Part shown: positions 1-64,000 of the stretch, piece by piece
Numbering within the stretch: position 1 is the first letter of the stretch
How the letters are laid out: each line of letters opens with the position of its first letter
Source of the DNA: Nonomuraea cavernae
Lineage (GTDB): Bacteria > Actinomycetota > Actinomycetes > Streptosporangiales > Streptosporangiaceae
Reading direction: 5' to 3'
Length of the DNA: 64,000 nt
Assembly: GCF_014646355.1 (NCBI RefSeq)
Contig: NZ_BMNH01000025.1
Coordinates: forward strand, 1 to 64,000
Made by a program: the position numbers and the translations under genes
The notes under the pieces: model-generated
Databases searched by the model: none
Told to the model about the DNA's origin: nothing
The model's input: the letters and a program-made list of their open reading frames with translations, nothing else

Positions 1-1
1 G

Positions 2-1456
2 GGCGTCGCCGCCAGGGCACGGCACCGCGGCCCCGCCGCGTCGCGGGCGGCCGGCTGGCTCGCCGAGGCGCTGCGCGCGCGGGCGGCGGGCCGGCCGCGG
101 CGGCTGCTGCACGCCTGCCGCGCTGGGCTGGCGCTGATCGAGGAGCACCGGCTCACCTTCGGCTCCGCCGAGCTGCGGGCCCGGGCCACCGCGCAGGGCG
201 CGGAGCTGGCCAGGCTCGCGCAGCGCCACTGGGTGCGCTCCGGCGGCGCCCGCGAGCTGCTCGCCTGGACCGAGCGGTGGCGGGCGACCGCGCTGGCGGT
301 GCCGGCCGTCCGCCCGCCCGAGGATCCCGAACTGTTCGCCCGCCTGGCCGCGCTGCGCGAGACCGACCACCTGCTCGACCGGGCCCGCTCCGACGGCGCG
401 GCGTCGGCGGCCACCCTCGAACGGGATCGCGAACGGCTGGAGGCGCAGGTCCGCGAGCTCACCCTGCGCGTGCGCGGCCCGTACGGCCGTGGCGCGGTCG
501 CGCCGGACGCCGGCCTGATCCTGGCGGCGCTCGGCGACGGCCCGCGCGCCGGGGCGCGGCTCGTGGAGCTGGTCGTGGTCGACGGCGTCCTGCACGCGCT
601 GCTGTGCGGCGGCGGCCGGGTCCGCAGGTTCGAGGTGGGCCCGGTGGCGGCGGCCGTCGCCGAGATCGAGTTCGCCCGGTCGAGGCTGCGCCGCCTGGCC
701 TACCAGCGTGAGCCGGACCGGCAGGAGCTGGGCGAGCTGGGCCGCCGCCTCGACGCGAGCGTCCTGGGGCCGGTGGCCGCCCGGCTGGGCGACGGCCCGG
801 TCGTCATCGTGCCGCCCGGCATCCTGCACGGCGCACCCTGGGCGCTGCTGTCGTCCCTGCGCCGCCGGGTGTTCGACGTCGCGCCGTCGGCCGCCGCCTG
901 GTTGCGCGCGCGTGCGGCGGTCCCGCCCGAGGACGGCGCCGTCGTGCTGGTGCGCGGTCCCGGCATGGCCGCCGCCGACGGCGAGGTGCGCGCCATCGCC
1001 GCCCTGTACGACGAGGCCACGGTGCTGGGCGGTGGCTCGGCGACGGCCCGCGCCGTGCTGTCGGCCGTCGACGGCTGCCGGCTGGCCCACCTGGCCGCGC
1101 ACGGGACGTTCCGCGCCGACAGCCCGCTGTTCTCCTCCCTGCTGGTCGACGACGGGCCGCTGACCGCGCACGACCTGGAGGGCCTGGGCCGGGCGCCGCA
1201 CCGGCTGGTGCTGTCGAGCTGCGACTCCGGGCAGATGGCCCCCGTCGGGGCCGACGAGGTGCTCGGCCTGGCCACCGCGCTGCTCCGGCTGGGCACGGCC
1301 GGCATCGTGGCGAGCGTCGTCCCGGTCAACGACGAGGCCGCGGTACCGGTGATGGTGGGACTGCACGAGGGGCTGCGGCGGGGGCTCACCCTGGCCGAGG
1401 CGCTCGCGGCCGCCCGCGGAGACGACGTCTCCTTCGTCGCCATCGGGGCAGGCTGA
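2..1456 (+). CDS. CHAT-domain (caspase-like) protein, 5'-truncated by window
   Basis: The reading frame is open from the first bases of the window, so the true start lies upstream; an ATG-like start at 233 is only internal. About 484 residues are visible. The N-terminal part is helical, Ala/Arg/Leu-rich and could be the end of a TPR-like repeat array. The C-terminal part is a CHAT (caspase HetF associated with TPR) domain: the catalytic His is in the LAAHGTF motif (codon at 1100) and the catalytic Cys in LSSCDSG (codon at 1220), followed by the usual GIVASVVPVND strand. CHAT proteins are caspase/separase-fold peptidases, some of which act in defence or programmed death; the actual substrate here cannot be told. 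The protein ends a few residues after the last predicted helix. No partner gene is visible downstream. Confidence 0.8.
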   Translation, partial: GVAARARHRGPAASRAAGWLAEALRARAAGRPRRLLHACRAGLALIEEHRLTFGSAELRARATAQGAELARLAQRHWVRSGGARELLAWTERWRATALAVPAVRPPEDPELFARLAALRETDHLLDRARSDGAASAATLERDRERLEAQVRELTLRVRGPYGRGAVAPDAGLILAALGDGPRAGARLVELVVVDGVLHALLCGGGRVRRFEVGPVAAAVAEIEFARSRLRRLAYQREPDRQELGELGRRLDASVLGPVAARLGDGPVVIVPPGILHGAPWALLSSLRRRVFDVAPSAAAWLRARAAVPPEDGAVVLVRGPGMAAADGEVRAIAALYDEATVLGGGSATARAVLSAVDGCRLAHLAAHGTFRADSPLFSSLLVDDGPLTAHDLEGLGRAPHRLVLSSCDSGQMAPVGADEVLGLATALLRLGTAGIVASVVPVNDEAAVPVMVGLHEGLRRGLTLAEALAAARGDDVSFVAIGAG

Positions 1457-1632
1457 GGTGTTCCCCTCCACCCCCAGAAGGGGAGGTCTCCGGCCTCGGC
1501 AGATTTGACGATGAGGCCGTCCAGCGCCTTGATCGGACGCCGTTGATCATGTGAGACTTCCCTACAATGGGACACTCATCCGGACAGTGGGGGTCGTCGC
1601 CCATGATCCGCGTGCCGATCGAGCGGCTCTAG

Positions 1633-2484
1633 ATGCCGGACGACGAGCTGGACGTGGCGTTCGAGCTCGGCAGGACCTGCGCGCTGGCCGCCGAATGCGG
1701 CAGAGATCTGCGGCGTTGCGCCCAGATGTACACCGGGCTGTTCCCGGCGGCGGCCTTCGACACCGACTTCTACACCGGGATGTCCCTGGCCGGCGCGTTC
1801 ACCTCGCCGTGGACCAGCGCCGAGGGGCTCAAGGTGGCCAACAGGGCCGCGATCTGGGTGCTGGCCGTCGACCGGCTGATCGACCACACCTTCACCAGGC
1901 GCGGCGAGGTCAACGCCCTGGTGCGCGAGTGCCTGGCGGTCGCCGACGGGGCGGTGCCCAGGGCGGCGGTCACCAGGTTCCTCGCCGACCTGCGCGACGA
2001 GCTCGACCGGGTCAAGGAGTTCGAGGACCTGAAGGAGCTCTGGCGAGACCAGCTGGACGCCATGCTGAGCGCGATGACCCGGGCGTGGGTCTGGCGCGAC
2101 ACCCGGCGGGCGCCCTCGCTGGAGGGCTACCTGGACAACGCCGACAGCCGCGGGTCGTGCTTCGTGGACCTGTCGCACTGGATCTACGCGGGTGACGACT
2201 GGGCCAGGCGGCACCTGACCGAGCTGCGCCCGGTGAGCGCGCACGTGCAGCGCTACCTGCACCTCCTCGGTGACCTCGCCTCCTACCGCAGGGACGTCTC
2301 CTGGGGCGACCTCAACGTGCTCATGCTCGGCGTCGACCGCGCGGAGGTGACCGACGCGATGGCGCGCCTGGAGCGCGAGTCGGCCGAGCTGATCGGGCCG
2401 CTGCGCGAACGGAGCCCGAGAGCGGCCGCCTACCTGCGGCGGCAGATCGGCTTCCACGCGGGCTACAACGGCGTCTCGGGCTAG
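1633..2484 (+). CDS. terpene synthase-like protein (class I fold), atypical metal motifs
   Basis: 283 residues, all-helical, short for a bacterial terpene cyclase (usual 320-360). The features that suggest the family, in order: a DRLIDH segment (DxxxD variant of the first aspartate-rich motif, about residue 78), a YLDNADSRG segment at the position of the diphosphate-sensor Arg helix, and GDLASYRRD at the position of the NSE triad (Asn replaced by Gly, Ser kept, Glu replaced by Asp). The chain stops at HAGYNGVSG, just where the usual C-terminal RY pair would follow. A TAG stop lies directly before the ATG, so no longer N-terminus is possible; a nine-codon ORF (1603-1632) ends in that stop. There is no clear Shine-Dalgarno. 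A TACAAT -10-like hexamer sits at 1563-1568. No prenyl transferase, P450 or other pathway gene is adjacent. The substrate is unknown; it may be a divergent diterpene-type cyclase or a non-catalytic relative. Confidence 0.6.
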   Translation: MPDDELDVAFELGRTCALAAECGRDLRRCAQMYTGLFPAAAFDTDFYTGMSLAGAFTSPWTSAEGLKVANRAAIWVLAVDRLIDHTFTRRGEVNALVRECLAVADGAVPRAAVTRFLADLRDELDRVKEFEDLKELWRDQLDAMLSAMTRAWVWRDTRRAPSLEGYLDNADSRGSCFVDLSHWIYAGDDWARRHLTELRPVSAHVQRYLHLLGDLASYRRDVSWGDLNVLMLGVDRAEVTDAMARLERESAELIGPLRERSPRAAAYLRRQIGFHAGYNGVSG

Positions 2485-2568
2485 CGGCCCGCCGCGCGCG
2501 GCTCTGGCCGGGGCGCCCGTCCGGCTTCGGCCTGGCGAGCCGGACGACTTCCCGTGAAGCCGGCCTCG

Positions 2569-2615
2569 GTACGACATGTTGGGTGTGACTTTTGATCGCC
2601 CCCTATATATGGTGT
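2569..2615 (+). promoter_or_regulatory. tandem NrdR boxes over the nrdAB promoter
   Basis: Two NrdR-type palindromes lie exactly 31 bp apart (three helical turns): GTACGACATGTTGGGT at 2569-2584 and CCCCTATATATGGTGT at 2600-2615. The second agrees with the consensus ACACTATATATAGTGT at 13 of 16 positions. This spacing is the known arrangement for NrdR (ATP-cone repressor) sites at RNR promoters. The TATATA core may double as the -10 element. Confidence 0.75.
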
Positions 2616-2617
2616 CT

Positions 2618-2806
2618 GCTGCAGCCGGTTCGGCCGCCTCTACAGGCGGCCGAGGCAAGAGGGAACCTGGTGAGAATCCGGGACTGCCCCGCAGCGGTGA
2701 GTGGGAACGACCGCCGTCAGACGCACTGGGCCACGAGGCCCGGGAAGCGACGGCCAGTAGGCGTGAGGGACGCGCCCACGAGTCCGAAGACCTGCCGGCG
2801 CGCCGT
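2618..2806 (+). promoter_or_regulatory. cobalamin (adenosylcobalamin) riboswitch
   Basis: The RNA leader of nrdA carries the hallmark B12-aptamer pieces in order: GGGAACCTGGTGAGAATCC (about 2670-2689), GGGACTGCCCCGCAGCGG, then the B12-box-like CGACGGCCAGTAGGCG and the closing GAGTCCGAAGACCTGCCGG (about 2780-2798). After the aptamer come about 135 nt containing a CTCGGT/ACCGAG hairpin at 2909-2925 just before the ribosome site, so the switch may act on translation or on termination. B12 riboswitches on class Ia nrdAB are known from Streptomyces, where B12 sufficiency shuts off the oxygen-dependent enzyme in favour of the B12-dependent class II enzyme. Confidence 0.93.
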
Positions 2807-2942
2807 ACACGATCATGCGTGTGCGGCTGCTCCGAGGCCGCGCGGGACGGCCGACGGCACCGGCGCCAGGGCTGTGCGGCGTCCCTGCCGCGGCCTCCCG
2901 CGCGTGTTCTCGGTTCATGACCGAGTTCGCGAGGAGAGAACA

Positions 2943-5336
2943 GTGACGGTCACCGGGGACGCATCGACCGACCTCACCGAGAGGGCGCCGGCGGACGGGG
3001 AGGGGCCCGCGCCGCGCAGTGTCCGGATGCGGGTGCGTAAACGCGATGGCAGGACCGAACCGGTCGATGTCAGCAAGATCGTGCGCGCGGTGGAGCGCTG
3101 GGCGGGCGATCTGACCGACGTCGACCCGCTGCGGGTCGCCACCAGGACCATCAGCGGCCTGTACGACGGTGCCACCACCGCCGAGCTGGACCGGCTGTCG
3201 ATTCGGACCGCCGCCGAGATGATCGGGGAGGAACCGCAGTATTCACGCCTGGCGGCGCGGCTGCTGTCCGGCTCCATCGGCAAGGAGGTCCATGGGCAGG
3301 GGGTGGCCTCCTTCAGTCAGGCGATCCGCGTGGCCCACGCCGAAGGGCTCATCGGCGACGCCACGCTGGAGTTCGTCGACGCCAACGCCCGCAAACTCGA
3401 CGACGCGATCGACCCGGCCGCGGACCTGAGGTTCGAGTACTTCGGGTTGCGCACGGTCTACGACCGCTACCTGCTGCGCCACCCGTCCACCCGGCTGACG
3501 CTGGAGACACCGCAGTACTGGCTGCTGCGCGTGGCGTGCGGACTGGCCCGGACACCCGCCGAGGCGATCGGGTTCTACCGGCTCATGTCGTCGCTGGCCT
3601 ACCTGCCGAGCTCGCCGACGCTGTTCAACTCCGGCACCCGCCACACCCAGATGTCCTCGTGCTATCTGGTCGACTCGCCCCGCGACGAGCTGGGCTCCAT
3701 CTATGAGCGCTACGCCCAGGTCGCCCGGCTGTCGAAGTTCGCCGGCGGGATCGGCATCGCCTGGTCGCGGGTGCGCTCACGCGGCGCCCTGATCCGTGGC
3801 ACCAACGGACACTCCAACGGCATCGTCCCCTGGCTGCGGACCCTTGACGCCTCCGTGGCGGCCGTCAACCAGGGCGGTCGCCGCAAGGGCGCGGCCTGTG
3901 TCTACCTGGAGCCGTGGCATCCGGACGTCGAGGAGTTCCTGGAGCTTCGCGACAACACCGGCGAGGACGCCCGCCGCACGCACAATCTCAACCTGGCCAA
4001 CTGGATCCCCGACGAGTTCATGCGCCGGGTCGAGGCCGACGGGATGTGGTCGCTGTTCGACCCCGACGAGTTGCCCGAGCTGCCCGATCTGTGGGGGGAG
4101 GCGTTCGACGAGGTCTACCGCGCCGCCGAGCGGGCGGGCCGGTACGTGCGCCAGGTCAGGGCGCGCGACCTGTACGCCAGGATGATGCGTACTCTCGCGC
4201 AGACCGGCAACGGCTGGATGACCTTCAAGGACGCCGCCAACCGCCTGTGCAACCAGGCGGCCGAGCCCGGCAACGTGGTGCATCTGTCCAACCTGTGCAC
4301 GGAGATCATCGAGGTGTCCAGCGACGCCGAGACCGCCGTCTGCAACCTCGGCTCCGTCAACCTGTCCGCGCATGTGGCCGACGGGGGCATCGACTGGGAG
4401 CGGCTGCGCGCGACCGTGCGCACCGCGGTCACCTTCCTGGATCGCGTGATCGACGTCAACTACTACCCGAGTGAGCAGGCGGCGGCGAGCAACCCGCGCT
4501 GGCGGCCGGTCGGTCTGGGCGTGATGGGGCTGCAGGACGTGTTCTTCGCCCTGCGGCTGCCGTTCGACTCGGCCGAGGCCAAGGAGCTGTCCACCCGGAT
4601 CGCCGAGGAGATCTACCTGTCGGCGCTGGAGACGTCGGCGGGTCTGGCCGAGCGCTTCGGCGCCCATCCCGCCTATGACCGGACCTGGGCGGCGCGGGGA
4701 AGGCTGCAGCACGACCTGTGGGGCGAAAGCGGCACCCAGGGCGAGCGCTGGGCCGAGCTGCGTGGGCGCATCGCGGCCCATGGCCTGCGCAACTCGCTGC
4801 TGATCGCGATCGCGCCCACCGCCACCATCGCGTCGATCGCCGGCTGCTACGAGTGCGTCGAGCCGCAGGTGTCCAACCTGTTCAAGCGCGAGACCCTCAG
4901 CGGCGAGTTCATGCAGGTCAACAGCGCGCTGGTGGCCGAGCTCAAGGCGCGCGGGCTGTGGACCGAACACATCAGGGCCGCCGTCAAGCAGGCCGAGGGC
5001 TCGGTGCAGGGCATCGCCGAGCTGCCGGAGGACGTGCGGAGGCTGTTCCGCACGGCCTGGGAGCTGCCCCAGCGGGCGCTGATCGACATGGCGGCCGCGC
5101 GCTCGCCGTACATCGACCAGAGCCAGTCGCTCAACCTGTTCATGAGCGCCCCGACCATCGACAAGCTCTCCTCGATGTACCTGTACGCCTGGAAGTCCGG
5201 GCTGAAGACCACCTACTACCTGCGCTCACGTCCGGCCACCCGCATCCAGCAGGCCACCGTCCCCGTCGTGAACACCTCCGAGGAGGCTCTCGCCTGCTCG
5301 CTGGAGAACCCCGAGTCCTGCGAGGCCTGCCAGTGA
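2943..5336 (+). CDS. nrdA: class Ia ribonucleoside-diphosphate reductase, alpha subunit
   Basis: 797 residues; reduces ribonucleoside diphosphates to deoxy forms with NrdB. The GTG at 2943 is chosen because GAGGAG lies 6 nt upstream, after the riboswitch; the open frame further upstream crosses the aptamer and is not coding. Domains: ATP-cone (about 28-115, allosteric activity site), all-alpha RNR domain, then the 10-stranded barrel. Active-site residues visible: Cys240 (SSCYL), Cys452 and Glu454 (NLCTE, thiyl and acid), Cys467 (VCNLGS), the radical-transfer pair Tyr758-Tyr759 (TYYLRSRP), and the C-terminal swinging pair in SCEACQ. nrdB follows after 26 nt, forming an operon without nrdS. Regulation is by NrdR boxes and the B12 riboswitch. 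Confidence 0.97.
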   Translation: MTVTGDASTDLTERAPADGEGPAPRSVRMRVRKRDGRTEPVDVSKIVRAVERWAGDLTDVDPLRVATRTISGLYDGATTAELDRLSIRTAAEMIGEEPQYSRLAARLLSGSIGKEVHGQGVASFSQAIRVAHAEGLIGDATLEFVDANARKLDDAIDPAADLRFEYFGLRTVYDRYLLRHPSTRLTLETPQYWLLRVACGLARTPAEAIGFYRLMSSLAYLPSSPTLFNSGTRHTQMSSCYLVDSPRDELGSIYERYAQVARLSKFAGGIGIAWSRVRSRGALIRGTNGHSNGIVPWLRTLDASVAAVNQGGRRKGAACVYLEPWHPDVEEFLELRDNTGEDARRTHNLNLANWIPDEFMRRVEADGMWSLFDPDELPELPDLWGEAFDEVYRAAERAGRYVRQVRARDLYARMMRTLAQTGNGWMTFKDAANRLCNQAAEPGNVVHLSNLCTEIIEVSSDAETAVCNLGSVNLSAHVADGGIDWERLRATVRTAVTFLDRVIDVNYYPSEQAAASNPRWRPVGLGVMGLQDVFFALRLPFDSAEAKELSTRIAEEIYLSALETSAGLAERFGAHPAYDRTWAARGRLQHDLWGESGTQGERWAELRGRIAAHGLRNSLLIAIAPTATIASIAGCYECVEPQVSNLFKRETLSGEFMQVNSALVAELKARGLWTEHIRAAVKQAEGSVQGIAELPEDVRRLFRTAWELPQRALIDMAAARSPYIDQSQSLNLFMSAPTIDKLSSMYLYAWKSGLKTTYYLRSRPATRIQQATVPVVNTSEEALACSLENPESCEACQ

Positions 5337-5362
5337 GCGGCACCGACCCCGAGGAGAACCTG

Positions 5363-6358
5363 ATGTTGCTCGATCCGGGCATGAGCCTGACCCTGCGGCC
5401 CATGCGTTACCCGCTCTTCTTCGACCGCTACCGCGACGCGATCAAGAACACCTGGACCGTCGAGGAGGTGGACCTGCACTCCGACCTCAAGGACCTGCGG
5501 CGACTGTCGGAAGCCGAGCGTCATCTGATCAGCCGCCTGGTCGCCTTCTTCGCCACCGGCGACACGATCGTGGCCAACAACCTGGTGCTCAACCTCTACC
5601 AGCACGTCAACGCGCCCGAGGCGCGACTGTACCTGTCGCGGCAGCTGTTCGAGGAGGCCGTGCACGTCCAGTTCTACCTGAACCTGCTCGACACCTACGT
5701 GCCCGGCGAGCAGGAGCGCTTCGCGGCGTTCGCCGCCGTGGAGAACATCCCCTCCATCCGGCGCAAGGCGGAGTTCTGCTTCCGCTGGATCGACTCCCTG
5801 GGTGATCTTCGCCGGCTGGAGACCCGGGAGGACCGGCGGGCCTTCCTGCTCAACCTGATCTGCTTCGCCGCCTGCATCGAGGGCCTGTTCTTCTACGGCG
5901 CCTTCGCCTACGTCTACTTCCTGCGCTCGCGCGGCCTGCTCAACGGGCTGGCCTCGGGCACGAACTGGGTCTTCCGCGACGAGTCCATGCACATGGCCTT
6001 CGCCTTCGACGTGGTCGACGTCGTGCGGCAGGAGGAGCCGGACCTGTTCGACGAGGAGCTGGCCACCCAGGTCAGGGAGATGCTCGCCGAGGCCGTCGAC
6101 TGTGAGGCGCGGTTCGCCGAGGACCTGCTCGGGCAGGGCGTGCCGGGCATGTCGATCGCGGACATGCGGACCTACCTGGAACACGTGGCCGACCGGCGGC
6201 TGGCCCAGCTCGGCATCGAGCCGCTGTACGGGGCGAAGAACCCGTTCGCCTTCATGGACCTGCAGGACGTCCAGGAACTGGCGAACTTCTTCGAACGCCG
6301 GGTCTCGGCCTATCAGGTGGGCGTGACCGGCTCGGTCAGCTTCGACGCCGACTTCTGA
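5363..6358 (+). CDS. nrdB: class Ia ribonucleotide reductase, beta (radical) subunit
   Basis: 331 residues, ferritin-like. ATG 5363 has GAGGAG 6 nt upstream; a GTG at 5333 that overlaps the nrdA stop is in frame but lacks a good ribosome site. Metal ligands and radical site map one to one on E. coli NrdB: Asp67, Glu98, His101, Tyr105 (the radical tyrosine, in ExxHxxxY), Glu173, Glu207 and His210. Because the tyrosine is present this is a tyrosyl-radical enzyme rather than the Mn/Fe Phe-type. The C-terminal tail SFDADF is the usual docking tail for NrdA. Co-transcribed with nrdA and followed by a strong hairpin. Confidence 0.97.
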   Translation: MLLDPGMSLTLRPMRYPLFFDRYRDAIKNTWTVEEVDLHSDLKDLRRLSEAERHLISRLVAFFATGDTIVANNLVLNLYQHVNAPEARLYLSRQLFEEAVHVQFYLNLLDTYVPGEQERFAAFAAVENIPSIRRKAEFCFRWIDSLGDLRRLETREDRRAFLLNLICFAACIEGLFFYGAFAYVYFLRSRGLLNGLASGTNWVFRDESMHMAFAFDVVDVVRQEEPDLFDEELATQVREMLAEAVDCEARFAEDLLGQGVPGMSIADMRTYLEHVADRRLAQLGIEPLYGAKNPFAFMDLQDVQELANFFERRVSAYQVGVTGSVSFDADF

Positions 6359-6364
6359 TCCCGT

Positions 6365-6393
6365 GGTGCCCCGGGCCGCGGGCCCGGGGCACC
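6365..6393 (+). terminator. terminator of nrdAB
   Basis: Perfect 13-bp inverted repeat (GGTGCCCCGGGCC, loop GCG, GGCCCGGGGCACC), 6 nt after the nrdB stop, without a T-tract as usual in actinomycetes. Confidence 0.8.
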
Positions 6394-6502
6394 GGCGCGC
6401 GGCGGCCCTGACAAGCCTCTTGACACTCGGGTGGGCGGCGGACGAACGGGAGGGGCGGAAGGCAACAATCGTGACATATTGAATCTTGCACTGCTTAGCG
6501 TC

Positions 6503-6531
6503 TTGAGTGGAATTTGTGGCATTGCTATGGT
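6503..6531 (+). promoter_or_regulatory. candidate sigma-A promoter of the GTPase gene
   Basis: TTGAGT (6503-6508), 17-bp spacer, TATGGT (6526-6531) preceded by TGC as in an extended -10. It lies in an unusually AT-rich stretch (about 6465-6560). The predicted start near 6538 would give a leader of about 125 nt. The rest of the 303-bp gap between nrdB and this gene holds only the terminator and two isolated TTGACA hexamers (6420, 6572) without good -10 partners. Confidence 0.45.
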
Positions 6532-6664
6532 GTCTCGATGTCAGCCGTATAGATCGATCTCTTCCTGCGCCTTGACAGGTTCGCTGACCAAGGCCCTCAG
6601 GGCGGATGTGTGCACGCGTACGGGGCCGACGCCTCGCCGCGAAGCGATGTACAGGTGGTGCTCG

Positions 6665-7261
6665 ATGGACTTTGGTCGTACTGATCTTCGATGGAGACTG
6701 CCGACCGCGATCAAGATCCTGATCGCGGGCGGATTCGGCGCGGGCAAGACCACCATGGTCGGCGCGGTCTCCGAGACCCGGCCGCTGCGCACCGAAGAGG
6801 CCCTGACCCACGTCGGCGCGCGCGTCGACGACCTGTCGGGCGTCGAGGCGAAACCCACCACGACCGTGGCCATGGACTTCGGCCGCATCACGATCCGCGA
6901 CGACTACATGCTGTACCTGTTCGGCACGCCCGGCCAGGAGCGGTTCTGGTTCGTCTGGGACGACCTGACGCTGGGGGCCCTCGGCGCGGTCGTGCTGGCC
7001 GACAGTCGCCGCCTGGCCGACTGCTTTCCGGCCCTCGACTACTTCGAACGCCGCGACACGCCGTTCGTGGTGGCGCTCAACTGCTTCGACGGCGCGGGCC
7101 CCTTCACGGTCGGTGAGGTGCGGACGGCCCTCCAGTTGGAGCCCGAGATCCCGATCGTGCGCTGCGACGCGCGCAGGCGCGACTCGGGCAAGGAGGTGCT
7201 CATCACGCTCGTGGAGCATGCCATGCGCAGGGCCGCCACCCCGGTCGGGACCAGGTCGTGA
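6665..7261 (+). CDS. CvnD-type GTP/ATP-binding protein (orphan conservon GTPase)
   Basis: 198 residues, a small Ras/MglA-like P-loop GTPase of the family encoded as the last gene (cvnD) of Streptomyces conservons. The P-loop is GGFGAGKTT (about 21-29), switch II is FGTPGQERF (about 82-90), and a VALNCFDG segment stands where NKxD is found. ATG 6665 has AGGTGG 6 nt upstream; ATG 6647 is an alternative. In conservons the GTPase works with a CvnA sensor kinase, a CvnB roadblock protein and CvnC. None of these is adjacent here, so it is an orphan copy. The next gene (Lrp) follows after 23 nt and may be co-transcribed. Confidence 0.85.
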   Translation: MDFGRTDLRWRLPTAIKILIAGGFGAGKTTMVGAVSETRPLRTEEALTHVGARVDDLSGVEAKPTTTVAMDFGRITIRDDYMLYLFGTPGQERFWFVWDDLTLGALGAVVLADSRRLADCFPALDYFERRDTPFVVALNCFDGAGPFTVGEVRTALQLEPEIPIVRCDARRRDSGKEVLITLVEHAMRRAATPVGTRS

Positions 7262-7284
7262 CCAAGAGCCGCTACTTTTGACCG

Positions 7285-7761
7285 ATGGAGGAGATCGACC
7301 GCCGGATCGTGACACTGCTGGCCAGAGACGGCCGGATGAGCTTCACCGATCTGGCCAGGGAGACCGGGCTCTCGGTCTCGGCGGTGCACCAGCGGGTGCG
7401 CCGCCTGGAGAAGCGCGGAGTCATCCGGGGATACGCGGCGATCATCGACCACGACGCGGTCGGCCTGCCGCTCACCGCGTTCGTGTCGATCAAGCCGATC
7501 GACCCCGCCGCGCCCGACGACGCCCCCGACCGGCTGGCCCACCTGCGCGCGATCGAGGCGTGCCACAGCGTGGCGGGCGACGAGAGCTACATCCTCAAGG
7601 TGCGCGTCGCCTCACCGGTGGCGCTGGAGGACCTGCTGCAGCAGATCCGCGCCTCGGCCAACGTCTCGACCCGCACCACCGTGGTGCTGAGCACCCCCTA
7701 CGAGCATCGGGCCCCCGACGTGGCCGGCGACGGCGACCTCGGCGGCCAGACCCCCGCCTGA
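7285..7761 (+). CDS. Lrp/AsnC family transcriptional regulator
   Basis: 158 residues. N-terminal winged HTH (about 1-60: EEIDRRIVTLLARDGR then the LARETGLSVSAVHQRVRRLE recognition region), RGYAAIID linker, then a C-terminal RAM/AsnC ligand-binding domain (about 65-145, with GDESYILKVRV). Such proteins form octamers and sense amino acids. The ligand and targets are unknown; no amino-acid gene is beside it. The last 12 residues are Gly/Asp-rich and probably disordered. Confidence 0.93.
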   Translation: MEEIDRRIVTLLARDGRMSFTDLARETGLSVSAVHQRVRRLEKRGVIRGYAAIIDHDAVGLPLTAFVSIKPIDPAAPDDAPDRLAHLRAIEACHSVAGDESYILKVRVASPVALEDLLQQIRASANVSTRTTVVLSTPYEHRAPDVAGDGDLGGQTPA

Positions 7762-7866
7762 CCCGGGTTTGACCGGACCACTGCCGCCTCAAGAGGGAGG
7801 ACGGGATGCGGGCGGGGGCGGCAGGCGCGAGGATGTGTGTGACTCGACCGGCATGCTAATGTCGTC

Positions 7867-7885
7867 GTTTGTCGCAACAACAAAC
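7867..7885. promoter_or_regulatory. inverted repeat upstream of the HelD gene
   Basis: GTTTGT-N7-ACAAAC, 42 bp before the GTG start of the helicase-like gene, within an AT-rich strip (about 7855-7925) that contrasts with its surroundings. It could be an operator or a small hairpin. The rifamycin-associated element known upstream of some helR genes was not recognised. Confidence 0.35.
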
Positions 7886-7926
7886 AGAATGGCCCGGAGT
7901 GTCCCATTAATAACAATAATGGTCTG

Positions 7927-10236
7927 GTGTCAACGCGTCAAACAGAGCTCGTAAGGGAGCAGGAGTACGTCACCCGCCTCTACGAACGCCTTGACGTGCT
8001 GCGCGACCGCACCCAGCGCAGCCTCAAGGACGTGCTGGCCACCGGCGCCGTCGGCACGTTGCAGAACCGGTCCGAGCGTGACACCTTCGCCGAGATGTAC
8101 GCCTCGCGGCTGGCCCGGCTGTGGGCCGTGGAGCGGGGCCTGGTGTTCGGCCGCCTCGACCACGTCGACGAGGGCCGGCTCTACATCGGCAAGCTCGGCC
8201 TCACCGACGACGAGCAGGACCGCCTGCTCATCGACTGGCGCGCACCGGTCGCGCAGCCGTTCTACCGCGCCACCCCGGCCGCGCCGATGGGCGTCACCCG
8301 TCGCCGCCACCTGCAGACCAAGGGCCGCGCGGTCATCGGCGTCGAGGACGACCTGCTCGACCTCGACGCGCTGAGCGACGACGACCGCGCCACCCTCAAC
8401 GGCGAGGCCGCGCTGCTGGCGGCGCTCGACGAGCACCGCACCGGCCGGATGCGCGACATCGTCGCCACCATCCAGGCCGAGCAGGACCGCGTCATCCGCG
8501 CCGACCTGAACGGCGTGCTCGTGGTCCAGGGCGGCCCCGGCACCGGCAAGACCGTCGTGGCCCTGCACCGCGCCGCCTACCTCCTCTACACCCACAGGCA
8601 GCGGCTGGAGCGCCGAGGGGTGCTCATCCTCGGCCCCAACCCCATGTTCCTGCGCTACATCGAGCAGGTGCTGCCCTCCCTCGGCGAGACCGACGTGCTG
8701 CTGTCCACGGTCGGCGAGCTCTACCCCGGAGTGACCGCGACCGCCCGCGACCGGCCCGAGGTGGCCGCGCTCAAGGGAGACCCGCGGATGGCCGAGGTGC
8801 TCGCCCGGGCCGTCCGCGACCGGCAGCGGGTGCCGCGCAAGCCCATCGAGCTCGACCTGGGCGGCCACACCCTCACCCTCGACCGCAACCTGCTCGAAGC
8901 GGCCCGCAACAAGGCCGTGCGTACCCGCCGCCCGCACAACCAGGCGCGCGCGGTGTTCGTCAGATCCCTGCTGAACGCGCTGGCCCGGCAGGCCGCCAAG
9001 CGGCTCGGCAAGGGGCTCGTCGACGACGACGAGCTGGCCGACCTGCGCGAGGAGCTGCGCACCGAGCCCGTCGTCAAGTCCGCGCTCAACCGCCTGTGGC
9101 CCTACCTCACCCCGCAGCGCCTGCTGCTCGGCCTGTACGGCTCGCCCGAACGCCTCGGCCACGCCGCCTCCGCCCTGACCCCGGCCGAACGCGCCCTGCT
9201 CCGCCGCGACCCGGCGGCCCGCGGCGGTGAGTGGACCGAGTCCGACGTGCCGCTCCTCGACGAGGCCGCCGAGCTGCTCGGCGAGATCGACGAGCAGGTG
9301 CTGCGCGCCACGGCGCTGCAGGCGGAGGAGGAGCTGGCCGCCGCCAGGCAGGCGGAGGAGCGCGAGCGCGAGTCCGAGGTGGCCTACGCCCGCGAGGTCC
9401 TGGAGCTGACCGGCCTGTCCGACGTCATGGAGGCCGAACGGCTGGCCGAGCGCCAGCGGGGCGAGGGCCCCTACCTGACGACCGCCGAGCGGGCCGCGGC
9501 CGACCGCACCTGGGCCTACGGCCACGTCATCGTGGACGAGGCGCAGGAGCTGTCACCGATGGCCTGGCGCGCGGTCATGCGGCGGGTGCCCACCCGGTCG
9601 ATGACGATCGTCGGCGACATCGCGCAGACCGGCTCGGCGGCGGGGGCGCGCTCCTGGAAGGAGGTGCTCGACCCCTACGTGGCCGGGCGCTGGCGGCAGG
9701 AGCGGCTGACCGTCAACTACCGCACGCCGGTGGAGCTGATGGCGGTCGCGGCCCGCGTGCTGGCCACCATCGACCCGTCGCTCGAGGCGCCCGCCTCGGT
9801 CCGCGAGACCGGCGCCGAGCCCTGGTCGGCGCCCATGGCCGCGCTGCCCGAGCTGGTCAAGGCCGAGATCGGCGAGGGCGGCAAGATCGCGGTCGTGGTG
9901 CCCGACGCGCTGCTGGAGCCGGTCGGCGAGACCGTCCGCGCCGCCGTGGCGGGCGCCGAGGTGATCGCGCCCGGCGCAGGTCGCGGCAGGGGCGCCGCGG
10001 CGCTCGACGCGCCCGTGGCGGTGCTTGGCGTCGCCGACGCCAAGGGGCTGGAGTTCGACTCGGTGATCGTCGCCGAGCCCGCCCTGATCGCCGCGCAGTC
10101 ACCACGAGGCCGCAGCGACCTGTACGTCGCGCTGACCCGCGCCACCCAGCGGCTCGGCATCGTGTACGACCAGCCGCCGGGGGAGGCGCTGAGCGGCTTG
10201 CCAAGGCGCGGGCGGGAGGCGACTAATGGGCTATAA
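7927..10236 (+). CDS. helD: HelD/HelR-type RNA polymerase-associated UvrD-like ATPase
   Basis: 769 residues. UvrD/Rep-fold motor that, in the HelD family, inserts into RNA polymerase to strip it from stalled or rifamycin-blocked complexes. Seen in order: an N-terminal coiled arm (about 1-60, LVREQEYVTRLYERLD), the family signature LLIDWRAPVAQPFYRA (about 100-115), Walker A QGGPGTGKT (about 201-209), a long 1A insertion (about 290-520), Walker B VIVDEAQE (about 534), GDIAQTG, VNYRTPVE, KGLEFDSVIV (about 705) and the final LYVALTRATQRLGI. GTG 7927 is the first start in frame. Length and insertion pattern fit actinobacterial class II HelD. No antibiotic gene is adjacent, so resistance function is not shown. 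Confidence 0.9.
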   Translation: MSTRQTELVREQEYVTRLYERLDVLRDRTQRSLKDVLATGAVGTLQNRSERDTFAEMYASRLARLWAVERGLVFGRLDHVDEGRLYIGKLGLTDDEQDRLLIDWRAPVAQPFYRATPAAPMGVTRRRHLQTKGRAVIGVEDDLLDLDALSDDDRATLNGEAALLAALDEHRTGRMRDIVATIQAEQDRVIRADLNGVLVVQGGPGTGKTVVALHRAAYLLYTHRQRLERRGVLILGPNPMFLRYIEQVLPSLGETDVLLSTVGELYPGVTATARDRPEVAALKGDPRMAEVLARAVRDRQRVPRKPIELDLGGHTLTLDRNLLEAARNKAVRTRRPHNQARAVFVRSLLNALARQAAKRLGKGLVDDDELADLREELRTEPVVKSALNRLWPYLTPQRLLLGLYGSPERLGHAASALTPAERALLRRDPAARGGEWTESDVPLLDEAAELLGEIDEQVLRATALQAEEELAAARQAEERERESEVAYAREVLELTGLSDVMEAERLAERQRGEGPYLTTAERAAADRTWAYGHVIVDEAQELSPMAWRAVMRRVPTRSMTIVGDIAQTGSAAGARSWKEVLDPYVAGRWRQERLTVNYRTPVELMAVAARVLATIDPSLEAPASVRETGAEPWSAPMAALPELVKAEIGEGGKIAVVVPDALLEPVGETVRAAVAGAEVIAPGAGRGRGAAALDAPVAVLGVADAKGLEFDSVIVAEPALIAAQSPRGRSDLYVALTRATQRLGIVYDQPPGEALSGLPRRGREATNGL

Positions 10237-10898
10237 CCGGCTTTGGACGAGGCGGCCCCGGCATGTCCTACCTGCGAAAACTTGATGTTTCTGCTGATCG
10301 GGACACGGTTGACATCTGAGGTGGAGTCGGTAGTTTGCTGCGCAGTCCAGCACGGGACTTGGCCGGTTGGCCGTCTCTGACATCGTCGGATCCTGCGTCC
10401 GTGACGGAGCGTGACTCCGTCCACACAGCCAGGTGCAGGGCCGTCGGTCCGTCGAGTCGGGGCACCCCAACCGGGCGGGGGGTTGGACCCGGGACGGGCC
10501 CGGGAGCCCAGTAGACAACGGAATTCCGCGCTCGCCGCCGACGAGACGGGTCCGGTCCGAAGGGTTTCCGGGCCCTCTTCCCGCTCTCGTGCGCCGGATC
10601 GCCATCAAGCGCCGGGTGGTCCCACGGCCTCGTCTACCGCGGGATCACCCAGTCGCCGGCCCGTCCGCCGCCCTTCACCGCGCCGCCGGGCCCCCCTGCG
10701 AAGCCCCAGAGGGCCCCCAGGCCCCGCTCGGCCGCATCCGGTCCCTGACGCTGACCCGGGCCCGCGAAGCCGTCAGAGACTCCTGTGAACGCCTGGGGCC
10801 CCTGTTTTCGATCTCGTCCCGCCGGGACGACCGATCGTCCGCCGGAGGGCGGTACCGTTTCGGCTAGCAGGCACGCGACGCGCTGAGGAGAGACCGGA
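10237..10898 (+). other. 662-bp non-coding region with promoter and hairpins, leader of lnt
   Basis: No convincing ORF. It holds one good sigma-A promoter (10309-10336), a hairpin GACGGAG-N5-CTCCGTC (10403-10421), an imperfect stem around 10465-10485 (CCAACC with GGTTGG) and several CCCGGG palindromes near 10488-10504. The last 20 bp carry the lnt ribosome site. It may be a long 5' leader or encode a small RNA. It did not match tmRNA, RNase P RNA or a known riboswitch by eye. Confidence 0.4.
10309..10336 (+). promoter_or_regulatory. candidate sigma-A promoter
   Basis: Perfect -35 TTGACA (10309-10314), 16-bp spacer, TAGTTT (10331-10336). Predicted start near 10343, about 555 nt before the lnt start codon. 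Confidence 0.5.
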
Positions 10899-12581
10899 GT
10901 GGTGCAGGACAGGACAGGCCTACCGTCGGGCGACGGTCGGCCTGCGCACGCCCCGGCCACTCCCGCCGCTCCCGGCCCCGCGCCGGACCCGGCCCGCCCC
11001 GGACACGGTGAGCGTGGTGGCGGGGCGCGCACGGTGGAGTCCGGCCGGGCGCTCGCCGCGCGCGTGGCGGCCGCCGTGGCCGGCGGGGCGACGCTGTTCC
11101 TGGCCTTCCCGCCGCTCGACTGGTGGGTGTGCGCGCCGCTCGGCATCGCGCTGATCGTCGCGGCTCTGCGCGGCTCCCGCCCGCGCCGTGCCGCCTGGCT
11201 CGGCTATCTGGCCGCCGCCGTGTTCCTGCTGCCCACGCTCGCCTGGGTGCGGACGATCGGCGTCGACGCCTGGATCATGCTGGTAGGCGTCGAGAGCCTG
11301 TTCTACGCGGCGCTGGCCGTGCTCGCCGCGCCGGTGTTCCGGCTGCGGCCGTGGCCGCTGTGGTTCGCCGGGCTCTGGGTGGCCATGGAGTGGGCGCGCG
11401 GCCTGGTGCCCATCGGCGGCTTTCCCTGGGCGCGGGCCGCCTTCAGCCAGGGCGAGTCGCCGTTCACCGGATACGCGGCGCTGGGCGGCGCCCCGCTGGT
11501 GTCGTTCGCCGTCGCCCTGTGCGGCGCCCTGATCGCCCGCGCGCTGCCGTGGGGACGGGCGGCCCTGGCGCCTCCGGCGCGACGGGCGGGGCCGGTGCCG
11601 GCGCGCCGGCTGGTCCCGCTCGCGCTCGCGCTGGCCGTTCCGGTGCTGGGCCTGGCCGTGCCGAGGCCGGGCGACGAGGGCCGCACCGTCAACATCGGCG
11701 TCGTGCAGGGCAACGTGCCCGGCCGTGGCATGTACATCCTGGGCGACGAGCCGGCCGTCGTCCTCAGAAACCACGCCAACGAGACCAAGAGGCTGGCGCA
11801 GGCCGTACGAGAGGGCAGGCTGCCCAAGCCCGACCTCGTGGTGCTGCCGGAGAACTCCACCGACATCGACCCCTACCGCGACGCCGGCGCGCGGGAGATC
11901 ATCCACGAGTCCGTCAAGGACGTCGGCGTGCCCACGCTCGTCGGCGCCGTCGTGGCCATCGGCGACGAGCACCGCGCCACCCGCAGCCTGGTGTGGGACC
12001 CGGTGACCGGGCCCGGCGCCTACTACGACAAACGGCACCTGGTGCCGTTCGGCGAATACACCCCGTTCAAGGAGATCGTGCTGGCGCTGTGGGAGCGGGC
12101 CAACCTGGTCGGCAGGCAGTCCGTGGCGGGCACCAGGCCCGGCGACCTGAAGATGGGGCCCGTGACGATCGGCGCCGTCAACTGCTACGAGGTGGCCTAC
12201 GACGGCACGGTGCGCGACACGGTGCGCACCGGCGCCACGCCGCTGGTGGTGCAGACCAACAACGCCAGCTACGCCGAGTCCAATCTGCCGCCGCAGCAAC
12301 TGGCCATGTCCAAGCTGCGCGCGGTCGAGCACAACAGGGCGGTCGTGACGGCCGCCACCACGGGCATCTCCGCCTACGTCACGCCTGACGGTAAGGTCTC
12401 CTGGCAGACCCGCGAGCTCGTCGCGGACATGAACGTGGTCACGGTGCCGGTGCGCACCCAGACCACCGTCGCGACCAGGCTGGGCGCGCTGCCCGAGTGG
12501 GCCCTGGCCCTGATGGGAGTGGTGGCGGCCGGTGCCGCGTGGAGAGGCAGGCGGCAGGACGACCCGATGAGGAATGACTGA
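10899..12581 (+). CDS. lnt: apolipoprotein N-acyltransferase
   Basis: 560 residues. Adds the third acyl chain to the N-terminal Cys of lipoproteins in the cytoplasmic membrane. GTG 10899 has GAGGAG 8 nt upstream. A disordered Pro/Ala-rich N-terminus (about 1-45) is followed by 6-7 membrane segments (about 48-250) and a nitrilase-type domain (about 265-520) with the catalytic triad Glu318 (LPENST), Lys378 (YDKRHLVPFGEY) and Cys429 (NCYEVAYD), then a last membrane helix. The gene pair lnt-ppm is conserved in actinomycetes, where the two enzymes modify lipoproteins and glycosylate proteins or glycolipids. ppm starts 2 nt after the stop. Confidence 0.95.
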   Translation: MVQDRTGLPSGDGRPAHAPATPAAPGPAPDPARPGHGERGGGARTVESGRALAARVAAAVAGGATLFLAFPPLDWWVCAPLGIALIVAALRGSRPRRAAWLGYLAAAVFLLPTLAWVRTIGVDAWIMLVGVESLFYAALAVLAAPVFRLRPWPLWFAGLWVAMEWARGLVPIGGFPWARAAFSQGESPFTGYAALGGAPLVSFAVALCGALIARALPWGRAALAPPARRAGPVPARRLVPLALALAVPVLGLAVPRPGDEGRTVNIGVVQGNVPGRGMYILGDEPAVVLRNHANETKRLAQAVREGRLPKPDLVVLPENSTDIDPYRDAGAREIIHESVKDVGVPTLVGAVVAIGDEHRATRSLVWDPVTGPGAYYDKRHLVPFGEYTPFKEIVLALWERANLVGRQSVAGTRPGDLKMGPVTIGAVNCYEVAYDGTVRDTVRTGATPLVVQTNNASYAESNLPPQQLAMSKLRAVEHNRAVVTAATTGISAYVTPDGKVSWQTRELVADMNVVTVPVRTQTTVATRLGALPEWALALMGVVAAGAAWRGRRQDDPMRND

Positions 12582-12583
12582 TC

Positions 12584-13327
12584 ATGGAGACTCTCGGCCG
12601 GGTGCTCGTCATCGTCCCGACCTACAACGAGCGTGACAACCTGCCGGCGATCGCCGAGCGGTTGCGGGCCGCGCTGCCGGAGGCCCACCTGCTGGTGGCC
12701 GACGACGCCAGCCCCGACGGCACCGGCGACGTCGCCGACGAGCTGGCCGCCAAGGACGACCACGTCCACGTGCTGCACCGGCCGGCCAAGCAGGGGCTGG
12801 GCGCCGCCTACATCGCGGGCTTCCGATGGGGCCTCGACGAGGGCTACACCGTGCTGGTGGAGATGGACGCCGACGGCTCCCACCAGCCCGAGGAGCTGCC
12901 CGGCCTGCTGCGGGCGCTGGAGGAGGGGGCCGACCTGGCGATCGGGTCGCGCTGGGTGCCCGGCGGCAAGGTGGTCAACTGGCCGGCCTCGCGCGAGCTG
13001 CTGTCCAGGGGCGCCAACATCTACACACGGATCATGCTCGGCCTGCCGGTGCGCGACGCGACCGCGGGTTTTCGCGCCTACCGGGCGGCGACCCTGGAGA
13101 AGGTGGGCCTGGCCGACGTCCAGTCGCAGGGTTACTGCTTCCAGGTCGACCTCACACTGCGCACCTCCCAGCACGGGTTGCGGGTGGTGGAGGTGCCGAT
13201 CACGTTCGTGGAGCGGACGGTCGGCACCAGCAAGATGAACGGCCGCATCATGGCCGAGGCGTTCTGGCGGATCTTCGTGTGGGGGGTCACCGGACTGCCC
13301 GGCCGGTTGCGGGGCAGCAGGGCCTGA
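12584..13327 (+). CDS. ppm: polyprenol monophosphomannose synthase
   Basis: 247 residues, GT2 family. Transfers mannose from GDP-mannose to polyprenyl phosphate, the donor for protein O-mannosylation and lipoglycans. Motifs: VIVPTYNERDN (about 7-17), DDASPDGTGD (about 40-49), MDADGSHQPEELP (DxD-like, about 95), GSRWVPGG (about 122), and a C-terminal VERTVGTSKMNG. It is the soluble catalytic domain only, without the fused acyltransferase seen in mycobacterial Ppm1, because lnt is a separate gene directly upstream. The two are translationally coupled. Confidence 0.95.
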   Translation: METLGRVLVIVPTYNERDNLPAIAERLRAALPEAHLLVADDASPDGTGDVADELAAKDDHVHVLHRPAKQGLGAAYIAGFRWGLDEGYTVLVEMDADGSHQPEELPGLLRALEEGADLAIGSRWVPGGKVVNWPASRELLSRGANIYTRIMLGLPVRDATAGFRAYRAATLEKVGLADVQSQGYCFQVDLTLRTSQHGLRVVEVPITFVERTVGTSKMNGRIMAEAFWRIFVWGVTGLPGRLRGSRA

Positions 13328-13395
13328 TCCGGAACGGTTCGGCCGCGCCGGGCGTTGTTCCTGCTGTACGCACGTGTGCGGAATCGAGGGAAACG

Positions 13396-13974
13396 ATGCG
13401 GCTGCTGCTCTTTCTGGCCTTCCTGGCCATCCCGGTGCTGGAGATCTGGCTGCTGATCCAGGTCGGCTCGGCCATCGGCGGCTGGACGACCGTGGCGGTG
13501 CTGATGGCCGTCGCCGCGTTGGGCGCGTGGCTGGTGCGCCGCGAGGGGCGCCGGGCGTGGCGGGTGCTGCAGGAGGCGCTGCAGACGGGCCGGATGCCGG
13601 ACCGGGAGCTGTCCGAGGGCGGTCTCGTCCTGGTGGGCGGCATGCTGCTGATCCTGCCGGGCTTCCTCAGCGACCTCGTCGGGCTGGCGTTCGTGCTGCC
13701 GTTCACCCGGCCGGTGATGCGCCGCCTGGGCGCCTGGTTCTTCGAGCGCCGGGTCAAGCGGATGGCGGCCGCCTCGCCGTACACCCATCTGTTCCCGCCG
13801 CAGGGCGTCGGCGCGCCGGACCACGGGCCGCGCGGCGGCCGGGTGGTGCACGGTGAGGTGATCCGCGACGACCGTGGCCCCGGCGGTGACCCCGGTCGTG
13901 ACTCCGGCCGCGAGGAGCGCGCCTCGGGACCGGCGGCGATCCGGTCCGACCACGGATCAGGCGACCCCCGGTAA
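13396..13974 (+). CDS. fxsA: FxsA family membrane protein
   Basis: 192 residues. ATG 13396 is used; the open frame upstream is the shadow of ppm. Two or three membrane helices near the N-terminus (about 2-22, 26-48 and 76-104) with the FxsA pattern LEIWLLIQVG and GGLVLVGGMLLILPGFLSDLVGL, then a long hydrophilic tail rich in Gly, Asp and Arg (about 135-192). FxsA in E. coli modulates phage F exclusion; its normal role is unknown. Its place between ppm and rbpA is conserved in related actinomycetes. Confidence 0.92.
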   Translation: MRLLLFLAFLAIPVLEIWLLIQVGSAIGGWTTVAVLMAVAALGAWLVRREGRRAWRVLQEALQTGRMPDRELSEGGLVLVGGMLLILPGFLSDLVGLAFVLPFTRPVMRRLGAWFFERRVKRMAAASPYTHLFPPQGVGAPDHGPRGGRVVHGEVIRDDRGPGGDPGRDSGREERASGPAAIRSDHGSGDPR

Positions 13975-14010
13975 GCGGGCGGAGCCTCGGTCGCGGCACT
14001 TCAGGCACAG

Positions 14011-14042
14011 CGAAACCCCCGGGCGACCGCCCGGGGGTTTCG
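14011..14042. terminator. bidirectional terminator between fxsA and rbpA
   Basis: 15-bp perfect inverted repeat (CGAAACCCCCGGGCG and its complement) with a 2-nt centre, between convergent genes. GGGGGTTTC follows the stem on both strands, so it can serve both. Confidence 0.85.
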
Positions 14043-14056
14043 TACCGTGAGATGTG

Positions 14057-14401
14057 TCAGGCGCTCTTGCGACGCTGGGCCCGCAGGACGGCCAGCCTCT
14101 CGTTGAGCACCTCTTCCAGGTCCTCGATGGACCTCCGCTCCAGGAGCATGTCCCAGTGTGTCCGCGGGGGCTTGGTCTTCTTCGACTCCGGTTGCTCGCC
14201 GTCGACGCGTACGGCGGTGACGCCGCACATCCGGCACTCCCAGGTCGAGGGAATCTCGGCCTCGGCGGCAAGCGGAACCTCGAAGCGATGGCCCTTAGGA
14301 CAGGTGTAGGGCACCTCCTGGCGTGGGGCCAGATCCGTGTTACGGTCGTTCTCGTAGCTGGTTGCCCCGAGCCGGGTGCCACGAAGTGCGCGCTCGCCCA
14401 T
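14057..14401 (-). CDS. rbpA: RNA polymerase-binding protein RbpA
   Basis: 114 residues. Binds RNA polymerase and the principal sigma factor and stabilises the open complex; essential or nearly so in actinomycetes. Visible parts: an N-terminal tail (RGTRLGATSYENDR), a core zinc-ribbon-like domain (YTCPKGHRFEVP and WECRMCG), a basic linker (SKKTKPPRTHWDML), and the sigma-interaction helix (RRSIEDLEEVLNERLAVLR). The start is at 14401, with a GGAGG ribosome site (complement of 14412-14416). A SigR-type promoter lies about 55 bp upstream. Confidence 0.97.
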   Translation of the reverse strand: MGERALRGTRLGATSYENDRNTDLAPRQEVPYTCPKGHRFEVPLAAEAEIPSTWECRMCGVTAVRVDGEQPESKKTKPPRTHWDMLLERRSIEDLEEVLNERLAVLRAQRRKSA

Positions 14402-14455
14402 GTCTAAATGCCTCCTACAGGGCCCCCATGCGTAGGGGGTCTGTCTCCCACGGTG

Positions 14456-14485
14456 TCTAACGCTTGGTACCGTGATGGGATTCCC
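14456..14485 (-). promoter_or_regulatory. SigR-type (thiol-oxidative stress) promoter of rbpA
   Basis: On the minus strand GGGAAT, exactly 18 bp, GTTAGA: a match to the SigR consensus GGAAT-N18-GTT. rbpA is a known SigR target in S. coelicolor. Confidence 0.8.
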
Positions 14486-14573
14486 ACCCGCGGCGTGATC
14501 CAATCGCTTCGGCCCCCAGGAGTTGACGCGGAAGCGGCGCCACCCTGGTAGGCGGGTCGCGAGCGCCGAAGGT

Positions 14574-15173
14574 TCAGGCGGCGCGTGAGCGCCACACCCC
14601 GTAGGCCAGCCACAGACCGCCGGCGGCGATCAGCGCGCCGTGCGCGATCCGCAGCGGATACGGCCCGAAGAACTGCGGGACGAACAGCACGAAGCCGAGC
14701 GCGAGCGGGGCCGCGCTCCACGCGGGCAGTACGCCGGAACGCCCGACCGCCACCGCGGCCATGACCGTCCCCACGCCGAGCAGCACGAGCCCGGCGGCGA
14801 ACATGGACACGGCCACCGGCCCGTAGCGGAACTCCTGGGCCAGCTCCATCAGCGCCGGCGCGTCGTCGCGCAGGGACCGGCGGGCGATGACGCTGAGCCC
14901 GAAGTCCTCCGCGCCGTAGTAGGGCAGGGTCAGCCCCGCGCCGATCCAGGTGACCACGGCCGCCCGGAGGGACAGCCGGTCGCCGAGCAGCCCGTGCAGG
15001 CCCAGCAGGCCGAGGGCGAGCAGGATGAAACCGATCATGGCGGCCAGATGGCCGGTGATCCAGGCAGTGGAGGCCATGGCGGCGGCGTCGTCGCCGGAGG
15101 GCCGCACGGCCGGGTAGACGAGGAACAGCACGCCGCCGGCGGCGAGGGCCAGGGAGGTGAGTCGGGGGTTCAT
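14574..15173 (-). CDS. multi-pass membrane protein of unknown function
   Basis: 199 residues from ATG 15173 (GGAG 5-6 nt upstream); an in-frame ATG at 15197 is the alternative. About six hydrophobic helices: near 5-25, 40-68, 76-95, 122-142, 150-170 and 178-195. A loop between the third and fourth helix carries a charged RRSLRDDAPALMELAQEFRYG segment. No catalytic motif is recognised. It lies downstream of an HxlR regulator on the same strand with palindromes between them, so it is a likely target of that regulator. Confidence 0.7.
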   Translation of the reverse strand: MNPRLTSLALAAGGVLFLVYPAVRPSGDDAAAMASTAWITGHLAAMIGFILLALGLLGLHGLLGDRLSLRAAVVTWIGAGLTLPYYGAEDFGLSVIARRSLRDDAPALMELAQEFRYGPVAVSMFAAGLVLLGVGTVMAAVAVGRSGVLPAWSAAPLALGFVLFVPQFFGPYPLRIAHGALIAAGGLWLAYGVWRSRAA

Positions 15174-15198
15174 GGCGCTCCATCGGATGGAAATCATC

Positions 15199-15256
15199 GC
15201 TCTGATATGTGAGCAATGCTCTCGCCGGAGAGTGTCGATGTCAAGAGCGGTGCTCT
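15199..15256. promoter_or_regulatory. cluster of GAGC-type palindromes before the membrane-protein gene
   Basis: Three inverted repeats in 58 bp: GCTC-N8-GAGC (15199-15214), GAGCA-A-TGCTC (15211-15221) and AGAGC-GGT-GCTCT (15244-15256). A TTGACA on the minus strand (15239-15244) lies among them. Candidate operators for the adjacent HxlR regulator. Confidence 0.45.
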
Positions 15257-15301
15257 CTCTTTAGAGCTGTGACCACTCGACCCCGGGCGTCCTCCGAGTC
15301 G

Positions 15302-15682
15302 TCAGGCGTCGAAGCGGCGGCGGGCGCCCTCGATGTGACCGAAGTGCTGGTGGGTCCAGTCGCAGATCAGATCGACCATCGCTCGCAGGGCTCGGCCCGG
15401 CTCGGTGAGGGTGTACTCGACCCGCGGCGGCACGGTGGGGTACACCTTTCGCTCGGCCAGACCGTTGCGCTCCAGCATGCGCAGGTTCTGGGTGAGCATC
15501 TTGTGGCTGATGCCCTCGACCTCGTTCCGCAGCTCACTGAAGCGCAGGGTGCGCTCACCGAGGACCTCGATGATCAGCAACGCCCACTTGTTGGCGACAT
15601 CCGAGAAGATCTCCCGCGCCAGGGAGTCGGCGCGCCTCAGGTCCGCTTCGTCGGACGAGCCGGTGAACTGCTTGGTCGCCAT
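15302..15682 (-). CDS. HxlR family transcriptional regulator
   Basis: 126 residues, single winged-helix domain: VANKWALLIIEVLGERTLRF (helix 1-2), FSELRNEVEGISHKMLTQNL (HTH) and the wing KVYPTVPPRVEYTLTEPG. HxlR/MarR-like dimers often respond to reactive electrophiles or quinones. There is no Cys in the visible sensing positions, so the signal is unknown. A perfect CACT-GAA-AGTG palindrome lies 14 bp upstream of its start and may be an autoregulatory site. The membrane protein 128 bp downstream is the likely target. Confidence 0.93.
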   Translation of the reverse strand: MATKQFTGSSDEADLRRADSLAREIFSDVANKWALLIIEVLGERTLRFSELRNEVEGISHKMLTQNLRMLERNGLAERKVYPTVPPRVEYTLTEPGRALRAMVDLICDWTHQHFGHIEGARRRFDA

Positions 15683-15695
15683 CGCGTTCCCCCGT

Positions 15696-15706
15696 CACTG
15701 AAAGTG
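15696..15706. promoter_or_regulatory. palindrome upstream of the HxlR gene
   Basis: CACTGAAAGTG, with perfect CACT/AGTG arms around GAA, just upstream of the start codon; possible autoregulatory operator. Confidence 0.35.
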
Positions 15707-15774
15707 CGTTCTGCCACGTCAGCGAACACTCTTCTATGGTTTCTGAGTCACCACAAGAGAGTAGCGGTCTCTCC

Positions 15775-15808
15775 GGGGCCCGGCTCGGACAGTGCGCGGC
15801 CGGGCCCC
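15775..15808 (-). terminator. terminator of the seven-gene minus-strand operon
   Basis: 10-bp GC stem (GGGGCCCGGC with GCCGGGCCCC), 14-nt loop, starting 12 nt after the MFS stop codon on the minus strand. Confidence 0.7.
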
Positions 15809-15820
15809 TCCGGCGGTGAG

Positions 15821-17266
15821 TCAGATGCGCTCGGGCACCTCGTTGCCGGCGGCGCGGATCGCCTTGGGCAGATTGACCAGCGCCAGCAGCACGAACCCCA
15901 GGACGAAGAAAATGATCATCGAGACGATGGCGATGCGGTAGCTGTTGGTCAGCTGCAGCGCGATCGTCACCGTCAGCGCGCCGATGAAGGCCGAGCCCTT
16001 GTCGCTGATCTGCAGCAGGCTGAAGTACTCCGCCTCCCGGCCCTTCGGGATCACCTGCGAGAACAGCGAGCGCGACAGCGCCTGGGTGCCGCCCAGCACG
16101 ATGGCGATCGCCAGCGCCAGCAGGTAGAACTGGACCGGCTCGCCCTCCTCGACGAACAGGGCGCTGACCACGATCACCGTCCACACGACCAGGCTGCCGA
16201 GCACGGTGCGCTTGGTGCCGAACCGGCGGGCCAGCAGGCCGAGCAGCAGCGCGCCGAAGAACGCCACGAACTGCACCATCAGGATCGCGCTGATCTGCAC
16301 GGTCCGGTCCAGCTTGAGGGCCTCGGAGGCGAAGGCCGCGCTGTTGCCGATGACCGTCTGGATGCCGTCGTTGTAGACCAGGTACGCCACCAGGAACAGC
16401 AGCGTCAGCGGATAGCGGCGCAGCTCCCTCAGCGTGCGGCCGAGCTGGCGGAAGCTGCCGCCGACCGAGCGCAGCGCGGTGGTCTCGTGCGGCGGGACCG
16501 GCCGGTTGCGCAGGCGCAGCAGCGGGATCAGGGTGAACGTCGCCCACCACAGCCCGGCCGACATCATGCAGATCCGCACCGCCATGCCCTCGGACAGGCC
16601 CAGGCTCTCGTGCTGCAGGTAGAGCACCAGATTGAGGGCCAGCAGCAGCCCGCCGCCCAGATAGCCGATCGCCCATCCGCGCGAGGAGACGCCGTCGCGC
16701 TCGTCGGGCGTGGAGATCTGCGGCAGGAACGAGTCGTAGACCACGACCGAGGCCCCGTAGGCCAGGTTGGCCAGCACGAACAGCACGCCGCCCAGCAGGT
16801 AGCGGTCGCCCTCGACGAAGAACAGGCCGAGCGTGGCCAGCGCGCCGAGGTAGGCGAACCCGCCGAGCAGCTCGCGCTTGCGGCCGGTGTGGTCGGCCAG
16901 CGCGCCGACGATCGGCAGGAAGACGATCTGCAGGAACACCGCCACGGTCAGCGTGAGCCCGAAGAACGCGGCGGGCCGGATGTCGGCGCCGAGCACGTCG
17001 ACGTAGCCGAGCCCCGGGTCGGCGGCGACCAGCGCGTCGAAGTCGTCCGCACAGGTGGCGGCGGCGACCGAGGGGAAGTCGGTGGCGCACGCGGAGGTCT
17101 TGGCCACGGCGATCAGGTAGGGGCCGAGGAAGACCGAGACGATCGTGGTGTAGAAGGCGGAGTTGGCCCAGTCGTAGAAGTACCAGGCCCGCTGCTCGCG
17201 CCTGCGGGCGACGGGGGAGTCGTGGGCGGGGTCGTCAGGAACCGCGGGGGGTGCGGGTACGGGCAT
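15821..17266 (-). CDS. MFS transporter, UMF1/Atg22-like
   Basis: 481 residues with about 12 membrane segments. The N-terminal motif REQRAWYFYDWANSAFYTT (about 22-40) is the signature of the UMF1 (vacuole effluxer Atg22-like) branch. A loop of about 40 residues between the first two helices holds CATDFPSVAAATCADDFD, with two Cys that could pair outside the cell. The central loop is basic (HETTALRSVGGSFRQLGRTL). Substrate is unknown; fungal homologues export amino acids and bacterial ones are uncharacterised. It is the last gene of the operon, 15 nt after the GDPD gene, and is followed by a terminator. Confidence 0.9.
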   Translation of the reverse strand: MPVPAPPAVPDDPAHDSPVARRREQRAWYFYDWANSAFYTTIVSVFLGPYLIAVAKTSACATDFPSVAAATCADDFDALVAADPGLGYVDVLGADIRPAAFFGLTLTVAVFLQIVFLPIVGALADHTGRKRELLGGFAYLGALATLGLFFVEGDRYLLGGVLFVLANLAYGASVVVYDSFLPQISTPDERDGVSSRGWAIGYLGGGLLLALNLVLYLQHESLGLSEGMAVRICMMSAGLWWATFTLIPLLRLRNRPVPPHETTALRSVGGSFRQLGRTLRELRRYPLTLLFLVAYLVYNDGIQTVIGNSAAFASEALKLDRTVQISAILMVQFVAFFGALLLGLLARRFGTKRTVLGSLVVWTVIVVSALFVEEGEPVQFYLLALAIAIVLGGTQALSRSLFSQVIPKGREAEYFSLLQISDKGSAFIGALTVTIALQLTNSYRIAIVSMIIFFVLGFVLLALVNLPKAIRAAGNEVPERI

Positions 17267-17281
17267 GGTGTCCAGTCGCTC

Positions 17282-18082
17282 CTAGGCGGCCAGGTGGCCG
17301 GGATGCCACAGCCCGCGACGGTCGAGGACGTCGCGCAGGCCGGTGACGTTGTCGGTCATGATGCCGTCGACGCCGAGATCGAGCAGGTGCTCCATGCGGG
17401 TGGCGTCGTTGATGGTCCAGACGTGCACCTGCATGCCGATGGCGTGGGCGGTGCGGATCAGGCTGCGGGTGGTGACGCGCAGCCCGCGAAACCCCACCGG
17501 CACCTGCGCGCACGGGACGCCGGCGCGCGACAGGCGGGTGAGCAGCCGGCCGTAGCCGGAGGTGGAGGCGGCGGCGCGCAGCGTGGCGACGCCGCGCGGG
17601 CCGAGCGCGGAGCAGACCTCCCGGCCGACCGCGGCCCTGGCCAGCATCAGCCGCTCCTCGGAGAAGGAGGTCAGGCACACGCGGTCGTGGGCGCCCGTGC
17701 GCCTGATCGCGTCGGCCAGCGGGGCGATGGCGCCCGCCTCCTTCACGTCGATGTTGAAGCGGTGCTCCGGCCAGGTGCCGAGCAGGTCCTCCAGCAGCGG
17801 GATCTCGTGGACGCCGCCGATGCGGGCCCGCCTGACGGCGCTGTAGGGCAGCTCGGAGATCCGGCCGCGCCGGTCGGTGACGCGGTCGAGCGTGTGGTCG
17901 TGGAAGGCGAGCAGCACGCCGTCGGAGGTGGCGTGGGCGTCGGTCTCCAGGTAGCTGTAGCCCAGCCGCACGGATCGCTCGAAGGCCTCGGCGGAGTTCT
18001 CGGCGCCCTCGGCGGAGCCTCCGCGATGGGCGAAGGCCAGCGGGCCCGGATGGTCGAGGAACGCGAAGCGGCGGCTCAGCAC
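17282..18082 (-). CDS. glycerophosphodiester phosphodiesterase
   Basis: 266 residues, TIM-barrel GDPD. Hydrolyses deacylated phospholipids (glycerophosphodiesters) to glycerol 3-phosphate and an alcohol. Active-site motifs: HRGG with following EN (about 19-28), LETDAHATSDG (about 45-55), FHDHTLDR (about 60-67) and NIDVKE (about 109-114). No signal peptide is apparent, so it is probably cytoplasmic. The start is a GTG at 18082 with AGGA close by; spacing is tight, so a downstream start is possible. It lies 36 nt after the TrmH-like gene. Confidence 0.9.
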   Translation of the reverse strand: MLSRRFAFLDHPGPLAFAHRGGSAEGAENSAEAFERSVRLGYSYLETDAHATSDGVLLAFHDHTLDRVTDRRGRISELPYSAVRRARIGGVHEIPLLEDLLGTWPEHRFNIDVKEAGAIAPLADAIRRTGAHDRVCLTSFSEERLMLARAAVGREVCSALGPRGVATLRAAASTSGYGRLLTRLSRAGVPCAQVPVGFRGLRVTTRSLIRTAHAIGMQVHVWTINDATRMEHLLDLGVDGIMTDNVTGLRDVLDRRGLWHPGHLAA

Positions 18083-18118
18083 GTCCTGAAGTATGCCTTT
18101 CGTGGATGCACGATGAGG

Positions 18119-18658
18119 TTACGAATCGGGGAGATTCTGCCATTCCTGGCGTCGGGCCTCGGCCAGCGCGATCGCGGCGGCCACCGAGACGTTGAACGAG
18201 CCGACCCGTCCGACCTGGGGGATGTAACAGACCCCGTCGGCCGCGTCGAGCAGGGCCGGTGAGCAGCCGTGGTCCTCGCTGCCGACCACCAGGCACACGT
18301 CACGGCCGAGGTCGGCCCGGTGCAGCGGCACCGCCTCGGAGGTCAGCTCGATGGCCAGCACGGTGTAGCCGTCGGCCTTGGCGGCCTTGACCGCCTCGCC
18401 GGCGGGCACCGCTTCGTGCCAGGTGACCAGGCGTTCGGTGCCGAGCGCGGTCTTGCCCGCCTTGGGATTGGTCGGCGGGGTGGCGTTGCCGGCCAGCCAG
18501 ATCTGGTCGACGCCGAAGGCGGCGGCGGTGCGGAAGATCGAGCCCACGTTGAAGGGGCCGGTCACCGACTCCAGGATCAGGGCCAGCCGGTTGCCGGTCT
18601 GGCGGCGCCAGGTGCGGTTGAGGCGCTTGACATCGGTGGGGCGCAGCTGCCGTCTCAT
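18119..18658 (-). CDS. SpoU/TrmH family RNA 2'-O-methyltransferase
   Basis: 179 residues. SPOUT (trefoil-knot) methyltransferase acting on the 2'-OH of tRNA or rRNA. Motif 1: SVTGPFNVGSIFRTAAAFG (with the catalytic Asn/Arg). Motif 2: LVVGSEDHG. Motif 3: VGSFNVSVAAAIAL. A short basic N-terminus (MRRQLRPTDVKRLNRTWRR) may bind RNA; no extra L30e-like domain is present. The target nucleotide is not predictable. The ATG overlaps the stop of the upstream methyltransferase by 4 nt (ATGA). Confidence 0.92.
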   Translation of the reverse strand: MRRQLRPTDVKRLNRTWRRQTGNRLALILESVTGPFNVGSIFRTAAAFGVDQIWLAGNATPPTNPKAGKTALGTERLVTWHEAVPAGEAVKAAKADGYTVLAIELTSEAVPLHRADLGRDVCLVVGSEDHGCSPALLDAADGVCYIPQVGRVGSFNVSVAAAIALAEARRQEWQNLPDS

Positions 18659-19245
18659 CGCTTCACTCTCAGAATCCGGTAGGCGGCCCGGGAGGCCTCG
18701 CGGGAGGCCTGCCAGCCCTGCTCGCCGAGCCAGCGCTGCAGGGAGTCGGAGCCGAGGTGTTTCTGCACGACCAGGTAGGCGACCCCGCCGGGCGCCAGCC
18801 GCGTCAGCCAGCGGGTGAGCATCTCGTGCAGCGCCGGCTTGCCGATGCGGATGGCCGGGTTGGACCAGATGGCGTCGAACGTCACATCGTCGGGGACCTC
18901 GTCGGCGTGCATCGCTCTTACTTTGTAAAGGCCCGCGGCCCGGGCGTTGCGCTCCGTGAGCTCCACGCTGCGCCGGTTGACGTCGACGGCCCACACGGTC
19001 GCCTCCGGAGCGCGCGAGGCCATGGTGAGGGCGATCGGGCCGTAGCCGCAGCCGAGGTCGAGCAGGTCGCCCTCGGCGGGCGGCGGCGGGACCGTCTCCA
19101 GCAGGACGCGGGTGCCGAGGTCGATCCGCTCGGGGCTGAACACGCCCCTGTCGGTCTCCAGCCGAAGGTGCAGGTCGGGCAGCACGAGGTCGACGACGCC
19201 CGGCCGGCTCGACGCCCCCGGTCGCTCGGAGAAGTAGTGGGCCAC
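18655..19245 (-). CDS. RsmC-like class I SAM-dependent methyltransferase
   Basis: 196 residues from GTG 19245 (MAHYFSERPG); a TTG at 19254 is also possible. SAM-binding motif I LLDLGCGYGPIAL (about 62-74), motif II AVDVNRRSVEL, and ASN-P-type motif IWSNPAIRIG (about 131-140). This equals the C-terminal catalytic domain of RsmC (16S rRNA G1207 N2-methylation) without the N-terminal domain, as usual in actinomycetes. The NPP of the catalytic motif reads NPA here. It starts 11 nt after the VWA gene and overlaps the TrmH-like gene, so two RNA modification genes are embedded in the MoxR operon. Confidence 0.87.
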   Translation of the reverse strand: MAHYFSERPGASSRPGVVDLVLPDLHLRLETDRGVFSPERIDLGTRVLLETVPPPPAEGDLLDLGCGYGPIALTMASRAPEATVWAVDVNRRSVELTERNARAAGLYKVRAMHADEVPDDVTFDAIWSNPAIRIGKPALHEMLTRWLTRLAPGGVAYLVVQKHLGSDSLQRWLGEQGWQASREASRAAYRILRVKR

Positions 19246-19256
19246 GGGCCGCAACG

Positions 19257-20204
19257 TTACGGGATCCGGGCACCGAACAGGACCGCGGCACCGGCCACCA
19301 GCAGCCCGCACAGGATCGCGGCCACGATGAACCACTGGGTGATCTCCTGGTCGACCAGCTTGAAACCGAGCGAGGTGCCGATCTGCTCGTAGACGTCGCG
19401 CAGCTCGTTGCCGGACTCCGCCGAGTAGGCCCGGCCGCTGGTGCCGTCGGACAGCGACTGCAGGGTCTGCTTGTTGACCGGCACGTTGACCGGGCGGCCG
19501 TCGATGGAGACCGTGCCCTCCTGCGTGCCGTACGCGATCGTGGAGACCGGCACCGCCGCCTGCTTGGCGGCGTCGATGGCCTCGTTGACCGAGCGGCCGG
19601 AGGTGTTGTCGCCGTCGGACAGCAGCACGATCGCCGCGGGCGGCGGGTCGGTGGCGGCGTCCTGGTCGAAGGAGCGCACCGAGTCGAGCGCGTTGAACAC
19701 CGCCTCGCCGATCGCGGTGCCGGGGCGGGTCGACAGGTTGCCGATGGCGGTGACCACGGCCTGGTGGTCGGTCGTGGGGGAGATGACGACGTTGGCCGAG
19801 CGGGCGAAGGAGACCACGCCCACGTTGAACCGGTCGGGCAGCTCGCTGACGAACGCCTGGGCGGCGGCCTTGGCGGCGGTGATGCGGTCGGGCTGGACGT
19901 CGTCGGCGTCCATCGACAGCGACACGTCCAGCGCGACCATGATGGTGGCGCGGTCGCGCGGCACCTTGACCTGGTCGGCGGGTTTGGCCGCGCCGATGAC
20001 CAGCAGCGCCATCATGGCCAGGAACAGCAGCGGGGCCACGTGCCGCCGCCAGCCGGGCCCGGCGGGGGCGACCAGGTCGAGCAGGGCCAGGTTGGTGAAG
20101 CGGACGGTGTAGCGGCGCCGCGCCAGCTGCGCGGCCACGTAGCCCGCGATCAGCAGGGCCAGCAGGAGGAACAACCACAGCCAGGCGGGGGCGAGGAACG
20201 TCAT
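19257..20204 (-). CDS. VWA-domain membrane protein (BatA-like)
   Basis: 315 residues. Two N-terminal membrane helices (about 7-27 and 55-73), a von Willebrand factor A domain (about 85-285) with an intact MIDAS metal site ([10 protein letters not shown], then the conserved Thr in STRPGTAIG and the Asp in LLSDGDN), and a C-terminal membrane helix (about 288-310). Such proteins work with MoxR ATPases and DUF58 proteins as a chaperone-like or metal-insertion system at the membrane. The gene directly follows moxR and DUF58. Confidence 0.92.
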
Positions 20205-20259
20205 GACGCCTCCTTCGTGGCCACGTCGCCGGGTCCGGTGGTCGCCTCGGCGCCCTCGG

Positions 20260-21195
20260 TCACGTCACCCTCCGGCGGGCGAGGTGGCCGATGCGGCGCT
20301 GGCGTAGCACGAACTGTGCCACATCGAACACCCAGTCCCGGTCGGTGCGCAGCACGAGGTGCGCCACGCCGGCCCGGCGCAGCGCGGCCCTGGTGCCCTC
20401 CCGCTGCAGGGCGGCCGCCTCGGCGTAGTCACGGCGGACTTTGGGCGAAAGATGCACTTCGCGTACTTTCCCGGTCTCGGGGTCGGCGAACGCGACCCGG
20501 CCCACGTCCGGCAGTTCGAGCTCGCGGGGGTCGATCACCTCGACCGCCAGCACCTGGTGGCGGGACGCGAGCCGGCGGATCGGCCGCTCCCACGGGCGTT
20601 CGGCGTCGGGGTCGAGCTCCGGCCGGGCGTCGAGGAAGTCCGACACGATCACCCGCATGCCGCGCCTGCGCCGGGTCGCCGCCAGCACCTCGATGCCCTC
20701 GGCCAGGTCGGGAGGGTCGGGCACGGGCCGGCCGCGCGGCGCGTCCATCAACGAGTGGAGCAGCCCGTACAGCGCGGGACGGCCGGTGCGCGCGGGCATC
20801 CGGTGCAGGAACTCGTCGTGGATCACCAGCGCGCCGAACCGGTCGGCCATCCGGCTGGACAGGAACCCGATCGCGCCGACCGCCGACACCACCAGATCGC
20901 GCTTGTCGGTGTCGGCGGTGCCGAAGTCCATGCTCGGCGACAGGTCCGCCAGCGCCCACGTCTCCAGCTCCCGGTCGGCGATCAGATCCCGCACGTGCGG
21001 CACGGTCGTGCGCGCGGTCACCGCCCAGTCCATCCGGCGCACGTCGTCCTCGCCCGGCACGTACACGCGGCTGTCGCCCGACTCGCTGCCCGTCCCGGGC
21101 AGCAACCCCTGGTGCGCGCCGTGCAGCAGGCCGTCCAGCTTCCTGGTGACCAGCAGCTCCAGCCGGCGCAGCGCCTGCTCCGCGGTGGCCGTCAA
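20260..21195 (-). CDS. DUF58 domain protein
   Basis: 311 residues if translation starts at TTG 21195, which overlaps the MoxR stop in TTGA; no ATG or GTG is available nearby. DUF58 has a VWA-like fold; the core motif is [16 protein letters not shown] (about 51-66) followed by [17 protein letters not shown] (about 78-94) with a MIDAS-like DLSPS. It lacks the N-terminal membrane helices found in many homologues, so it is soluble. Partner of the MoxR ATPase. Confidence 0.88.
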
Positions 21196-22193
21196 CGGCT
21201 CTGGTTCCAGACGACGAGAGGCGGCGGCACGGCCTGCAGGATCTGCCGGACGACCTGCTCGGGATCGACGCCGTCGGCCAGCGCGTCGAAGGTGAGCATC
21301 AGACGGTGCCCCATCACGTCGACGGCCACGTCCCGTACGTCGTCGGGCAGCAGGTAGTCGCGGCCGCGCAGCAGCGCCAGCGCCCGCCCGGCGGCGACCA
21401 GGCCGAGCGTCGCGCGCGGGCTGACGCCGATCTCGATGGTCTCGGCCAGGTCGGGCACGCCGTACTCGGCCGGGGCGCGGGTGGACATCACCAGCCGCAC
21501 CACGTAGTCGGCGACCAGCGGGTGGATCGAGACCTGCTCGGCGGCCTCCTGCAGGGCCATCAACCGCTGCGGGTCGAGCACCCGCTCCGGCGAGGGCGGG
21601 GTGACGCTCATCCGGTGCAGGATCTCCAGCTCCTCGTGGGCGCTGGGATGCGGCACCCGGACGCGGAACAGGAACCGGTCGCGCTGCACCTCGGGCAGCG
21701 GGTAGACGCCCTCGGACTCGATCGGGTTCTGGGTGGCCAGCACGATGAACGGCCTGGGCAGCTCGTGCGTCACGCCCGCCAGCGTGACCTGGCGCTCGGC
21801 CATGACCTCCAGCAGCGCCGACTGCACCTTGGCCGGGGCGCGGTTGATCTCGTCGGCGAGCAGGAAGTTCACGAACACCGGGCCCAGCTCGACGTCGAAC
21901 TTCTCGTTGGACGGGTGGAACACCCGGGTGCCGACGATGTCGCTCGGCACCAGATCGGGGGTGAACTGGATGCGGGCGAACGTGCCGCCCACCACGGTGG
22001 CCAGGGTGGAGGCGGCAAGGGTCTTGGCGACGCCCGGGACTCCCTCCAGCAGGCAGTGCCCGCGCGCGAGCAGGGCCACGATCAGCCTCTCGACCATGTG
22101 GTCCTGCCCGACGATGACCCGCCGGACCTCGTCGAGGGTCTGACGCAGCACGGCCGCGTCGGTTCCGCCTGGCAACTCTTCGGCGACGCTCAT
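21192..22193 (-). CDS. MoxR family AAA+ ATPase
   Basis: 333 residues from ATG 22193; an ATG 9 nt upstream is an alternative. Walker A is GVPGVAKT (about 47-54), Walker B LLADEIN (about 109-115), sensor 1 LATQNPIE (about 153-160), Arg finger region PEVQRDRFLFR, and a C-terminal lid domain. MoxR proteins act as chaperones that assemble or activate complexes together with VWA partners, which are encoded next. First gene of the minus-strand operon; only 56 bp separate it from the divergent membrane protein. Confidence 0.95.
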   Translation of the reverse strand: MSVAEELPGGTDAAVLRQTLDEVRRVIVGQDHMVERLIVALLARGHCLLEGVPGVAKTLAASTLATVVGGTFARIQFTPDLVPSDIVGTRVFHPSNEKFDVELGPVFVNFLLADEINRAPAKVQSALLEVMAERQVTLAGVTHELPRPFIVLATQNPIESEGVYPLPEVQRDRFLFRVRVPHPSAHEELEILHRMSVTPPSPERVLDPQRLMALQEAAEQVSIHPLVADYVVRLVMSTRAPAEYGVPDLAETIEIGVSPRATLGLVAAGRALALLRGRDYLLPDDVRDVAVDVMGHRLMLTFDALADGVDPEQVVRQILQAVPPPLVVWNQSR

Positions 22194-22249
22194 GACGCCC
22201 ATTCCACCAAACGTGCCGCAAACGTGCACGACGCCACGTCTGTGCTTTC

Positions 22250-23020
22250 ATGGCAAACGTGGCAGTTCCGCTGCAGTACGGCGATCCGCCCCGGCTGGGG
22301 CCCTTCCAGGTGCAGGCGCGTCTGCACACCGGCTCGGCCGGCTTCGTGTACCTCGCCCATGCGGCCGACGGGCGCGCGGTCTCGCTGGCGGTGCTCACCC
22401 GGGGGGCGGCGCTGGACGCGGCGGCGCGCGAGCGGTTCGTCACCGCGATCCGGGAGGCCACCGCGCACGGCGGCGTGCGGGGCTGGCTCGAACGGGCCAC
22501 CCGGTCACGGGCCGCCGTGCTCGACGGGGCGCCCCAAGTGCTCGCCATGGACACCGGCCGGGCGCCCTGGGTGGCGGTGCCGTACGTGCCGGGCCGGCCG
22601 GGAGCCGAGCGGTTCCTGGAGCCGGTCATGGTCGGCGGGACGTTCATCGGCCTGGCGCACGGCCCCGACTTCGTCCCCTACTGGCTGACCGACCGCTCGC
22701 CCGCGCTGCCCGCCCCGCCGCCGGGCCGGCGCCCGCTGACCGAGACCGCGCGGCGGGTGCTGTTCGCCGCGCTGGCGCTCGCCGTGCTGGTGCTCCTGCT
22801 CGTGACGATCCTGCTGTTGCTGCTGCTGGGCCGGCAGGACGCCGACCCGATGCCCAGGCCGCTGCCGCCCACCAACTTCGAGCCGTCGCCGCCGCCGAGC
22901 CCCGCCAGCCCGGAGCCGCGCCAGCCTTCGCCCAGCCCCACGCCGTCGCCCACCGACAGCGGCGGGGGCACCCCCGGCCGCTCTCCCGGCGACGATCAGG
23001 GCGACGAGCCGCCGCTCTGA
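22250..23020 (+). CDS. single-pass membrane protein with degenerate kinase N-lobe and Pro-rich tail
   Basis: 256 residues. The first 65 residues look like the N-lobe of a bacterial Ser/Thr kinase (LGPFQVQARLHTGSAGFVYL, then GRAVSLAVLTR where the beta-3 Lys should be, then an alpha-C-like helix), but the glycine loop is decayed and the Lys is replaced. No C-lobe motifs (HRD, DFG) follow. One membrane helix lies at about 180-205 and after it a Pro/Ser-rich tail (about 212-256) of PSPSPTPSP type, likely outside the cell. The gene is divergent to moxR across 56 bp, so both may share control. Function unknown; a pseudokinase scaffold is one idea. Confidence 0.65.
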   Translation: MANVAVPLQYGDPPRLGPFQVQARLHTGSAGFVYLAHAADGRAVSLAVLTRGAALDAAARERFVTAIREATAHGGVRGWLERATRSRAAVLDGAPQVLAMDTGRAPWVAVPYVPGRPGAERFLEPVMVGGTFIGLAHGPDFVPYWLTDRSPALPAPPPGRRPLTETARRVLFAALALAVLVLLLVTILLLLLLGRQDADPMPRPLPPTNFEPSPPPSPASPEPRQPSPSPTPSPTDSGGGTPGRSPGDDQGDEPPL

Positions 23021-23039
23021 CCCTCACCTTTTCGATGGG

Positions 23040-23184
23040 CGCCTTTCTCACATTCGTCTTCGCCTGTCGACGGTTATTCGCTCACGGAAGAATGCGCCTT
23101 TAGAGAAATGCGCCCCCAGCGAAAAGGCGGGGTCACGCGTACGGCCCGGGTCTAGCGTCGGAGAAATAGTCCGGGAGAAAGGCG
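23040..23184. promoter_or_regulatory. repeated CGCCTTT motif upstream of clpP
   Basis: The heptamer occurs four times in 145 bp before the first clpP start: forward at 23040-23046 and 23095-23101, inverted (AAAGGCG) at 23123-23129 and 23178-23184. The stretch is much more AT-rich than its surroundings. The PopR palindrome TCTGCC-N3-GGCAGA known from Streptomyces clpP3 was not found. Confidence 0.35.
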
Positions 23185-23188
23185 ATCC

Positions 23189-23752
23189 GTGAGCGAAACC
23201 ACCCGCACCCAGTGGCCCGACCAGCTCAGTCAGCGGCTCATGAGGGAACGAATCCTCGTTCTCGGCCAGGAGGTCGACGACGACATTTGCAACCGGCTCT
23301 GCGGCGAGCTGCTATTGCTCGCGGCCGAGGATCCCAAGCGTGACATAACGCTTTACATCAATTCGCCGGGCGGTTCGGTGTCGGCCGGCCTGGCACTGTA
23401 CGACATGATGCAGTTCATCCCGTGCGACGTGGCGACGGTGGCGATGGGCTTCGCCGCCTCCATGGGCCAGATGCTGCTGTGCGCCGGCGCGCCGGGCAAG
23501 CGCTACGCCCTGCCCAACTCCCGGATCGTCATGCACCAGCCGCTCGGCGGCATCGGCGGCTCGGCGGCCGACATCCAGATCCAGGCCGAGAATCTGCTCT
23601 ACACCAAGCGCCGGCTGGCCGAGCTGATCGCCCGTCACACCGGCCAGCCGCTGGAGCGCATCCAGGCCGACTCCGACCGCGACCGCTGGTTCACCGCCCA
23701 GGAGGCGCTGGAGTACGGCTTCGTCGACCACATCGCCGAAGGGCTCAACTGA
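23189..23752 (+). CDS. clpP: ATP-dependent Clp protease proteolytic subunit (clpP3-like)
   Basis: 187 residues. Ser peptidase core of the Clp machine. Catalytic Ser91 (GFAASMGQ), His116 (VMHQPLGG) and Asp in the DRDRWF segment (about 168) are all present. Start is GTG 23189 with a purine-rich GGGAGAAAGG upstream. It is followed after 1 nt by a second clpP. In S. coelicolor the clpP3-clpP4 pair is a backup induced when ClpP1P2 is lost. That this pair is the backup and not the main pair is inferred from the absence of tig upstream and clpX downstream. Confidence 0.93.
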   Translation: MSETTRTQWPDQLSQRLMRERILVLGQEVDDDICNRLCGELLLLAAEDPKRDITLYINSPGGSVSAGLALYDMMQFIPCDVATVAMGFAASMGQMLLCAGAPGKRYALPNSRIVMHQPLGGIGGSAADIQIQAENLLYTKRRLAELIARHTGQPLERIQADSDRDRWFTAQEALEYGFVDHIAEGLN

Positions 23753-23753
23753 G

Positions 23754-24371
23754 ATGAGCGGACGTTACGTGCTGCCCTCCTTCACGGAGCGCACCTCCTA
23801 CGGGATCAAGGAGATGAACCCGTACAACAAGCTGTTCGAGGACCGGGTCATCTTCCTCGGCACCCCGATCGACGACACGTCCGCCAACGACGTGATGGCG
23901 CAGCTGCTCACGCTGGAGTCGATCGACCCCGACCAGGACATCAACATCTACATCAACTCGCCGGGCGGGTCGTTCACCGCGATGGCCGCTATCTACGACA
24001 CCATGCAGTTCGTCCGGCCGGAGATCCACACCGTCTGCATCGGGGAGGCCGCCTCGGCGGCGGCGGTCCTGCTGGCGGCGGGCACCCCGGGCAAGCGGGC
24101 CGCGCTGCCGCACGCGCGGGTGCTGCTCCACCAGCCGGCCACCGAGGGCGCGCGCGGCCAGTCGAGCGACCTGGAGATCCACGCCCGCGAGATCCTGCGC
24201 ATGCGCGACCAGCAGGAGGAGATCCTGGCCCGGCACACCGGGCGCACGACGCTGGAGATCAGGCACGACCTCGAGCGCGACCGCATCTTCACCGCCGAGC
24301 AGGCCCGCTCCTACCGGCTGATCGACGACATCTACGCGTCGAGAAAGCGCACCCTGGTCCCGGCCCGCTGA
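23754..24371 (+). CDS. clpP: ATP-dependent Clp protease proteolytic subunit (clpP4-like)
   Basis: 205 residues. Second ClpP paralogue, probably forming the other ring of a heteromeric tetradecamer. Ser101 is in GEAASAAAV, where the usual Met-Gly after the Ser is replaced by Ala-Ala; His126 is in LLHQPATEG; the acid is in DLERDRIFT. It has an N-terminal extension ending in FTERTSYGIKEMNPYNKLFE, typical of the second actinobacterial ClpP. Translationally coupled to the first gene and followed by a strong terminator. Confidence 0.93.
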   Translation: MSGRYVLPSFTERTSYGIKEMNPYNKLFEDRVIFLGTPIDDTSANDVMAQLLTLESIDPDQDINIYINSPGGSFTAMAAIYDTMQFVRPEIHTVCIGEAASAAAVLLAAGTPGKRAALPHARVLLHQPATEGARGQSSDLEIHAREILRMRDQQEEILARHTGRTTLEIRHDLERDRIFTAEQARSYRLIDDIYASRKRTLVPAR

Positions 24372-24380
24372 CGACCTGAG

Positions 24381-24411
24381 GTGGCGCGCCGGGGTTCCAC
24401 CGGCGCGCCAC
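24381..24411 (+). terminator. terminator after the clpP pair
   Basis: Perfect 12-bp stem GTGGCGCGCCGG / CCGGCGCGCCAC with a 7-nt loop, 10 nt after the stop codon. Confidence 0.85.
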
Positions 24412-24415
24412 CGTC

Positions 24416-24513
24416 GGCCGTCCGCCTGACGGACGGATCCCCGCGGTCGCCGGCCGTTCGGCTGACGGACGGATCCCCGTGACCGCCGGCCGTTCGGTCG
24501 ACCGCGGGATCCC
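24416..24513. repeat. tandem repeat, 36-bp unit, about 2.7 copies
   Basis: Copies begin at 24416, 24452 and 24488; each starts GGCCGT(C/T)CG and contains GACGGACGGATCCC or a decayed form. The third copy runs into the promoter of the WYL regulator gene. Confidence 0.75.
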
Positions 24514-24519
24514 TACAAT
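24514..24519 (+). promoter_or_regulatory. -10 element of a probably leaderless transcript
   Basis: TACAAT ends 6 nt before the ATG of the WYL regulator, so transcription should begin at or next to the start codon. No clear -35 is seen 17-18 bp upstream, where the tandem repeat ends. Confidence 0.5.
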
Positions 24520-24525
24520 GGCGGC

Positions 24526-25497
24526 ATGCGCGCCAGCCGCCTGCTCTCGCTCCTGCTGCTCCTGCAGACGCGCGGTCGCATGACGGCACCCGACCTGGCC
24601 GAGGAGCTGGAGGTGTCGGTCCGCACCGTCTACCGCGACGTGGAGGCGCTGTCGGCGGCCGGGGTGCCCGTCTACGCCGACCGCGGTCCGGCCGGCGGCT
24701 ACCGGCTGCTCGACGGCTACCGCACCCGGCTCAACGGGCTGACGGCCGAGGAGGCGTCCTCGCTGTTCCTGGCCGCGCTGCCCGGCCCGGCCGCCGAGCT
24801 GGGGCTGGCCGAGGTGGCGGCCAACGCCGAGCTGAAGCTGCTGGCCGCGTTGCCGCCCGAGCCGCGCTCCCACGTCTCCCGGCTGCGCGAGCGGTTCCTG
24901 CTGGACGTGCCGGGCTGGTATCGCGAGGCCGACGACGTGCCGCGCCTCGGCGAGGTCTCCGAGGCGGTGTGGGAGCGGCGGCCGCTCCGGATGACCTACC
25001 GCCGCTGGGGCGGCAAGGTGGTCGAGCGGGTGGTCCACCCCTACGGCCTGGTCCTCAAGGGCGGCTCGTGGTATCTGGTCGCCACGCCCGTGGGACAGAA
25101 CCCGCGCACCTACCGGGTCTCGCGCGTCCTGACGCTCGAGACGCTGCCCGGCCGCTTCGACCGGCCCGAGGATTTCGACCTGGCCCGGTTCTGGCGCTCC
25201 TACTCCCAGGAGTTCCGCGAGCGCATGTACACCGCCGAGGCCGTCATCAGGCTGGCCCCCGGCCGCGACGGCCTGCTCGCCTACACCATGGGCAACGACG
25301 TGGTGGCCGCGGCTCTGGCCGCCGCCGGCGAGGCCGACGCCGAGGGGTGGCGCACGCTGACCGTGCCGATCGAGTCGGTCACCCACGCCCGCTGGCTGCT
25401 GCTGCGCATGGGGGCCGGCGTGGAGGTGCTCGGGCCGCCCGAGCTGCGCGAGGCGATGGCGGAGACGGTCGCCGAGCTCGGGAAAATGTACGGGTGA
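24526..25497 (+). CDS. WYL-domain transcriptional regulator (YafY family)
   Basis: 323 residues. N-terminal DeoR-like HTH (about 1-60: LLLLLQTRGRMTAPDLAEEL then VSVRTVYRDVEALSAAGVPV), the middle region, a WYL domain (about 140-215, with RRWGGKVVERVVHPYGLVLK and WYLVA), and a C-terminal WCX extension. WYL domains bind nucleic acid or nucleotide ligands, and members of this family regulate stress, DNA damage or phage defence genes. Target unknown; the tandem repeat upstream could hold its sites. LysE follows after 21 nt. Confidence 0.93.
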   Translation: MRASRLLSLLLLLQTRGRMTAPDLAEELEVSVRTVYRDVEALSAAGVPVYADRGPAGGYRLLDGYRTRLNGLTAEEASSLFLAALPGPAAELGLAEVAANAELKLLAALPPEPRSHVSRLRERFLLDVPGWYREADDVPRLGEVSEAVWERRPLRMTYRRWGGKVVERVVHPYGLVLKGGSWYLVATPVGQNPRTYRVSRVLTLETLPGRFDRPEDFDLARFWRSYSQEFRERMYTAEAVIRLAPGRDGLLAYTMGNDVVAAALAAAGEADAEGWRTLTVPIESVTHARWLLLRMGAGVEVLGPPELREAMAETVAELGKMYG

Positions 25498-25518
25498 TCG
25501 CGGCAGACTTCTGCCACC

Positions 25519-26145
25519 ATGCCGGTCATGTACCTCATAGCGTTCATCGGTGCCTGTGTCCTGGTGGCCATGGCCCCGGGCGTGAGCACCGCGGTCATCC
25601 TGCGCCAGACCGTCCGGGCGGGCAGGGGATCCGGCATGGCGGCCACGCTCGGCAACGAGACCGGCATCCTGGCGTGGGCACTGGCGGCCGCCTTCGGTCT
25701 GTCCGCGATGGTGCTGGCCTCGCAGCTGGCCTACGACGTGATGCGGATCGCCGGCGCGGTCGTCCTGGTGGTGATGGGCGCGCAGTCGCTCTGGCAGTCC
25801 CGCCAGAGCGCGCCCCGGATCGAGCCGGCGGACGCGGGCGTCGACGGGTGGCGCCGCTCCTACCTCACCGGGCTCGGCACCTGCCTGGCCAACCCGAAAG
25901 CCGCGGTGTTCGCGATGTCCTTCCTGCCGCAGTTCGTGCCGCCTGGGCAGAACATTCCGCTGACGCTGGTCGTGCTCGCCGTCGTCTGGGTGCTGGTCGA
26001 CACGCTCTGGTACGGCCTGCTCGTCTGGGCGGCCGGCGCGGCCAAGGCGTTCCTAGCGAGGCCACGGGTGCGGAGACGGCTGGAGCGGATCTCCGGCGTC
26101 GTCCTCATCGGCCTGGGCGTCCGGCTGGCGGTGGAGTCCCGATGA
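25519..26145 (+). CDS. LysE/RhtB family amino-acid exporter
   Basis: 208 residues, six membrane helices. Family pattern: MAPGVSTAVILRQTVRAGRGSG (as two pieces around the first loop), GAVVLVVMGAQSLW, then TGLGTCLANPKAAVFAMSFL (about 113-132, the conserved Asn-Pro-Lys) and a final helix. Exports amino acids or small metabolites; substrate unknown. It overlaps the hydrolase gene by 4 nt. Confidence 0.92.
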   Translation: MPVMYLIAFIGACVLVAMAPGVSTAVILRQTVRAGRGSGMAATLGNETGILAWALAAAFGLSAMVLASQLAYDVMRIAGAVVLVVMGAQSLWQSRQSAPRIEPADAGVDGWRRSYLTGLGTCLANPKAAVFAMSFLPQFVPPGQNIPLTLVVLAVVWVLVDTLWYGLLVWAAGAAKAFLARPRVRRRLERISGVVLIGLGVRLAVESR

Positions 26146-26870
26146 CGATCTGGTACGAAGAGGCAGGCTCGGGCGATCCGGTGGTGCTGCTGGCGTCGAG
26201 CGCGGCCGACGCCGGCATGTGGGACGGCCAGTGGGAGGCGCTGGCCGGGCGGTTCCGGGTCATCCGGGCCGACTACCGGGGCTTCGGCCGCACCCCGTAC
26301 GAGGCGGCGGAGCCGTACAGTGACGCGGGCGACGTGCGGGAGGTGCTCCGCCTGCTGGGCGTGCGCCGGGCGGCGCTGGTCGGCTCCTCCTACGGGTGCC
26401 GGGTCGCGCTGCGGCTGTCGAGTCTGGCCGACCGGCTGGTGCTGCTCAACCCCGGTTCGGACCTGCCGGCGACGCCCGACCTGAAGGAGTTCGGGGCGGA
26501 GGAGAACCGGCTGCTGGAGGCGGGTGACGTGGCCGCCGCCGCCGAGCTCAACGCCCGCACCTGGCTCGGGCCCGAGGCCGACGCGGCCACCCGGGAGCGG
26601 CTGGTGGCCATGCAGGCCCACGCGTTCGCGATGCAGCTGGCCGCCGACCCGGAGCCGTCGCAGTTCGCGCCCGACTACACCCTGGCCGCCGTCGAGGCGC
26701 CCGCGCTGGTCGTCGGCGGCGCGCACGACCTGCCGTACTTCCAGCGCAGCGCCCGCCACGTCGCCGCCGGACTGCCGCGGGCCGAGCTGCTGGAGCTCGG
26801 CTGGGCCGGGCACCTGCCGGCTCTCGAACGTCCGAGGGAGATCGCCGCCCTGCTGCTGGACTACCTTTGA
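26142..26870 (+). CDS. alpha/beta hydrolase
   Basis: 242 residues. Nucleophile elbow GSSYG (Ser about 80), acid Asp in GGAHDLPY (about 197) and catalytic His in GWAGHLPALERP (about 225) form a full triad. The oxyanion region is LLASSAADAGMW. There is a helical cap between about 110 and 180. Substrate unknown. ATG 26142 overlaps the LysE stop, so it is coupled to the exporter and regulator. Confidence 0.9.
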   Translation: MTIWYEEAGSGDPVVLLASSAADAGMWDGQWEALAGRFRVIRADYRGFGRTPYEAAEPYSDAGDVREVLRLLGVRRAALVGSSYGCRVALRLSSLADRLVLLNPGSDLPATPDLKEFGAEENRLLEAGDVAAAAELNARTWLGPEADAATRERLVAMQAHAFAMQLAADPEPSQFAPDYTLAAVEAPALVVGGAHDLPYFQRSARHVAAGLPRAELLELGWAGHLPALERPREIAALLLDYL

Positions 26871-26873
26871 CCC

Positions 26874-27086
26874 ATGACGAACGACCTGGCGACCCTCATG
26901 CGGCAGGCTCAGGACGACGATCCGCTGCGGGCTCTGGAGGCCACCACGGCGCTGCGCCGCGAGCTGGAGCGGATGGAGGCGGTGCAGGTGCGCCGGGCCC
27001 GGGTGGCGGGGCTGCCCTGGGCGCAGATCGCCCACGCCATCGGAGTGAGCAAGCAGGCCGTGCACAAGAAGTACGGGCGGGGCTGA
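26874..27086 (+). CDS. small HTH protein
   Basis: 70 residues, 3 nt after the hydrolase stop. A helical N-terminus (about 1-40, with LRRELERMEAVQVRRARV) and a C-terminal helix-turn-helix GLPWAQIAHAIGVSKQAVHKKYG (two helices of sigma-region-4 or resolvase type). Probably a DNA-binding accessory regulator of the same operon. No ligand domain. Confidence 0.8.
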   Translation: MTNDLATLMRQAQDDDPLRALEATTALRRELERMEAVQVRRARVAGLPWAQIAHAIGVSKQAVHKKYGRG

Positions 27087-27093
27087 GCGAGGC

Positions 27094-27516
27094 TCAGGAC
27101 CACTGGCGGGCGTACCATCCGAGCGCGATGTTCCACGAGTAGCCGCGCCTGATCCGCCCGGCCACGCCGGGCGGCAGCGTGTCGAGGCCGCGGTGCTCCA
27201 GCAGCACCTCGGTGCCGTCGTCGACGGGCGAGAAGGCCACCTCGATCTCCATCCGGCCGGTCGGGTTGAGCAGGTCGGCCCAGACGAGGCGACGCGGCGG
27301 GTCCCAGATGAGGATCCGGCCGGTGTCGACGTGACCGCCGTCGGACCACAGCTCGCGCAGGTAGCCGTCCTGGAACCGGATGCCGGACGCGCGGGCGGGG
27401 TCGACCCAGCTGTGCGGTCCGCGCACGTACCAGCTGTCGATCTCATCGGTGAAGATCCGGAACGCGGTGGCGGGGTCGACCGGCACCGTGACGCCGGCCC
27501 GCACGGAGGAGCTCAC
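27094..27516 (-). CDS. SRPBCC (AHSA1-like) domain protein
   Basis: 140 residues. START-like helix-grip fold with the AHSA1 pattern: VPVDPATAFRIFTDEIDSWY at the N-terminus, GRILIWDPPRRLVWADL in the middle and the C-terminal helix with ALGWYARQW. Such proteins bind hydrophobic ligands and are often paired with ArsR regulators, as here: the start codon overlaps the stop of the ArsR gene by 4 nt. Confidence 0.9.
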   Translation of the reverse strand: MSSSVRAGVTVPVDPATAFRIFTDEIDSWYVRGPHSWVDPARASGIRFQDGYLRELWSDGGHVDTGRILIWDPPRRLVWADLLNPTGRMEIEVAFSPVDDGTEVLLEHRGLDTLPPGVAGRIRRGYSWNIALGWYARQWS

Positions 27517-27836
27517 CGGCCGCGCTCCACGTGGTTCTTGAACGAGCCGAGCTGCTCGGCCCAGAACGCCTGCACCTGGTCGAGCCAGGCCTGAAGGGCG
27601 GTGAACGGCTCGGGGCGCAGGGTGTAGAGCCGCAGGCGGGCGTCCTCGCCGCCCGCCTCGGCCTGGACCAGCCCGCCGGCCCTCAGCACCCGGAGGTGCC
27701 TGCTCAGCGCGGGCGGGCTCATCTGGACGGCCTGGGCCAGCTCGCCGGCCGGCCGGGGCCCGTCGCGCAGCAGGTCGATCACCTTGCGCCGGGTGGGGTC
27801 GGCGAGCGCGGCCAGTGTCGCGTCCACATCGTTCAT
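27513..27836 (-). CDS. ArsR family regulator
   Basis: 107 residues, winged HTH: MNDVDATLAALADPTRRKVIDL, then PAGELAQAVQMSPPALSRHLRVLR (recognition helix) and a wing. No metal-binding Cys pair is present in the usual alpha-3 site, so it is not an obvious metal sensor. First gene of the ArsR-SRPBCC unit, divergent to a VOC gene with palindromic operators between. Confidence 0.93.
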   Translation of the reverse strand: MNDVDATLAALADPTRRKVIDLLRDGPRPAGELAQAVQMSPPALSRHLRVLRAGGLVQAEAGGEDARLRLYTLRPEPFTALQAWLDQVQAFWAEQLGSFKNHVERGR

Positions 27837-27842
27837 GTTGGC

Positions 27843-27885
27843 GTTAATCTTTAACCGCTTTCGTTATACTCTGACTCGTTAACGA
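27843..27885. promoter_or_regulatory. two palindromic operators and -10 element in the ArsR/VOC divergent promoter
   Basis: GTTAA-TCT-TTAAC at 27843-27855 and TCGTTAACGA at 27876-27885 flank TATACT (27865-27870), a good plus-strand -10. An ArsR dimer on these sites would block both directions. Confidence 0.55.
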
Positions 27886-27913
27886 TAGCGCTGATTATTG
27901 CGGAGGTTCGCCG

Positions 27914-28255
27914 ATGGTTGTCCAGCTGGGTTACTACACGCTGTCCGTCCAGGACCTCGACCGGGCGGCCGCCTTTTACGGCGCGCTGTTCGGCTGGGAG
28001 TTCAGGCGCGAGCACAAGAGCTCCCTGCACGTCACCAACACCGCCGTGCCGATGGGCCTCACCTCGACCGGGCCGTCGTCGCAGCCCAACCTCTACTACC
28101 GCGTCGACGACATCGACGCCGCCGTCAAGCAGGTGCGCGAGCTGGGCGGCACGACCGGGGAGGTGATGGACAGCAAGTCGGGACGCAGCTGTGCCTGCGT
28201 CGACGACCAGGGCACCGAGCTGAGCCTGTGGGAGCCCGCTCCCGGCTTCGACTGA
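27914..28255 (+). CDS. VOC (glyoxalase/bleomycin resistance-like) domain protein
   Basis: 113 residues. One vicinal-oxygen-chelate module pair: YYTLSVQDLDRAAAFYGALFGWEF, then NLYYRVDDIDAAVKQVRELGG and the C-terminal DDQGTELSLWEPA. Family members are dioxygenases, isomerases or antibiotic-binding proteins; metal ligands are not obvious. Divergent to the ArsR gene. Confidence 0.9.
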   Translation: MVVQLGYYTLSVQDLDRAAAFYGALFGWEFRREHKSSLHVTNTAVPMGLTSTGPSSQPNLYYRVDDIDAAVKQVRELGGTTGEVMDSKSGRSCACVDDQGTELSLWEPAPGFD

Positions 28256-28314
28256 CCGTGTTCGCCGAGGCCTGACCGTGGCGGTGCCGTCGCCTCCCTT
28301 CCGGCGGGCGCCTG

Positions 28315-29193
28315 TCAGTCGGGGGCCTTGACGGTGGCGATGCCGAGGGTGCTGGTCATCGGCAGCAGGCCCGCCTCGAAGACCGCGCCCATGAACGGCA
28401 GGACGAGCCGCGCCAGCAGCTCCGCGCGCTCCTCGCCGAGCTTCCGCCACGGCTCGGCGGCCAGCTCGTCGGTCATCCGCTCCACCTGGTCGCGCAGCTC
28501 GCGGCCCGCCTGTGTGGCCTGGCCGTCGGCGCCGACCAGGCCGCGCGAGGCCAGCCGGTCCCGGGCGGCCGCCCACTCCTGCTCGCTCCACTCGCGTCCG
28601 GCGAAGCTCGCCACCGGAGCGGCGCCGACGGCGGCGAACGACACCAGAGACTCGCACGGGTCGAGCCCCGCGGCCAGCAGCGCCGTCAGGTGCCCGTCGC
28701 CGCGGTGCTCGCGCAGCACGGTGGCGGCCTGCCAGAGCGCCAGGTGCGGCTCGTCGGGCCAGGGCAGGTCGAGGTTGGCGGCGGCGAACGGCCGGTGCGC
28801 CACGGTTACGCTCTCCGCGGCGCGCTTGGCGAGCTCGGCCGCCTCGCTCACCTCGGGGGCCGCCACCTTCTCCCCGAGCAGGTCACGATAGGTCCGGTCG
28901 ACCGCCCGCGACCGGGCCGCCAGCACCTGCTCGGGGGAGGCGGTGTCCCAGATCGCCGGAATGTGCTCGGCGATCATTCCGGGCGCGAAGCTGTAGTAGG
29001 TGGCGGTGGCCAGGCGCGAGCCCACCGCGCCCAGCGGGGCGGTGCGGTAGGCGAAGTAGCTCGGCCAGCGTGACTCCACGTCGTAGCCGAGCGCCGCGGC
29101 CTCCTCGAACCCCTGGGGCGAGAAGTACAGCGCGGCGTGGATGGGCTCAAGGTGGTGCCACAGGTGACGGGCAAGCTTGCGATAGGTGGACAT
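28315..29193 (-). CDS. SCO6745-type helical protein (SalK-like)
   Basis: 292 residues, almost all alpha-helical. The start MSTYRKLARHLWHHLEPIHA and the segment YFSPQGFEEAAALGYD match a family of uncharacterised actinobacterial proteins. The C-terminal half has a winged-helix-like segment (EWAAARDRLASRGLVGADGQ and TQAGRELRDQVERMTDELAA). ATG 29193 is preceded by GAGGA. No catalytic motif. The divergent CGNR-type gene begins 31 bp away, so shared regulation is likely. Confidence 0.75.
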   Translation of the reverse strand: MSTYRKLARHLWHHLEPIHAALYFSPQGFEEAAALGYDVESRWPSYFAYRTAPLGAVGSRLATATYYSFAPGMIAEHIPAIWDTASPEQVLAARSRAVDRTYRDLLGEKVAAPEVSEAAELAKRAAESVTVAHRPFAAANLDLPWPDEPHLALWQAATVLREHRGDGHLTALLAAGLDPCESLVSFAAVGAAPVASFAGREWSEQEWAAARDRLASRGLVGADGQATQAGRELRDQVERMTDELAAEPWRKLGEERAELLARLVLPFMGAVFEAGLLPMTSTLGIATVKAPD

Positions 29194-29224
29194 GTCGTCG
29201 AGATCCTCACTGCCTAGATAAGGT

Positions 29225-29806
29225 ATGACGGTGACGATAGACCCATGGCGCATCACTGGTCAATCCCAAATAGACAGTTATGTCGGGCGGTGGGTGGAGT
29301 TCGCCGTGCTGCTGGTGAACACACTGGCCGTGGACCGTGCCCACGGCCGTCCCGTATCTCCGCCCGCGGACGGCGCCGACCGGCTCAGCCACCTGCTCGC
29401 CGCCCTCCCCCCACCCGCCGGGCCGGTGACCGCCGACGACGCCGACCGGCTGGCCGAGGTGGCGGCCGAGCTCCGGCCGCTGTTCGCCGACGGGCCGCCG
29501 CCGGTCACCGGCCTGAACGAGTCGCTGGTACGGCACGGCGCGGTCCCCACCCTGTACGGCGATCCGCCCAAGCTGGGCTTCCACCGGCCGGAGGCCGGCC
29601 TGGTCGACGCCTGGGCGGCCGACGCCGGCACGGCCCTGGCCATGGTGATCGGGGTGGGGCAGGGGACGCGGCTCCGGTCCTGCCAGGCGGACGGCTGTGA
29701 CCTGGTGTTCTTCGACGTCACCCGCAACGCCTCGCGCAGGTTCTGCGGGCTGTCGTGCCAGAACCGCGCCAAGGCCAGCGCCTACCGAGCCCGCCGCCGC
29801 GGCTGA
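29225..29806 (+). CDS. CGNR zinc-finger / ABATE-like transcription factor
   Basis: 193 residues. The C-terminal zinc finger (about 158-190) has Cys at CQADGC, then the TRNASRRFC-N3-C segment and an NRAKASAYRARRR basic helix. The family motif CGNR reads CQNR here. The N-terminal 150 residues are the helical ABATE-like domain. Presumed DNA-binding stress regulator, possibly of the divergent SCO6745-type gene. Confidence 0.85.
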   Translation: MTVTIDPWRITGQSQIDSYVGRWVEFAVLLVNTLAVDRAHGRPVSPPADGADRLSHLLAALPPPAGPVTADDADRLAEVAAELRPLFADGPPPVTGLNESLVRHGAVPTLYGDPPKLGFHRPEAGLVDAWAADAGTALAMVIGVGQGTRLRSCQADGCDLVFFDVTRNASRRFCGLSCQNRAKASAYRARRRG

Positions 29807-29815
29807 CCCCCCGGG

Positions 29816-31126
29816 TCACAGGGTGACGGTCACCTCAAGGCCGCCCTCCGGGAGCGGACGGACGTTCAGAGCGCCGTCGTGGGCCTGGACGATGGCGGCC
29901 ACGATCGACAGGCCCAGCCCCAGACCGTCGCCGTCGGCCCTGCGGCGCGTTTCCAGGCGCTGGAAGGGCTGCAGGAGCGTGCCGGCCCTGTCGGGCGGGA
30001 TCACCGGGCCGCTGTTGGCGACCCTGAGAGTGGGACGGCCGGACCGCACGGCGGTCGACACCGAGATCCAGCCGCCGGGCACGTTGTGCCGCACGGCGTT
30101 GTCCAGCAGGTTCGAGACCAGCCGCTCCAGCAGGGCGCGATCTCCCGAGGCGGGGGCGGGGCCGAGTGCGCGCTCGACCCGCACCCGCCGCCCGCCGGGG
30201 CCGCCGACGCTCCGGCGCAGCCGTGGGTCCGGGTGGTCGTCGTGGGCTTCGTCCCGGTCTCCGCTCCCGGCTCTGCTCTGGGCTTCATCCGGGTAGTCGT
30301 CCTGGTCTCTGTTCGGGTCCTCGTTCGGGTCCTCGTTCCCGTCCTCGGGCGGGGGCTCCCGTTGATCGAGGGCCTGCGCTGTGATCAGTGCCAGGTCCAG
30401 GGGCTCCCGGTGCTGGAGGCCCTGCTGGCTCCGGGCCAGGGTGAGCAGCGCCTCGATCAGCCGTTCCTGGTGCCGCCCGGCGGCCAGCAGCCGTTCCAGG
30501 ACGGCCCGCAGTGCTCCGGCGTCGGCCTCCGGATCGCCGAGCGCGACCTCGGCCATGGCCCGCTGCAACGTCAGCGGCGTGCGCAGCTCGTGGGAGGCGT
30601 TGGCGACGAACCGCCGCTGCGCCGTGAACGCGGCCTCCAGCCGGTCCAGCAGCTCGTCGAAGGTGTCGGCCAGCTCCTTCAGCTCGTCGTCCGGCCCCGG
30701 CGCGGCCAGCCGCCGGTCGAGCCGGTCGGCCGTGATGCGCCGTACGGTGGCGGTCATGTCGCCCAGCGGCCGCAGCACCCGCCCGGCCATCAGCCAGCCC
30801 AGGAGCATCGATGCGAAGGCCATGACCACCAGTGCGATCAGGGAGTTGACCAGCAGCCGGCGCAGGCTCGCGGCCTGCTCCGCCTCGATCCCCGGCGTCG
30901 TGACCGGAGGTTCGAGCCCGTCGGGCGGGCTGAGCGGGCTGAGCGGGCTGAGCGGGCTGGGCGGGCTGAGCGGGTCGGGCAGGTCGGGCGGGTCGGGGGC
31001 GGTCGGCGGGCCGGGGAAGGGGGAGTGCTCGACGAGGAGATAGATGAGGGCGACCAGCAGCGCCCCGGCGACCAGGAACAGCCCGCTGTAGAGCAGGGTC
31101 AGCCGCAGCCGGACCGTCCACCTCAT
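29816..31126 (-). CDS. sensor histidine kinase with Pro-rich extracytoplasmic segment
   Basis: 436 residues. Membrane helices at about 8-32 and 93-115 bracket an extracellular segment of about 60 residues that is mostly Pro, Leu, Ser and Asp (LSP repeats). Then a HAMP domain, HisKA with phospho-acceptor His179 (ASHELRTPL), and HATPase (NLLDNAVRHN, then GDGLGLGLSIVAA). Between HisKA and HATPase is an unusual hydrophilic insertion of about 75 residues with EDPN/DQDD-type acidic repeats (about 255-330). It lies 25 nt after the response-regulator gene and is its partner. Confidence 0.94.
   Translation of the reverse strand: MRWTVRLRLTLLYSGLFLVAGALLVALIYLLVEHSPFPGPPTAPDPPDLPDPLSPPSPLSPLSPLSPPDGLEPPVTTPGIEAEQAASLRRLLVNSLIALVVMAFASMLLGWLMAGRVLRPLGDMTATVRRITADRLDRRLAAPGPDDELKELADTFDELLDRLEAAFTAQRRFVANASHELRTPLTLQRAMAEVALGDPEADAGALRAVLERLLAAGRHQERLIEALLTLARSQQGLQHREPLDLALITAQALDQREPPPEDGNEDPNEDPNRDQDDYPDEAQSRAGSGDRDEAHDDHPDPRLRRSVGGPGGRRVRVERALGPAPASGDRALLERLVSNLLDNAVRHNVPGGWISVSTAVRSGRPTLRVANSGPVIPPDRAGTLLQPFQRLETRRRADGDGLGLGLSIVAAIVQAHDGALNVRPLPEGGLEVTVTL
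30927..30971. repeat. 9-bp tandem repeat inside the kinase gene
   Basis: Five copies of GGGCTGAGC (fourth copy with one change), continuing as degenerate GGGTCGG(G/C) units; encodes the Leu-Ser-Pro repeats of the sensor loop. Such repeats can change copy number by slippage without shifting the frame. Confidence 0.85.
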
Positions 31127-31151
31127 GGAGACTCCTTGACCGGGGCGGGCA

Positions 31152-31805
31152 TCAGATCCGGTATCCGGCCTGGGGGACCGTCTCGATCAGCGGCGGGTCG
31201 CCGAGTTTGCGGCGTAACCGGCTGACCGTCACCTTCACGGTCTGCGTGAACGGGTCGGCGAACTCGTCCCAGCCCCGTTCCAGGAGCTGTTCGGCGGAGA
31301 CCACGGCCCCCCGGGCGGACAGCAGCAACTCCAGCACGGCGAACTCCTTGGGGCTCAACGGCAGCCGCTGCCCGTCGCGGGTGGCGATCCGGGTGGCCGG
31401 GTCGAGCCGCAGGTCGCCGTGGACCAGCACCGGAGGCAGGGCCGGCCGTGAGCGCCTGGCCAGCGCCCGGATCCGGGCGACCAGCTCGGCGAACGCGAAC
31501 GGCTTGGGCAAGTAGTCGTCGGCGCCCAGGCCCAGCCCGGTCACCTTGTCGTCGATGGTCGCGGCGGCGGTGAGCATGAGCACCCGCGCCGGGTAGCCCG
31601 CCCTGGTCAGCGCCCCGCACACGTCGTCACCGTGCAGGCCCGGCAGGTCGCGGTCGAGGACGACGACGTCGTAGTCGTTGACCGCCGTGCGATCGAGCGC
31701 GGCCTCACCGTCCAGCGCCACGTCCACGGCCATGCCCTCGCGGCGCAGCCCCATGGCCACGGTCTGGGCCAGCTCCTCGTGGTCCTCGACCACCAGCACT
31801 CTCAC
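31152..31805 (-). CDS. OmpR/PhoB family response regulator
   Basis: 217 residues from GTG 31805 with GGGGGAT upstream; the longer open frame covers the promoter. Receiver domain with phospho-acceptor Asp51 (VVVLDRDLPG), acidic Glu7-Asp8, Thr in MLTAAAT and Lys in YLPKPF; C-terminal winged HTH (about 125-217) with PLSPKEFAVLELLLS and TVKVTVSRLRRKLGDPP. Regulator of the adjacent kinase; phased GTAAC repeats upstream suggest autoregulation and control of the divergent small secreted peptide. Confidence 0.95.
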   Translation of the reverse strand: MRVLVVEDHEELAQTVAMGLRREGMAVDVALDGEAALDRTAVNDYDVVVLDRDLPGLHGDDVCGALTRAGYPARVLMLTAAATIDDKVTGLGLGADDYLPKPFAFAELVARIRALARRSRPALPPVLVHGDLRLDPATRIATRDGQRLPLSPKEFAVLELLLSARGAVVSAEQLLERGWDEFADPFTQTVKVTVSRLRRKLGDPPLIETVPQAGYRI

Positions 31806-31830
31806 GATCCCCCAGAATGCCCCGCGCCCG

Positions 31831-31869
31831 GTAACAGCGGGGTAACCACCGCCGTTCCCGCCCCGTAAC
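31831..31869. promoter_or_regulatory. helically phased GTAAC direct repeats
   Basis: GTAAC begins at 31831, 31842 and 31865, spacings of 11 and 23 bp (about one and two turns). OmpR-type regulators bind direct repeats with 10-11 bp spacing. The site lies between the regulator gene and the divergent small peptide gene. Confidence 0.5.
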
Positions 31870-31926
31870 CGGCTCCCGGCTTGTCTGGCTGCCACGACGA
31901 CCTGTCGGCAGAGAAGGAGAATCACC

Positions 31927-32115
31927 ATGGCAACCGGAAAGATCAGCAGGGCGATTCTCGCCGCCACGGTGCTCATCGTGGCGGTGGGGGCGGCCGGATC
32001 GGCGGATGTGCGGGCTCCGTCGCCCCCGGTGCCGCCCTCGGCTCCGGCGGCGCCTCCGGTTCCAGAGGCGCCCCCAGCTCCAGAGGCGCCCCCGGCCCCG
32101 GAGCTCCCTTCCTGA
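31927..32115 (+). CDS. small secreted Pro/Ala-rich peptide
   Basis: 62 residues. GAAGGAG ribosome site 8 nt upstream of ATG. A signal peptide (KISRAILAATVLIVAVGAAG, about 5-24, cleavage probably in the AGSADVRA region) is followed by a mature part of about 36 residues made of Pro-Glu-Ala-Pro-Pro-Ala repeats. No Cys. Divergent to the two-component system whose kinase also has a Pro-rich outer loop. Function unknown. Confidence 0.7.
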   Translation: MATGKISRAILAATVLIVAVGAAGSADVRAPSPPVPPSAPAAPPVPEAPPAPEAPPAPELPS

Positions 32116-32122
32116 CGCGCGG

Positions 32123-33160
32123 TCAGCGGGTCAGGACGACCTTGAGCGCGCCCGTCGCCTCCGGGGCGGAGAAGGTGTCATAGGCGGCGGACATCTCGTC
32201 CAGGGGGAAGCGGTGCGTGACGAACTTCCCCGGGTCCAGCCGCCTGGCGGTGATCATGTCGAGCAGCGCCGGCGTGGAGTAGGTGTCGACCAGGCCGGTG
32301 GTGATCGTGACGTTGCGGATCCACAGATCCTGCAGACGCAGGGGCACCGACTCGCCGTGCACGCCGACGTTGGCCACGTGGCCACCGGCCCGGATCAGCC
32401 GGGTGCACTGCTCGAAGGTCTCGGGCACGCCGACCGCCTCGATGGCGACGTCGGCGCCCAGCCCGCCGGTCAGCTCGGCCACCGCCGCGGACGCGTCGTC
32501 ACCGGCGCCGACGACCACGTCCGCGCCGAACTGCTTGGCGGCCTCCAGCCGGGACTGCGCGAGGTCGACGGCCACGATGTGGCTCGGTGTGAACAGCTGC
32601 GCGGTGGCGATCGCGGCCAGGCCGATGGGGCCGGCGCCCACGACGACCACCGTGTCGCCGGGCCGCACCCGGCCGTTGAGCACGCCGACCTCGTAGGCGG
32701 TCGGCAGGATGTCGGCCAGCATCAGCGCGGCCTCGTCCTCCACCCCTTCGGGCAGCAGGTAGGTCGAGGTGTCGGCGAACGGCACGCGTACGTACTCGGC
32801 CTGGGTGCCGTCGATCAGGTGCCCCAGGATCCAGCCGCCGCCGCCCAGGCACTGCCCGTACATGCTCTCGCGGCAGTAGCGGCAGCGCCCGCACGCCGAG
32901 ACGCACGAGACCAGCACCCGGTCGCCCTCCTTGACGGTGGTGACGGCGTCGCCGGTCGCCGTCACGGTGCCGACCGCCTCGTGGCCGAGGATCCGGCCCG
33001 GTGTCACGGCCGGCACGTCGCCCTTGAGGATGTGCAGGTCGGTGCCGCAGATGGTGACCGCGTCCACGCGAACGACCGCGTCCGTCGGCGCGGTGAGCCG
33101 CGGCTCGGGAACCTCTTCCCAGGAGCGTCGCCCCGGTCCGTGATAGATGAGTGCCTTCAT
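32123..33160 (-). CDS. zinc-dependent alcohol dehydrogenase (MDR family)
   Basis: 345 residues from ATG 33160 with GAGGAGG upstream. Catalytic zinc ligands: Cys in TICGTDLH, His-Glu in GHEAVGTV, and the active-site region further on. Structural zinc: CGRCRYCRESMYGQC. Rossmann nucleotide site VVGAGPIGLAAIATAQ with an Asp at the end of beta-2 (AVDLAQSRLEAAK), so NAD is likely. Zinc alcohol dehydrogenases are found in actinobacterial dormancy regulons, where they recycle NADH. Divergent to nirK with four candidate DosR boxes between. Confidence 0.93.
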   Translation of the reverse strand: MKALIYHGPGRRSWEEVPEPRLTAPTDAVVRVDAVTICGTDLHILKGDVPAVTPGRILGHEAVGTVTATGDAVTTVKEGDRVLVSCVSACGRCRYCRESMYGQCLGGGGWILGHLIDGTQAEYVRVPFADTSTYLLPEGVEDEAALMLADILPTAYEVGVLNGRVRPGDTVVVVGAGPIGLAAIATAQLFTPSHIVAVDLAQSRLEAAKQFGADVVVGAGDDASAAVAELTGGLGADVAIEAVGVPETFEQCTRLIRAGGHVANVGVHGESVPLRLQDLWIRNVTITTGLVDTYSTPALLDMITARRLDPGKFVTHRFPLDEMSAAYDTFSAPEATGALKVVLTR

Positions 33161-33220
33161 CGTGGCCTCCTCGTGGTTCTCCTCCTTCCCACGCTGTCCG
33201 CTGCCGGCCGGGGCAGGGTA

Positions 33221-33256
33221 GGGGCGAAGGTCCCACCGCACGGGTACCTTCGCCTC
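33221..33256. promoter_or_regulatory. pair of DosR boxes (adh side)
   Basis: GGGGCGAAGGTCCC at 33221-33234 (reverse reads GGGACCTTCGCCCC, one change from GGGACC-N3-GGCCC) and GGTACCTTCGCCTC at 33243-33256 (weaker), offset exactly 22 bp. Confidence 0.65.
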
Positions 33257-33286
33257 GGGGCGGGCGGGCCCGAGCCGCGGCGACCG

Positions 33287-33322
33287 AGGACTTTGGTCCC
33301 ACCGATCACGGACTTTGCGCCC
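33287..33322. promoter_or_regulatory. pair of DosR boxes (nirK side)
   Basis: AGGACTTTGGTCCC at 33287-33300 (one change from GGGACTTTGGTCCC) and CGGACTTTGCGCCC at 33309-33322, offset exactly 22 bp. A TAGCCT -10-like hexamer at 33347-33352 would place the box centres near -43 and -65, the usual DosR geometry. Confidence 0.75.
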
Positions 33323-33444
33323 CTGCGCGGGGCGGGAGGCGGGGCCTAGCCTGTCGTGGCCGTTCCGTCCATGAGCGGGCTGTCACATGCCCGCCGGACC
33401 AGCCAGGCCGGACGAGATTCGCCGGGCCGGAAGAGAGGCGCTGG

Positions 33445-36168
33445 ATGCCACCCGTCGAGGTGAAGATCGGAGCCAGACCGGAGAACCGGCCGCCCGTCCC
33501 GCCCGCGCGTTCCCGTGCCTCGTGGCACGTCCGGGCGAACGCCGTCGTGCTCGCCTGGCTGGCCTTGACCATCGTGGCCGCGCTCGCCCAGGGCGAACTG
33601 CCCGCGCCCCGCTGGCTGGTGGTCCACGTCTTCCTGCTCGGCGCGATCAGCACCGCCATCCTCATCTGGAGCGAGCACTTCGCCACGGTGCTGCTCCGCG
33701 CCCGGACCCCGGAGCCACCGCGGGGCGGCGTCGCCCGGCTCGGCGCCCTCAACGCCGGGACCGTGGCCGTGCTGTACGGCGTGGCCGTGGGGCCGTGGCC
33801 GGTGGCGGCGGCCGGGGCCGCCCTGGTCGTGGCCGCCGTGACCTGGCACGCGGTCGTGCTCGCCGGAATGGTCAGGCGGGCACTGCCCGGCCGGTTCGGT
33901 CATGTCGTCGGCTGGTACCTCGCCGCGGCTGGCGCGCTGGTGGCGGGCGGCGTGCTGGGCGGCCTGCTCGCGGCGCAGCCCGGTGGCGGAGCCCTGCACG
34001 AGCGGGCGCAGGCCGCGCACGCCCAGGCGAACCTGCTCGGCTGGGTGGGGCTGACCGTGCTCGGCACGTTGTTCACGCTGTGGCCGACGGTGCTGCGCAC
34101 GCGGATCTCCGAGTTGACCCGGCGCTGGTCGCGCGCCGCGCTGTGGCTGTCGGTGGCGGGGCTCGCGGTGACGGTGGCCGGACTCCTTCCCGGCCTGCGC
34201 TGGGTCGCCGTCGCCGGGCTCGTGACGTACGCCGTGGCCGTGGCCGTGGCGCTGGCCCCGCCGGTCGAGACCCTGCGGCGGCGCCGTCCGCACACGGCGG
34301 CGTCCTGGACGCTGGCGGCCGGCGTGGTCTGGTTCGAGGTCGCGCTCGTGGCCGAGGTGGTCGTGGTCGCCACGCGTCCCGTCGAGCGGGTGGCGGCCGG
34401 GCTGGAGCCGTTGCTGCCGCTGATCCTCGCCGGGTTCGCCGGCCAGGTGCTGGTCGGCTCGCTCACGCACCTGCTGCCGGCGGTGCTCGGCGGCGGGCCG
34501 CCCCGGTTCAAGCGCAACGCCGCCCTGGTCGAGCGCGGCTGGGCGTACCGGCTGGCGGCGACCAACCTCGGCGTCCCGCTGCTGGCGCTGCCGGTGCCCG
34601 GACCGCTCCGCCTGCTCGGCTGGGCGCTCGTCCTCGCCCCGGCGGCGGCCTTCGTCGTCCTGGCCGTGACCGCGCTCGCCAGAACCGTGTCGGCCGGTAC
34701 GGGACCCGCCGGGACCGGACCCGCCGGTACGGGGCCGGCCGCGAGCGGAGCGGTCGGTACCGGGCCCGCCAGGGCCGCGGCGGTCGGTACGGGGCCGGCC
34801 GCGAGCGGAGCGGACGCGGGCCCGCCGAGCGACGGCCGCCGGTCGCGGGTGTCGCCCGCCCACGTCGGCGTGCTGATCGGATGCCTGCTGACCGCGCTGG
34901 CCGTGGTGGGCGCGATGTCCGGCGCGGGCGGCCCGGCCCGCACGCGGGTCGCGCCCGGCGCCGAGCAGACGGTGGAGGTCACGCTCAGGGGCATGCGCGT
35001 GCAACCCGGGGTGATCGAGGCCGAGCCGGGCACCGTGCTGACGCTGAAGGTCGTCAACGCCGACGCCCAGCGGCACGACCTGAGGCTGTCCACCGGAGAG
35101 CGCACCCCGGAGCTGGCGCCCGGCGAGAGCGCGGTGCTCAAGCTGGCCCCGCTCGCCGGGCCGGTGGACGGCTGGTGCACGCTCGCCGGGCACCGGGCCG
35201 CGGGCATGACCATGCGGATCGTGCCCACGACCGCGGCGGCGGCCGCGCATTCCGCACAGTCCTCGCCGCCCGGCGGCGACCACGCGCATACCCCGGGCGC
35301 GCGGCTGGATCCGGCCGCGCCGATGCCGTCCGGCTGGAAGCCGTTCGAGGCCGCCCTGGCACCCGCGCCCTCCGGGGCCGAGCACCACGTCGAGATCCGG
35401 GTGCAGGAGACCGACCTGGACGTGGCCCCCGGGGTCCGGCAGCGGATGTGGACGTTCAACGGCACGCTCCCCGGCCCGGTCCTGCGCGGCCGGGTGGGCG
35501 ACCTGTTCGTGGTGACGTTCGTCAACGACGGGGCGATGGGGCACGGCGTCGACTTCCACGCGGGCGCCCTCGCTCCCGACGAGCCGATGCGCACGATCGA
35601 CCCGGGGGAGCGGCTCACCTACCGCTTCCGCGCCGCCCACGCCGGAGCGTGGCTCTACCACTGCTCGACGATGCCGATGAGCCAGCACATCGCCAACGGC
35701 ATGTACGGCGCGGTGATCATCGATCCGCCGGGCCTGCCGCCCGTGGACCGCGAGTACGTGCTCGTCCAGGGCGAGCTCTACCTCGGCACGCCGGACGCCA
35801 GGGCCGCCGCGGTCACCGAGGGCCGCCCGGACGGCTGGATGTTCAACGGCGCCGTGGCGGGCTACAGGCACGCCCCGCTCACCGCCGAGGCCGGTGAGCG
35901 GGCCCGGATCTGGGTGGTGACCGCCGGGCCGGGCACGGGCACCGCGTTCCACGTGGTGGGCGCCCCGTTCGACACCGTCTACAAGGAGGGCGCCTACCTG
36001 CTGCGCGAGGACGACCCGGGCGGCGCCCAGGTGCTGGACCTGGCGCCCGCGCAGGGCGGCTTCGCCGAGCTGGTGTTCCCCGAGGCCGGGCACTATCCGT
36101 TCGTGGACCACCACATGCGCAGAGCGGAGACGGGCGCCTCCGGGATCTTCAAGGTGAGCGCGCCATGA
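33445..36168 (+). CDS. nirK: membrane-anchored copper nitrite reductase fusion (NirK type)
   Basis: 907 residues from ATG 33445 (GAGAGG upstream). Three parts. (1) About 30-430: some 10-11 membrane helices with His-rich turns (WLVVHVFLLG, SEHF, VTWHAVV, AAHAQANLLGWVG, SLTHLLPAVLG) like heme-copper-oxidase-related modules. (2) Gly/Thr/Ala-rich linker, another helix (about 475-495) and a plastocyanin-like cupredoxin with ligands His544, Cys578, His583, Met588. (3) A two-domain NirK core: type-1 copper His700, Cys740, His748, Met753; type-2 copper His705, His739, His836; catalytic Asp703 and His809. All ligands are intact, so reduction of nitrite to NO is expected, with electrons arriving from the membrane part through the cupredoxin. 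Preceded by DosR boxes; the next gene overlaps by 4 nt. Confidence 0.9.
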   Translation: MPPVEVKIGARPENRPPVPPARSRASWHVRANAVVLAWLALTIVAALAQGELPAPRWLVVHVFLLGAISTAILIWSEHFATVLLRARTPEPPRGGVARLGALNAGTVAVLYGVAVGPWPVAAAGAALVVAAVTWHAVVLAGMVRRALPGRFGHVVGWYLAAAGALVAGGVLGGLLAAQPGGGALHERAQAAHAQANLLGWVGLTVLGTLFTLWPTVLRTRISELTRRWSRAALWLSVAGLAVTVAGLLPGLRWVAVAGLVTYAVAVAVALAPPVETLRRRRPHTAASWTLAAGVVWFEVALVAEVVVVATRPVERVAAGLEPLLPLILAGFAGQVLVGSLTHLLPAVLGGGPPRFKRNAALVERGWAYRLAATNLGVPLLALPVPGPLRLLGWALVLAPAAAFVVLAVTALARTVSAGTGPAGTGPAGTGPAASGAVGTGPARAAAVGTGPAASGADAGPPSDGRRSRVSPAHVGVLIGCLLTALAVVGAMSGAGGPARTRVAPGAEQTVEVTLRGMRVQPGVIEAEPGTVLTLKVVNADAQRHDLRLSTGERTPELAPGESAVLKLAPLAGPVDGWCTLAGHRAAGMTMRIVPTTAAAAAHSAQSSPPGGDHAHTPGARLDPAAPMPSGWKPFEAALAPAPSGAEHHVEIRVQETDLDVAPGVRQRMWTFNGTLPGPVLRGRVGDLFVVTFVNDGAMGHGVDFHAGALAPDEPMRTIDPGERLTYRFRAAHAGAWLYHCSTMPMSQHIANGMYGAVIIDPPGLPPVDREYVLVQGELYLGTPDARAAAVTEGRPDGWMFNGAVAGYRHAPLTAEAGERARIWVVTAGPGTGTAFHVVGAPFDTVYKEGAYLLREDDPGGAQVLDLAPAQGGFAELVFPEAGHYPFVDHHMRRAETGASGIFKVSAP
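34725..34813. repeat. 29-bp direct repeat, 60 bp apart, in the nirK linker
   Basis: The same 29 bp occur at 34725-34753 and 34785-34813; the segment between is itself related (GGTACGGG/GGGACC units). It encodes the Gly-Thr-Gly-Pro-Ala linker between the membrane part and the cupredoxin. Confidence 0.8.
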
Positions 36169-36599
36169 CGTGGTGGTCGGTCGTCAGGTTCCTGCATGTG
36201 CTGTCGGCGGCCCTGTGGGTCGGCGGGCAGCTCACGGTGTCGCTCGTGGTGCTGCCGCTGGCCCGCCGGATGCTCGACACCGACCGGCGCGCGGACGTGC
36301 TGCGGGCGGTCGGCAGGCGGTTCGGCATGTTCACCGGCGCGGTGTTCCTGCCGGTGCAACTCGCCACCGGTGTCGCCATCGCCGTCCACAAGGGCGTCAC
36401 CTGGGCGTCGCTGGCCGAGCCCGGCTACGGCCGGACCCTCGCCGCCAAGCTGCTGCTGTTCTGCGTGGTCATGGCCGCCGCCGCGCTGCACGGGTGGGCC
36501 ACGGGGCGGCGGCCTGGCGTCGCCCGGGCACTGGCCGTGATCTCCCTGGTGGGGTCCGTGGGGATCGTCCTGCTGGCGACCGCTCTGCCCGCCACCTGA
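36165..36599 (+). CDS. CopD-like four-helix membrane protein
   Basis: 144 residues, about four membrane helices. The N-terminal RFLHVLSAALWVGGQL resembles CopD/HemJ-like proteins, in which the His and following helix can bind heme or copper; other His residues are at VHKGV and LHGWATG. ATG 36165 overlaps the nirK stop, so it is translationally coupled and may supply copper or electrons to the reductase. That role is inference. Confidence 0.75.
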   Translation: MTWWSVVRFLHVLSAALWVGGQLTVSLVVLPLARRMLDTDRRADVLRAVGRRFGMFTGAVFLPVQLATGVAIAVHKGVTWASLAEPGYGRTLAAKLLLFCVVMAAAALHGWATGRRPGVARALAVISLVGSVGIVLLATALPAT

Positions 36600-36662
36600 G
36601 CCCGATCTTCGGGCACCCGGCGGTTCAGGGCTCCGAGGGAACGGTTTAGGACCCAGAAAGAG

Positions 36663-36676
36663 GGGACCAAAGACCC
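36663..36676. promoter_or_regulatory. DosR box upstream of narK
   Basis: GGGACCAAAGACCC: both GGGAC and the terminal CCC are intact, one position off the G(T/G)CCC half. A half-site (AGGACCC, near 36648-36654) lies about 22 bp upstream. Confidence 0.65.
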
Positions 36677-36681
36677 TTAAA

Positions 36682-36696
36682 GGATCACCCTGATCC
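36682..36696. promoter_or_regulatory. GGATCA-CCC-TGATCC palindrome upstream of narK
   Basis: Perfect 6-bp arms around CCC, 5 bp downstream of the DosR box. It could be the site of a second regulator; no known family is recognised. Confidence 0.4.
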
Positions 36697-36747
36697 CCAC
36701 AAAGCTGGCAGGGCCCCACGTACGGCACGAAGGGATAGGACCTGACG

Positions 36748-37932
36748 ATGGCTGCCGTTCCCCTGACCCGCGAGCAGACCCGTGGCCGGACCACGGCACT
36801 CGCCCTGGCGACCGCGGCTTTCGCGGTGAACTTCTGGGCCTGGGCGCTGCTGAGCCCCCTGGGCCCGGTCTACAAGGAACTGCTGGGGTTGAGCGCGTTC
36901 GCCGTCTCCCTCCTGGTCGCGGTCCCGGTGATCGTCGGCTCGCTCGGCCGGATGGTGCTCGGCGCGCTGACCGACAGGTACGGCGGACGGCTGGTGTTCG
37001 GCGTCTGCAGCCTGATCGGCGTGCTGCCCGTGCTCTTCCTGGCCTTCGCCGAGAGCTACCCGGCGCTGCTGGCCGGCGGCCTGCTGCTGGGCATCACCGG
37101 CGCGACCTTCGCCATCGGCGTGCCGTACGTCAACGGCTGGTTCCCGCCGGAGCGGCGCGGCCTGGCGCTGGGCATCTTCGGGATGGGCAACATCGGCACG
37201 GCCGTCTCCGGGTTCGCCACCCCGTGGCTGGCCACCGAGTTCGGCCGGCCCGCCCCCTTCTTCGCGGTCGCGGTGGCCCTGGTGGCCGTCGGGCTGGCCT
37301 TCCTCACGATGGGCCGCAACGCCCCCGGCACGCAGGCGGCCACGGAGCCGTTCCTGACCAGGTTCACCGCCGCCGCCCGGCTGCGCGTCACCCGCGAACT
37401 GGCCGCGATGTACGCGCTGACCTTCGGCGGTTTCGTCGCGTTCGGCGTCTATCTGCCGTTGTATCTGGGCGCCGTCTACGACCTGACCGTCGCCGACGCG
37501 GCGGCAAGGACCGCCGGATTCGTGGTGCTGGCCACCCTGGCCCGCCCGGCCGGCGGCTGGCTGGCCGACCGGGTGGGCGGGCCGCTGGTGCTGAGCTGGG
37601 TGCTCGCCGCGGTCTTCGGCTGCGCGATCGTCGTCTCGTTCGCCCCGGGCATGCTCCTGGCCACGGTCGGCTTCCTGGCCATGGCCGCCGCGCTCGGCCT
37701 CGGCAACGGCGCGGTCTTCGCCATCCTGGGCCGGTCCGTGCCCGGCACGATGGTGGGCAGCGCCACCGGCGTGGTGGGAGCCGCCGGCGGCCTGGGCGGG
37801 TTCCTGCCGCCCATCGTGATGGGGCTCATCTTCCAGGCCACCGGCTCCTACTCCATCGGCCTGATGCTGCTGGCGGCCATGGCGCTCGGCGCCTTCGTTT
37901 ACTGCTGGTTCGTCCTGCGCGCACGCGACTGA
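36748..37932 (+). CDS. narK: nitrate/nitrite transporter NarK
   Basis: 394 residues, 12 membrane helices, MFS nitrate-nitrite porter. The two nitrate signatures are present: GIFGMGNIGTAVSGF (about 132-146) and GVVGAAGGLGGFLPP (about 338-352), and a conserved Arg in VGSLGRMVLGALTDRYGG. Takes up nitrate and can exchange it for nitrite. It lies 28 nt before narG, likely co-transcribed with narGHJI from the DosR-controlled promoter. Confidence 0.95.
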   Translation: MAAVPLTREQTRGRTTALALATAAFAVNFWAWALLSPLGPVYKELLGLSAFAVSLLVAVPVIVGSLGRMVLGALTDRYGGRLVFGVCSLIGVLPVLFLAFAESYPALLAGGLLLGITGATFAIGVPYVNGWFPPERRGLALGIFGMGNIGTAVSGFATPWLATEFGRPAPFFAVAVALVAVGLAFLTMGRNAPGTQAATEPFLTRFTAAARLRVTRELAAMYALTFGGFVAFGVYLPLYLGAVYDLTVADAAARTAGFVVLATLARPAGGWLADRVGGPLVLSWVLAAVFGCAIVVSFAPGMLLATVGFLAMAAALGLGNGAVFAILGRSVPGTMVGSATGVVGAAGGLGGFLPPIVMGLIFQATGSYSIGLMLLAAMALGAFVYCWFVLRARD

Positions 37933-37960
37933 ACCACCGATCGAGAAAGAAGGACCCCAC

Positions 37961-40900
37961 ATGTCGGGTATGGACGGACCGGTCAGTGACGCACTGCTCC
38001 AACTGGGCAGGCACCTGCGTCCCGGCCGGGTCTCGGACGACCTGCGCACCCTGCACCAGATCGGCGGCCGGCAGGGCGACGCTTTTTACCGCGACCGGTG
38101 GAGCCACGACAAGGTGGTGCGCTCCACCCACGGCGTCAACTGCACCGGCTCCTGCTCCTGGAAGGTGTACGTCAAGGACGGCGTGATCACCTGGGAGGCG
38201 CAGCAGACCGACTATCCCAGCGTGGGCGGTGACCGGCCGGAGTACGAGCCGCGCGGCTGCCCGCGAGGGGCCGCCTTCTCCTGGTACACCTACTCGCCCA
38301 CCCGGGTGCGCTTCCCCTACGCGCGCGGCGTGCTGGTGGAGATGTACCGGGAGGCCAAGGCCAGGCTGGGTGACCCGGTCGCGGCCTGGGCGGAGATCAC
38401 CTCCGACCCGGTCAGGCGGCGGCGCTACCAGTCGGCCCGAGGCAAGGGCGGGCTGGTCCGGATCACCTGGGACGAGGCGACCGAGATCATCGCGGCGGCG
38501 CACGTGCACACCATCAAGGAGTACGGGCCCGACCGGGTGGCGGGCTTCTCGCCGATCCCGGCCATGTCGATGGCCTCGCACGCCGCCGGCTCCCGCTTCG
38601 TCTCGCTGATCGGCGGGGCGATGCTGTCGTTCTACGACTGGTACGCCGACCTGCCGGTGGCCTCCCCGCAGGTGTTCGGCGACCAGACCGACGTCCCGGA
38701 GTCGGCCGACTGGTGGGACGCGTCCTACCTCATGCTGTGGGGCTCGAACGTGCCGGTCACCCGCACCCCCGACGCGCACTTCATGGCCGAGGCCCGCTAC
38801 CGGGGTCAGAAGGTCGTGGTGCTCTCGCCCGACTACAGCGACGCGGCCAAGTTCGCCGACGAGTGGCTGGCCCCGCGTCCGGGCACCGACGGCGCGCTGG
38901 CCATGGCGATGGGCCAGGTGATCCTCAAGGAGTTCTTCACCGACCGCCCGACGCCCTACTTCACCGACTACGTCAAGCGTCACACCGACCTGCCGTTCCT
39001 GGTGCGGCTGCGCGAGCACGAGGGCGGCTCGTACCTGCCGGACAAGTTCCTCACCGCGGCCGACCTGGGGCAGGAGGGCAAGGAGGAGGCGTTCAAGACG
39101 GTCGTGCTGGACTCACGGACCGGCGAGGCGGCGGTGCCCAACGGCTCGCTCGGCTTCCGCTTCGCCGAGCAGGGGCAGGGCCGCTGGAACCTCGACCTGG
39201 GCGATCTCGACCCGGCCCTGACCGTCTACGGCGGCGAGGCCGTCACGGTCGCGCTGCCCCGCTTCGACACCGGCGACGACGGCGGCGTGCTGGAGCGCGG
39301 CGTCCCGGTCCGGCGGATCGGCGGCCACCTGGTCACCACCGTGTACGACCTGATGCTCGCCCAGTACGGCGTGGCCCGCGAGGGCCTGCCCGGCAGGTGG
39401 CCGGCCGGCTACGACGACGCGGACGAGCCGTACACTCCGGCCTGGCAGGAGCGCGTCACCTCGGTCCCGGCGGCCCAGGCGATCCGGGTCGCGCGCGAGT
39501 GGGCCCGCAACGCCGAGGAGTCCAACGGCCGCTCCATGATCATCATGGGGGCGGGGACCAACCACTGGTTCCACTCCGACACGATCTACCGCTCCTTCCT
39601 GGCGCTGACCACGCTGACCGGCTGCCAGGGCGTCAACGGCGGCGGCTGGGCCCACTACGTCGGCCAGGAGAAGTGCCGGCCGGTCACCGGCTGGGCGCAG
39701 CTGGCCGGCGGCCTCGACTGGTCGCGCCCGCCCCGGCAGATGATCGGCACCGCCTACTGGTACCTGCACACCGACCAGTGGCGCTACGACACCTACTCCG
39801 CCGACGTCGTCTCCTCCCCGCTCGGCGGCGGCGCGTTCGCCGGCAAGGCCACCGCGGACCTGCTGTCGCAGTCGGCGCGGATGGGCTGGATGCCGTCCTA
39901 CCCCACGTTCGACCGCAACCCGCTCGACCTGGCCGACGAGGCCGCCGCCGCGGGGCGCGAGGTCGGGCCGTACATCACCGAGCAGGTCGCCTCCGGCGGC
40001 CTCGGCTGGGCCTGCGAGGATCCCGACGCGCCCGCCAACTGGCCGCGCGTGCTGACCGTGTGGCGGGCCAACCTGCTGGGCTCGTCGGCCAAGGGCAACG
40101 AGTACTTCCTGCGCCACCTGCTGGGCACCGACTCGTCGGTGCGGGCCGAGGAGGCGGGGCCGGAGCAGCGGCCCGAGAGCCTCGCCTGGCCGGAGGAGGC
40201 GCCGAGGGGCAAGCTCGACCTGCTGCTGTCACTGGACTTCCGGATGACCTCCACCACGCTGTTCTCCGACATCGTGCTGCCCGCCGCCACCTGGTACGAG
40301 AAGCACGACCTGTCGTCCACCGACATGCACCCGTTCGTGCACGCCTTCTCCCCGGCCATCGACCCGCCCTGGCAGACCCGCACCGACTTCGCCGCGTTCC
40401 ACGCCATCGCCGCGGCCTTCAGCGCGCTGGCCGAGACGCACCTCGGCACCCGCACGGACGTCGTGGCCGTGCCGCTGCTGCACGACACGCCCGACGAGCT
40501 GGCCACCCCGCACGGGCGGGTGCGCGACTGGCGGACCATGGGCACGCGGCCGACCCCCGGCGTCGACTTCCCCAAGCTCGTCACCGTCGAACGCGACTAC
40601 GGCGCCGTCGCGGCGAAGATGGCCTCGCTCGGGCCGCTGACCGAACGGCTCGGCGCCACCACCAAGGGCCTCACCTTCGACCTGGCCGCCGAGGTCGAAC
40701 GGCTGGGCCGGACCAACGGCACGACGGCGGACGGGCGGCCGTCGCTGGCGACCGACATCGCGATGTGCGAGGCCATCCTGGCCCTGTCGGGCACCACGAA
40801 CGGCCGGCTGGCCGCCCAGGGCTTCGCCACGCTGGGCCGCCGTACCGGGACGTCCTTCGACGGCCTGGCCGACGAGCACCGGCGCATCACGTTCGCCGAC

Positions 40901-41608
40901 ACCCAGGCGCGGCCGGTGCCGGTGATCACCTCGCCCGAGTGGTCGGGCAGCGAGACGGGCGGGCGGCGCTACTCGGCGTTCACCACCAACGTCGAGCATC
41001 GCAAACCCTGGCACACCCTCACCGGCCGCCAGCACTTCTACCTCGACCACGACTGGATGCAGGAGGCGGGTGAGGCGCTGCCGGTCTACCGGCCGCCGTT
41101 GAACATGACCGCGATGTTCGGCGAGCCGGGCGTCGGCGAGTCGGGGGTGGACGGGATCACGGTGCGCTACCTCACCCCGCACTCCAAGTGGTCCATCCAC
41201 TCGGAGTACCAGGACAACCTGCTCATGCTCACCCTGTCACGCGGCGGGCCGACCATCTGGATGAGCCCGGCGGACGCGGCCAAGGCGGGCATCGACGACA
41301 ACGACTGGATCGAGGCGGTCAACCGCAACGGGGTCGTCGTCGCCCGCGCCGTCGTCTCGCACCGCATGCCCGAGGGCACCGTGTACATGTACCACGCGCA
41401 GGAACGCGTGGTGGACGTGCCCAAGACCGAGGCGTCCGGGCGGCGCGGCGGCATCCACAACTCGCTCACCCGCCTGCTGGTCAAACCCACCCACCTGATC
41501 GGCGGCTACGCCCAGCTGTCGTTCGCCTTCAACTACCTCGGGCCCACGGGAAACCAGCGCGACGAGGTCACCGTCATCCGGCGCCGTTCCCAGGAGGTCG
41601 ACTACTGA
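37961..41608 (+). CDS. narG: respiratory nitrate reductase, alpha subunit
   Basis: 1215 residues, molybdo-bis(MGD) catalytic subunit facing the cytoplasm; reduces nitrate to nitrite. The FS0 iron-sulfur cluster ligands are His57, Cys61, Cys65 and Cys100 (HGVNCTGSC and GCPRG). The molybdenum ligand Asp230 is in SFYDWYADLP, followed by QTDVPESADWW and WGSNVPVTRTPDAH as in E. coli NarG (Asp222). The MGD-binding C-terminal domain ends in LSFAFNYLGPTGNQRDEV. No Tat signal is present. Strong GAAAGAAGG ribosome site. The stop overlaps the narH start (TGATG). Confidence 0.97.
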   Translation: MSGMDGPVSDALLQLGRHLRPGRVSDDLRTLHQIGGRQGDAFYRDRWSHDKVVRSTHGVNCTGSCSWKVYVKDGVITWEAQQTDYPSVGGDRPEYEPRGCPRGAAFSWYTYSPTRVRFPYARGVLVEMYREAKARLGDPVAAWAEITSDPVRRRRYQSARGKGGLVRITWDEATEIIAAAHVHTIKEYGPDRVAGFSPIPAMSMASHAAGSRFVSLIGGAMLSFYDWYADLPVASPQVFGDQTDVPESADWWDASYLMLWGSNVPVTRTPDAHFMAEARYRGQKVVVLSPDYSDAAKFADEWLAPRPGTDGALAMAMGQVILKEFFTDRPTPYFTDYVKRHTDLPFLVRLREHEGGSYLPDKFLTAADLGQEGKEEAFKTVVLDSRTGEAAVPNGSLGFRFAEQGQGRWNLDLGDLDPALTVYGGEAVTVALPRFDTGDDGGVLERGVPVRRIGGHLVTTVYDLMLAQYGVAREGLPGRWPAGYDDADEPYTPAWQERVTSVPAAQAIRVAREWARNAEESNGRSMIIMGAGTNHWFHSDTIYRSFLALTTLTGCQGVNGGGWAHYVGQEKCRPVTGWAQLAGGLDWSRPPRQMIGTAYWYLHTDQWRYDTYSADVVSSPLGGGAFAGKATADLLSQSARMGWMPSYPTFDRNPLDLADEAAAAGREVGPYITEQVASGGLGWACEDPDAPANWPRVLTVWRANLLGSSAKGNEYFLRHLLGTDSSVRAEEAGPEQRPESLAWPEEAPRGKLDLLLSLDFRMTSTTLFSDIVLPAATWYEKHDLSSTDMHPFVHAFSPAIDPPWQTRTDFAAFHAIAAAFSALAETHLGTRTDVVAVPLLHDTPDELATPHGRVRDWRTMGTRPTPGVDFPKLVTVERDYGAVAAKMASLGPLTERLGATTKGLTFDLAAEVERLGRTNGTTADGRPSLATDIAMCEAILALSGTTNGRLAAQGFATLGRRTGTSFDGLADEHRRITFADTQARPVPVITSPEWSGSETGGRRYSAFTTNVEHRKPWHTLTGRQHFYLDHDWMQEAGEALPVYRPPLNMTAMFGEPGVGESGVDGITVRYLTPHSKWSIHSEYQDNLLMLTLSRGGPTIWMSPADAAKAGIDDNDWIEAVNRNGVVVARAVVSHRMPEGTVYMYHAQERVVDVPKTEASGRRGGIHNSLTRLLVKPTHLIGGYAQLSFAFNYLGPTGNQRDEVTVIRRRSQEVDY

Positions 41609-43260
41609 TGAGAGTCATGGGCCAGCTGGCCATGGTGATGAACCTGGACAAGTGCATCGGCTGCCACACCTGCTCGGTCACCTGCAAGCAGGCCTGGACC
41701 AACCGGGCCGGCACCGAGTACGTCTGGTTCAACAACGTCGAGACCCGTCCCGGGCAGGGCTACCCCCGCACCTACCAGGACCAGAAGAAGTGGAAGGGCG
41801 GCTGGGAGCTGAACGGGCGCGGCCGGCTGAAGCTGCGCGCCGGAGGCCGGCTGCACAAGCTCCTCACCATCTTCGCCAACCCGCTCATGCCGTCCATCGG
41901 CGACTACTACGAGCCGTGGACCTACGACTACGACCGGCTCTTCTCCGCCCCCGCCACCGAGGACACGCCGGTCGCCCGGCCCAGATCGCTCATCAGCGGC
42001 CTGCCGACGAAGATCACCTGGAGTGCCAACTGGGACGACAACCTGGCCGGCTCCCCGCAGCTGGCCTCCGCCGACCCGGTGCTGCGCAAGCTGTCGGACC
42101 AGGTGAAGCTGGAGTTCGAGCAGGCGTTCATGTTCTACCTGCCGCGCATCTGCGAGCACTGCCTCAACCCGTCGTGCGTGGCCTCCTGCCCGTCCGGCGC
42201 GATGTACAAGCGCGCCGAGGACGGCATCGTGCTGGTCGACCAGGACCGCTGCCGGGGCTGGCGCATGTGCGTGACCGGCTGCCCGTACAAGAAGGTGTAC
42301 TTCAACCACCGCACCGGCAAGGCCGAGAAGTGCACCTTCTGCTATCCCCGGGTCGAGGTGGGCATCCCGACCGTCTGCTCCGAGACGTGCGTGGGCCGGC
42401 TGCGCTACATCGGCCTGATCCTGTACGACGCCGACCGCGTCATGGACGCGGCCTCGGTGCCCGACGAGAAGGACCTGTACGAGGCGCAGAAGAGCGTGCT
42501 GCTGGACCCGGACGACCCCGAGGTGATCGCGGGCGCGCGCGCCTCCGGCATCCCCGAGGACTGGCTGGACGCGGCGCGCCGCTCGCCCATCCACAAACTG
42601 ATCTTCGAGTACGGCGTCGCGCTCCCGCTGCATCCCGAATACCGCACGATGCCGATGGTCTGGTACATCCCGCCCCTGTCGCCGATGGTCGACGCGCTGG
42701 CCGGCACCGGCCACGACGGCGAGGACGCGGGCAACCTGTTCGGCGCGATCGACTCCCTGCGCATCCCGGTCGAGTACCTGGCCGAGCTGTTCACGGCCGG
42801 CGACCCCGAGCCGGTGCGGGCCTCGTTGCGCCGCCTGGCCGCCATGCGCTCCTACATGCGCCGCCTCAACCTCGGCCAGAGCCCCGACGAGAGCATCGCC
42901 GCGTCGGCCGGCCTGACCGGCGAGCAGGTCGAGGGCATGCACCGGCTGCTCGCCCTGGCCCCCTACGCCGAGCGTTACGTGATCCCCAAGGCACACGCCG
43001 AGCAGGCCGGGGAGCTGGAGGAGTCGTTCGCCGGGTGCAGCCTCGACTACGAGGGCGGCCCCGGCATGGGCGGCCCGTTCGGCGAGGCGAGCGGCGTGCC
43101 CGCGCCGGTGGCGGTGGAGAACTTCCACGCGCTCAAGGACCGCCAGGGGAGCGGCGCCCTGGTCGATCCGGCCGACCGTTCCGGCCGCGTCAACCTGCTC
43201 AACTGGGACGGCAAGGGGATGCCCGACGGCCTGTTCCCCAAGCGCGAGGAGAAGTCATGA
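41608..43260 (+). CDS. narH: respiratory nitrate reductase, beta (iron-sulfur) subunit
   Basis: 550 residues. Carries four Fe-S clusters between NarI and NarG. Cys groups: CIGCHTCSVTC (about 16-26), CEHCLNPSCVASC (about 182-194), CRGWRMCVTGC (about 215-225; the Trp in place of the second Cys marks the 3Fe-4S cluster) and CTFCYPRVEVG-N5-CSETC (about 243-262). The remaining C-terminal part is the helical NarH domain. The usual tight overlap with narJ (ATGA) is present. Confidence 0.97.
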   Translation: MRVMGQLAMVMNLDKCIGCHTCSVTCKQAWTNRAGTEYVWFNNVETRPGQGYPRTYQDQKKWKGGWELNGRGRLKLRAGGRLHKLLTIFANPLMPSIGDYYEPWTYDYDRLFSAPATEDTPVARPRSLISGLPTKITWSANWDDNLAGSPQLASADPVLRKLSDQVKLEFEQAFMFYLPRICEHCLNPSCVASCPSGAMYKRAEDGIVLVDQDRCRGWRMCVTGCPYKKVYFNHRTGKAEKCTFCYPRVEVGIPTVCSETCVGRLRYIGLILYDADRVMDAASVPDEKDLYEAQKSVLLDPDDPEVIAGARASGIPEDWLDAARRSPIHKLIFEYGVALPLHPEYRTMPMVWYIPPLSPMVDALAGTGHDGEDAGNLFGAIDSLRIPVEYLAELFTAGDPEPVRASLRRLAAMRSYMRRLNLGQSPDESIAASAGLTGEQVEGMHRLLALAPYAERYVIPKAHAEQAGELEESFAGCSLDYEGGPGMGGPFGEASGVPAPVAVENFHALKDRQGSGALVDPADRSGRVNLLNWDGKGMPDGLFPKREEKS

Positions 43261-43865
43261 GCGACCGCGCGGTGCACCTGACGGCCTCGGTGCTGCTCGG
43301 CTACCCCGACGAGCGGCTGGCCGGGGCGGTGCCGCTGCTGGCCGAGACCGTGGCCGGGCTGCCGGCGGGCGAGCCGGCCAGGCGCCTGACCGCCTTCCTC
43401 GACCACCTGGCCGTCACCCCGGTGGCCGAGCTGGCCGAGCACTACGTGGCGACGTTCGACCTCAAGCGCCGCTGCTGCCTGTACCTCAGCTATTACGCCT
43501 ACGGCGACACCCGCAAGCGCGGGATGGCGCTGCTGCGGTTCAAGCACGCCTTCCGGGAGGCCGGGTTCGAGCTCGCCGACGGTGAGCTGCCCGACCACCT
43601 GGCCGCCGTCTGCGAGCTGTCCGGCCGGGGCGCGACCGAGCAGGCGACGCGGCTGCTCCGCGAGCACCGGGCGGGCCTGGAGACGCTGCTGGCCGCCCTG
43701 CGGGACGAACGCTCGCCCTACCAGGACGTGGTCGCCGCCGTCCTGGCCACCCTGCCGCCGCCGACCGCGCGCGAGCGCGCCGCCGTGGCCCGGCTGGCGG
43801 CCGAGGGGCCGCCGGTCGAAGAGGTCGGCCTGCAACCCTTCACGATCCCCGGAGACCCCCGATGA
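43257..43865 (+). CDS. narJ: nitrate reductase molybdenum cofactor assembly chaperone
   Basis: 202 residues, all-helical TorD/NarJ family. Binds the NarG N-terminus and permits cofactor insertion. Characteristic pattern: LTASVLLGYPDERL at the N-terminus and AEHYVATFDLKRRCCLYLSYY (in two overlapping pieces, about 60-80). Overlaps both neighbours by 4 nt. Confidence 0.95.
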   Translation: MSDRAVHLTASVLLGYPDERLAGAVPLLAETVAGLPAGEPARRLTAFLDHLAVTPVAELAEHYVATFDLKRRCCLYLSYYAYGDTRKRGMALLRFKHAFREAGFELADGELPDHLAAVCELSGRGATEQATRLLREHRAGLETLLAALRDERSPYQDVVAAVLATLPPPTARERAAVARLAAEGPPVEEVGLQPFTIPGDPR

Positions 43866-44590
43866 ACGCGCTGGACCTGCTCCTGTGGGTGGCCGCCCCG
43901 TACGTGGCCCTCACCGTGTTCGTGCTCGGCCACGTGTGGCGCTACCGCTACGACAAGTTCGGCTGGACGACGCGCTCCTCCCAGATGTACGAGTCGCGGC
44001 TGCTGCGCGTCGGCAGCCCGTTGTTCCACTTCGGTCTCCTGGTGGTGATCCTCGGCCACGTCGGCGGCCTGGTGATCCCGAAGTCCTGGACGGAGGCGGT
44101 GGGCGTCACCGAGGAGGCCTACCATCTGGTGGCCGTCGTGCTCGGCACCGTCGCGGGCGTGTGCACGCTGGCCGGCCTCGCCATTCTCGTCTACCGCCGC
44201 CGCACCGTGGGCCCCGTCTTCACCGCCACCACCCGCAACGACAAGCTCATGTACGCCGTCCTGGTCCTGGTGATCGTGCTGGGCCTGGCCGCGACCGTCG
44301 CCGCCAACGTCATCGGCGGCGGCTACGACTACCGTTCCACCATCTCGCCCTGGTTCCGGTCGGTCTTCGCCTTCCAGCCGAAGGCGGAGCTCATGGCCGG
44401 GGCGCCGCCGCTCTTCCAGGCCCACGCGCTCAGCGCGCTCCTGCTCTTCGCGATCTGGCCGTTCACCCGGCTGGTGCACATGCTGACCGCGCCGATCGGC
44501 TACCTCACGCGCCCGTACATCGTCTACCGCTCCCGCGACGACCGGCCGGGCCGCCCGGCGCGAGGCTGGGAGCCGAGCAACCGGCCCTGA
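43862..44590 (+). CDS. narI: respiratory nitrate reductase, gamma (cytochrome b) subunit
   Basis: 242 residues, five membrane helices. Takes electrons from the quinol pool and passes them to NarH. Heme b ligand His residues are seen in pairs: SPLFHFGLLVVILGH (about 57-68) and FQAHALSALLLF-N8-VHML (about 184-206). End of the nar operon; the convergent SulP gene begins 33 bp further on, with no obvious hairpin between. Confidence 0.96.
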   Translation: MNALDLLLWVAAPYVALTVFVLGHVWRYRYDKFGWTTRSSQMYESRLLRVGSPLFHFGLLVVILGHVGGLVIPKSWTEAVGVTEEAYHLVAVVLGTVAGVCTLAGLAILVYRRRTVGPVFTATTRNDKLMYAVLVLVIVLGLAATVAANVIGGGYDYRSTISPWFRSVFAFQPKAELMAGAPPLFQAHALSALLLFAIWPFTRLVHMLTAPIGYLTRPYIVYRSRDDRPGRPARGWEPSNRP

Positions 44591-44623
44591 GCCCCGCCCC
44601 GCCCGCCGCACCCCGCCGCGCGG

Positions 44624-46315
44624 TCAGGCCCTTGCGGGCGCGGGCGGCAGCACCCCGGCCCGCCGCAGGTGCGCGCGGGCGTGCTCGATGGCCTCCGGGG
44701 TGCCGGGGTGCCTGCCGCCTGCCTGGTCCAGGGCGCCGACCGAGTCGAACACCGGCACCTGGCCGGGCCGCAGGCCGGAGACCAGCACGAGGATGCCCCG
44801 CCGGTGCAGCCGGTCGACGGCGTCCTTGAGCACGAGCGCCCCCGTGGCGTCCACGGTGGTCACCCGGGACATCCGCAGGATGACCACGCGCACGTCGGCG
44901 ACCTCGGACAGCTCCAGCAGGAACCGGTGGGCGGCGGCGAAGAACAGCGGGCCGTCGATCCGGTAGGCGACGATGTGCTCGGCGAGCAGGGCGTGCTCCT
45001 CGTCGCCGTGCTCGCCGGGCAGGTCGGGCTTGAAGTCGACCTGGTCCAGCCGGGCCTGACGGGCCACGGCCCGCAGCGCGAGCGCCCCGGCGATGACGAG
45101 GCCGATGATGACCGCGTAGACCAGGTCGAGGACCACCGTGGCCACGGCGGTCAGCACCAGCACGAGAGCGTCTGAGCGGGTGGCTCGGACGATCGCGCGC
45201 AGCGAGCCGACCTCGACCATCCGGATCGCGGTGGCCAGCAGGACCCCCGCCAGCGCGGCCAGCGGGATGTGCGAGACCAGCGGCGCGGCGGTGTAGACGA
45301 TGGCGGCCAGCACGGCGGCGTGGGTCAGCGAGGCCAGCCGGGAGGAGGCGCCGCTGCGGACGTTGACGGCGGTGCGGGCGATGGCCGCGGTCGCCGGAAC
45401 GCCGCCGAACAGCGGCGCGGCGATGTTGGCCAGGCCCTGCCCGAACAGCTCGCGGTCGGGGTCGTGCCGTTCGCCCACGGTCATGCCGTCGGCCACCGAC
45501 GCCGACAGCAGCGACTCCAGCGCGGCCAGCGCCGCCACCGCGATGGCGGGCGCCAGCAGCGAGCCGATCGCGGACAGGTCCAGGAAGGCCAGCGAGGGGG
45601 CGGCCAGACCCGCCGGCAGGGCGCCGATCGGGGTCGCGTCCAGGTCGAGCAGCCGCGCCGCGACGGTCGCCGCGACCACGGCGACGATGGAGAACGGGAC
45701 GGTCGGCCGCAGCCGGGCTCCGCCCAGCATGATCACGGCCACTCCGGCGGCCAGCGCGATCGCCGTCCAGTCGGGCGCCGCGGCGAAGTCCAGCACGGCC
45801 TGCCAGGCCACGGCCACCGCCTTGTCGCCCTCGGGTGGGGGAACGCCCAGAGCGGAGGGGACCTGCTGCAGGGCGATCACGCAGGCGATGCCCAGGGTGA
45901 AGCCCTCCACCACGGGCGCGGGGACATAACGCATGTATCGCCCGACCCGGGCCACGGCCAGGGCCAGCAGGATGACGCCGGCCATCAGGCCGACCGTCAG
46001 CACGCCCCCGGGACCGTACTGGGCGACGATCGGCACCAGCACCACGGTCATGGCGCCGGTGGGGCCGGAGACCTGCAGGTTGGAGCCGCCGAACACGGCG
46101 GCGACGGCGCCCGCGACGACCGCGGTGGCCAGCCCCGCCTCCGCGCCCAGCCCCGAGGAGACGCCGAAACCGAGCGCCAGCGGCAGCGCCACGATCGCGA
46201 CCGTGAGCCCGGCCAGCAGGTCGCGGCGCGGGTGGCGGCGCATCGCGGCCAGGTCGCTCCGGGCGGGCAGCAGCGAGCCGGCCGAGCCCCAGGCCCGGTG
46301 GAGCCACCGGCTCAC
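44624..46315 (-). CDS. SulP family anion transporter with STAS domain
   Basis: 563 residues. N-terminal SLC26/SulP core of about 12-14 helices (signatures ALPLALGFGVSSGLG and FGGSNLQVSGPTGAMT), and a C-terminal STAS domain (about 435-545). The substrate could be sulfate, bicarbonate or another small anion; with narK beside it nitrate cannot be excluded. The GTG start overlaps the stop of the ArsR gene (GTGA), so transporter and regulator form one unit. Confidence 0.93.
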   Translation of the reverse strand: MSRWLHRAWGSAGSLLPARSDLAAMRRHPRRDLLAGLTVAIVALPLALGFGVSSGLGAEAGLATAVVAGAVAAVFGGSNLQVSGPTGAMTVVLVPIVAQYGPGGVLTVGLMAGVILLALAVARVGRYMRYVPAPVVEGFTLGIACVIALQQVPSALGVPPPEGDKAVAVAWQAVLDFAAAPDWTAIALAAGVAVIMLGGARLRPTVPFSIVAVVAATVAARLLDLDATPIGALPAGLAAPSLAFLDLSAIGSLLAPAIAVAALAALESLLSASVADGMTVGERHDPDRELFGQGLANIAAPLFGGVPATAAIARTAVNVRSGASSRLASLTHAAVLAAIVYTAAPLVSHIPLAALAGVLLATAIRMVEVGSLRAIVRATRSDALVLVLTAVATVVLDLVYAVIIGLVIAGALALRAVARQARLDQVDFKPDLPGEHGDEEHALLAEHIVAYRIDGPLFFAAAHRFLLELSEVADVRVVILRMSRVTTVDATGALVLKDAVDRLHRRGILVLVSGLRPGQVPVFDSVGALDQAGGRHPGTPEAIEHARAHLRRAGVLPPAPARA

Positions 46316-46653
46316 GGGGTGCCGACGTCCGACGAGCGCAGCTCCTCGAGCAGGTCGTGCTGGTCGGTGAGCATGGCGGTCAGGATCCGGCGCGCGGCGC
46401 GCATCAGGTCGGCCACGTCGCCGCCGGCCAGCTGGTAGACCACGCTGGAGCCCTCGCGGGCCGACGTGACGATGCCCGAGCGCCGCAGCACCGCCAGATG
46501 CTGCGACAGGTTGGGCGGCTCGACGTCGATCGCCGCCAGCAGGTCGCGCACCGGCACCGGGCCGTCCTGCAGGAGCTCCAGCACGCGGATGCGGACCGGG
46601 TGCCCCAGCATCCGGAAGAACTCGGCTTTCGCCTGGTACAGGGGGACCGGCAC
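46312..46653 (-). CDS. ArsR family regulator (SulP partner)
   Basis: 113 residues from GTG 46653 with GGAG 5 nt upstream. Winged HTH: YQAKAEFFRMLGHPVRIRVL, VRDLLAAIDVEPPNLSQHLAVLR (recognition helix) and wing GSSVVYQLAGG. No Cys at all, so not a thiol-metal sensor. A perfect 16-bp palindrome lies 81 bp upstream. This ArsR-SulP pairing occurs in several actinobacteria. Confidence 0.92.
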   Translation of the reverse strand: MPVPLYQAKAEFFRMLGHPVRIRVLELLQDGPVPVRDLLAAIDVEPPNLSQHLAVLRRSGIVTSAREGSSVVYQLAGGDVADLMRAARRILTAMLTDQHDLLEELRSSDVGTP

Positions 46654-46733
46654 GCCGTCTCCGCCTTCCGTGAGAGCCCGTCGCGGTCGGCCGGCCGGCT
46701 TCCCGCGAGCTGATGGCTCAACTATGTAGGCAA

Positions 46734-46749
46734 TTGCGAATATTCGCAA
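46734..46749. promoter_or_regulatory. 16-bp perfect palindrome, ArsR operator candidate
   Basis: TTGCGAATATTCGCAA, flanked by AT-rich bases, between the ArsR-SulP unit and the divergent USP gene; adjacent to the DosR box that begins at 46757. Confidence 0.7.
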
Positions 46750-46756
46750 ATCCATA

Positions 46757-46792
46757 GGGACCAACGGCACCCGGATCGGGGACTTCGTCCTC
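46757..46792. promoter_or_regulatory. pair of DosR boxes upstream of the first usp gene
   Basis: GGGACCAACGGCAC (46757-46770, one change from GGGACC-N3-GGCCC) and GGGACTTCGTCCTC (46779-46792, left half perfect), offset exactly 22 bp. Confidence 0.75.
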
Positions 46793-46855
46793 CGGATTCC
46801 GGCCGTCCATTTCGGAAAGGTGGAGGTGGAAGGGCCCATCGTGGAGGAGAGCGTG

Positions 46856-47692
46856 ATGGCCGGACGGATCGTGGTGGGGGTGGACGGCTCCGCGCCCGCG
46901 ACGGCGGCGGTGGAGTGGGCCGCCGCCGACGCGCGGCACCGGGCGCTGGGACTGCGGATCGTGCACGTGTGCGAGCCCTGGCACGCCGACGGCGCGACCG
47001 AGCACTGCGCCCGCACCCTGGAGACGGCCGCCGCCCACGCCGGCGACCTGGCGCCGGACGTCGAGCTGAGCACCGAGTTGCTGCACGGGGGAGTGGCCGG
47101 CGCGCTCGTCGCCGAGTCCGCGACCGCCGACAGCGTGGTGCTCGGCAGCAGAGGACACGGCGGGTTCACCGGAATGGTGCTCGGGTCGATCGGCATGGCC
47201 GTCGCCGGGCACGCCGCGGGACCGGTCGTGATCGTGCGCGGACCCGCCGTGGTGACGCACGGCCGGATCGTCATCGGCTATGACGGGTCCGAGCCGTCCG
47301 TGGCGGCCATGGCGTACGCCATCGAGCAGACCCGCAGCCGCGACGCGCAACTGCACGTCGTCTACGCCTGGCAGCTGCCGGTCTACTCGCCGTACGCCGT
47401 CGCCTTCAGCGACCTGCTGCAGGAGGCCTTCCAGCAGCAGGCCCAGGCGGCCCGCGAACGGCTGATCCCCTGGCGGGAGGCGAACCCCGACGTCCTGATC
47501 ACCGACGAACAGCTCTGCGAGCACCCCGTGTCCGCGCTCATCAAGGCCGCCGCGACCGCCGACCTCGTGGTGGTCGGCTCGCGTGGCCTGGGCGGGTTCG
47601 CCTCGGCGGTGCTCGGCTCGGTCAGCCACGGCGTGCTGCACCACGTGAGCCGCCCGGTCGCCGTGGTCCGGCCGCGAGAGGAGGCCTCATGA
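46856..47692 (+). CDS. universal stress protein, tandem USP domains
   Basis: 278 residues from ATG 46856 with GGAGGAGAG upstream. Two USP domains (about 1-135 and 140-278), each with the ATP-binding pattern: VVGVDGS and GSRGHGGFTGMVLGS in the first, VIGYDGS and GSRGLGGFASAVLGS in the second. Double USPs of this kind (Rv2005c, Rv2623) are hallmark members of the DosR regulon and slow growth in hypoxia. The CBS gene overlaps its stop by 4 nt. Confidence 0.95.
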   Translation: MAGRIVVGVDGSAPATAAVEWAAADARHRALGLRIVHVCEPWHADGATEHCARTLETAAAHAGDLAPDVELSTELLHGGVAGALVAESATADSVVLGSRGHGGFTGMVLGSIGMAVAGHAAGPVVIVRGPAVVTHGRIVIGYDGSEPSVAAMAYAIEQTRSRDAQLHVVYAWQLPVYSPYAVAFSDLLQEAFQQQAQAARERLIPWREANPDVLITDEQLCEHPVSALIKAAATADLVVVGSRGLGGFASAVLGSVSHGVLHHVSRPVAVVRPREEAS

Positions 47693-48159
47693 AGATCGAG
47701 ACTTTGACCGCCCGGCACGTGATGAGCCGGGTCCTGGTGGCGATCAGGGCGGACGAGTCGCCGCTGATGGCCTGGGAGCTGATGCGCCGGTCCGGTGTCC
47801 ACCACCTGCCGGTCGTCGAGGGGAGGCAAGTCGTGGGCGTCCTCACCCGCGAGGACGTGGCCGTCACCTGGTCCGGCGGGCCGCAGGAGCAGTCCGACCG
47901 CCAGGTCGGCTCCCTGCTGGGACGCGAGCCCCGGCCGCGCGTGGGGCCCGACACCCCGCTCACCCGCGTCGCGGCCGTCATGGTCGACAGCGGCTGCGAC
48001 GCCGTGCCCGTGGTGTCCCGCAGCGGCCTCGTCGGGCTGGTTACGGCCCGCGACGTCCTGTCCGCCGTGGCCGGCCGCACCGACCTCCGGAACGAGGGGC
48101 CGGGCGAGATCGTCACCGGGATGTTCCACCTTGAGCCCGTCCTGCCGGGCGACGGCTGA
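47689..48159 (+). CDS. CBS-domain pair protein
   Basis: 156 residues. Two CBS motifs form a Bateman module: ARHVMSRVLVAIRADESPLM with HHLPVVEGRQVVGVLTRED, and GPDTPLTRVAAVMVDSG with AVPVVSRSGLVGLVTARD. It binds adenine nucleotides or related ligands. Stand-alone CBS proteins are known DosR-regulon members (such as Rv2626c). Coupled to the usp gene by ATGA. Confidence 0.93.
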   Translation: MKIETLTARHVMSRVLVAIRADESPLMAWELMRRSGVHHLPVVEGRQVVGVLTREDVAVTWSGGPQEQSDRQVGSLLGREPRPRVGPDTPLTRVAAVMVDSGCDAVPVVSRSGLVGLVTARDVLSAVAGRTDLRNEGPGEIVTGMFHLEPVLPGDG

Positions 48160-48183
48160 CCCCGACACGGGAAGAGGTGCGAG

Positions 48184-48699
48184 ATGTACGCGCTGATCGT
48201 CTACGAGTCCATGTACGGCAACACCGGGCAGGTCGCGCAGGCCGTGGCGGAGGGACTCGCCAGGGCGATGAGGACCGAGGTCGTCGAGGTCGCCGCCGCG
48301 CCGGTGTCACCACCGGAGGAGGTGGCGCTGCTGGTGGTCGGCGGCCCCACCCACGCCTTCAGCATGAGCCGGGAGTCCACCCGCAGGTCCGCCGCCGAGC
48401 AGGCCCGGGAACCTCTGGTGTCGCAGGGGCCCGGCATCCGCGAATGGCTGGCCGCCCTGCGGGTGGCGCGCGGCACGCCCGTCGCCGCCTTCGACACCCG
48501 CGTCGCCAAGCCGCACCTGCCGGGCTCGGCCGCCCGCGCCGCCGCCAAACGGCTGCGCCGCCTCGGCCTGCGGCTCGTCGCCCCCGCCCAGAGCTTCTTC
48601 GTCACCGACTCCCGGGGCCCGCTGGCGGACGGCGAGCTGGACCGCGCCCGCCGCTGGGGCGAAACCCTCGCCGGCCACTTCGCCGTCCCCACGAGCTGA
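48184..48699 (+). CDS. flavodoxin-like protein
   Basis: 171 residues. FMN phosphate loop SMYGNTGQVAQAV (about 9-21), the aromatic-free 50s loop VVGGPTHAFSMSRE (about 55-68) and the region FDTRVAKPHLPGS typical of stand-alone actinobacterial flavodoxin-fold proteins. May carry electrons in the hypoxic operon. It starts 24 nt after the CBS gene and ends the usp-cbs-fld unit. Confidence 0.9.
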   Translation: MYALIVYESMYGNTGQVAQAVAEGLARAMRTEVVEVAAAPVSPPEEVALLVVGGPTHAFSMSRESTRRSAAEQAREPLVSQGPGIREWLAALRVARGTPVAAFDTRVAKPHLPGSAARAAAKRLRRLGLRLVAPAQSFFVTDSRGPLADGELDRARRWGETLAGHFAVPTS

Positions 48700-48704
48700 C
48701 ACCC

Positions 48705-48808
48705 GCGCGGCCGGTCTCGCGCCCCGAGGCGACGATCGGCGCGGCCGGTCTCGCGTCCCGCAGGTGAGGATCGGCGCGGCCGGTCTCGCGTCCCGCAGGT
48801 GACGGTCG
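48705..48808. repeat. 34/35-bp tandem repeat, three copies
   Basis: Units start at 48705, 48739 and 48774 with GCGCGGCCGGTCTCGCG and end in GATCG or GGTCG; copies two and three are nearly identical. It lies just after the flavodoxin stop and before the DosR boxes of the ATPase gene. Confidence 0.85.
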
Positions 48809-48828
48809 GCGCCGTCGCCGATCGGAGT

Positions 48829-48865
48829 GGGACGAAGGTCACAGCGGACAACGGCCTTTCGGCTC
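48829..48865. promoter_or_regulatory. DosR box pair upstream of the P-type ATPase gene
   Basis: GGGACGAAGGTCAC (48829-48842) and a weaker CGGCCTTTCGGCTC (48852-48865), offset 23 bp. If the downstream box sits near -43, transcription would begin at about 48901, next to the ATG at 48902, giving a leaderless message. Confidence 0.6.
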
Positions 48866-48901
48866 CCGCGACGCGGGTGTCGTGGATGATCTGATGGGGC
48901 C

Positions 48902-51358
<2,457 letters not shown>

Positions 51359-51374
51359 CTCCGCGCGCGGATCG

Positions 51375-54300
51375 TCAGAGCCCGTGGACGCGGCGGCCGG
51401 TGATCCGCTGCGGCACGATGCGGATGTACAGCTCGCGCTCACCGCCCGCCCAGGGGGTCACGCCGGAGCCGACCACCCGCTCGATCTCGTCGGGCGGCAC
51501 ATGGTGGGCCGGCCCCTGGATGAGCACGCTCCAGCCCTCGCGCCTGGCCTCGTCGATCCGGTCGACCTCGAAGCCGATCTTGATGTCCATGCCCTCCACG
51601 CCGGTGCGCAGGTCGCGGTCCATCGGGCCGCCGTGGGCCGTGCGGAAGACGATCGCGCCCTCGTGCAGCCGGTAGTTGACGGGCAGCACGGTGGGCCCGT
51701 ACAGGCCGCTGAAGGCGACCCGGCCGACGCCGCCGGGCGCGACCAGGCGCAGGCACTCGTCACGGTCGAGGGACTCGAGCATCGGATGGGCGGCCGCCGG
51801 GCCGCGTCCCGGCGGCCGGTCGAGGCCGCCGCCGAGCAGGCTCTCGACGGTCGTCTCCAGGGCGGCCGCGAGCCGCCCCAGTGTGCCCGTGGCGAGCGTC
51901 TCGGGGTTCTCCTCCAGGTACTTGACGTAGCCGGCGGCCATGCCGGTGCGCTCGGCGAGCTGCTCGCGGGTCAGCCCGAGGCGTTCGCGGTGGTAGATGA
52001 TGCGGCGTCCGAGGTCGCCCGTCGCGGCCATGCTGGTCCCCCCTTGATCGCTCGTGAACGTACGGCTGGCGCCGCACCTGAGCATGTTCTCGTTGATCCA
52101 CGCGCTCTCGCGGTCGGCGTCGATGAAGAACCGCGCGCCCCGGTAGCGGATCGTCAGCGACATCGTGCCCAGCCGGTCGGGCAGCACCGGGTTGAGACGC
52201 AGCCCGTCGCGGCGCAGCTCCATCCCCAGGTAGCAGCGCTGCAGCAGGTCGAGCGTGCCCGCCATGGCGCCGAGGTGGACGCCTTCGGCGGTGGTGCCGT
52301 GCTGGACGTCCTGGATGTCACTGATCAGGGCCTCGTGGAAGAACCGCCAGGATCCGGCCCGGTCCGATCGGGCGAGCACCCAGGCGTGCACCAGGGCGCT
52401 CAGGGTGGAACCGTGGCTGGTGCGCGCGAGGTAGTAGTGGATCGTGCGGTGGATGAGGCCGGGCTCGCACGGATAGCCGAGCCGCAGCAGCAGCGCCAGC
52501 AGCTCGTCGGCCGTCAGCAGGTAGAAGAGCATCAGCGTGTCGGCCTGCTTGGACGCCCGGTAGCGGTTGACGTCGTCGCCGGCGGCCTCCAGCGCCCGGT
52601 CGAGCCGCCGCACGCCGCGATAGCGCTCCCAGTCGAGCTCCTCCAGGCCGGCGTAGCCGGTGAACTGGCTGATCACGCCGTCGTGGAAGTCGACCCGCAT
52701 CCGCCGGGTGATGTCGTGCCAGCGCTCGGCCTCCTCGGCCGTGCCCTGGAACTCGGGGAACAGCTCCAGCGTGTCGGCGGCCCGCAGCAGCAGCCAGACG
52801 GTCATCACGTTGGTGTAGGCGTTGTTGTCCAGGCCGGGGGACTCGGCCCCGGGGTAACCGTCGTGATACTCGTCGGGGCCCATGACGCCCCGGATCTCGT
52901 AGCGGCCCGACTCCGGGTCCGCCTCGGCCAGCGAGGAGAAGAACCTGGCGATGTCGATCAGCAGCTCCGCGCACCACGGCCGCATCGTGCCGGTCGCCAG
53001 GTAGTGCTGCCAGATGTTGTAGGCGATGGCCAGGCCGGCGTGCCGCTGCAGGTGGGAGTGGTCGGGCAGCCAGCGGCCGGAGTCGGGGTTGAGATGCAGG
53101 GTCTGGGTCTGCTCGGTGCCGTCGCTCGCGCTCTGCCAGGGGAACATCGCGCCGGCGAACCCCGCGGCGCGGGCCGCCGCCCTGGCCTCGGGCAGCCGCC
53201 GCCACCGGTAACGCAGCAGGCCGAGGGAGATGTCGGGAAAGCGGAGGTTCAGCCATGGCATCACGAACAGCTCGTCCCAGAACACGTGCCCCCGGTACGC
53301 CTCGCCGTGCAGGCCCCGCGCGGGCACGCCCGCGTCGATGTCGGCCGTGTGCGGGGAGAGCGTCTGCAACAGGTGGAAGACGTGCAGGTGGACGATCTGT
53401 GAGGTCTCCGGCCCGTCGACGTCGAGCCGGGCGCGCTCCCACAGGCGGTCCCAGGCGGCCCGGTGCCGGGCCAGCAGCGTGTCGAAGCCCGGCGCCAGCC
53501 GCACGGCCCGCACCGCGGTGGAGCGGGCGTCGCTGATCGCGGGATCGCGTGAGGTCACCAGGGCGACGACCTTGGACAGCGTCACCGGCTCGCCCTCGAC
53601 CAGGTCGAGCCGGTACTCCGCGGTGATCCGGTCGGGTTCGCGGGTCGCCTCGCGGGCGGGGACGGCGCAGTCGGCGCGGGCCGCGAAGGCGACCGTGATG
53701 CCGGAGGAGCGGGTGGTGGCGGTCAGCCAGGCCAGGTCGTCCTCGATGCCGGTGGCGTGGCCGGTCAGATGGTCGCCGCGCAGCTCGCGGTAGCGGGCGA
53801 CCCCCCGGTTGGCCACCCGGCCGTCGAGTACGGTCCGCACCCGCATCGGGCCCGACCAGTTCTCCGGGACGAACTCGGTCTCCAGCGCGGCCAGGCGCGG
53901 GTCGGCCATGGACACCAGGCGGCGCTGCCGCACCCGCGTGACGCGGCCCGCCGCGTCACGCCAGCGCAGCAGCCGCAGCAGCACCCCGTGACGCAGGTCC
54001 AGTTCGTGCCGGTAGTCGAGCAGGCCGTCCGTCGCCGGGTCGAACCAGTCGGAGCCGGGCGTGGCGAAGGCCACCGGCAGCCAGTCGGGCAGGTTGACCA
54101 TGTCCTCGTTGGACACCACGCGCCCGGCGACAGTGGAGTCGAGGCGGTTGAAGCAGCCCGCCGCGTAGGTGCCGGGCGTCCGGCCGGCGCCGTCGGGCGT
54201 CGCCCCCCGGGTGGCGAACCGGCCGTTGCCCAGCGTGCACAGCGCCTCCCGGAGCCCTTCGGCCGCCGGGTCGAAGCCCTCGAAGTCCAGGGTCCACGGG

Positions 54301-54383
54301 TTCACCGGCGGCTCACCGGGACGGCTCGCGCGCGGCGGCGCGTACTCCGGGCGGGTCCAGGGATCGATGACGGCCATGCGCAC
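51375..54383 (-). CDS. GH65 phosphorylase fused in frame to HTH-XRE / pyridoxamine-oxidase-like domain
   Basis: One open frame of 1002 residues from GTG 54383 (GGGGG upstream); ATG 54377 is an alternative. Residues 1 to about 770 are a family 65 glycoside phosphorylase (kojibiose, trehalose or maltose type): general acid Glu505 in GPDEYHDG, phosphate loop HGSTLS and HGTTAEGVHLGAMAGT, and KQADT. The usual C-terminal beta-sandwich seems to be cut short. From Met785 a second unit follows without a stop: an XRE helix-turn-helix (GDLGRRIIYHRERLGLTREQ, about 788-845) and a split-barrel flavin-binding domain (about 870-1000). Met785 (ATG 52029-52031) has AAGGGGGG at the ideal 6-nt distance, so a separate 218-aa product is likely. 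Both GH65 and split-barrel proteins occur in DosR regulons. Confidence 0.85.
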   Translation of the reverse strand: MRMAVIDPWTRPEYAPPRASRPGEPPVNPWTLDFEGFDPAAEGLREALCTLGNGRFATRGATPDGAGRTPGTYAAGCFNRLDSTVAGRVVSNEDMVNLPDWLPVAFATPGSDWFDPATDGLLDYRHELDLRHGVLLRLLRWRDAAGRVTRVRQRRLVSMADPRLAALETEFVPENWSGPMRVRTVLDGRVANRGVARYRELRGDHLTGHATGIEDDLAWLTATTRSSGITVAFAARADCAVPAREATREPDRITAEYRLDLVEGEPVTLSKVVALVTSRDPAISDARSTAVRAVRLAPGFDTLLARHRAAWDRLWERARLDVDGPETSQIVHLHVFHLLQTLSPHTADIDAGVPARGLHGEAYRGHVFWDELFVMPWLNLRFPDISLGLLRYRWRRLPEARAAARAAGFAGAMFPWQSASDGTEQTQTLHLNPDSGRWLPDHSHLQRHAGLAIAYNIWQHYLATGTMRPWCAELLIDIARFFSSLAEADPESGRYEIRGVMGPDEYHDGYPGAESPGLDNNAYTNVMTVWLLLRAADTLELFPEFQGTAEEAERWHDITRRMRVDFHDGVISQFTGYAGLEELDWERYRGVRRLDRALEAAGDDVNRYRASKQADTLMLFYLLTADELLALLLRLGYPCEPGLIHRTIHYYLARTSHGSTLSALVHAWVLARSDRAGSWRFFHEALISDIQDVQHGTTAEGVHLGAMAGTLDLLQRCYLGMELRRDGLRLNPVLPDRLGTMSLTIRYRGARFFIDADRESAWINENMLRCGASRTFTSDQGGTSMAATGDLGRRIIYHRERLGLTREQLAERTGMAAGYVKYLEENPETLATGTLGRLAAALETTVESLLGGGLDRPPGRGPAAAHPMLESLDRDECLRLVAPGGVGRVAFSGLYGPTVLPVNYRLHEGAIVFRTAHGGPMDRDLRTGVEGMDIKIGFEVDRIDEARREGWSVLIQGPAHHVPPDEIERVVGSGVTPWAGGERELYIRIVPQRITGRRVHGL

Positions 54384-54412
54384 GAGCTACCCCCAGGTCA
54401 CCAGGGCAGACA

Positions 54413-54448
54413 TGGCCCTTGGCCCTGCCCGGACGGGACCTACGGCCC
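54413..54448. promoter_or_regulatory. DosR boxes between GH65 and the second usp gene
   Basis: GGGACCTACGGCCC at 54435-54448 is a perfect match to GGGACC-N3-GGCCC; exactly 22 bp upstream TGGCCCTTGGCCCT (54413-54426) is a weaker copy. The region is the shared divergent promoter. Confidence 0.85.
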
Positions 54449-54505
54449 TGCAGGCGACCCGGTGCGAGGAGGTCCCATAGAGGTGACGAAGGAGGAGGAG
54501 ACATC

Positions 54506-55357
54506 ATGATCATCGTGGGTGTGGACGGCTCGGTGGCCTCGCGGGCGGCGGTGGAGTGGGCGGCGAACGACGCGTTCCGCGCGCACCAGCCGTTGCGGAT
54601 CGTGCACGCGGTGGACCACTCGCCCTATCAGATCGCCAGGTTCCCCAGCGACGACTGGCCGGACGCGCTCGTGCGCACCGGGCACCGGTTCCTGGCCGAG
54701 GCGGTCGCGCTGGCCCACGAGCGCCAGCCGGACGTCGAGGTGACGACCGAGCTGATCGAAGGTCCCGCCGCCGTGGTGCTGCGCGAGCAGTCCAAGGACG
54801 CCACGGAGGTCGTGGTCGGCAGCCGCGGGCTGGGCGGATTCGCCGGCGCGTTGCTGGGCTCGGTCAGCGTGAACGTCGCCGGGCACACGCGGTGCCCCGT
54901 GGTGGTCGTGCGCGGCGAGCGCCGCGAGACCTTCGGCGAGGTCACCGTGGGCGTCGACGACTCTCCCGAGTGCGAACCGGCCCTGGCCTACGCCTTCGAG
55001 CAGGCCAGACGGCGGGGCGGCACGCTGCGGGTGGTGCACGCCTGGCAGCTGCCGGTGCACGCCTTCGCGCCCGACATCCCGTACGACATGGACGAGGTCC
55101 GTACGGCACAGCACCGGCTCGTCACGGACCGGCTGGCGGCGTTCCGCGAGGAGTACCCGCAGGTGACGGTCGTCGAGGACGTGCTGTCCGCGCACCCCGT
55201 GAACGCGCTCGCCGACGCCTCGGACCGGTCCGACCTGGTCGTGGTGGGCTCACACGGCCGCGGCGTCATGGGATCGGTGCTGCTCGGCTCGGTCAGCCGG
55301 GGCATCCTCCACCACGCCCGCTGCGCGGTCGCCGTCGTCCGCTCGGGCCCCGCGTAG
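54506..55357 (+). CDS. universal stress protein, tandem USP domains
   Basis: 283 residues from ATG 54506, with GGAGGAGGAG 5 nt upstream (the longer open frame is not coding). Two USP domains with VGVDGS plus GSRGLGGFAGALLGS, and VGVDDSPE plus GSHGRGVMGSVLLGS. The linker contains RVVHAWQLPVHAFAPDIP, a segment common in this actinobacterial double-USP group. Likely ATP-binding dormancy protein. Followed by a strong hairpin. Confidence 0.95.
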   Translation: MIIVGVDGSVASRAAVEWAANDAFRAHQPLRIVHAVDHSPYQIARFPSDDWPDALVRTGHRFLAEAVALAHERQPDVEVTTELIEGPAAVVLREQSKDATEVVVGSRGLGGFAGALLGSVSVNVAGHTRCPVVVVRGERRETFGEVTVGVDDSPECEPALAYAFEQARRRGGTLRVVHAWQLPVHAFAPDIPYDMDEVRTAQHRLVTDRLAAFREEYPQVTVVEDVLSAHPVNALADASDRSDLVVVGSHGRGVMGSVLLGSVSRGILHHARCAVAVVRSGPA

Positions 55358-55364
55358 CCGGCCC

Positions 55365-55405
55365 GCCCGCCCGGCGGCCGGACGAAGATCCGGAACCGGG
55401 CGGGC
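55365..55405 (+). terminator. terminator after the second usp gene
   Basis: 10-bp stem GCCCGCCCGG / CCGGGCGGGC with a smaller CCGGA/TCCGG hairpin in its loop, 8 nt after the stop. Confidence 0.75.
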
Positions 55406-55457
55406 GAACCTCGAACCTGGGTAGGCGAGCGGTCTCCGCTGATGCGAGACTGCTCGT

Positions 55458-57146
55458 ATGACGCAAGGCGAGCGCAACCCGTTGATGCCCAACATGCGGC
55501 TCGACGAGTTGCTGGCTGAACTGCAGGTCCGCCTGAACGCCGTGCTCGCCACGCGGGACCGGGTGCACGCGCTGCTCGAGGCCGTGGTCTTGGTGGGCAG
55601 CGACCTCGATCTGGAGACGGTGCTCGGCCGCATCGTGGAGACCGCCACCAAGCTGGTCGACGCCAGCTACGGCGCGCTCGGCGTGATCGGCCAGGAGCGC
55701 ACCCTCATCCAGTTCATCCCGGTCGGGCTGACCGAGGAGGAGATCGCCAAGATCGAGCACTGGCCGCACGGTCTCGGCCTGCTCGGCCTGCTCATCAAGG
55801 ACGCCCGGCCACTGCGCCTCGGCCGCATCGCCGACCATCCCGAGTCCTACGGCTTCCCGCCGGGGCACCCGCCCATGGGCACCTTCCTCGGCGTCCCGCT
55901 CCGGGTGCGCGACGAGGTGTTCGGCAACCTCTACCTGACCGAGAAACGCGGCGGCGGCGAGTTCGACGAGGAGGACGAGGCGATCGTCATCGCGCTGGCC
56001 ACCGCCGCCGGCGTGGCCATCGAGAACGCCCGCCTGTTCGAGGAGTCACGACGGCGCGAGACCTGGCTGCACGCCTCCTCCGAGGTGACCACGAGCCTGC
56101 TGTCCGGCGCCGACCGGAGCGAGGTGCTCACCATGATGGCCGGGCGGGCCCGGCAGATGGCCGACGCCGACCTGGCCAAGGTCCTGCTGCCGGACCGGTC
56201 GGGTGAGTGGCTGACGGTGGAGTTCGCCGAGGGCGAGCACGCCGACGACGTGAGCGGCCTGGTCTTCCAGGTGGGCGCCACCGCCGTCGGGCAGGTGTTC
56301 AGCCGGGGTGAGGCGATGTCCGAGCGTGACCTGCCGGCCGCCGACTCCCCGCTGCGCGAGCTGGGCTTCGGCCCCGAGCTGCTGCTGCCGCTGGGCGCCG
56401 GGCATTCCGTGCGCGGTGTGCTGGCCCTGGCCAAGAGATCGGGCCGGCTCCCGTTCAGCCTGGCCGACATGCGGATGCTGGAGTCGTTCGCCGGCCAGGC
56501 CGCGATCGCGCTGGAGCTGGCCGACACCCGCAAGGACGCCGAACGCCTCGGTCTGCTCGAAGACCGCGACCGGATCGCCAAGGACCTGCACGACGTCGTC
56601 ATCCAGCGGTTGTTCGCCATCGCGATGACGCTGATGAGCACGGTCCGGCTGGTCGAGCACCCCGAGGCCTCGGGGCGGCTGCAGCACGCGATCGACGAGC
56701 TCGACGAGACGATCCGGCAGATCCGCTCGACCATCTTCGCCCTGCAGGGCGCCCACCAGGCCAGCGGCCCCAGCCTGCGCGCCCAGGTCGTCGAGCTGGT
56801 CGAGGGGGCCCGCGGCCACCTCGGCTTCATGCCCGGCCTGCGGATGGAGGGGCAGCTCGACAACCGCGTCCCCGAGGCCATCGCCGAGCACCTGCTGGCG
56901 GTCCTGCGCGAGGCCCTGTCCAACGTGGTGCGTCACGCCAGGGCGTCCAAGTCCGAGGTGTCGGTCGAGGTGGCCGGCGAGATCCTCACCCTCATCGTCC
57001 GCGACGACGGCGTGGGACTGTCCGCCGACGGGCGCCGCAGCGGGCTGCGCAACCTGGAGGAGCGCGCCACCGGGCTCGGCGGCTCCTTCGAGATCACCAC
57101 TCCCGACACCGGCGGCACCACGCTCCGCTGGCAGGTGCCCATCTGA
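55458..57146 (+). CDS. devS: DevS/DosT-like redox/oxygen/NO sensor histidine kinase
   Basis: 562 residues, soluble. Two GAF domains (about 45-190 and 205-350), HisKA_3 and HATPase. GAF-A holds the heme-pocket segment GHPPMGTFLGVPLRVRDEVF; His137 aligns with the proximal heme ligand (His149) of mycobacterial DevS. The phospho-acceptor is His378 (KDLHDVVIQRLFAIAM), and the ATP-binding N-box is ALREALSNVVRHA. DevS/DosT bind O2, NO and CO at the heme and phosphorylate DevR when oxygen is absent or NO/CO present. Unlike in mycobacteria, it is not in an operon with its regulator: devR lies 2.6 kb away on the other strand. Confidence 0.93.
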   Translation: MTQGERNPLMPNMRLDELLAELQVRLNAVLATRDRVHALLEAVVLVGSDLDLETVLGRIVETATKLVDASYGALGVIGQERTLIQFIPVGLTEEEIAKIEHWPHGLGLLGLLIKDARPLRLGRIADHPESYGFPPGHPPMGTFLGVPLRVRDEVFGNLYLTEKRGGGEFDEEDEAIVIALATAAGVAIENARLFEESRRRETWLHASSEVTTSLLSGADRSEVLTMMAGRARQMADADLAKVLLPDRSGEWLTVEFAEGEHADDVSGLVFQVGATAVGQVFSRGEAMSERDLPAADSPLRELGFGPELLLPLGAGHSVRGVLALAKRSGRLPFSLADMRMLESFAGQAAIALELADTRKDAERLGLLEDRDRIAKDLHDVVIQRLFAIAMTLMSTVRLVEHPEASGRLQHAIDELDETIRQIRSTIFALQGAHQASGPSLRAQVVELVEGARGHLGFMPGLRMEGQLDNRVPEAIAEHLLAVLREALSNVVRHARASKSEVSVEVAGEILTLIVRDDGVGLSADGRRSGLRNLEERATGLGGSFEITTPDTGGTTLRWQVPI

Positions 57147-57278
57147 TCACGCGGCCCCGCCCACGCGCGGAACTCCCCGGCGGAGCCTCCCGCATGGGCG
57201 AAGCAGTACATCCGCGCCGGGAAGGGAGCCGCCCTCCATCATGATCGTCTTCTGGAGACGCAGCGTCTCTGCGAGGCG

Positions 57279-57551
57279 GTGAAGGCCTTGGACTCGCAGA
57301 GATTCGACCTCGTCATCTCCGACATGCACCGGGTCAAGGACGGCACCGAGGAGCCACGGGCGGGCCTGAAGCTGCTGCGCGAGATGCGTTCGGGTCGCCG
57401 GCGGCCCCCACTGGTCTTCTACACCTCCAATTCCGTGCTGTTCACCGCGAACGAGGAGATCTCCGCGTACGGGGCGGTCGTCACCGACACCGCGAGGGAC
57501 CTGTTCGCCGAGGTCAGGCAGGCACTGCGGCGACATTCCGCGGAAAGCTGA
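57279..57551 (+). pseudogene. response-regulator receiver fragment
   Basis: 90 residues from GTG 57279. LVISDMHRVKDG carries the phospho-acceptor Asp of a receiver domain, with the later strands LVFYTSN and GAVVTDTARDLFAEV, but the N-terminal beta-strand and acidic pair are missing. The frame stays open upstream (HHDRLLETQRLCEA), yet without recognisable receiver sequence, and a different frame just upstream reads MIVFW, like the lost first strand. A decayed gene is likely; a truncated functional protein is possible. Confidence 0.5.
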
Positions 57552-57588
57552 TCCGGCTGCGACGCCGCCACCTCAGGAGGTCGACGAC

Positions 57589-57954
57589 CTAACGCTGATC
57601 GATGCAGACCATGTCCGCCACGTTCTGGTAGCGCGTGTTCCACTTGGCGCCGCGCGAGATGTTCTCCAGATACGCCCAATGGCCCTCCCAGTTGTAGAGA
57701 TGAACCTGTCCGTTGCCGCCGTTGTTGACGGAGGAGATCCGGTCGTTGAGGGGCGGGTTCATGCGTCCGAGGTCGAAGCAGCCCGCACTGGGCGCGATCC
57801 AGATCCTGTTTCCTCCTTCCTTGTTGTCGTAGTAGCAGGAGTAGCCTGCGGGGCAGTCCCAGGCGAGGACGCCGGCCTGGGCCGCGGAAGCGCCCGTGAG
57901 AGAGAAGACGGCAGCGAGTGCTAAGACCGCGAGCGAATTGGTCAGTCGCTTCAT
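57589..57954 (-). CDS. secreted peptidase inhibitor I36-like (beta/gamma-crystallin fold) protein
   Basis: 121 residues from ATG 57954 with AAGGGGAG upstream. Signal peptide about 1-27 (RLTNSLAVLALAAVFSLTGA then AQA-G cleavage). The mature part has four Cys (DCPAGYSCYYDN, AGCFD, MVCID), giving two likely disulfides, and the crystallin-like YSCYYDNKEGGNRIW motif of the I36 (SMI) inhibitor family. The GC content is visibly lower than in the neighbours, suggesting later acquisition. Target protease unknown. Confidence 0.8.
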   Translation of the reverse strand: MKRLTNSLAVLALAAVFSLTGASAAQAGVLAWDCPAGYSCYYDNKEGGNRIWIAPSAGCFDLGRMNPPLNDRISSVNNGGNGQVHLYNWEGHWAYLENISRGAKWNTRYQNVADMVCIDQR

Positions 57955-58124
57955 TTTGTAGCTCCCCTTCTGTTTGATTGACGGCATGACTGGTCTCGGG
58001 TCGGAACTCCGACAGGTGTATTGGTCGCCGATTTCGATAAGGGGTCCCGTGGGGGACTAGTGCGAGAATCAACCGTAATGAACTTTGCCGTCTATGCCTT
58101 TCAGGTACTCTACATCGTAGATCG

Positions 58125-58610
58125 CGCGGTAATGGGTCGCCTCGTCGGCGGTAGTGGCTGATCAGGGCGTGGGTTTGGTGGGTTTGCCGGAATCTGGACC
58201 AGGCCAGGACGTGCTCGATGGTGCTGGCGGCGGGCACGATGAGGTGGGCGAAGACACGGCGGATCTCAGCCATCGATGGCCGGATCAGCCGGCCTGCATT
58301 CAGCTGAGAATCTCCTGGTGATGCGGGTCTTTTCCCTGATCGGCGGCGGGTGGGACCGGGTCGGGGGCGCTCTGGCCGTCCAGGTGGGCGCGGCTGACGG
58401 CGAGGAAGGCCAGGGCGAGCATGGCCGTGGTGACGTGGCGGTGCCAGCCGTCCCATTTGCGGACCTGGTACTCGGTCAGGCCGAGCAGGTCCTTGCCGGT
58501 CTCGTTGTTCTCCTTGATCTTCCAGCGCAGCCCGGCGACGGTGATGAGCTCGGTGACGGGCGTGCCGAGGCGTTGCTGGTGCGGTACGCGGCAGGAGACG
58601 AGGTCGCTCA
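58125..58610 (-). pseudogene. IS701-like transposase remnant
   Basis: On the minus strand one frame reads ITVAGLRWKIKENNETGKDL and LTEYQVRKWDGWHRHV (the RWxIEExFqtgK region), then the frame shifts near 58310 and another frame continues with MAEIRRVFAHLIVPAAS, HVLAWSRFRQTHQ and ISHYRRRGD, the usual transposase C-terminus. The N-terminal two thirds are missing. No terminal repeats were identified. Confidence 0.7.
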
Positions 58611-58831
58611 GATCGCGGTCACCTTCGGCGTCTTGGTGAGAGCGCTGGTGAAGATCGAGTTGGCCGAGGGCCCGCGGGCTTCGGCCGGGTCCGGCATTCG
58701 CGCCGTGAGGATGGTGAGCCCGTCCACTGGCACGCCGGCCGGCTCGACCGGAGCCGCCACGAAACTCCCCACTCGCTTCTCCGTACGGACCAGGTCCTCT
58801 GCCGGAGCGCACGGCGATCCTGGGGGCCGGC

Positions 58832-59061
58832 TCAGCGGACGCCCCGGATTCTGAGGATGCCGGCTACGCCGATGAGGGAGATCACGATGCCCACCAGGAA
58901 GAGGGCGGGGTAGCCGCACAGCGTGACCACCAGGGCTGCGATCGCGGGGGGCCGCGATCTGGGGGCCGGCGTTGGCGATGTTGATGACGCCCATGTCCTT
59001 GCCGACCTCCTCCGGGTTCGGCAGCACTTTGATCACCAGGGCCATGTCCACCGCCCTCACC
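58832..59061 (-). pseudogene. MFS transporter C-terminal remnant
   Basis: Minus-strand frame AVDMALVIKVLPNPEEVGKD with VINIANAGPQIAAP, then a frameshift in a G-run near 58950 and continuation as LVVTLCGYPALFLVGIVISL and GVAGILRIRGVR to a stop at 58832. This is the last one to two helices of a 12-helix sugar-type MFS carrier; the rest is absent. Confidence 0.65.
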
Positions 59062-59133
59062 ACCACCTACCTCGCCTGGGCCGGCCTCTTACCAGGGCTC
59101 GCGGGGATGGCCTTCCAGCGCCGCGACCTGTGA
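59062..59133 (+). pseudogene. probable ABC-2 permease C-terminal scrap
   Basis: Plus-strand frame TTYLAWAGLLPGLAGMAFQR ending in RDL and TGA at 59131-59133, like the last helix and FxRRDL end of ABC-2 type permeases. Directly abuts the MFS remnant on the other strand, so a rearrangement joined them. Confidence 0.35.
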
Positions 59134-59246
59134 GCTCAGCGCTGCCGACCATGATCACGTTGAGGGATCCGGCCAACCTCTCGGGTCATGACCGGTTGTG
59201 CGGTCATGAGGCGGGCTCTGGCTCCGGACACGACGTCACTCACCGG

Positions 59247-59678
59247 CTATCTGCACGCTTCGGCGGCGGGCACGCGGGTGATCATGCGGCCGGTCAGTTG
59301 CTCGGCCTCGACCACGATGTAGTGGTCGCGGCTGCCGGGCGCCCACGCGGCCAGCGGCAGCTCGGACAGCCGGCCGATCTCGGCCGGGTCCTGCACCGCC
59401 CGCGCCTTGCCCACCGCGGTCACCGACCAGCCGGTGCGCAGCTCGGTGTCGAACTCGTCCACCTCGAACGCCACCACCGCGTGCCGGGTGGCCGCCGCCA
59501 GTTTGGACCCGACGCTGGTGCGGATCACGATGGTCTCGCCGTCGAGGGCGAACGTGACCGGCTGCACCGCGGGCAGTGCCCGGTCGGTGAAGACGATCCG
59601 GCCGATCGGCGTGACTGACAGCAGGCGCAGGCACTCCTCACGATTGAGGACCCGCAGGCCAGACGAATCCAGTTGCAT
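59247..59678 (-). CDS. pyridoxamine 5'-phosphate oxidase-fold flavin-binding protein
   Basis: 143 residues, split-barrel: LNREECLRLLSVTPIGRIVF (N-terminal strand and helix), LPAVQPVTFALDGETIVIRT and SKLAAATRHAVVAFEVDEFD. Short members of this family bind FMN or F420 and act as reductases, and several lie in DosR regulons (Rv0080 type). It follows devR on the same strand after a 52-bp gap holding a perfect DosR box, so it may have its own promoter. Related to the C-terminal domain of the GH65 fusion. Confidence 0.9.
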   Translation of the reverse strand: MQLDSSGLRVLNREECLRLLSVTPIGRIVFTDRALPAVQPVTFALDGETIVIRTSVGSKLAAATRHAVVAFEVDEFDTELRTGWSVTAVGKARAVQDPAEIGRLSELPLAAWAPGSRDHYIVVEAEQLTGRMITRVPAAEACR

Positions 59679-59714
59679 ACGTCCAGCATCGCGGCTCGGC
59701 CGGTGGACCCCCCA

Positions 59715-59728
59715 GGGCCGAAGGTCCC
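59715..59728. promoter_or_regulatory. perfect DosR box upstream of the flavin-binding protein gene
   Basis: GGGCCGAAGGTCCC; its complement GGGACCTTCGGCCC is a full match to GGGACC-N3-GGCCC. It lies 3 bp after the devR stop and 37 bp before the next start codon on the minus strand. Confidence 0.85.
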
Positions 59729-59730
59729 GA

Positions 59731-60372
59731 CTATTCGCGCCGATCTGCCCTCAGCCGCGCCGACAGGGCAGCAGCCTGGGTGCGCCGCTGCATGTTGAGC
59801 TTGGCCAGCAGGTTGGACACGTAGTTCTTGACCGTCTTCTCCGCCAGGAACAGCCGCTCGCCGATCTGCCGGTTGGTCAGCCCCTCGCCGATCAGCTCGA
59901 GAATGTGCCGCTCCTGGTCGGACAGCGCCGCCAGAGGGTCCTGCCGGGCCGCCTGATCGCGCAGCCGCTGCAACATGGCGGCCGTGGTCTGCGGATCGAG
60001 CAGCGACTGGCCCGAGGCGACCGTGCGCACCGCGCCCACCAGGTCGGAGCCGTGGATCTGCTTGAGCACGTAGCCCGAGGCCCCCGCCATCACCGCGTCG
60101 AACAGCGCGTCGTCGTCGGCGAACGAGGTCAGCATCAGGCACGCCAGGCCCGGAAGCTTGGAGCGCACCTCCCGGCAGACGTCCACGCCGTTGCCGTCGG
60201 GCAACCGCACGTCGAGCACCGCCACGTCCGGCTTGAGCGCCGGAATGCGGGCGATCGCGGACTCGGCGGTGCCCGCCTCGCCGATCACCTCGATGTCGTC
60301 CTCGGAGCCGAGCAGGGCGGCGACGCCCCGGCGGACCACCTCGTGATCGTCAAGCAGAAACACACGAATCAT
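59731..60372 (-). CDS. devR: DevR/DosR-like NarL-family response regulator
   Basis: 213 residues from ATG 60372. Receiver with acidic Asp8-Asp9, phospho-acceptor Asp54 (VAVLDVRLPDG, same number as in mycobacterial DevR), Thr in MLTSF and Lys in YVLKQI. The linker leads to a LuxR-type HTH: LSDQERHILELIGEGLTNRQ then RLFLAEKTVKNYVSNLLAKL and RRTQAAAL, nearly the mycobacterial DNA-recognition helix. Expected to bind the GGGAC-N4-G(T/G)CCC boxes noted across the window. Confidence 0.95.
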   Translation of the reverse strand: MIRVFLLDDHEVVRRGVAALLGSEDDIEVIGEAGTAESAIARIPALKPDVAVLDVRLPDGNGVDVCREVRSKLPGLACLMLTSFADDDALFDAVMAGASGYVLKQIHGSDLVGAVRTVASGQSLLDPQTTAAMLQRLRDQAARQDPLAALSDQERHILELIGEGLTNRQIGERLFLAEKTVKNYVSNLLAKLNMQRRTQAAALSARLRADRRE

Positions 60373-60402
60373 GACTCTGACCGTATCTCGGTTCGCGCCA
60401 TG

Positions 60403-60425
60403 CTCGGAAGGGTCCCGTTGGTCCA
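60403..60425. promoter_or_regulatory. partial DosR sites upstream of devR
   Basis: A GGGTCCC half-site and, overlapping it, GTCCCGTTGGTCCA (60412-60425; 8 of 11 defined positions). Possible autoregulation, 30-50 bp upstream of the start codon. Confidence 0.4.
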
Positions 60426-60441
60426 ACCCCAGCACAGGCGG

Positions 60442-60473
60442 GGTGCGGCGGGACCCCTCGGACCCGCCGCACC
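60442..60473 (-). terminator. terminator between the secreted-protein gene and devR
   Basis: 11-bp perfect stem GGTGCGGCGGG / CCCGCCGCACC, 10-nt loop, just after the stop of the 60483-61082 gene on the minus strand. Confidence 0.75.
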
Positions 60474-60482
60474 GTCTCGGGG

Positions 60483-61082
60483 TCAGACTCCGGCGGGGTC
60501 GTAGGGCGCCGGGGTCTGGTACCAGTGGATGACGTAGTAGAAGGTGCCGATGGTGCCGTTCTCGAGCTGTCCGGGGGCCTCCAGCAGCCCGGTCGCCAGG
60601 GCGAAGCGCTGCTGCCGCGCCCCGATCACCACGATGTGGTGGGTGCCGGCCTCGGCCACCCGGTCCACCTTGGCGAAGCGGATCAGCGTGGTGTGGCTGT
60701 GCTCCTCGTAGAAGGGCTCCCTGAGCGTCGGCGGGACGGCGATCAGGCTCCCGCTGGGCGTGGTGATCAGGATCTGCGGGAGGTGGTGGTTGGGGATGGT
60801 GTTCTCGGGCGCGAGGTCGGGCATGATCGCCTCGAAGTACAGTCGCTGCCCGGCCGTGAAGGTGAGCTTGAACGACCGTACGTCGAGCGGCTTGTTCATC
60901 CAGCCGTAGAAGGCGAACGAGACGGCGCCGTCGACGACCCGGGGCGCGTTGCCCGGGGTGTTGGCCTTGGTGAGGATGACGGTGTGATGGGCCCAGGCCG
61001 GCAGGGCGACGATCAGCGCCAGCAGTGTGGTGATCGTCACGGTGAGGATCCGTGACAGTCTTCGGGTGGGGGGACGTAGCAT
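60483..61082 (-). CDS. secreted protein of unknown function
   Basis: 199 residues. Signal peptide about 1-31 (ILTVTITTLLALIVALPAWA, cleavage before HH). The mature part is beta-rich with several His (AHHTVIL, IPNHHLPQ, EEHSHTTLIRF, THHIVVIG) that could bind a metal; it ends FYYVIHWYQTPAPYDPAGV. No family is recognised. It lies between the CydDC-like exporter and devR, with terminators on both sides, so it is its own unit. Confidence 0.7.
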   Translation of the reverse strand: MLRPPTRRLSRILTVTITTLLALIVALPAWAHHTVILTKANTPGNAPRVVDGAVSFAFYGWMNKPLDVRSFKLTFTAGQRLYFEAIMPDLAPENTIPNHHLPQILITTPSGSLIAVPPTLREPFYEEHSHTTLIRFAKVDRVAEAGTHHIVVIGARQQRFALATGLLEAPGQLENGTIGTFYYVIHWYQTPAPYDPAGV

Positions 61083-61109
61083 GGGCGGGCCTTCCTTCGC
61101 GAAGGTTCT

Positions 61110-61142
61110 GGCCGTGAGAGGGGCTGCATCCCTCTCACGGCC
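61110..61142 (-). terminator. terminator after the ABC exporter operon
   Basis: 13-bp perfect stem GGCCGTGAGAGGG / CCCTCTCACGGCC, 7-nt loop, 6 nt beyond the stop of the exporter gene. Confidence 0.85.
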
Positions 61143-61148
61143 GTTTCT

Positions 61149-62888
61149 CTATCCCGCCGCCCGGTCGAGGTCGTCGGCCTGGCGGGCGTACAGGCGGGCA
61201 TAGGCGCCCTGGCGGGCCAGCAGTTCCCGGTGGGTGCCCTGCTCGACCAGCCGGCCGCGATCCATGACGAGGATGCGGTCGGCGTCGGTGACCGTGGCCA
61301 GCCGGTGCGCGATGACCAGCAGCGTCCTGCCCCGCGCCAGGTCGTCGATCTGCCGCTGGATCTCGGCCTCGGTGTGCACGTCGAGTTCGGAGGTGGCCTC
61401 GTCCAGGACGAGGATGGGGGCGTCCTTGAGCAGCGCGCGGGCGATCGCCAGCCGCTGACGCTGGCCACCCGACAGGCGCTCGCCCATCTCGCCGACCACG
61501 GTGTCGTAGCCCTCGGGCATTTCCATGATCGTGTCGTGCAGGGCGGCCTGGCGGCAGACCGCCTCCAGTTGCTCCTGGGTGGCGTCCGGCCGGGCCAGCC
61601 GCAGGTTGGCGGCGACGGTGTCGTTGAACAGGAAAGTGCGCTGGCCCACGACGGCGACCAGGTCGCGCAGGTCGTTCAGGCCGAGCCGGTCGACCGGGGT
61701 GCCGCCCACGCACACCGTGCCGGACTGCGGCTCCCAGAACCTCAGCAGGAGCGAGACCAGGGTGGACTTGCCGGAGCCCGAGGCGCCGACCACCGCGTAG
61801 CGGCTGCCGGCCGGCACGGTGAAGGAGACACCGGACAGCGCGGGCGGGCTCTGGCCGGGGTAGGCGAAGGTGACCGAATCGAAGCCGATCGAGGCGGTGG
61901 CGGGCCGGGGCTCGGGCGCCGGCGGGTCGGTGACCAGCGGCGGCCGGTCGGTGATCTCCCAGATGCGGCGCGCGCCGGCGAAGGCCTGCTCCAGGTCGGC
62001 CATGAACTCCTCGACCCCCAGCACGGGCCCGAAGGTCGCCAGCCCGATCGCCACCGTGACGGCGATGTCCTGCCAGGACAGCCCCTGCGCCCAGCCGGTG
62101 AGCAGGATCGTGATCACGCCCGCGCCGACCAGGAACTCGTTCAGGCCCCGGCGCATGGAGATCAGCGTGCCCAGCCGGCTGATCGCCGAGGTGCCCGACG
62201 AGCCCAGCGCCTCGAGTTCGGCCAGGCGGCGGGTGCCGTAGCCGAAGGCGAGCACCTCCCTGACGCCCTGGACGCCGTCGGTGAGGTGCTGGGAGATCTC
62301 GCCGCGCGCCCGCCGCAGATCGGTGGCGGCGGTCGCGGCGGCGCGGTGACTCAGCCACGGCACCACGACGCCCACGCCCAGCAGGAAGGGCGCCAGCACC
62401 AGGGCCACCACCGGGCTGTACCCGGCGCCCAGCACCGACAGGGAGATGACCGGGACGATGACGGCGGCCAGCGACGGCGCGATCGTGTGCGCGTAGAACA
62501 CCTCGATCCGGTCGATGTCCTTCATGACGCGGGCGAGCAGGTCGCCGGTCCTGGTGCCCTCGACCCCGGCCGGGGCCTGCGGCTCGATCCGCTGGTAGAA
62601 GTCGTCGCGGAGCATGGCCAGCAGCTTGAAGGCGACGTAGTGGCCGGCGTACTGCTCGACGTAGCGGAACAGGCCCTTGGCGAACGCCATGACCACCATC
62701 GCGACCGCCACCGGCACGATCACCGACGGGTCGCCGGACGCGACGTGGACCACGCCCCACGCGCCGACGCCGTACAACGCGATGCCGAGGCACATCTGCA
62801 GCACCCGGAAGGTGACCGAGACGGCCAGCGGCGTCATCAGCGGACGGCCGAAGTGCAGCAGGCGCAGGCTGATCTGGGTCCGGGTCAT
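61149..62888 (-). CDS. ABC exporter half-transporter, CydC-like
   Basis: 579 residues: membrane domain (about 1-320, six helices, with FRYVEQYAGHYVAFKLLAML typical of the CydC branch) and ATPase domain with Walker A GASGSGKST, Q-loop VVGQRTFLFND, signature LSGGQRQRLAIARALL, Walker B ILVLDEATSELD and H-loop AHRL. In CydDC the pair exports cysteine/glutathione for cytochrome bd and other heme proteins; related IrtAB-type pairs handle siderophores. Which one applies is open, as no cydAB lies in the window. Overlaps its partner by 4 nt. Confidence 0.88.
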   Translation of the reverse strand: MTRTQISLRLLHFGRPLMTPLAVSVTFRVLQMCLGIALYGVGAWGVVHVASGDPSVIVPVAVAMVVMAFAKGLFRYVEQYAGHYVAFKLLAMLRDDFYQRIEPQAPAGVEGTRTGDLLARVMKDIDRIEVFYAHTIAPSLAAVIVPVISLSVLGAGYSPVVALVLAPFLLGVGVVVPWLSHRAAATAATDLRRARGEISQHLTDGVQGVREVLAFGYGTRRLAELEALGSSGTSAISRLGTLISMRRGLNEFLVGAGVITILLTGWAQGLSWQDIAVTVAIGLATFGPVLGVEEFMADLEQAFAGARRIWEITDRPPLVTDPPAPEPRPATASIGFDSVTFAYPGQSPPALSGVSFTVPAGSRYAVVGASGSGKSTLVSLLLRFWEPQSGTVCVGGTPVDRLGLNDLRDLVAVVGQRTFLFNDTVAANLRLARPDATQEQLEAVCRQAALHDTIMEMPEGYDTVVGEMGERLSGGQRQRLAIARALLKDAPILVLDEATSELDVHTEAEIQRQIDDLARGRTLLVIAHRLATVTDADRILVMDRGRLVEQGTHRELLARQGAYARLYARQADDLDRAAG

Positions 62889-64000
62889 CGTGTCTCCACC
62901 TCGGTCCGCCGGACCGCGCGGGCGTAGTGCCCGCCGCCCGTCATCAGTTCGTCGTGCGAGCCCTGCTCGGTGACGAGGCCGTCCTCCAGGACCACGATCC
63001 GGTCCGCGTCGCGCACCGTGGACAGCCGGTGCGCGATCATCAGCACCGTACGGCCGACGGTCAGCCGGTCGAGGGCGGCCAGGATCGCCGCTTCGGACTC
63101 CAGGTCCACGTTGGAGGTCGGCTCGTCGAGCACGAGGATGGGCGAGTCCTTCAGCACGGCGCGGGCGATCGCGGTGCGCTGCGCCTGCCCGCCGGACAGC
63201 ATGAGGCCCCGCTCACCCGTCGGCGTGTCCAGCCCGTCCGGCAGTCCCCGGACGAACTCGTCCAGGTTGGCCGTGCGCAGCGCGTCCCACAGCCGTTCGT
63301 CGTCCGCGTCCGGCGCGGCGACCAGCAGGTTGTCGCGCAGCGTGCCGGTGAACAGGTAGGTGCTCTGCGCCACGACGCTGATCTGCTCGCGCACCCACGC
63401 GGCGGGCACCGAGGTGATGTCGTGGCCGCCGACGCGGATCACGCCCCCGCCGGGGTCGAGGTTGCGCTGGAGCAGCGCGGCGACGGTGGTCTTGCCCGAG
63501 CCCGACGGCCCGACCAGCGCCACCTTCTCGCCCGGGGCGATGGTGAAGCCCACCTCCCGCAGCACCGGCGTGTCCGGCAGGTAGGCGAAGCTCACGCCCT
63601 CGAAGGACACGTCGGAGCCGGCCCGCTCCGGCGCCTGCGTCTCGGTGTCGGCGACGGCGGGCTTCTCGGCCAGCTGGGCCCTGATCTCCTTGGCGGCCGC
63701 GGCGCCGCCCATGCCGACGTAGAAGAACTGGCCGACCTTGTCCAGCGGCTCCACGAGCTGCGTGGTGAGCAGGACGAGGGCCACCGCCTCGCCGGCGTCG
63801 ATCGCGCCCTCGCGCATGCGGACCATCGCCAGCACGGTCGCCGTGGTGATCATGCCGAGCGAGAACACCGTGTCGACGACGAACAGGATCACCTGGTTGC
63901 CGGCGAGCAGCCGCATGATCGCGCGGCGCAGCTCCTCCGAGGATCTGGCGAGGGCCCGGCCGTGCGCGGTGCCCTGGTTGAAGAGCTTGAGCGTCGACAG
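62885..64000 (-). CDS. ABC exporter half-transporter, partner subunit (truncated by window)
   Basis: About 372 residues visible; the frame runs open to the window edge (the upstream codons read LKLFNQGTAHGRALARSSEE). The last two membrane helices are followed by an ATPase domain with Walker A GPSGSGKTT, VVAQSTYLFTG, signature LSGGQAQRTAIARAVL (Ala replaces Arg/Gln at one position), Walker B ILVLDEPTSNVD and AHRLSTV. Likely the CydD-like half of the heterodimer with the next gene. Confidence 0.88.
   Translation of the reverse strand: MSTLKLFNQGTAHGRALARSSEELRRAIMRLLAGNQVILFVVDTVFSLGMITTATVLAMVRMREGAIDAGEAVALVLLTTQLVEPLDKVGQFFYVGMGGAAAAKEIRAQLAEKPAVADTETQAPERAGSDVSFEGVSFAYLPDTPVLREVGFTIAPGEKVALVGPSGSGKTTVAALLQRNLDPGGGVIRVGGHDITSVPAAWVREQISVVAQSTYLFTGTLRDNLLVAAPDADDERLWDALRTANLDEFVRGLPDGLDTPTGERGLMLSGGQAQRTAIARAVLKDSPILVLDEPTSNVDLESEAAILAALDRLTVGRTVLMIAHRLSTVRDADRIVVLEDGLVTEQGSHDELMTGGGHYARAVRRTEVETR

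Follow-up and report, generated by a model that had tools for sequence, protein, structure and literature searches.

A three-module copper nitrite reductase of Nonomuraea cavernae with a predicted heme-copper oxidase-like membrane domain and a putative bis-histidine site

Introduction

In the copper nitrite reductase (NirK) of Propionibacterium acnes and related Actinobacteria, a 400-aa predicted transmembrane (TM) domain of unknown function occurs together with a cupredoxin (Decleyre et al. 2016, PMC4770552). The protein studied here shares the layout of this P. acnes-type NirK, a chain of about 900 aa made of the 400-aa TM domain, cupredoxin and NirK, and the three-module architecture as such is already known (PMC4770552). 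The function of the TM domain was left unassigned in that work, and we add a predicted fold and a putative pair of ligands for it, together with its unfused relatives and partner genes. The closest relative with a solved structure is HdNIR of Hyphomicrobium denitrificans (2dv6), which shares the N-terminal cupredoxin and the NirK core. The TM domain belongs to a type of nirK that is widespread and also occurs in a human skin commensal, and the question addressed is how electrons are supplied to a copper nitrite reductase on the outer face in Gram-positive denitrifiers without soluble cytochrome c.

We analyzed a stretch of 64,000 nucleotides, here called the window, from Nonomuraea cavernae (GCF_014646355.1, contig NZ_BMNH01000025.1, positions 1 to 64,000), of which a preliminary description had been made from the DNA letters.

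Results

Architecture of the chain

The nirK gene is a single open frame at 33445-36168 on the plus strand, translating into 907 codons without an internal stop, and an AGAGG-type ribosome site lies about 8 bases 5′ of the ATG at 33445, near which the starts of the orthologs also fall. Its parts are listed below, with residue numbers here and throughout following the 907-aa window protein (P0001).

33445..36168, plus strand: nirK gene, 907 aa; heme-copper oxidase (HCO)-like membrane module, TM13, cupredoxin and NirK core
33496..34698, plus strand: predicted HCO subunit I-like membrane module, aa 18-418, with 12 TM helices and both termini inside; AlphaFold2 pLDDT 93, matched to CcoN and NorB by Foldseek and VIA
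34711..34851, plus strand: low-complexity Gly/Thr/Ala linker, aa 423-469, predicted to be disordered, pLDDT < 50
34855..34917, plus strand: TM13, aa 471-491, which takes the chain to the outer face in the full-length model
34939..35226, plus strand: cupredoxin domain, aa 499-594, with a full type-1 copper ligand set; PF13473, E 1.1e-8
35380..36159, plus strand: NirK core, aa 646-905, with all type-1, type-2 and catalytic residues; TIGR02376, E 1.1e-43; best PDB match 2dv6

Pfam and NCBIfam clearly recognize just the C-terminal half of the protein, as a cupredoxin and a NirK/multicopper core, and the Pfam scan assigned the membrane part to no family. In the full-length model, TM13, the cupredoxin and NirK occupy the residue ranges given above, with disordered linkers between them. 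The positively charged loops of the module all lie on one side, according to the topology derived from sequence and the full-length model, and since TM13 exports the chain, this places the copper domains outside. The preliminary description had proposed a membrane module, a cupredoxin and NirK in one chain, which is confirmed by the 907-aa frame and by 73 loci with all three parts. A chance or antisense reading frame was ruled out by conservation across many genera, and an assembly accident as the source of the fusion by the 73 loci that share the three-part frame.

The copper sites were counted in alignment A3 (n=49). The NirK type-1 ligands H700, C740, H748 and M753 are all present, and all but M753 are found in 49/49 sequences, the M753 column holding 47 Met and 2 Leu. 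Conservation is likewise complete (49/49) for the type-2 ligands H705, H739 and H889, for the catalytic residues D703 and H836, and for the cupredoxin type-1 ligands H544, C578, H583 and M588. These counts bear out the earlier claims that the NirK copper ligands and catalytic Asp and His are intact and that an extra blue-copper domain with a full ligand set precedes them. The PDB chains closest to aa 518-907 are nitrite reductases, with 2dv6 at the top (E 1.9e-47), and the TIGR02376 score of 149.8 bits (E 1.1e-43) lies below the NCBI cut-off of 296.3 bits, which is a naming threshold and not a defining trait. Judged by its ligands and relatives, the C-terminal half is a copper nitrite reductase, predicted to convert nitrite to NO.

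Fold and kinship of the membrane module

AlphaFold2, run on 60 aligned module sequences, predicted 12 helices (pLDDT 93.2, pTM 0.89), and when this model was compared with the PDB by Foldseek, cbb3 CcoN and cNOR NorB ranked first. Alignment with VIA gave a Z score of 33.3 over 381 residues at 3.1 Å for CcoN (3mk7) and of 31.1 for NorB (4xyd), values that far exceed the level quoted by VIA for unrelated helical proteins. The model thus assigns to the membrane module the 12-helix fold of HCO subunit I. Structure prediction with comparison to NorB and oxidase subunit I was a check that the preliminary description had named, and its view of the membrane part as HCO-related is upheld by the AlphaFold2 fold, Foldseek, VIA and hhalign.

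The module profile gave no match at E<1 to PDB sequences, so that the link to HCOs needed comparison of folds and profiles. Among the module members, some give matches to COX1 (E 1.2e-5 at best) and CcoN (3.6e-5). Using hhalign against a CcoN/NorB sequence set assembled for this analysis, we found that module helices V-VIII align both with CcoN I-IV (prob 85, E 6e-6) and with CcoN IX-XII (prob 91, E 9e-7), in each case with H192 on the first ligand His, which lies in helix II or X of CcoN, while a weak alignment of helices I-IV set HVFLLG, which contains H61, opposite HLALLG, the second His of HxH. The COX1 and CcoN matches, together with the significant alignment of helices V-VIII, support a true relationship to HCO subunit I at the level of sequence. 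Cyclic permutations of the module quarters score equal to or above the native order in hhalign; the quarter-to-quarter correspondence is therefore ambiguous, and a retained and a relocated His site are inseparable. Settling by sequence whether the module is a circularly permuted HCO was given up, as the threefold symmetry makes the order undecidable and hhalign favors the permuted orders. NnrS (PF05940) resembles the module in being polytopic, His-bearing and tied to NO/nitrite metabolism; Pfam scans gave the module no PF05940 match, and a genome search with PF05940 was silent, as was its control.

An invariant histidine pair at heme-ligand register

Subunit I of HCOs is built of three alike quarters with long helices II, VI and X, in which II p0 and X p+2 hold the low-spin heme, VI p+2 serves CuB and X p0 the high-spin heme. 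The CcoN/NorB set has its ligand His at II p0, VI p+2 and X p0 and p+2, with Gly at p+7 (II and X) and Pro at p+22. Module residues were compared over 89 rows, namely 60 of the fused set (A2) and 29 distant, mostly unfused sequences, and the following histidines stand out.

33625..33627, plus strand: H61, helix II position p+2, putative heme ligand, 89/89; register from G66 and hhalign
34018..34020, plus strand: H192, helix VI position p0, putative heme ligand within AAHAQANLLGWVG, 89/89
33676..33678, plus strand: H78, cytoplasmic end of helix II, kept mainly in NirK-fused forms; 55/60 in the fused set, 18/29 in the distant set
33847..33849, plus strand: H135, helix IV; 60/60 in the A2 fused set, 7/29 in the distant, mostly unfused set

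H61 and H192 are the only invariant histidines of the module, in the fused set as well as in the additional sequences that include unfused forms. Gly at +7 and Pro at +22 from H192 are also present in 89/89 rows, and the other invariant residues are W57, G66, G112, G172, G199, P214 and G330. The repeated His in helix turns that had first drawn attention therefore hold in part: H61 and H192 are invariant, while H135 (67/89) and H78 (73/89) are not.

At the positions of the low-spin pair the module has V59 (II p0) and P325 (X p+2), with His in neither column across the 89 rows, and at the position of the high-spin heme b3 His (X p0) it has L323, in a column that is hydrophobic in nearly all of them. 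The CuB position (VI p+2) is Q194, and this column varies between H, A, Q, E and T, with His in 38/89. Helix VII of the window protein contains no His, and hence there is no CuB/FeB His-His pair. By these columns, all the canonical HCO ligand positions are lost in the module. We also rejected AAHAQANLLGWVG as an intact HCO helix-X HxH, since position 194 is variable and the first His alone counts.

A threefold rotation (II to VI, VI to X, X to II) maps the low-spin pair {II p0, X p+2} onto {VI p0, II p+2}, which suggests that H61 and H192 face the helix II/VI pore with bis-His heme geometry. By helix register, H61 and H192 would be the pseudo-threefold equivalent of the bis-His pair of the low-spin heme, and this holds for permutation and relocation alike; helix II is without a Pro anchor, and the register of H61 leans on Gly66 and the weak profile alignments. 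On a rough estimate, two invariant His would fall on one of three such pairs by chance with a probability of about 3 in 74,000. The preliminary description had looked to pairs of His at heme distance in the predicted membrane fold, and what we find is this pair at heme-ligand register, the distance being judged from register. As in a b-type cytochrome, two candidate axial His thus occupy low-spin heme register and would probably bind heme. No quinone site was identified in the module.

Distribution, unfused relatives and a second module

A scan of genome contigs for the membrane module returned 410 relatives. The best 80 of these come, by record title, nearly all from Actinobacteria (Streptosporangium, Actinomadura, Streptomyces, Rhodococcus, Arthrobacter, Mycolicibacterium, Amycolatopsis, Cellulomonas and others), along with one MAG labelled Acidobacteria and one record labelled Bacillus, and 73 of the best 80 loci encode the membrane module, cupredoxin and NirK in one frame; the census of this architecture in Actinobacteria proposed earlier has thereby been carried out. 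Whole-chain orthologs occur in many Nonomuraea genomes and in other families. In Nonomuraea thailandensis (L036/L077) the nirK ortholog looks broken, with a split frame and a gap at about aa 610-775 of the query.

A search of 296 Actinomycetota genomes turned up distant members of the module family, and many of these are proteins of about 420-460 aa that stand alone. A separate nirK adjoins the module gene in 5/20 wide loci of these distant modules from other actinobacterial lineages (L186, L189, L196, L199 and L201), and in L196 nirK, a cupredoxin gene and the module gene are three consecutive genes. The tie between module and NirK is therefore independent of fusion, as expected of a dedicated electron donor. 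Most unfused module genes in the 20 wide loci are not beside nirK, which indicates that the module may serve other partners. Some CcoN-like proteins of other Actinomycetota (L139, L140, L141, L142 and L143) are without the helix-X HxH and apparently have a degenerate HCO fold; in L141 and L143 the CcoN-like frame ends in a cytochrome c-like CxxCH domain.

A further, putatively HCO-like membrane module of about 350 aa, M2, which has no Pfam match, lies directly upstream in some 50 loci out of 100, a count in which a few genomes appear twice. In many loci of Actinomadura and Rhodococcus, M2 has its own gene upstream. In several Nonomuraea (L033, L035, L043, L044 and L046) it is fused in frame before the first module, and the resulting chain has four modules and about 1,280 aa; in one locus (L031:7304-9928) it takes the place of the first module and is fused to cupredoxin-NirK. 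M2 can be aligned with the first module over its full length, though weakly, and at helix II p0 and helix X p+2 it has invariant His (45/45), which would sit at the register of the canonical low-spin heme pair. A search of the genome that contains the window found M2 to be absent.

Gene neighborhood and regulation

The surroundings of nirK contain the following features.

33287..33322, no strand assigned: two DosR/DevR-like boxes upstream of nirK, AGGACTTTGGTCCC and CGGACTTTGCGCCC
36165..36599, plus strand: CopD-like four-helix protein of 144 aa, whose gene overlaps the stop codon of nirK; a candidate partner subunit
36748..37932, plus strand: NarK-family nitrate/nitrite transporter; TIGR00886, E 1e-55
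37961..44587, plus strand: respiratory nitrate reductase genes, with narG at 37961-41608 and narH to 43257; narJ and narI inferred from position

A CopD-like gene lies at most 260 bp downstream of nirK in 34/80 loci, and H11 and H109 of its product are invariant (41/41); it could possibly be a heme b or copper subunit. The neighboring nitrate transporter and nitrate reductase fit a nitrate-to-NO pathway. A PF00115 search of the window's genome returned only three aa3-type COX1 proteins, with no NorB-like match and no canonical NO reductase (NOR), and a TIGR04246 search found no match for NosZ.

Further DosR/DevR-like palindromic boxes occur at 36663-36676, 54435-54448 and 59715-59728, and the same region holds genes for a histidine kinase with a GAF domain (55458), a response regulator of the LuxR type (59734), a universal stress protein (46820) and the nitrate reductase. 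The box region looks like a hypoxia regulon island, with a motif count over the whole window that is not above chance. A DosR-like box was found in 7/72 ortholog upstream regions against about 1.7 expected, and DosR control of nirK as a general rule was rejected because so few orthologs carry the box. Elsewhere in the window, one frame on the minus strand (51378-54383) forms an odd fusion of a glycosyl hydrolase 65, a helix-turn-helix and a pyridoxamine-phosphate-oxidase-like domain.

Discussion

We consider it moderately probable that this copper nitrite reductase is anchored in the membrane and has an electron inlet of its own, an HCO-derived cytochrome b that passes quinol electrons outward to the fused NirK. 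The single chain, the predicted HCO fold with its canonical ligands lost, the two invariant His at ligand register, the complete copper sites and the linkage of unfused modules to nirK are the established basis of this proposal, from which we infer heme binding, the quinol donor and the direction and order of electron transfer. The module would be an HCO subunit I fold minus the O2/NO-reducing center, with one bis-His site either kept or shifted by a third of a turn, and H61 and H192 would together bind one low-spin heme b, lying in the outer half of the membrane. This heme may take electrons from reduced (mena)quinol and hand them to the cupredoxin, whose type-1 copper would lie on the outer face; from there they would move to the type-1 and then the type-2 copper of NirK, at which nitrite becomes NO. 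The oxidase core would in effect be reversed, acting as a quinol dehydrogenase. To our knowledge, Actinobacteria are generally without soluble periplasmic cytochrome c, and an enzyme on the outer face therefore needs a membrane donor of its own. The step through the cupredoxin is weakened by HdNIR of Hyphomicrobium, in which the distance between the N-terminal cupredoxin and the core is said to be too great for electron transfer, and whose type-1 mutant is more active (PMC4770552).

The preliminary description had left open a self-wired nitrite reductase dependent on quinol or heme and a combination of nitrite reduction with NO handling. The kinship with HCOs and the His pair make the former the best reading, while the absence of the HCO catalytic ligands speaks against the latter. 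A module with a catalytic heme or metal site at which NO coming from NirK is reduced or detoxified, in the manner of NorB or NnrS, would suit a fold close to NorB (Z 31.1) and a genome with three aa3-type COX1 as its only PF00115 matches and no recognizable NOR, where NO has no obvious respiratory sink. We nevertheless find this very improbable: the CuB/FeB His set is missing, with none in helix VII and helix VI p+2 not conserved, there is no b3 His in helix X, a bis-His heme offers no open site for NO, and Pfam does not match the module to NnrS. The module as a NOR was rejected for want of these ligands.

Two other readings dispense with the heme. One sees in the module a cofactor-free scaffold of HCO fold that only anchors or oligomerizes the cupredoxin-NirK part on the outer face, with electrons arriving from, for instance, the tethered cytochrome cc of the bcc complex; the loss of all canonical cofactor ligands agrees with it, as do the degenerate CcoN-like proteins of the same phylum (L139-L143) and the statement that some actinobacterial NirK proteins are without the TM domain (PMC4770552). 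It is unlikely in our view, since exactly two His are invariant in 89/89 rows, at ligand register and facing each other by symmetry, while the other conserved His drift, and since an anchor needs one helix and not twelve. The other makes the module a copper-handling device, in which H61 and H192 bind copper and, together with the CopD-like protein, supply the cupredoxin and NirK. The CopD-like gene behind nirK in 34/80 loci, with the two invariant His of its product, is what speaks for this, but fold and His register match heme sites and not known copper carriers, heme binding is equally possible in the CopD/DUF2269-like group, and many fused loci have no CopD-like gene nearby, so that we give it a low probability, below that of the scaffold.

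Returning to the electron inlet, a broader form of the proposal is plausible but more tentative. An oxidase core may have been turned into an electron donor by discarding its catalytic center and placing one bis-His heme in the third pore (II/VI), giving a one-chain quinol:nitrite oxidoreductase and, with M2, a family of cytochromes b that have the oxidase fold without being oxidases. If true, the HCO fold would have been put to a new use, donating electrons instead of serving as their sink. The specific fold, the two named ligand residues and the defined set of neighbors make the idea directly testable, including by spectroscopy.

The HCO-like nature of the NirK TM domain was not found described in the openly searchable full-text literature, and, judged against that literature, the TM domain as a predicted HCO-fold module with a single displaced bis-His site, along with its unfused relatives, appears to be new. 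Compared with the known systems, HdNIR (2dv6) differs from the window protein in having no membrane module. CcoN (3mk7) and the cNOR NorB (4xyd, 3o0r) share with the module the 12-helix fold of three four-helix quarters, but the ligand positions for heme b, heme b3 and CuB are filled in these proteins and all empty in the module. The helix II/VI pore is, as far as we know, empty in all known HCOs, whereas in the module it would hold the His pair. The eNOR/sNOR enzymes and quinol oxidases also pair an HCO core with an outer-face cupredoxin domain or with quinol; they reduce NO or O2 in that core, whereas the core of the module appears to be without a catalytic site and catalysis would take place in NirK.

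Follow-up and report, generated by a model that had tools for sequence, protein, structure and literature searches.

GH65 inverting alpha-glucoside phosphorylases, such as the kojibiose phosphorylase 3WIQ, use a conserved glutamate as general acid and hold phosphate in a site formed by two consecutive serines, a histidine and a lysine, with Pro-Ala occurring in the hydrolase FjGH65A (PMC8626586, excerpted text, which is also our source for the roles of the catalytic and phosphate-site residues discussed below). On the regulatory side, stand-alone proteins of Actinomycetota, e.g., those of some Streptomyces, combine a helix-turn-helix (HTH) with a PNPOx-like split barrel, and the split-barrel fold also occurs, without HTH and without GH65, in the FAD-binding protein MSMEG_5243 (6ECI) and in 3FKH of C. 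glutamicum. In-frame internal starts in fused genes are a kind of arrangement already known; for instance, Cas11 is made from within another cas gene (PMC11899642, excerpted text). Among the open-access matches listed, no fusion of GH65 with an HTH was found in the literature.

In the window analysed here, i.e., the whole stretch of 64 kb, these two families are encoded by a single minus-strand frame, which begins with a GTG at 54383 (an in-frame ATG follows two codons on, at 54377) and runs to 51375 without a stop across 1002 codons. The domains of the 1002-aa protein were called with Pfam profiles, and the features are the following:

51375..54383, minus strand: whole fused ORF, 1002 aa, GH65 phosphorylase, linker, XRE HTH and PNPOx-like split barrel (open frame, Pfam)
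53547..54281, minus strand: GH65 N-terminal domain, residues 35-279 (Pfam PF03636 Glyco_hydro_65N, E 1e-65)
52251..53387, minus strand: GH65 catalytic domain, residues 333-711 (Pfam PF03632 Glyco_hydro_65m, E 3e-114)
Residues 612-615, minus strand: KQAD motif of the GH65 catalytic domain (alignment to 3WIQ, conservation in 34 loci)
52056..52223, minus strand: GH65 C-terminal beta domain, residues 721-776 (Pfam PF03633 partial, tail comparison, model)
52032..52055, minus strand: translated linker with internal ribosome-binding site, residues 777-784 (joint comparison, model)
52038..52045, minus strand: internal Shine-Dalgarno (SD) AAGGGGGG, 6 nt before the internal ATG (sequence, anti-SD energy, conservation)
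51375..52031, minus strand: embedded 3' gene from Met785, predicted free 218-aa HTH-PNPOx protein (start conservation, relics, trees)
51834..52013, minus strand: XRE-type HTH, residues 791-850 (Pfam HTH_3 and models)
51390..51767, minus strand: PNPOx-like split barrel, Pyridox_ox_2, residues 873-998 (Pfam PF12900, E 3.7e-27; Foldseek to 3FKH and 6ECI)

The first-pass annotation had read this frame as a true GH65-HTH-split-barrel fusion, which the uninterrupted frame, the Pfam domains of both halves and the recurrence of the joint throughout the genus bear out. Judging from sequence comparison, the locus is probably a composite gene with two products, a 110-kDa fusion and a free 24-kDa regulator. 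It would resemble the Cas11 case, as far as the excerpt of PMC11899642 describes it, in that a second product is predicted to arise from an internal ribosome site in the same frame, and it differs in that its inner product corresponds to a recognisable gene also found by itself, and its outer part to an unrelated metabolic enzyme.

The full-length AlphaFold2 model, built on a 37-sequence alignment, has a mean pLDDT of 81.9, with low confidence at residues 782-788. Foldseek matched the fold of the whole GH65 part to 9LB6 (E 1.5e-52), whose PDB title names a trehalose-6-phosphate enzyme, and to 3WIQ (E 6.5e-46). Glu505, in the sequence GPDEYH, aligns with GPDEFH of 3WIQ and is kept, as is the KQAD motif, in all 34 fused loci found in the genus (see below). 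In the phosphate-site-like segment HGSTLS, Ser659-Thr660 aligns with the Ser-Ser of 3WIQ; all 34 fused loci keep Ser-Thr, a conservative change that is not hydrolase-like. The GH65 part of the fusion likely performs phosphorolysis, because the general acid is retained and Ser-Thr stands where known phosphorylases have Ser-Ser. Its C-terminal domain departs from that of other GH65 phosphorylases and is continued in frame into the regulator: the Glyco_hydro_65C match covers residues 721-761 and 41 of 62 profile positions (E 2.5e-7, above cut-off), and the model predicts strands up to residue 776. In the tail alignment, the inspected members of the genus, fused and unfused, are about 20 residues shorter than those of other genera, and the tail of one locus (L097) is shorter still, and different. 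The shortened sandwich pointed out in the first-pass annotation is thus real in comparison with other genera, but it cannot be taken as a scar of the fusion, since unfused members of the genus share it.

In the second half of the protein, the HTH_3 profile matches residues 799-847 (E 6.8e-6, above cut-off), and the AlphaFold2 model places the HTH helices at residues 791-849 and the beginning of the split barrel at residue 874. Modelled separately, the 218-aa part matched 3FKH (E 1.3e-12) and 6ECI (E about 1e-12) in Foldseek, with target-normalised TM values of 0.69-0.87 for the split-barrel fold, and identity to the stand-alone HTH-PNPOx proteins of Actinomycetota, which have the same two domains, reaches 43-48%. 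According to the titles of the Foldseek matches, members of the split-barrel family use FMN, FAD, F420 or heme as cofactors. The regulator half resembles an XRE factor equipped with a cofactor-binding barrel, and DNA and flavin binding would be expected of it from its family.

A search of 54 genomes of the genus, which going by named relatives is Nonomuraea, recovered an in-frame open joint at 34 loci, distributed over 32 of the genomes. The closest named matches, all from Nonomuraea (L001-L003, with 71-72% across almost the entire protein), are duplicates of three of these loci and were counted once. One of the 34 loci (L089) is truncated within the 3' part, where its contig ends, and at two others (G019 C85 and G005 C65) a flagged TGA precedes the start of the GH65 match, with no stop from there to the internal ATG. 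The first-pass annotation had recommended looking in orthologues for a stop before the HTH, and would have counted a constant two-gene arrangement in relatives against its reading; no such stop is present in these independent assemblies, and the fused gene is widespread in the genus.

Counted from GH65 residue 757 to the internal ATG, the linker measures 60 nt at 21 loci, 81 at seven, 66 at two, 75 at two, 69 at one and 39 at one. These lengths require at least six changes on the GH65 tree, every one a multiple of 3; six in-frame indels in a row would occur by chance with a probability of about 0.001, assuming that about one third of indels are in frame and bearing in mind that the 34 loci were chosen for being in frame, with an ATGA split pair (L092) and a decayed locus (L090) excluded. 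In a neutral substitution simulation at matched divergence, the probability of finding no stop in any of the 34 tips was 0.03, and the stop-free linker alone is therefore modest evidence. Mean column entropy is higher in the linker (1.37) than in any other zone (0.55-0.79), and dN/dS there is 0.59, as against 0.35 in the GH65 catalytic domain and 0.30 in the HTH (range for the domains, 0.30-0.43).

In the GH65 tree (63 rows), G037 and G038 split off first within the genus and the fused loci occupy what remains of it; GH65 genes lacking the 3' part, the decayed fusion L090 and the split pair L092 are nested among them. In L090 (G006 C272), the HTH-PNPOx part has decayed and the GH65 frame is open up to the joint. 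Seven loci of the genus (L091, L093-L098) have a GH65 gene without an adjoining 3' gene; together with the decay of L090 and the ATGA split of L092, they indicate that the fusion is dispensable. We also analysed a further set of 52 loci, mostly outside the genus, which includes some duplicates and some loci cut by contig ends. A same-strand 3' partner of GH65 is present in six of them and was not seen in 46. Three of the six, from three other genera, are in frame at the joint: L108 is a complete GH65-HTH-PNPOx fusion with a full-length GH65 tail, L127 has a broken HTH, and in L130 (G080, about 3436-4019) GH65 is fused straight to the PNPOx-like barrel without HTH, with an internal SD and ATG. 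In the remaining three, the two genes overlap as ATGA (L123, as in L092), are separate (L193), or lie about 1.1 kb apart (L205). A stop-start overlap and an HTH remnant are visible in L132, which is counted among the 46 loci without partner. A further fusion suspected in G177 from open-frame lengths was rejected, a stop and about 170 nt separating the two genes (L193).

The partner states among the 52 loci and the GH65 tree indicate that the adjacency of GH65 and the 3' gene is old and that the joint has repeatedly arisen or disappeared. A deletion had been suggested in the first-pass annotation as the event joining the two genes. This idea had to be abandoned: the unfused L091, L095 and L096 have equally short tails, the fused L108 has a full one, and the predicted sheet runs to about residue 776. 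From these comparisons, the best explanation of the joint is that two closely spaced genes lost the stop between them or shifted in frame, since relatives carry the two genes adjacent, in two cases overlapping as ATGA. The ancestor probably had two adjacent, sometimes overlapping genes, GH65 followed by HTH-PNPOx; disappearance of the stop or of the frame difference would have joined them, the ribosome site of the downstream gene being retained.

The 3' gene also occurs on its own, and both after decay of GH65 and in 3' copies moved to other places the regulator has been retained with its internal start. In three loci (L140, L141 and L142), GH65 has decayed or been lost, and a linker relic (clear in all three), the SD, the ATG and the 3' frame remain. 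Among 16 stand-alone copies, upstream linker relics are clear in three (L174, L184 and L186; 0 of 60 shuffles reach the score) and borderline in four (L173, L178, L179 and L183; 0-2 of 60 shuffles), and the upstream regions of the other nine give no linker signal beyond shuffles. On the HTH-PNPOx tree (64 rows), whose support is moderate or weak (15 of 61 inner branches starred), stand-alone and fused copies are intermingled, several of the former nesting among the latter; given this mixing and the weak support, the stand-alone state may in part be ancestral. Streptomyces presents another arrangement: at seven of 52 loci (L004-L055), namely L017, L019, L024, L028, L029, L031 and L040, a separate, unfused HTH-PNPOx gene on the strand of GH65 is located about 1.4 kb upstream of it, and not downstream, leaving a gap of roughly 0.8 kb. 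In L017, this gap contains a universal stress protein-like sequence. The GH65 and HTH-PNPOx families thus travel together in different orders.

One could suppose that only the GH65 enzyme and the free regulator are selected, and that the fused polypeptide, a by-product of stop loss between two coupled genes, is simply tolerated. Such an explanation would agree with the frequent occurrence of the 3' gene alone, with the weak constraint on the linker protein sequence and with the unfused forms (the ATGA overlaps of L092 and L123, the stop-start overlap of L132 and the separate genes of L193). We nevertheless consider it rather unlikely, because 34 loci with varying linker lengths are all in frame without a stop having reappeared, and because in-frame joints are found in three other genera, complete in L108, without HTH in L130 and with a broken HTH in L127.

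Met785 is encoded by the ATG at 52031-52029, from which 218 aa extend to the stop, and its equivalent is kept in 34/34 fused loci, within the most variable stretch of the protein. The anti-SD duplex energy of this internal site is -7.5 kcal/mol or lower in all 34 loci (mean -9.1), whereas the other in-frame ATGs (n=514) have a mean of -3.0 kcal/mol and only 2.3% of them reach -7.5, a value reached by 10% of in-frame GTGs (n=1056). The internal ATG ranks first by this energy among in-frame ATGs in 29 of the 34 ORFs. The residues encoded by the SD differ among loci (RGE, GGE, QGG, EEK, KEM, MEE, DKE) and its purine core is found in two codon registers (22 loci vs 12), pointing to a constraint at the RNA level. 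In addition, the 80-nt segment at the internal start is less structured than other segments of the same ORF in 34/34 loci (mean z 1.62) and less structured than its own shuffles in 32/34. These comparisons indicate that the internal start codon and its SD are conserved beyond protein constraint at all 34 loci, and they lend weight to the separate 218-aa product that had been predicted from the strength of this start in the window. The simplest account would be a gene with two products in which the inner start and the joint are both under selection.

Internal SD-like sites in general can be inactive, and the fusion frame is conserved, so that the 1002-aa fusion might be the sole product, the internal SD and ATG being inert relics of a former downstream gene. 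This is very improbable in our opinion: the SD is kept in 34/34 loci while the surrounding codons change, the site is unstructured in all of them, and the 3' gene outlives the decay of GH65 with the same start. An artefact of sequencing or assembly, or a frame open by chance, of the kind that does arise in GC-rich genomes (a 737-aa case is present in the same window), can practically be discarded, both halves being real families in one frame and the same joint recurring in 31 further assemblies from the genus.

The 737-aa frame (41652-43862, plus strand) was considered as a second fusion in the window and rejected. Its C-terminal part is narJ, and its N-terminal part is a spurious frame, since NarH-like sequence sits in frame 41188-43260, which we take to be NarH-like from a Cys motif recognised by eye. 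It exemplifies a long spurious upstream extension in GC-rich DNA.

Several genes near the fused ORF, narJ among them, look hypoxia- or dormancy-like:

37961-41605: narG
43862-44587: narI, with narJ also nearby
46820: universal stress protein
47689: CBS protein
48184: flavodoxin-like protein
48902: P-type ATPase
54503: divergent universal stress protein, upstream of the fused ORF
55458: GAF-GAF histidine kinase, upstream of the fused ORF

A gene resembling the upstream universal stress protein is present at 9 of the 34 fused loci, most of which were read with 1.5-kb flanks only. The excerpted text of PMC5069765, which provided the consensus of the DevR/OsdR box, lists SCO0214, a PNPOx, among predicted OsdR targets. 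Scored as GGGNCNNNNGNCCC, this box is not enriched in the 64-kb window (9 found, 10.1 expected) or upstream of the fused loci (3 of 34 regions, 5.8 expected). A DevR/OsdR-like palindrome, GGGCCGTAGGTCCC (minus strand), is located at 54435-54448, 52-65 nt before the GTG start. Of the earlier proposal that the two joined genes belong to a DosR regulon, the neighbours agree with it and the promoter motif shows no enrichment; membership of the fused gene is suggested by the neighbours only.

If the locus is one composite gene with two products, ribosomes starting at the 5' end would make the 110-kDa GH65-HTH-split-barrel fusion, and those starting at the embedded SD and ATG would make the 24-kDa HTH-split-barrel protein alone. 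Split barrels of the PNPOx-like family are usually dimers, so free and fused copies could pair, which would link a sugar phosphorylase with a regulator that binds DNA and probably a cofactor, and might serve as a sensor or autoregulator in an anaerobic or stress gene neighbourhood. More tentatively, and with considerable doubt, the fusion could be an enzyme-gated transcription factor, whose DNA binding would be controlled by the occupancy of GH65 with sugar or phosphate together with the state of a flavin or heme in the split barrel; by pairing with the fusion, the free regulator would determine how many dimers carry the enzyme relative to those that do not. If this were true, one gene would constitute a self-adjusting metabolic switch.

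The genus-wide association of a fusion with an embedded usable gene offers a clean natural case in which to ask why a regulator would exist in fused and free copies, and it makes testable a connection between alpha-glucoside phosphorolysis and a regulator that probably senses redox state or a cofactor. In these genomes, the predicted 24-kDa product would escape annotation pipelines that allow a single ORF per frame.
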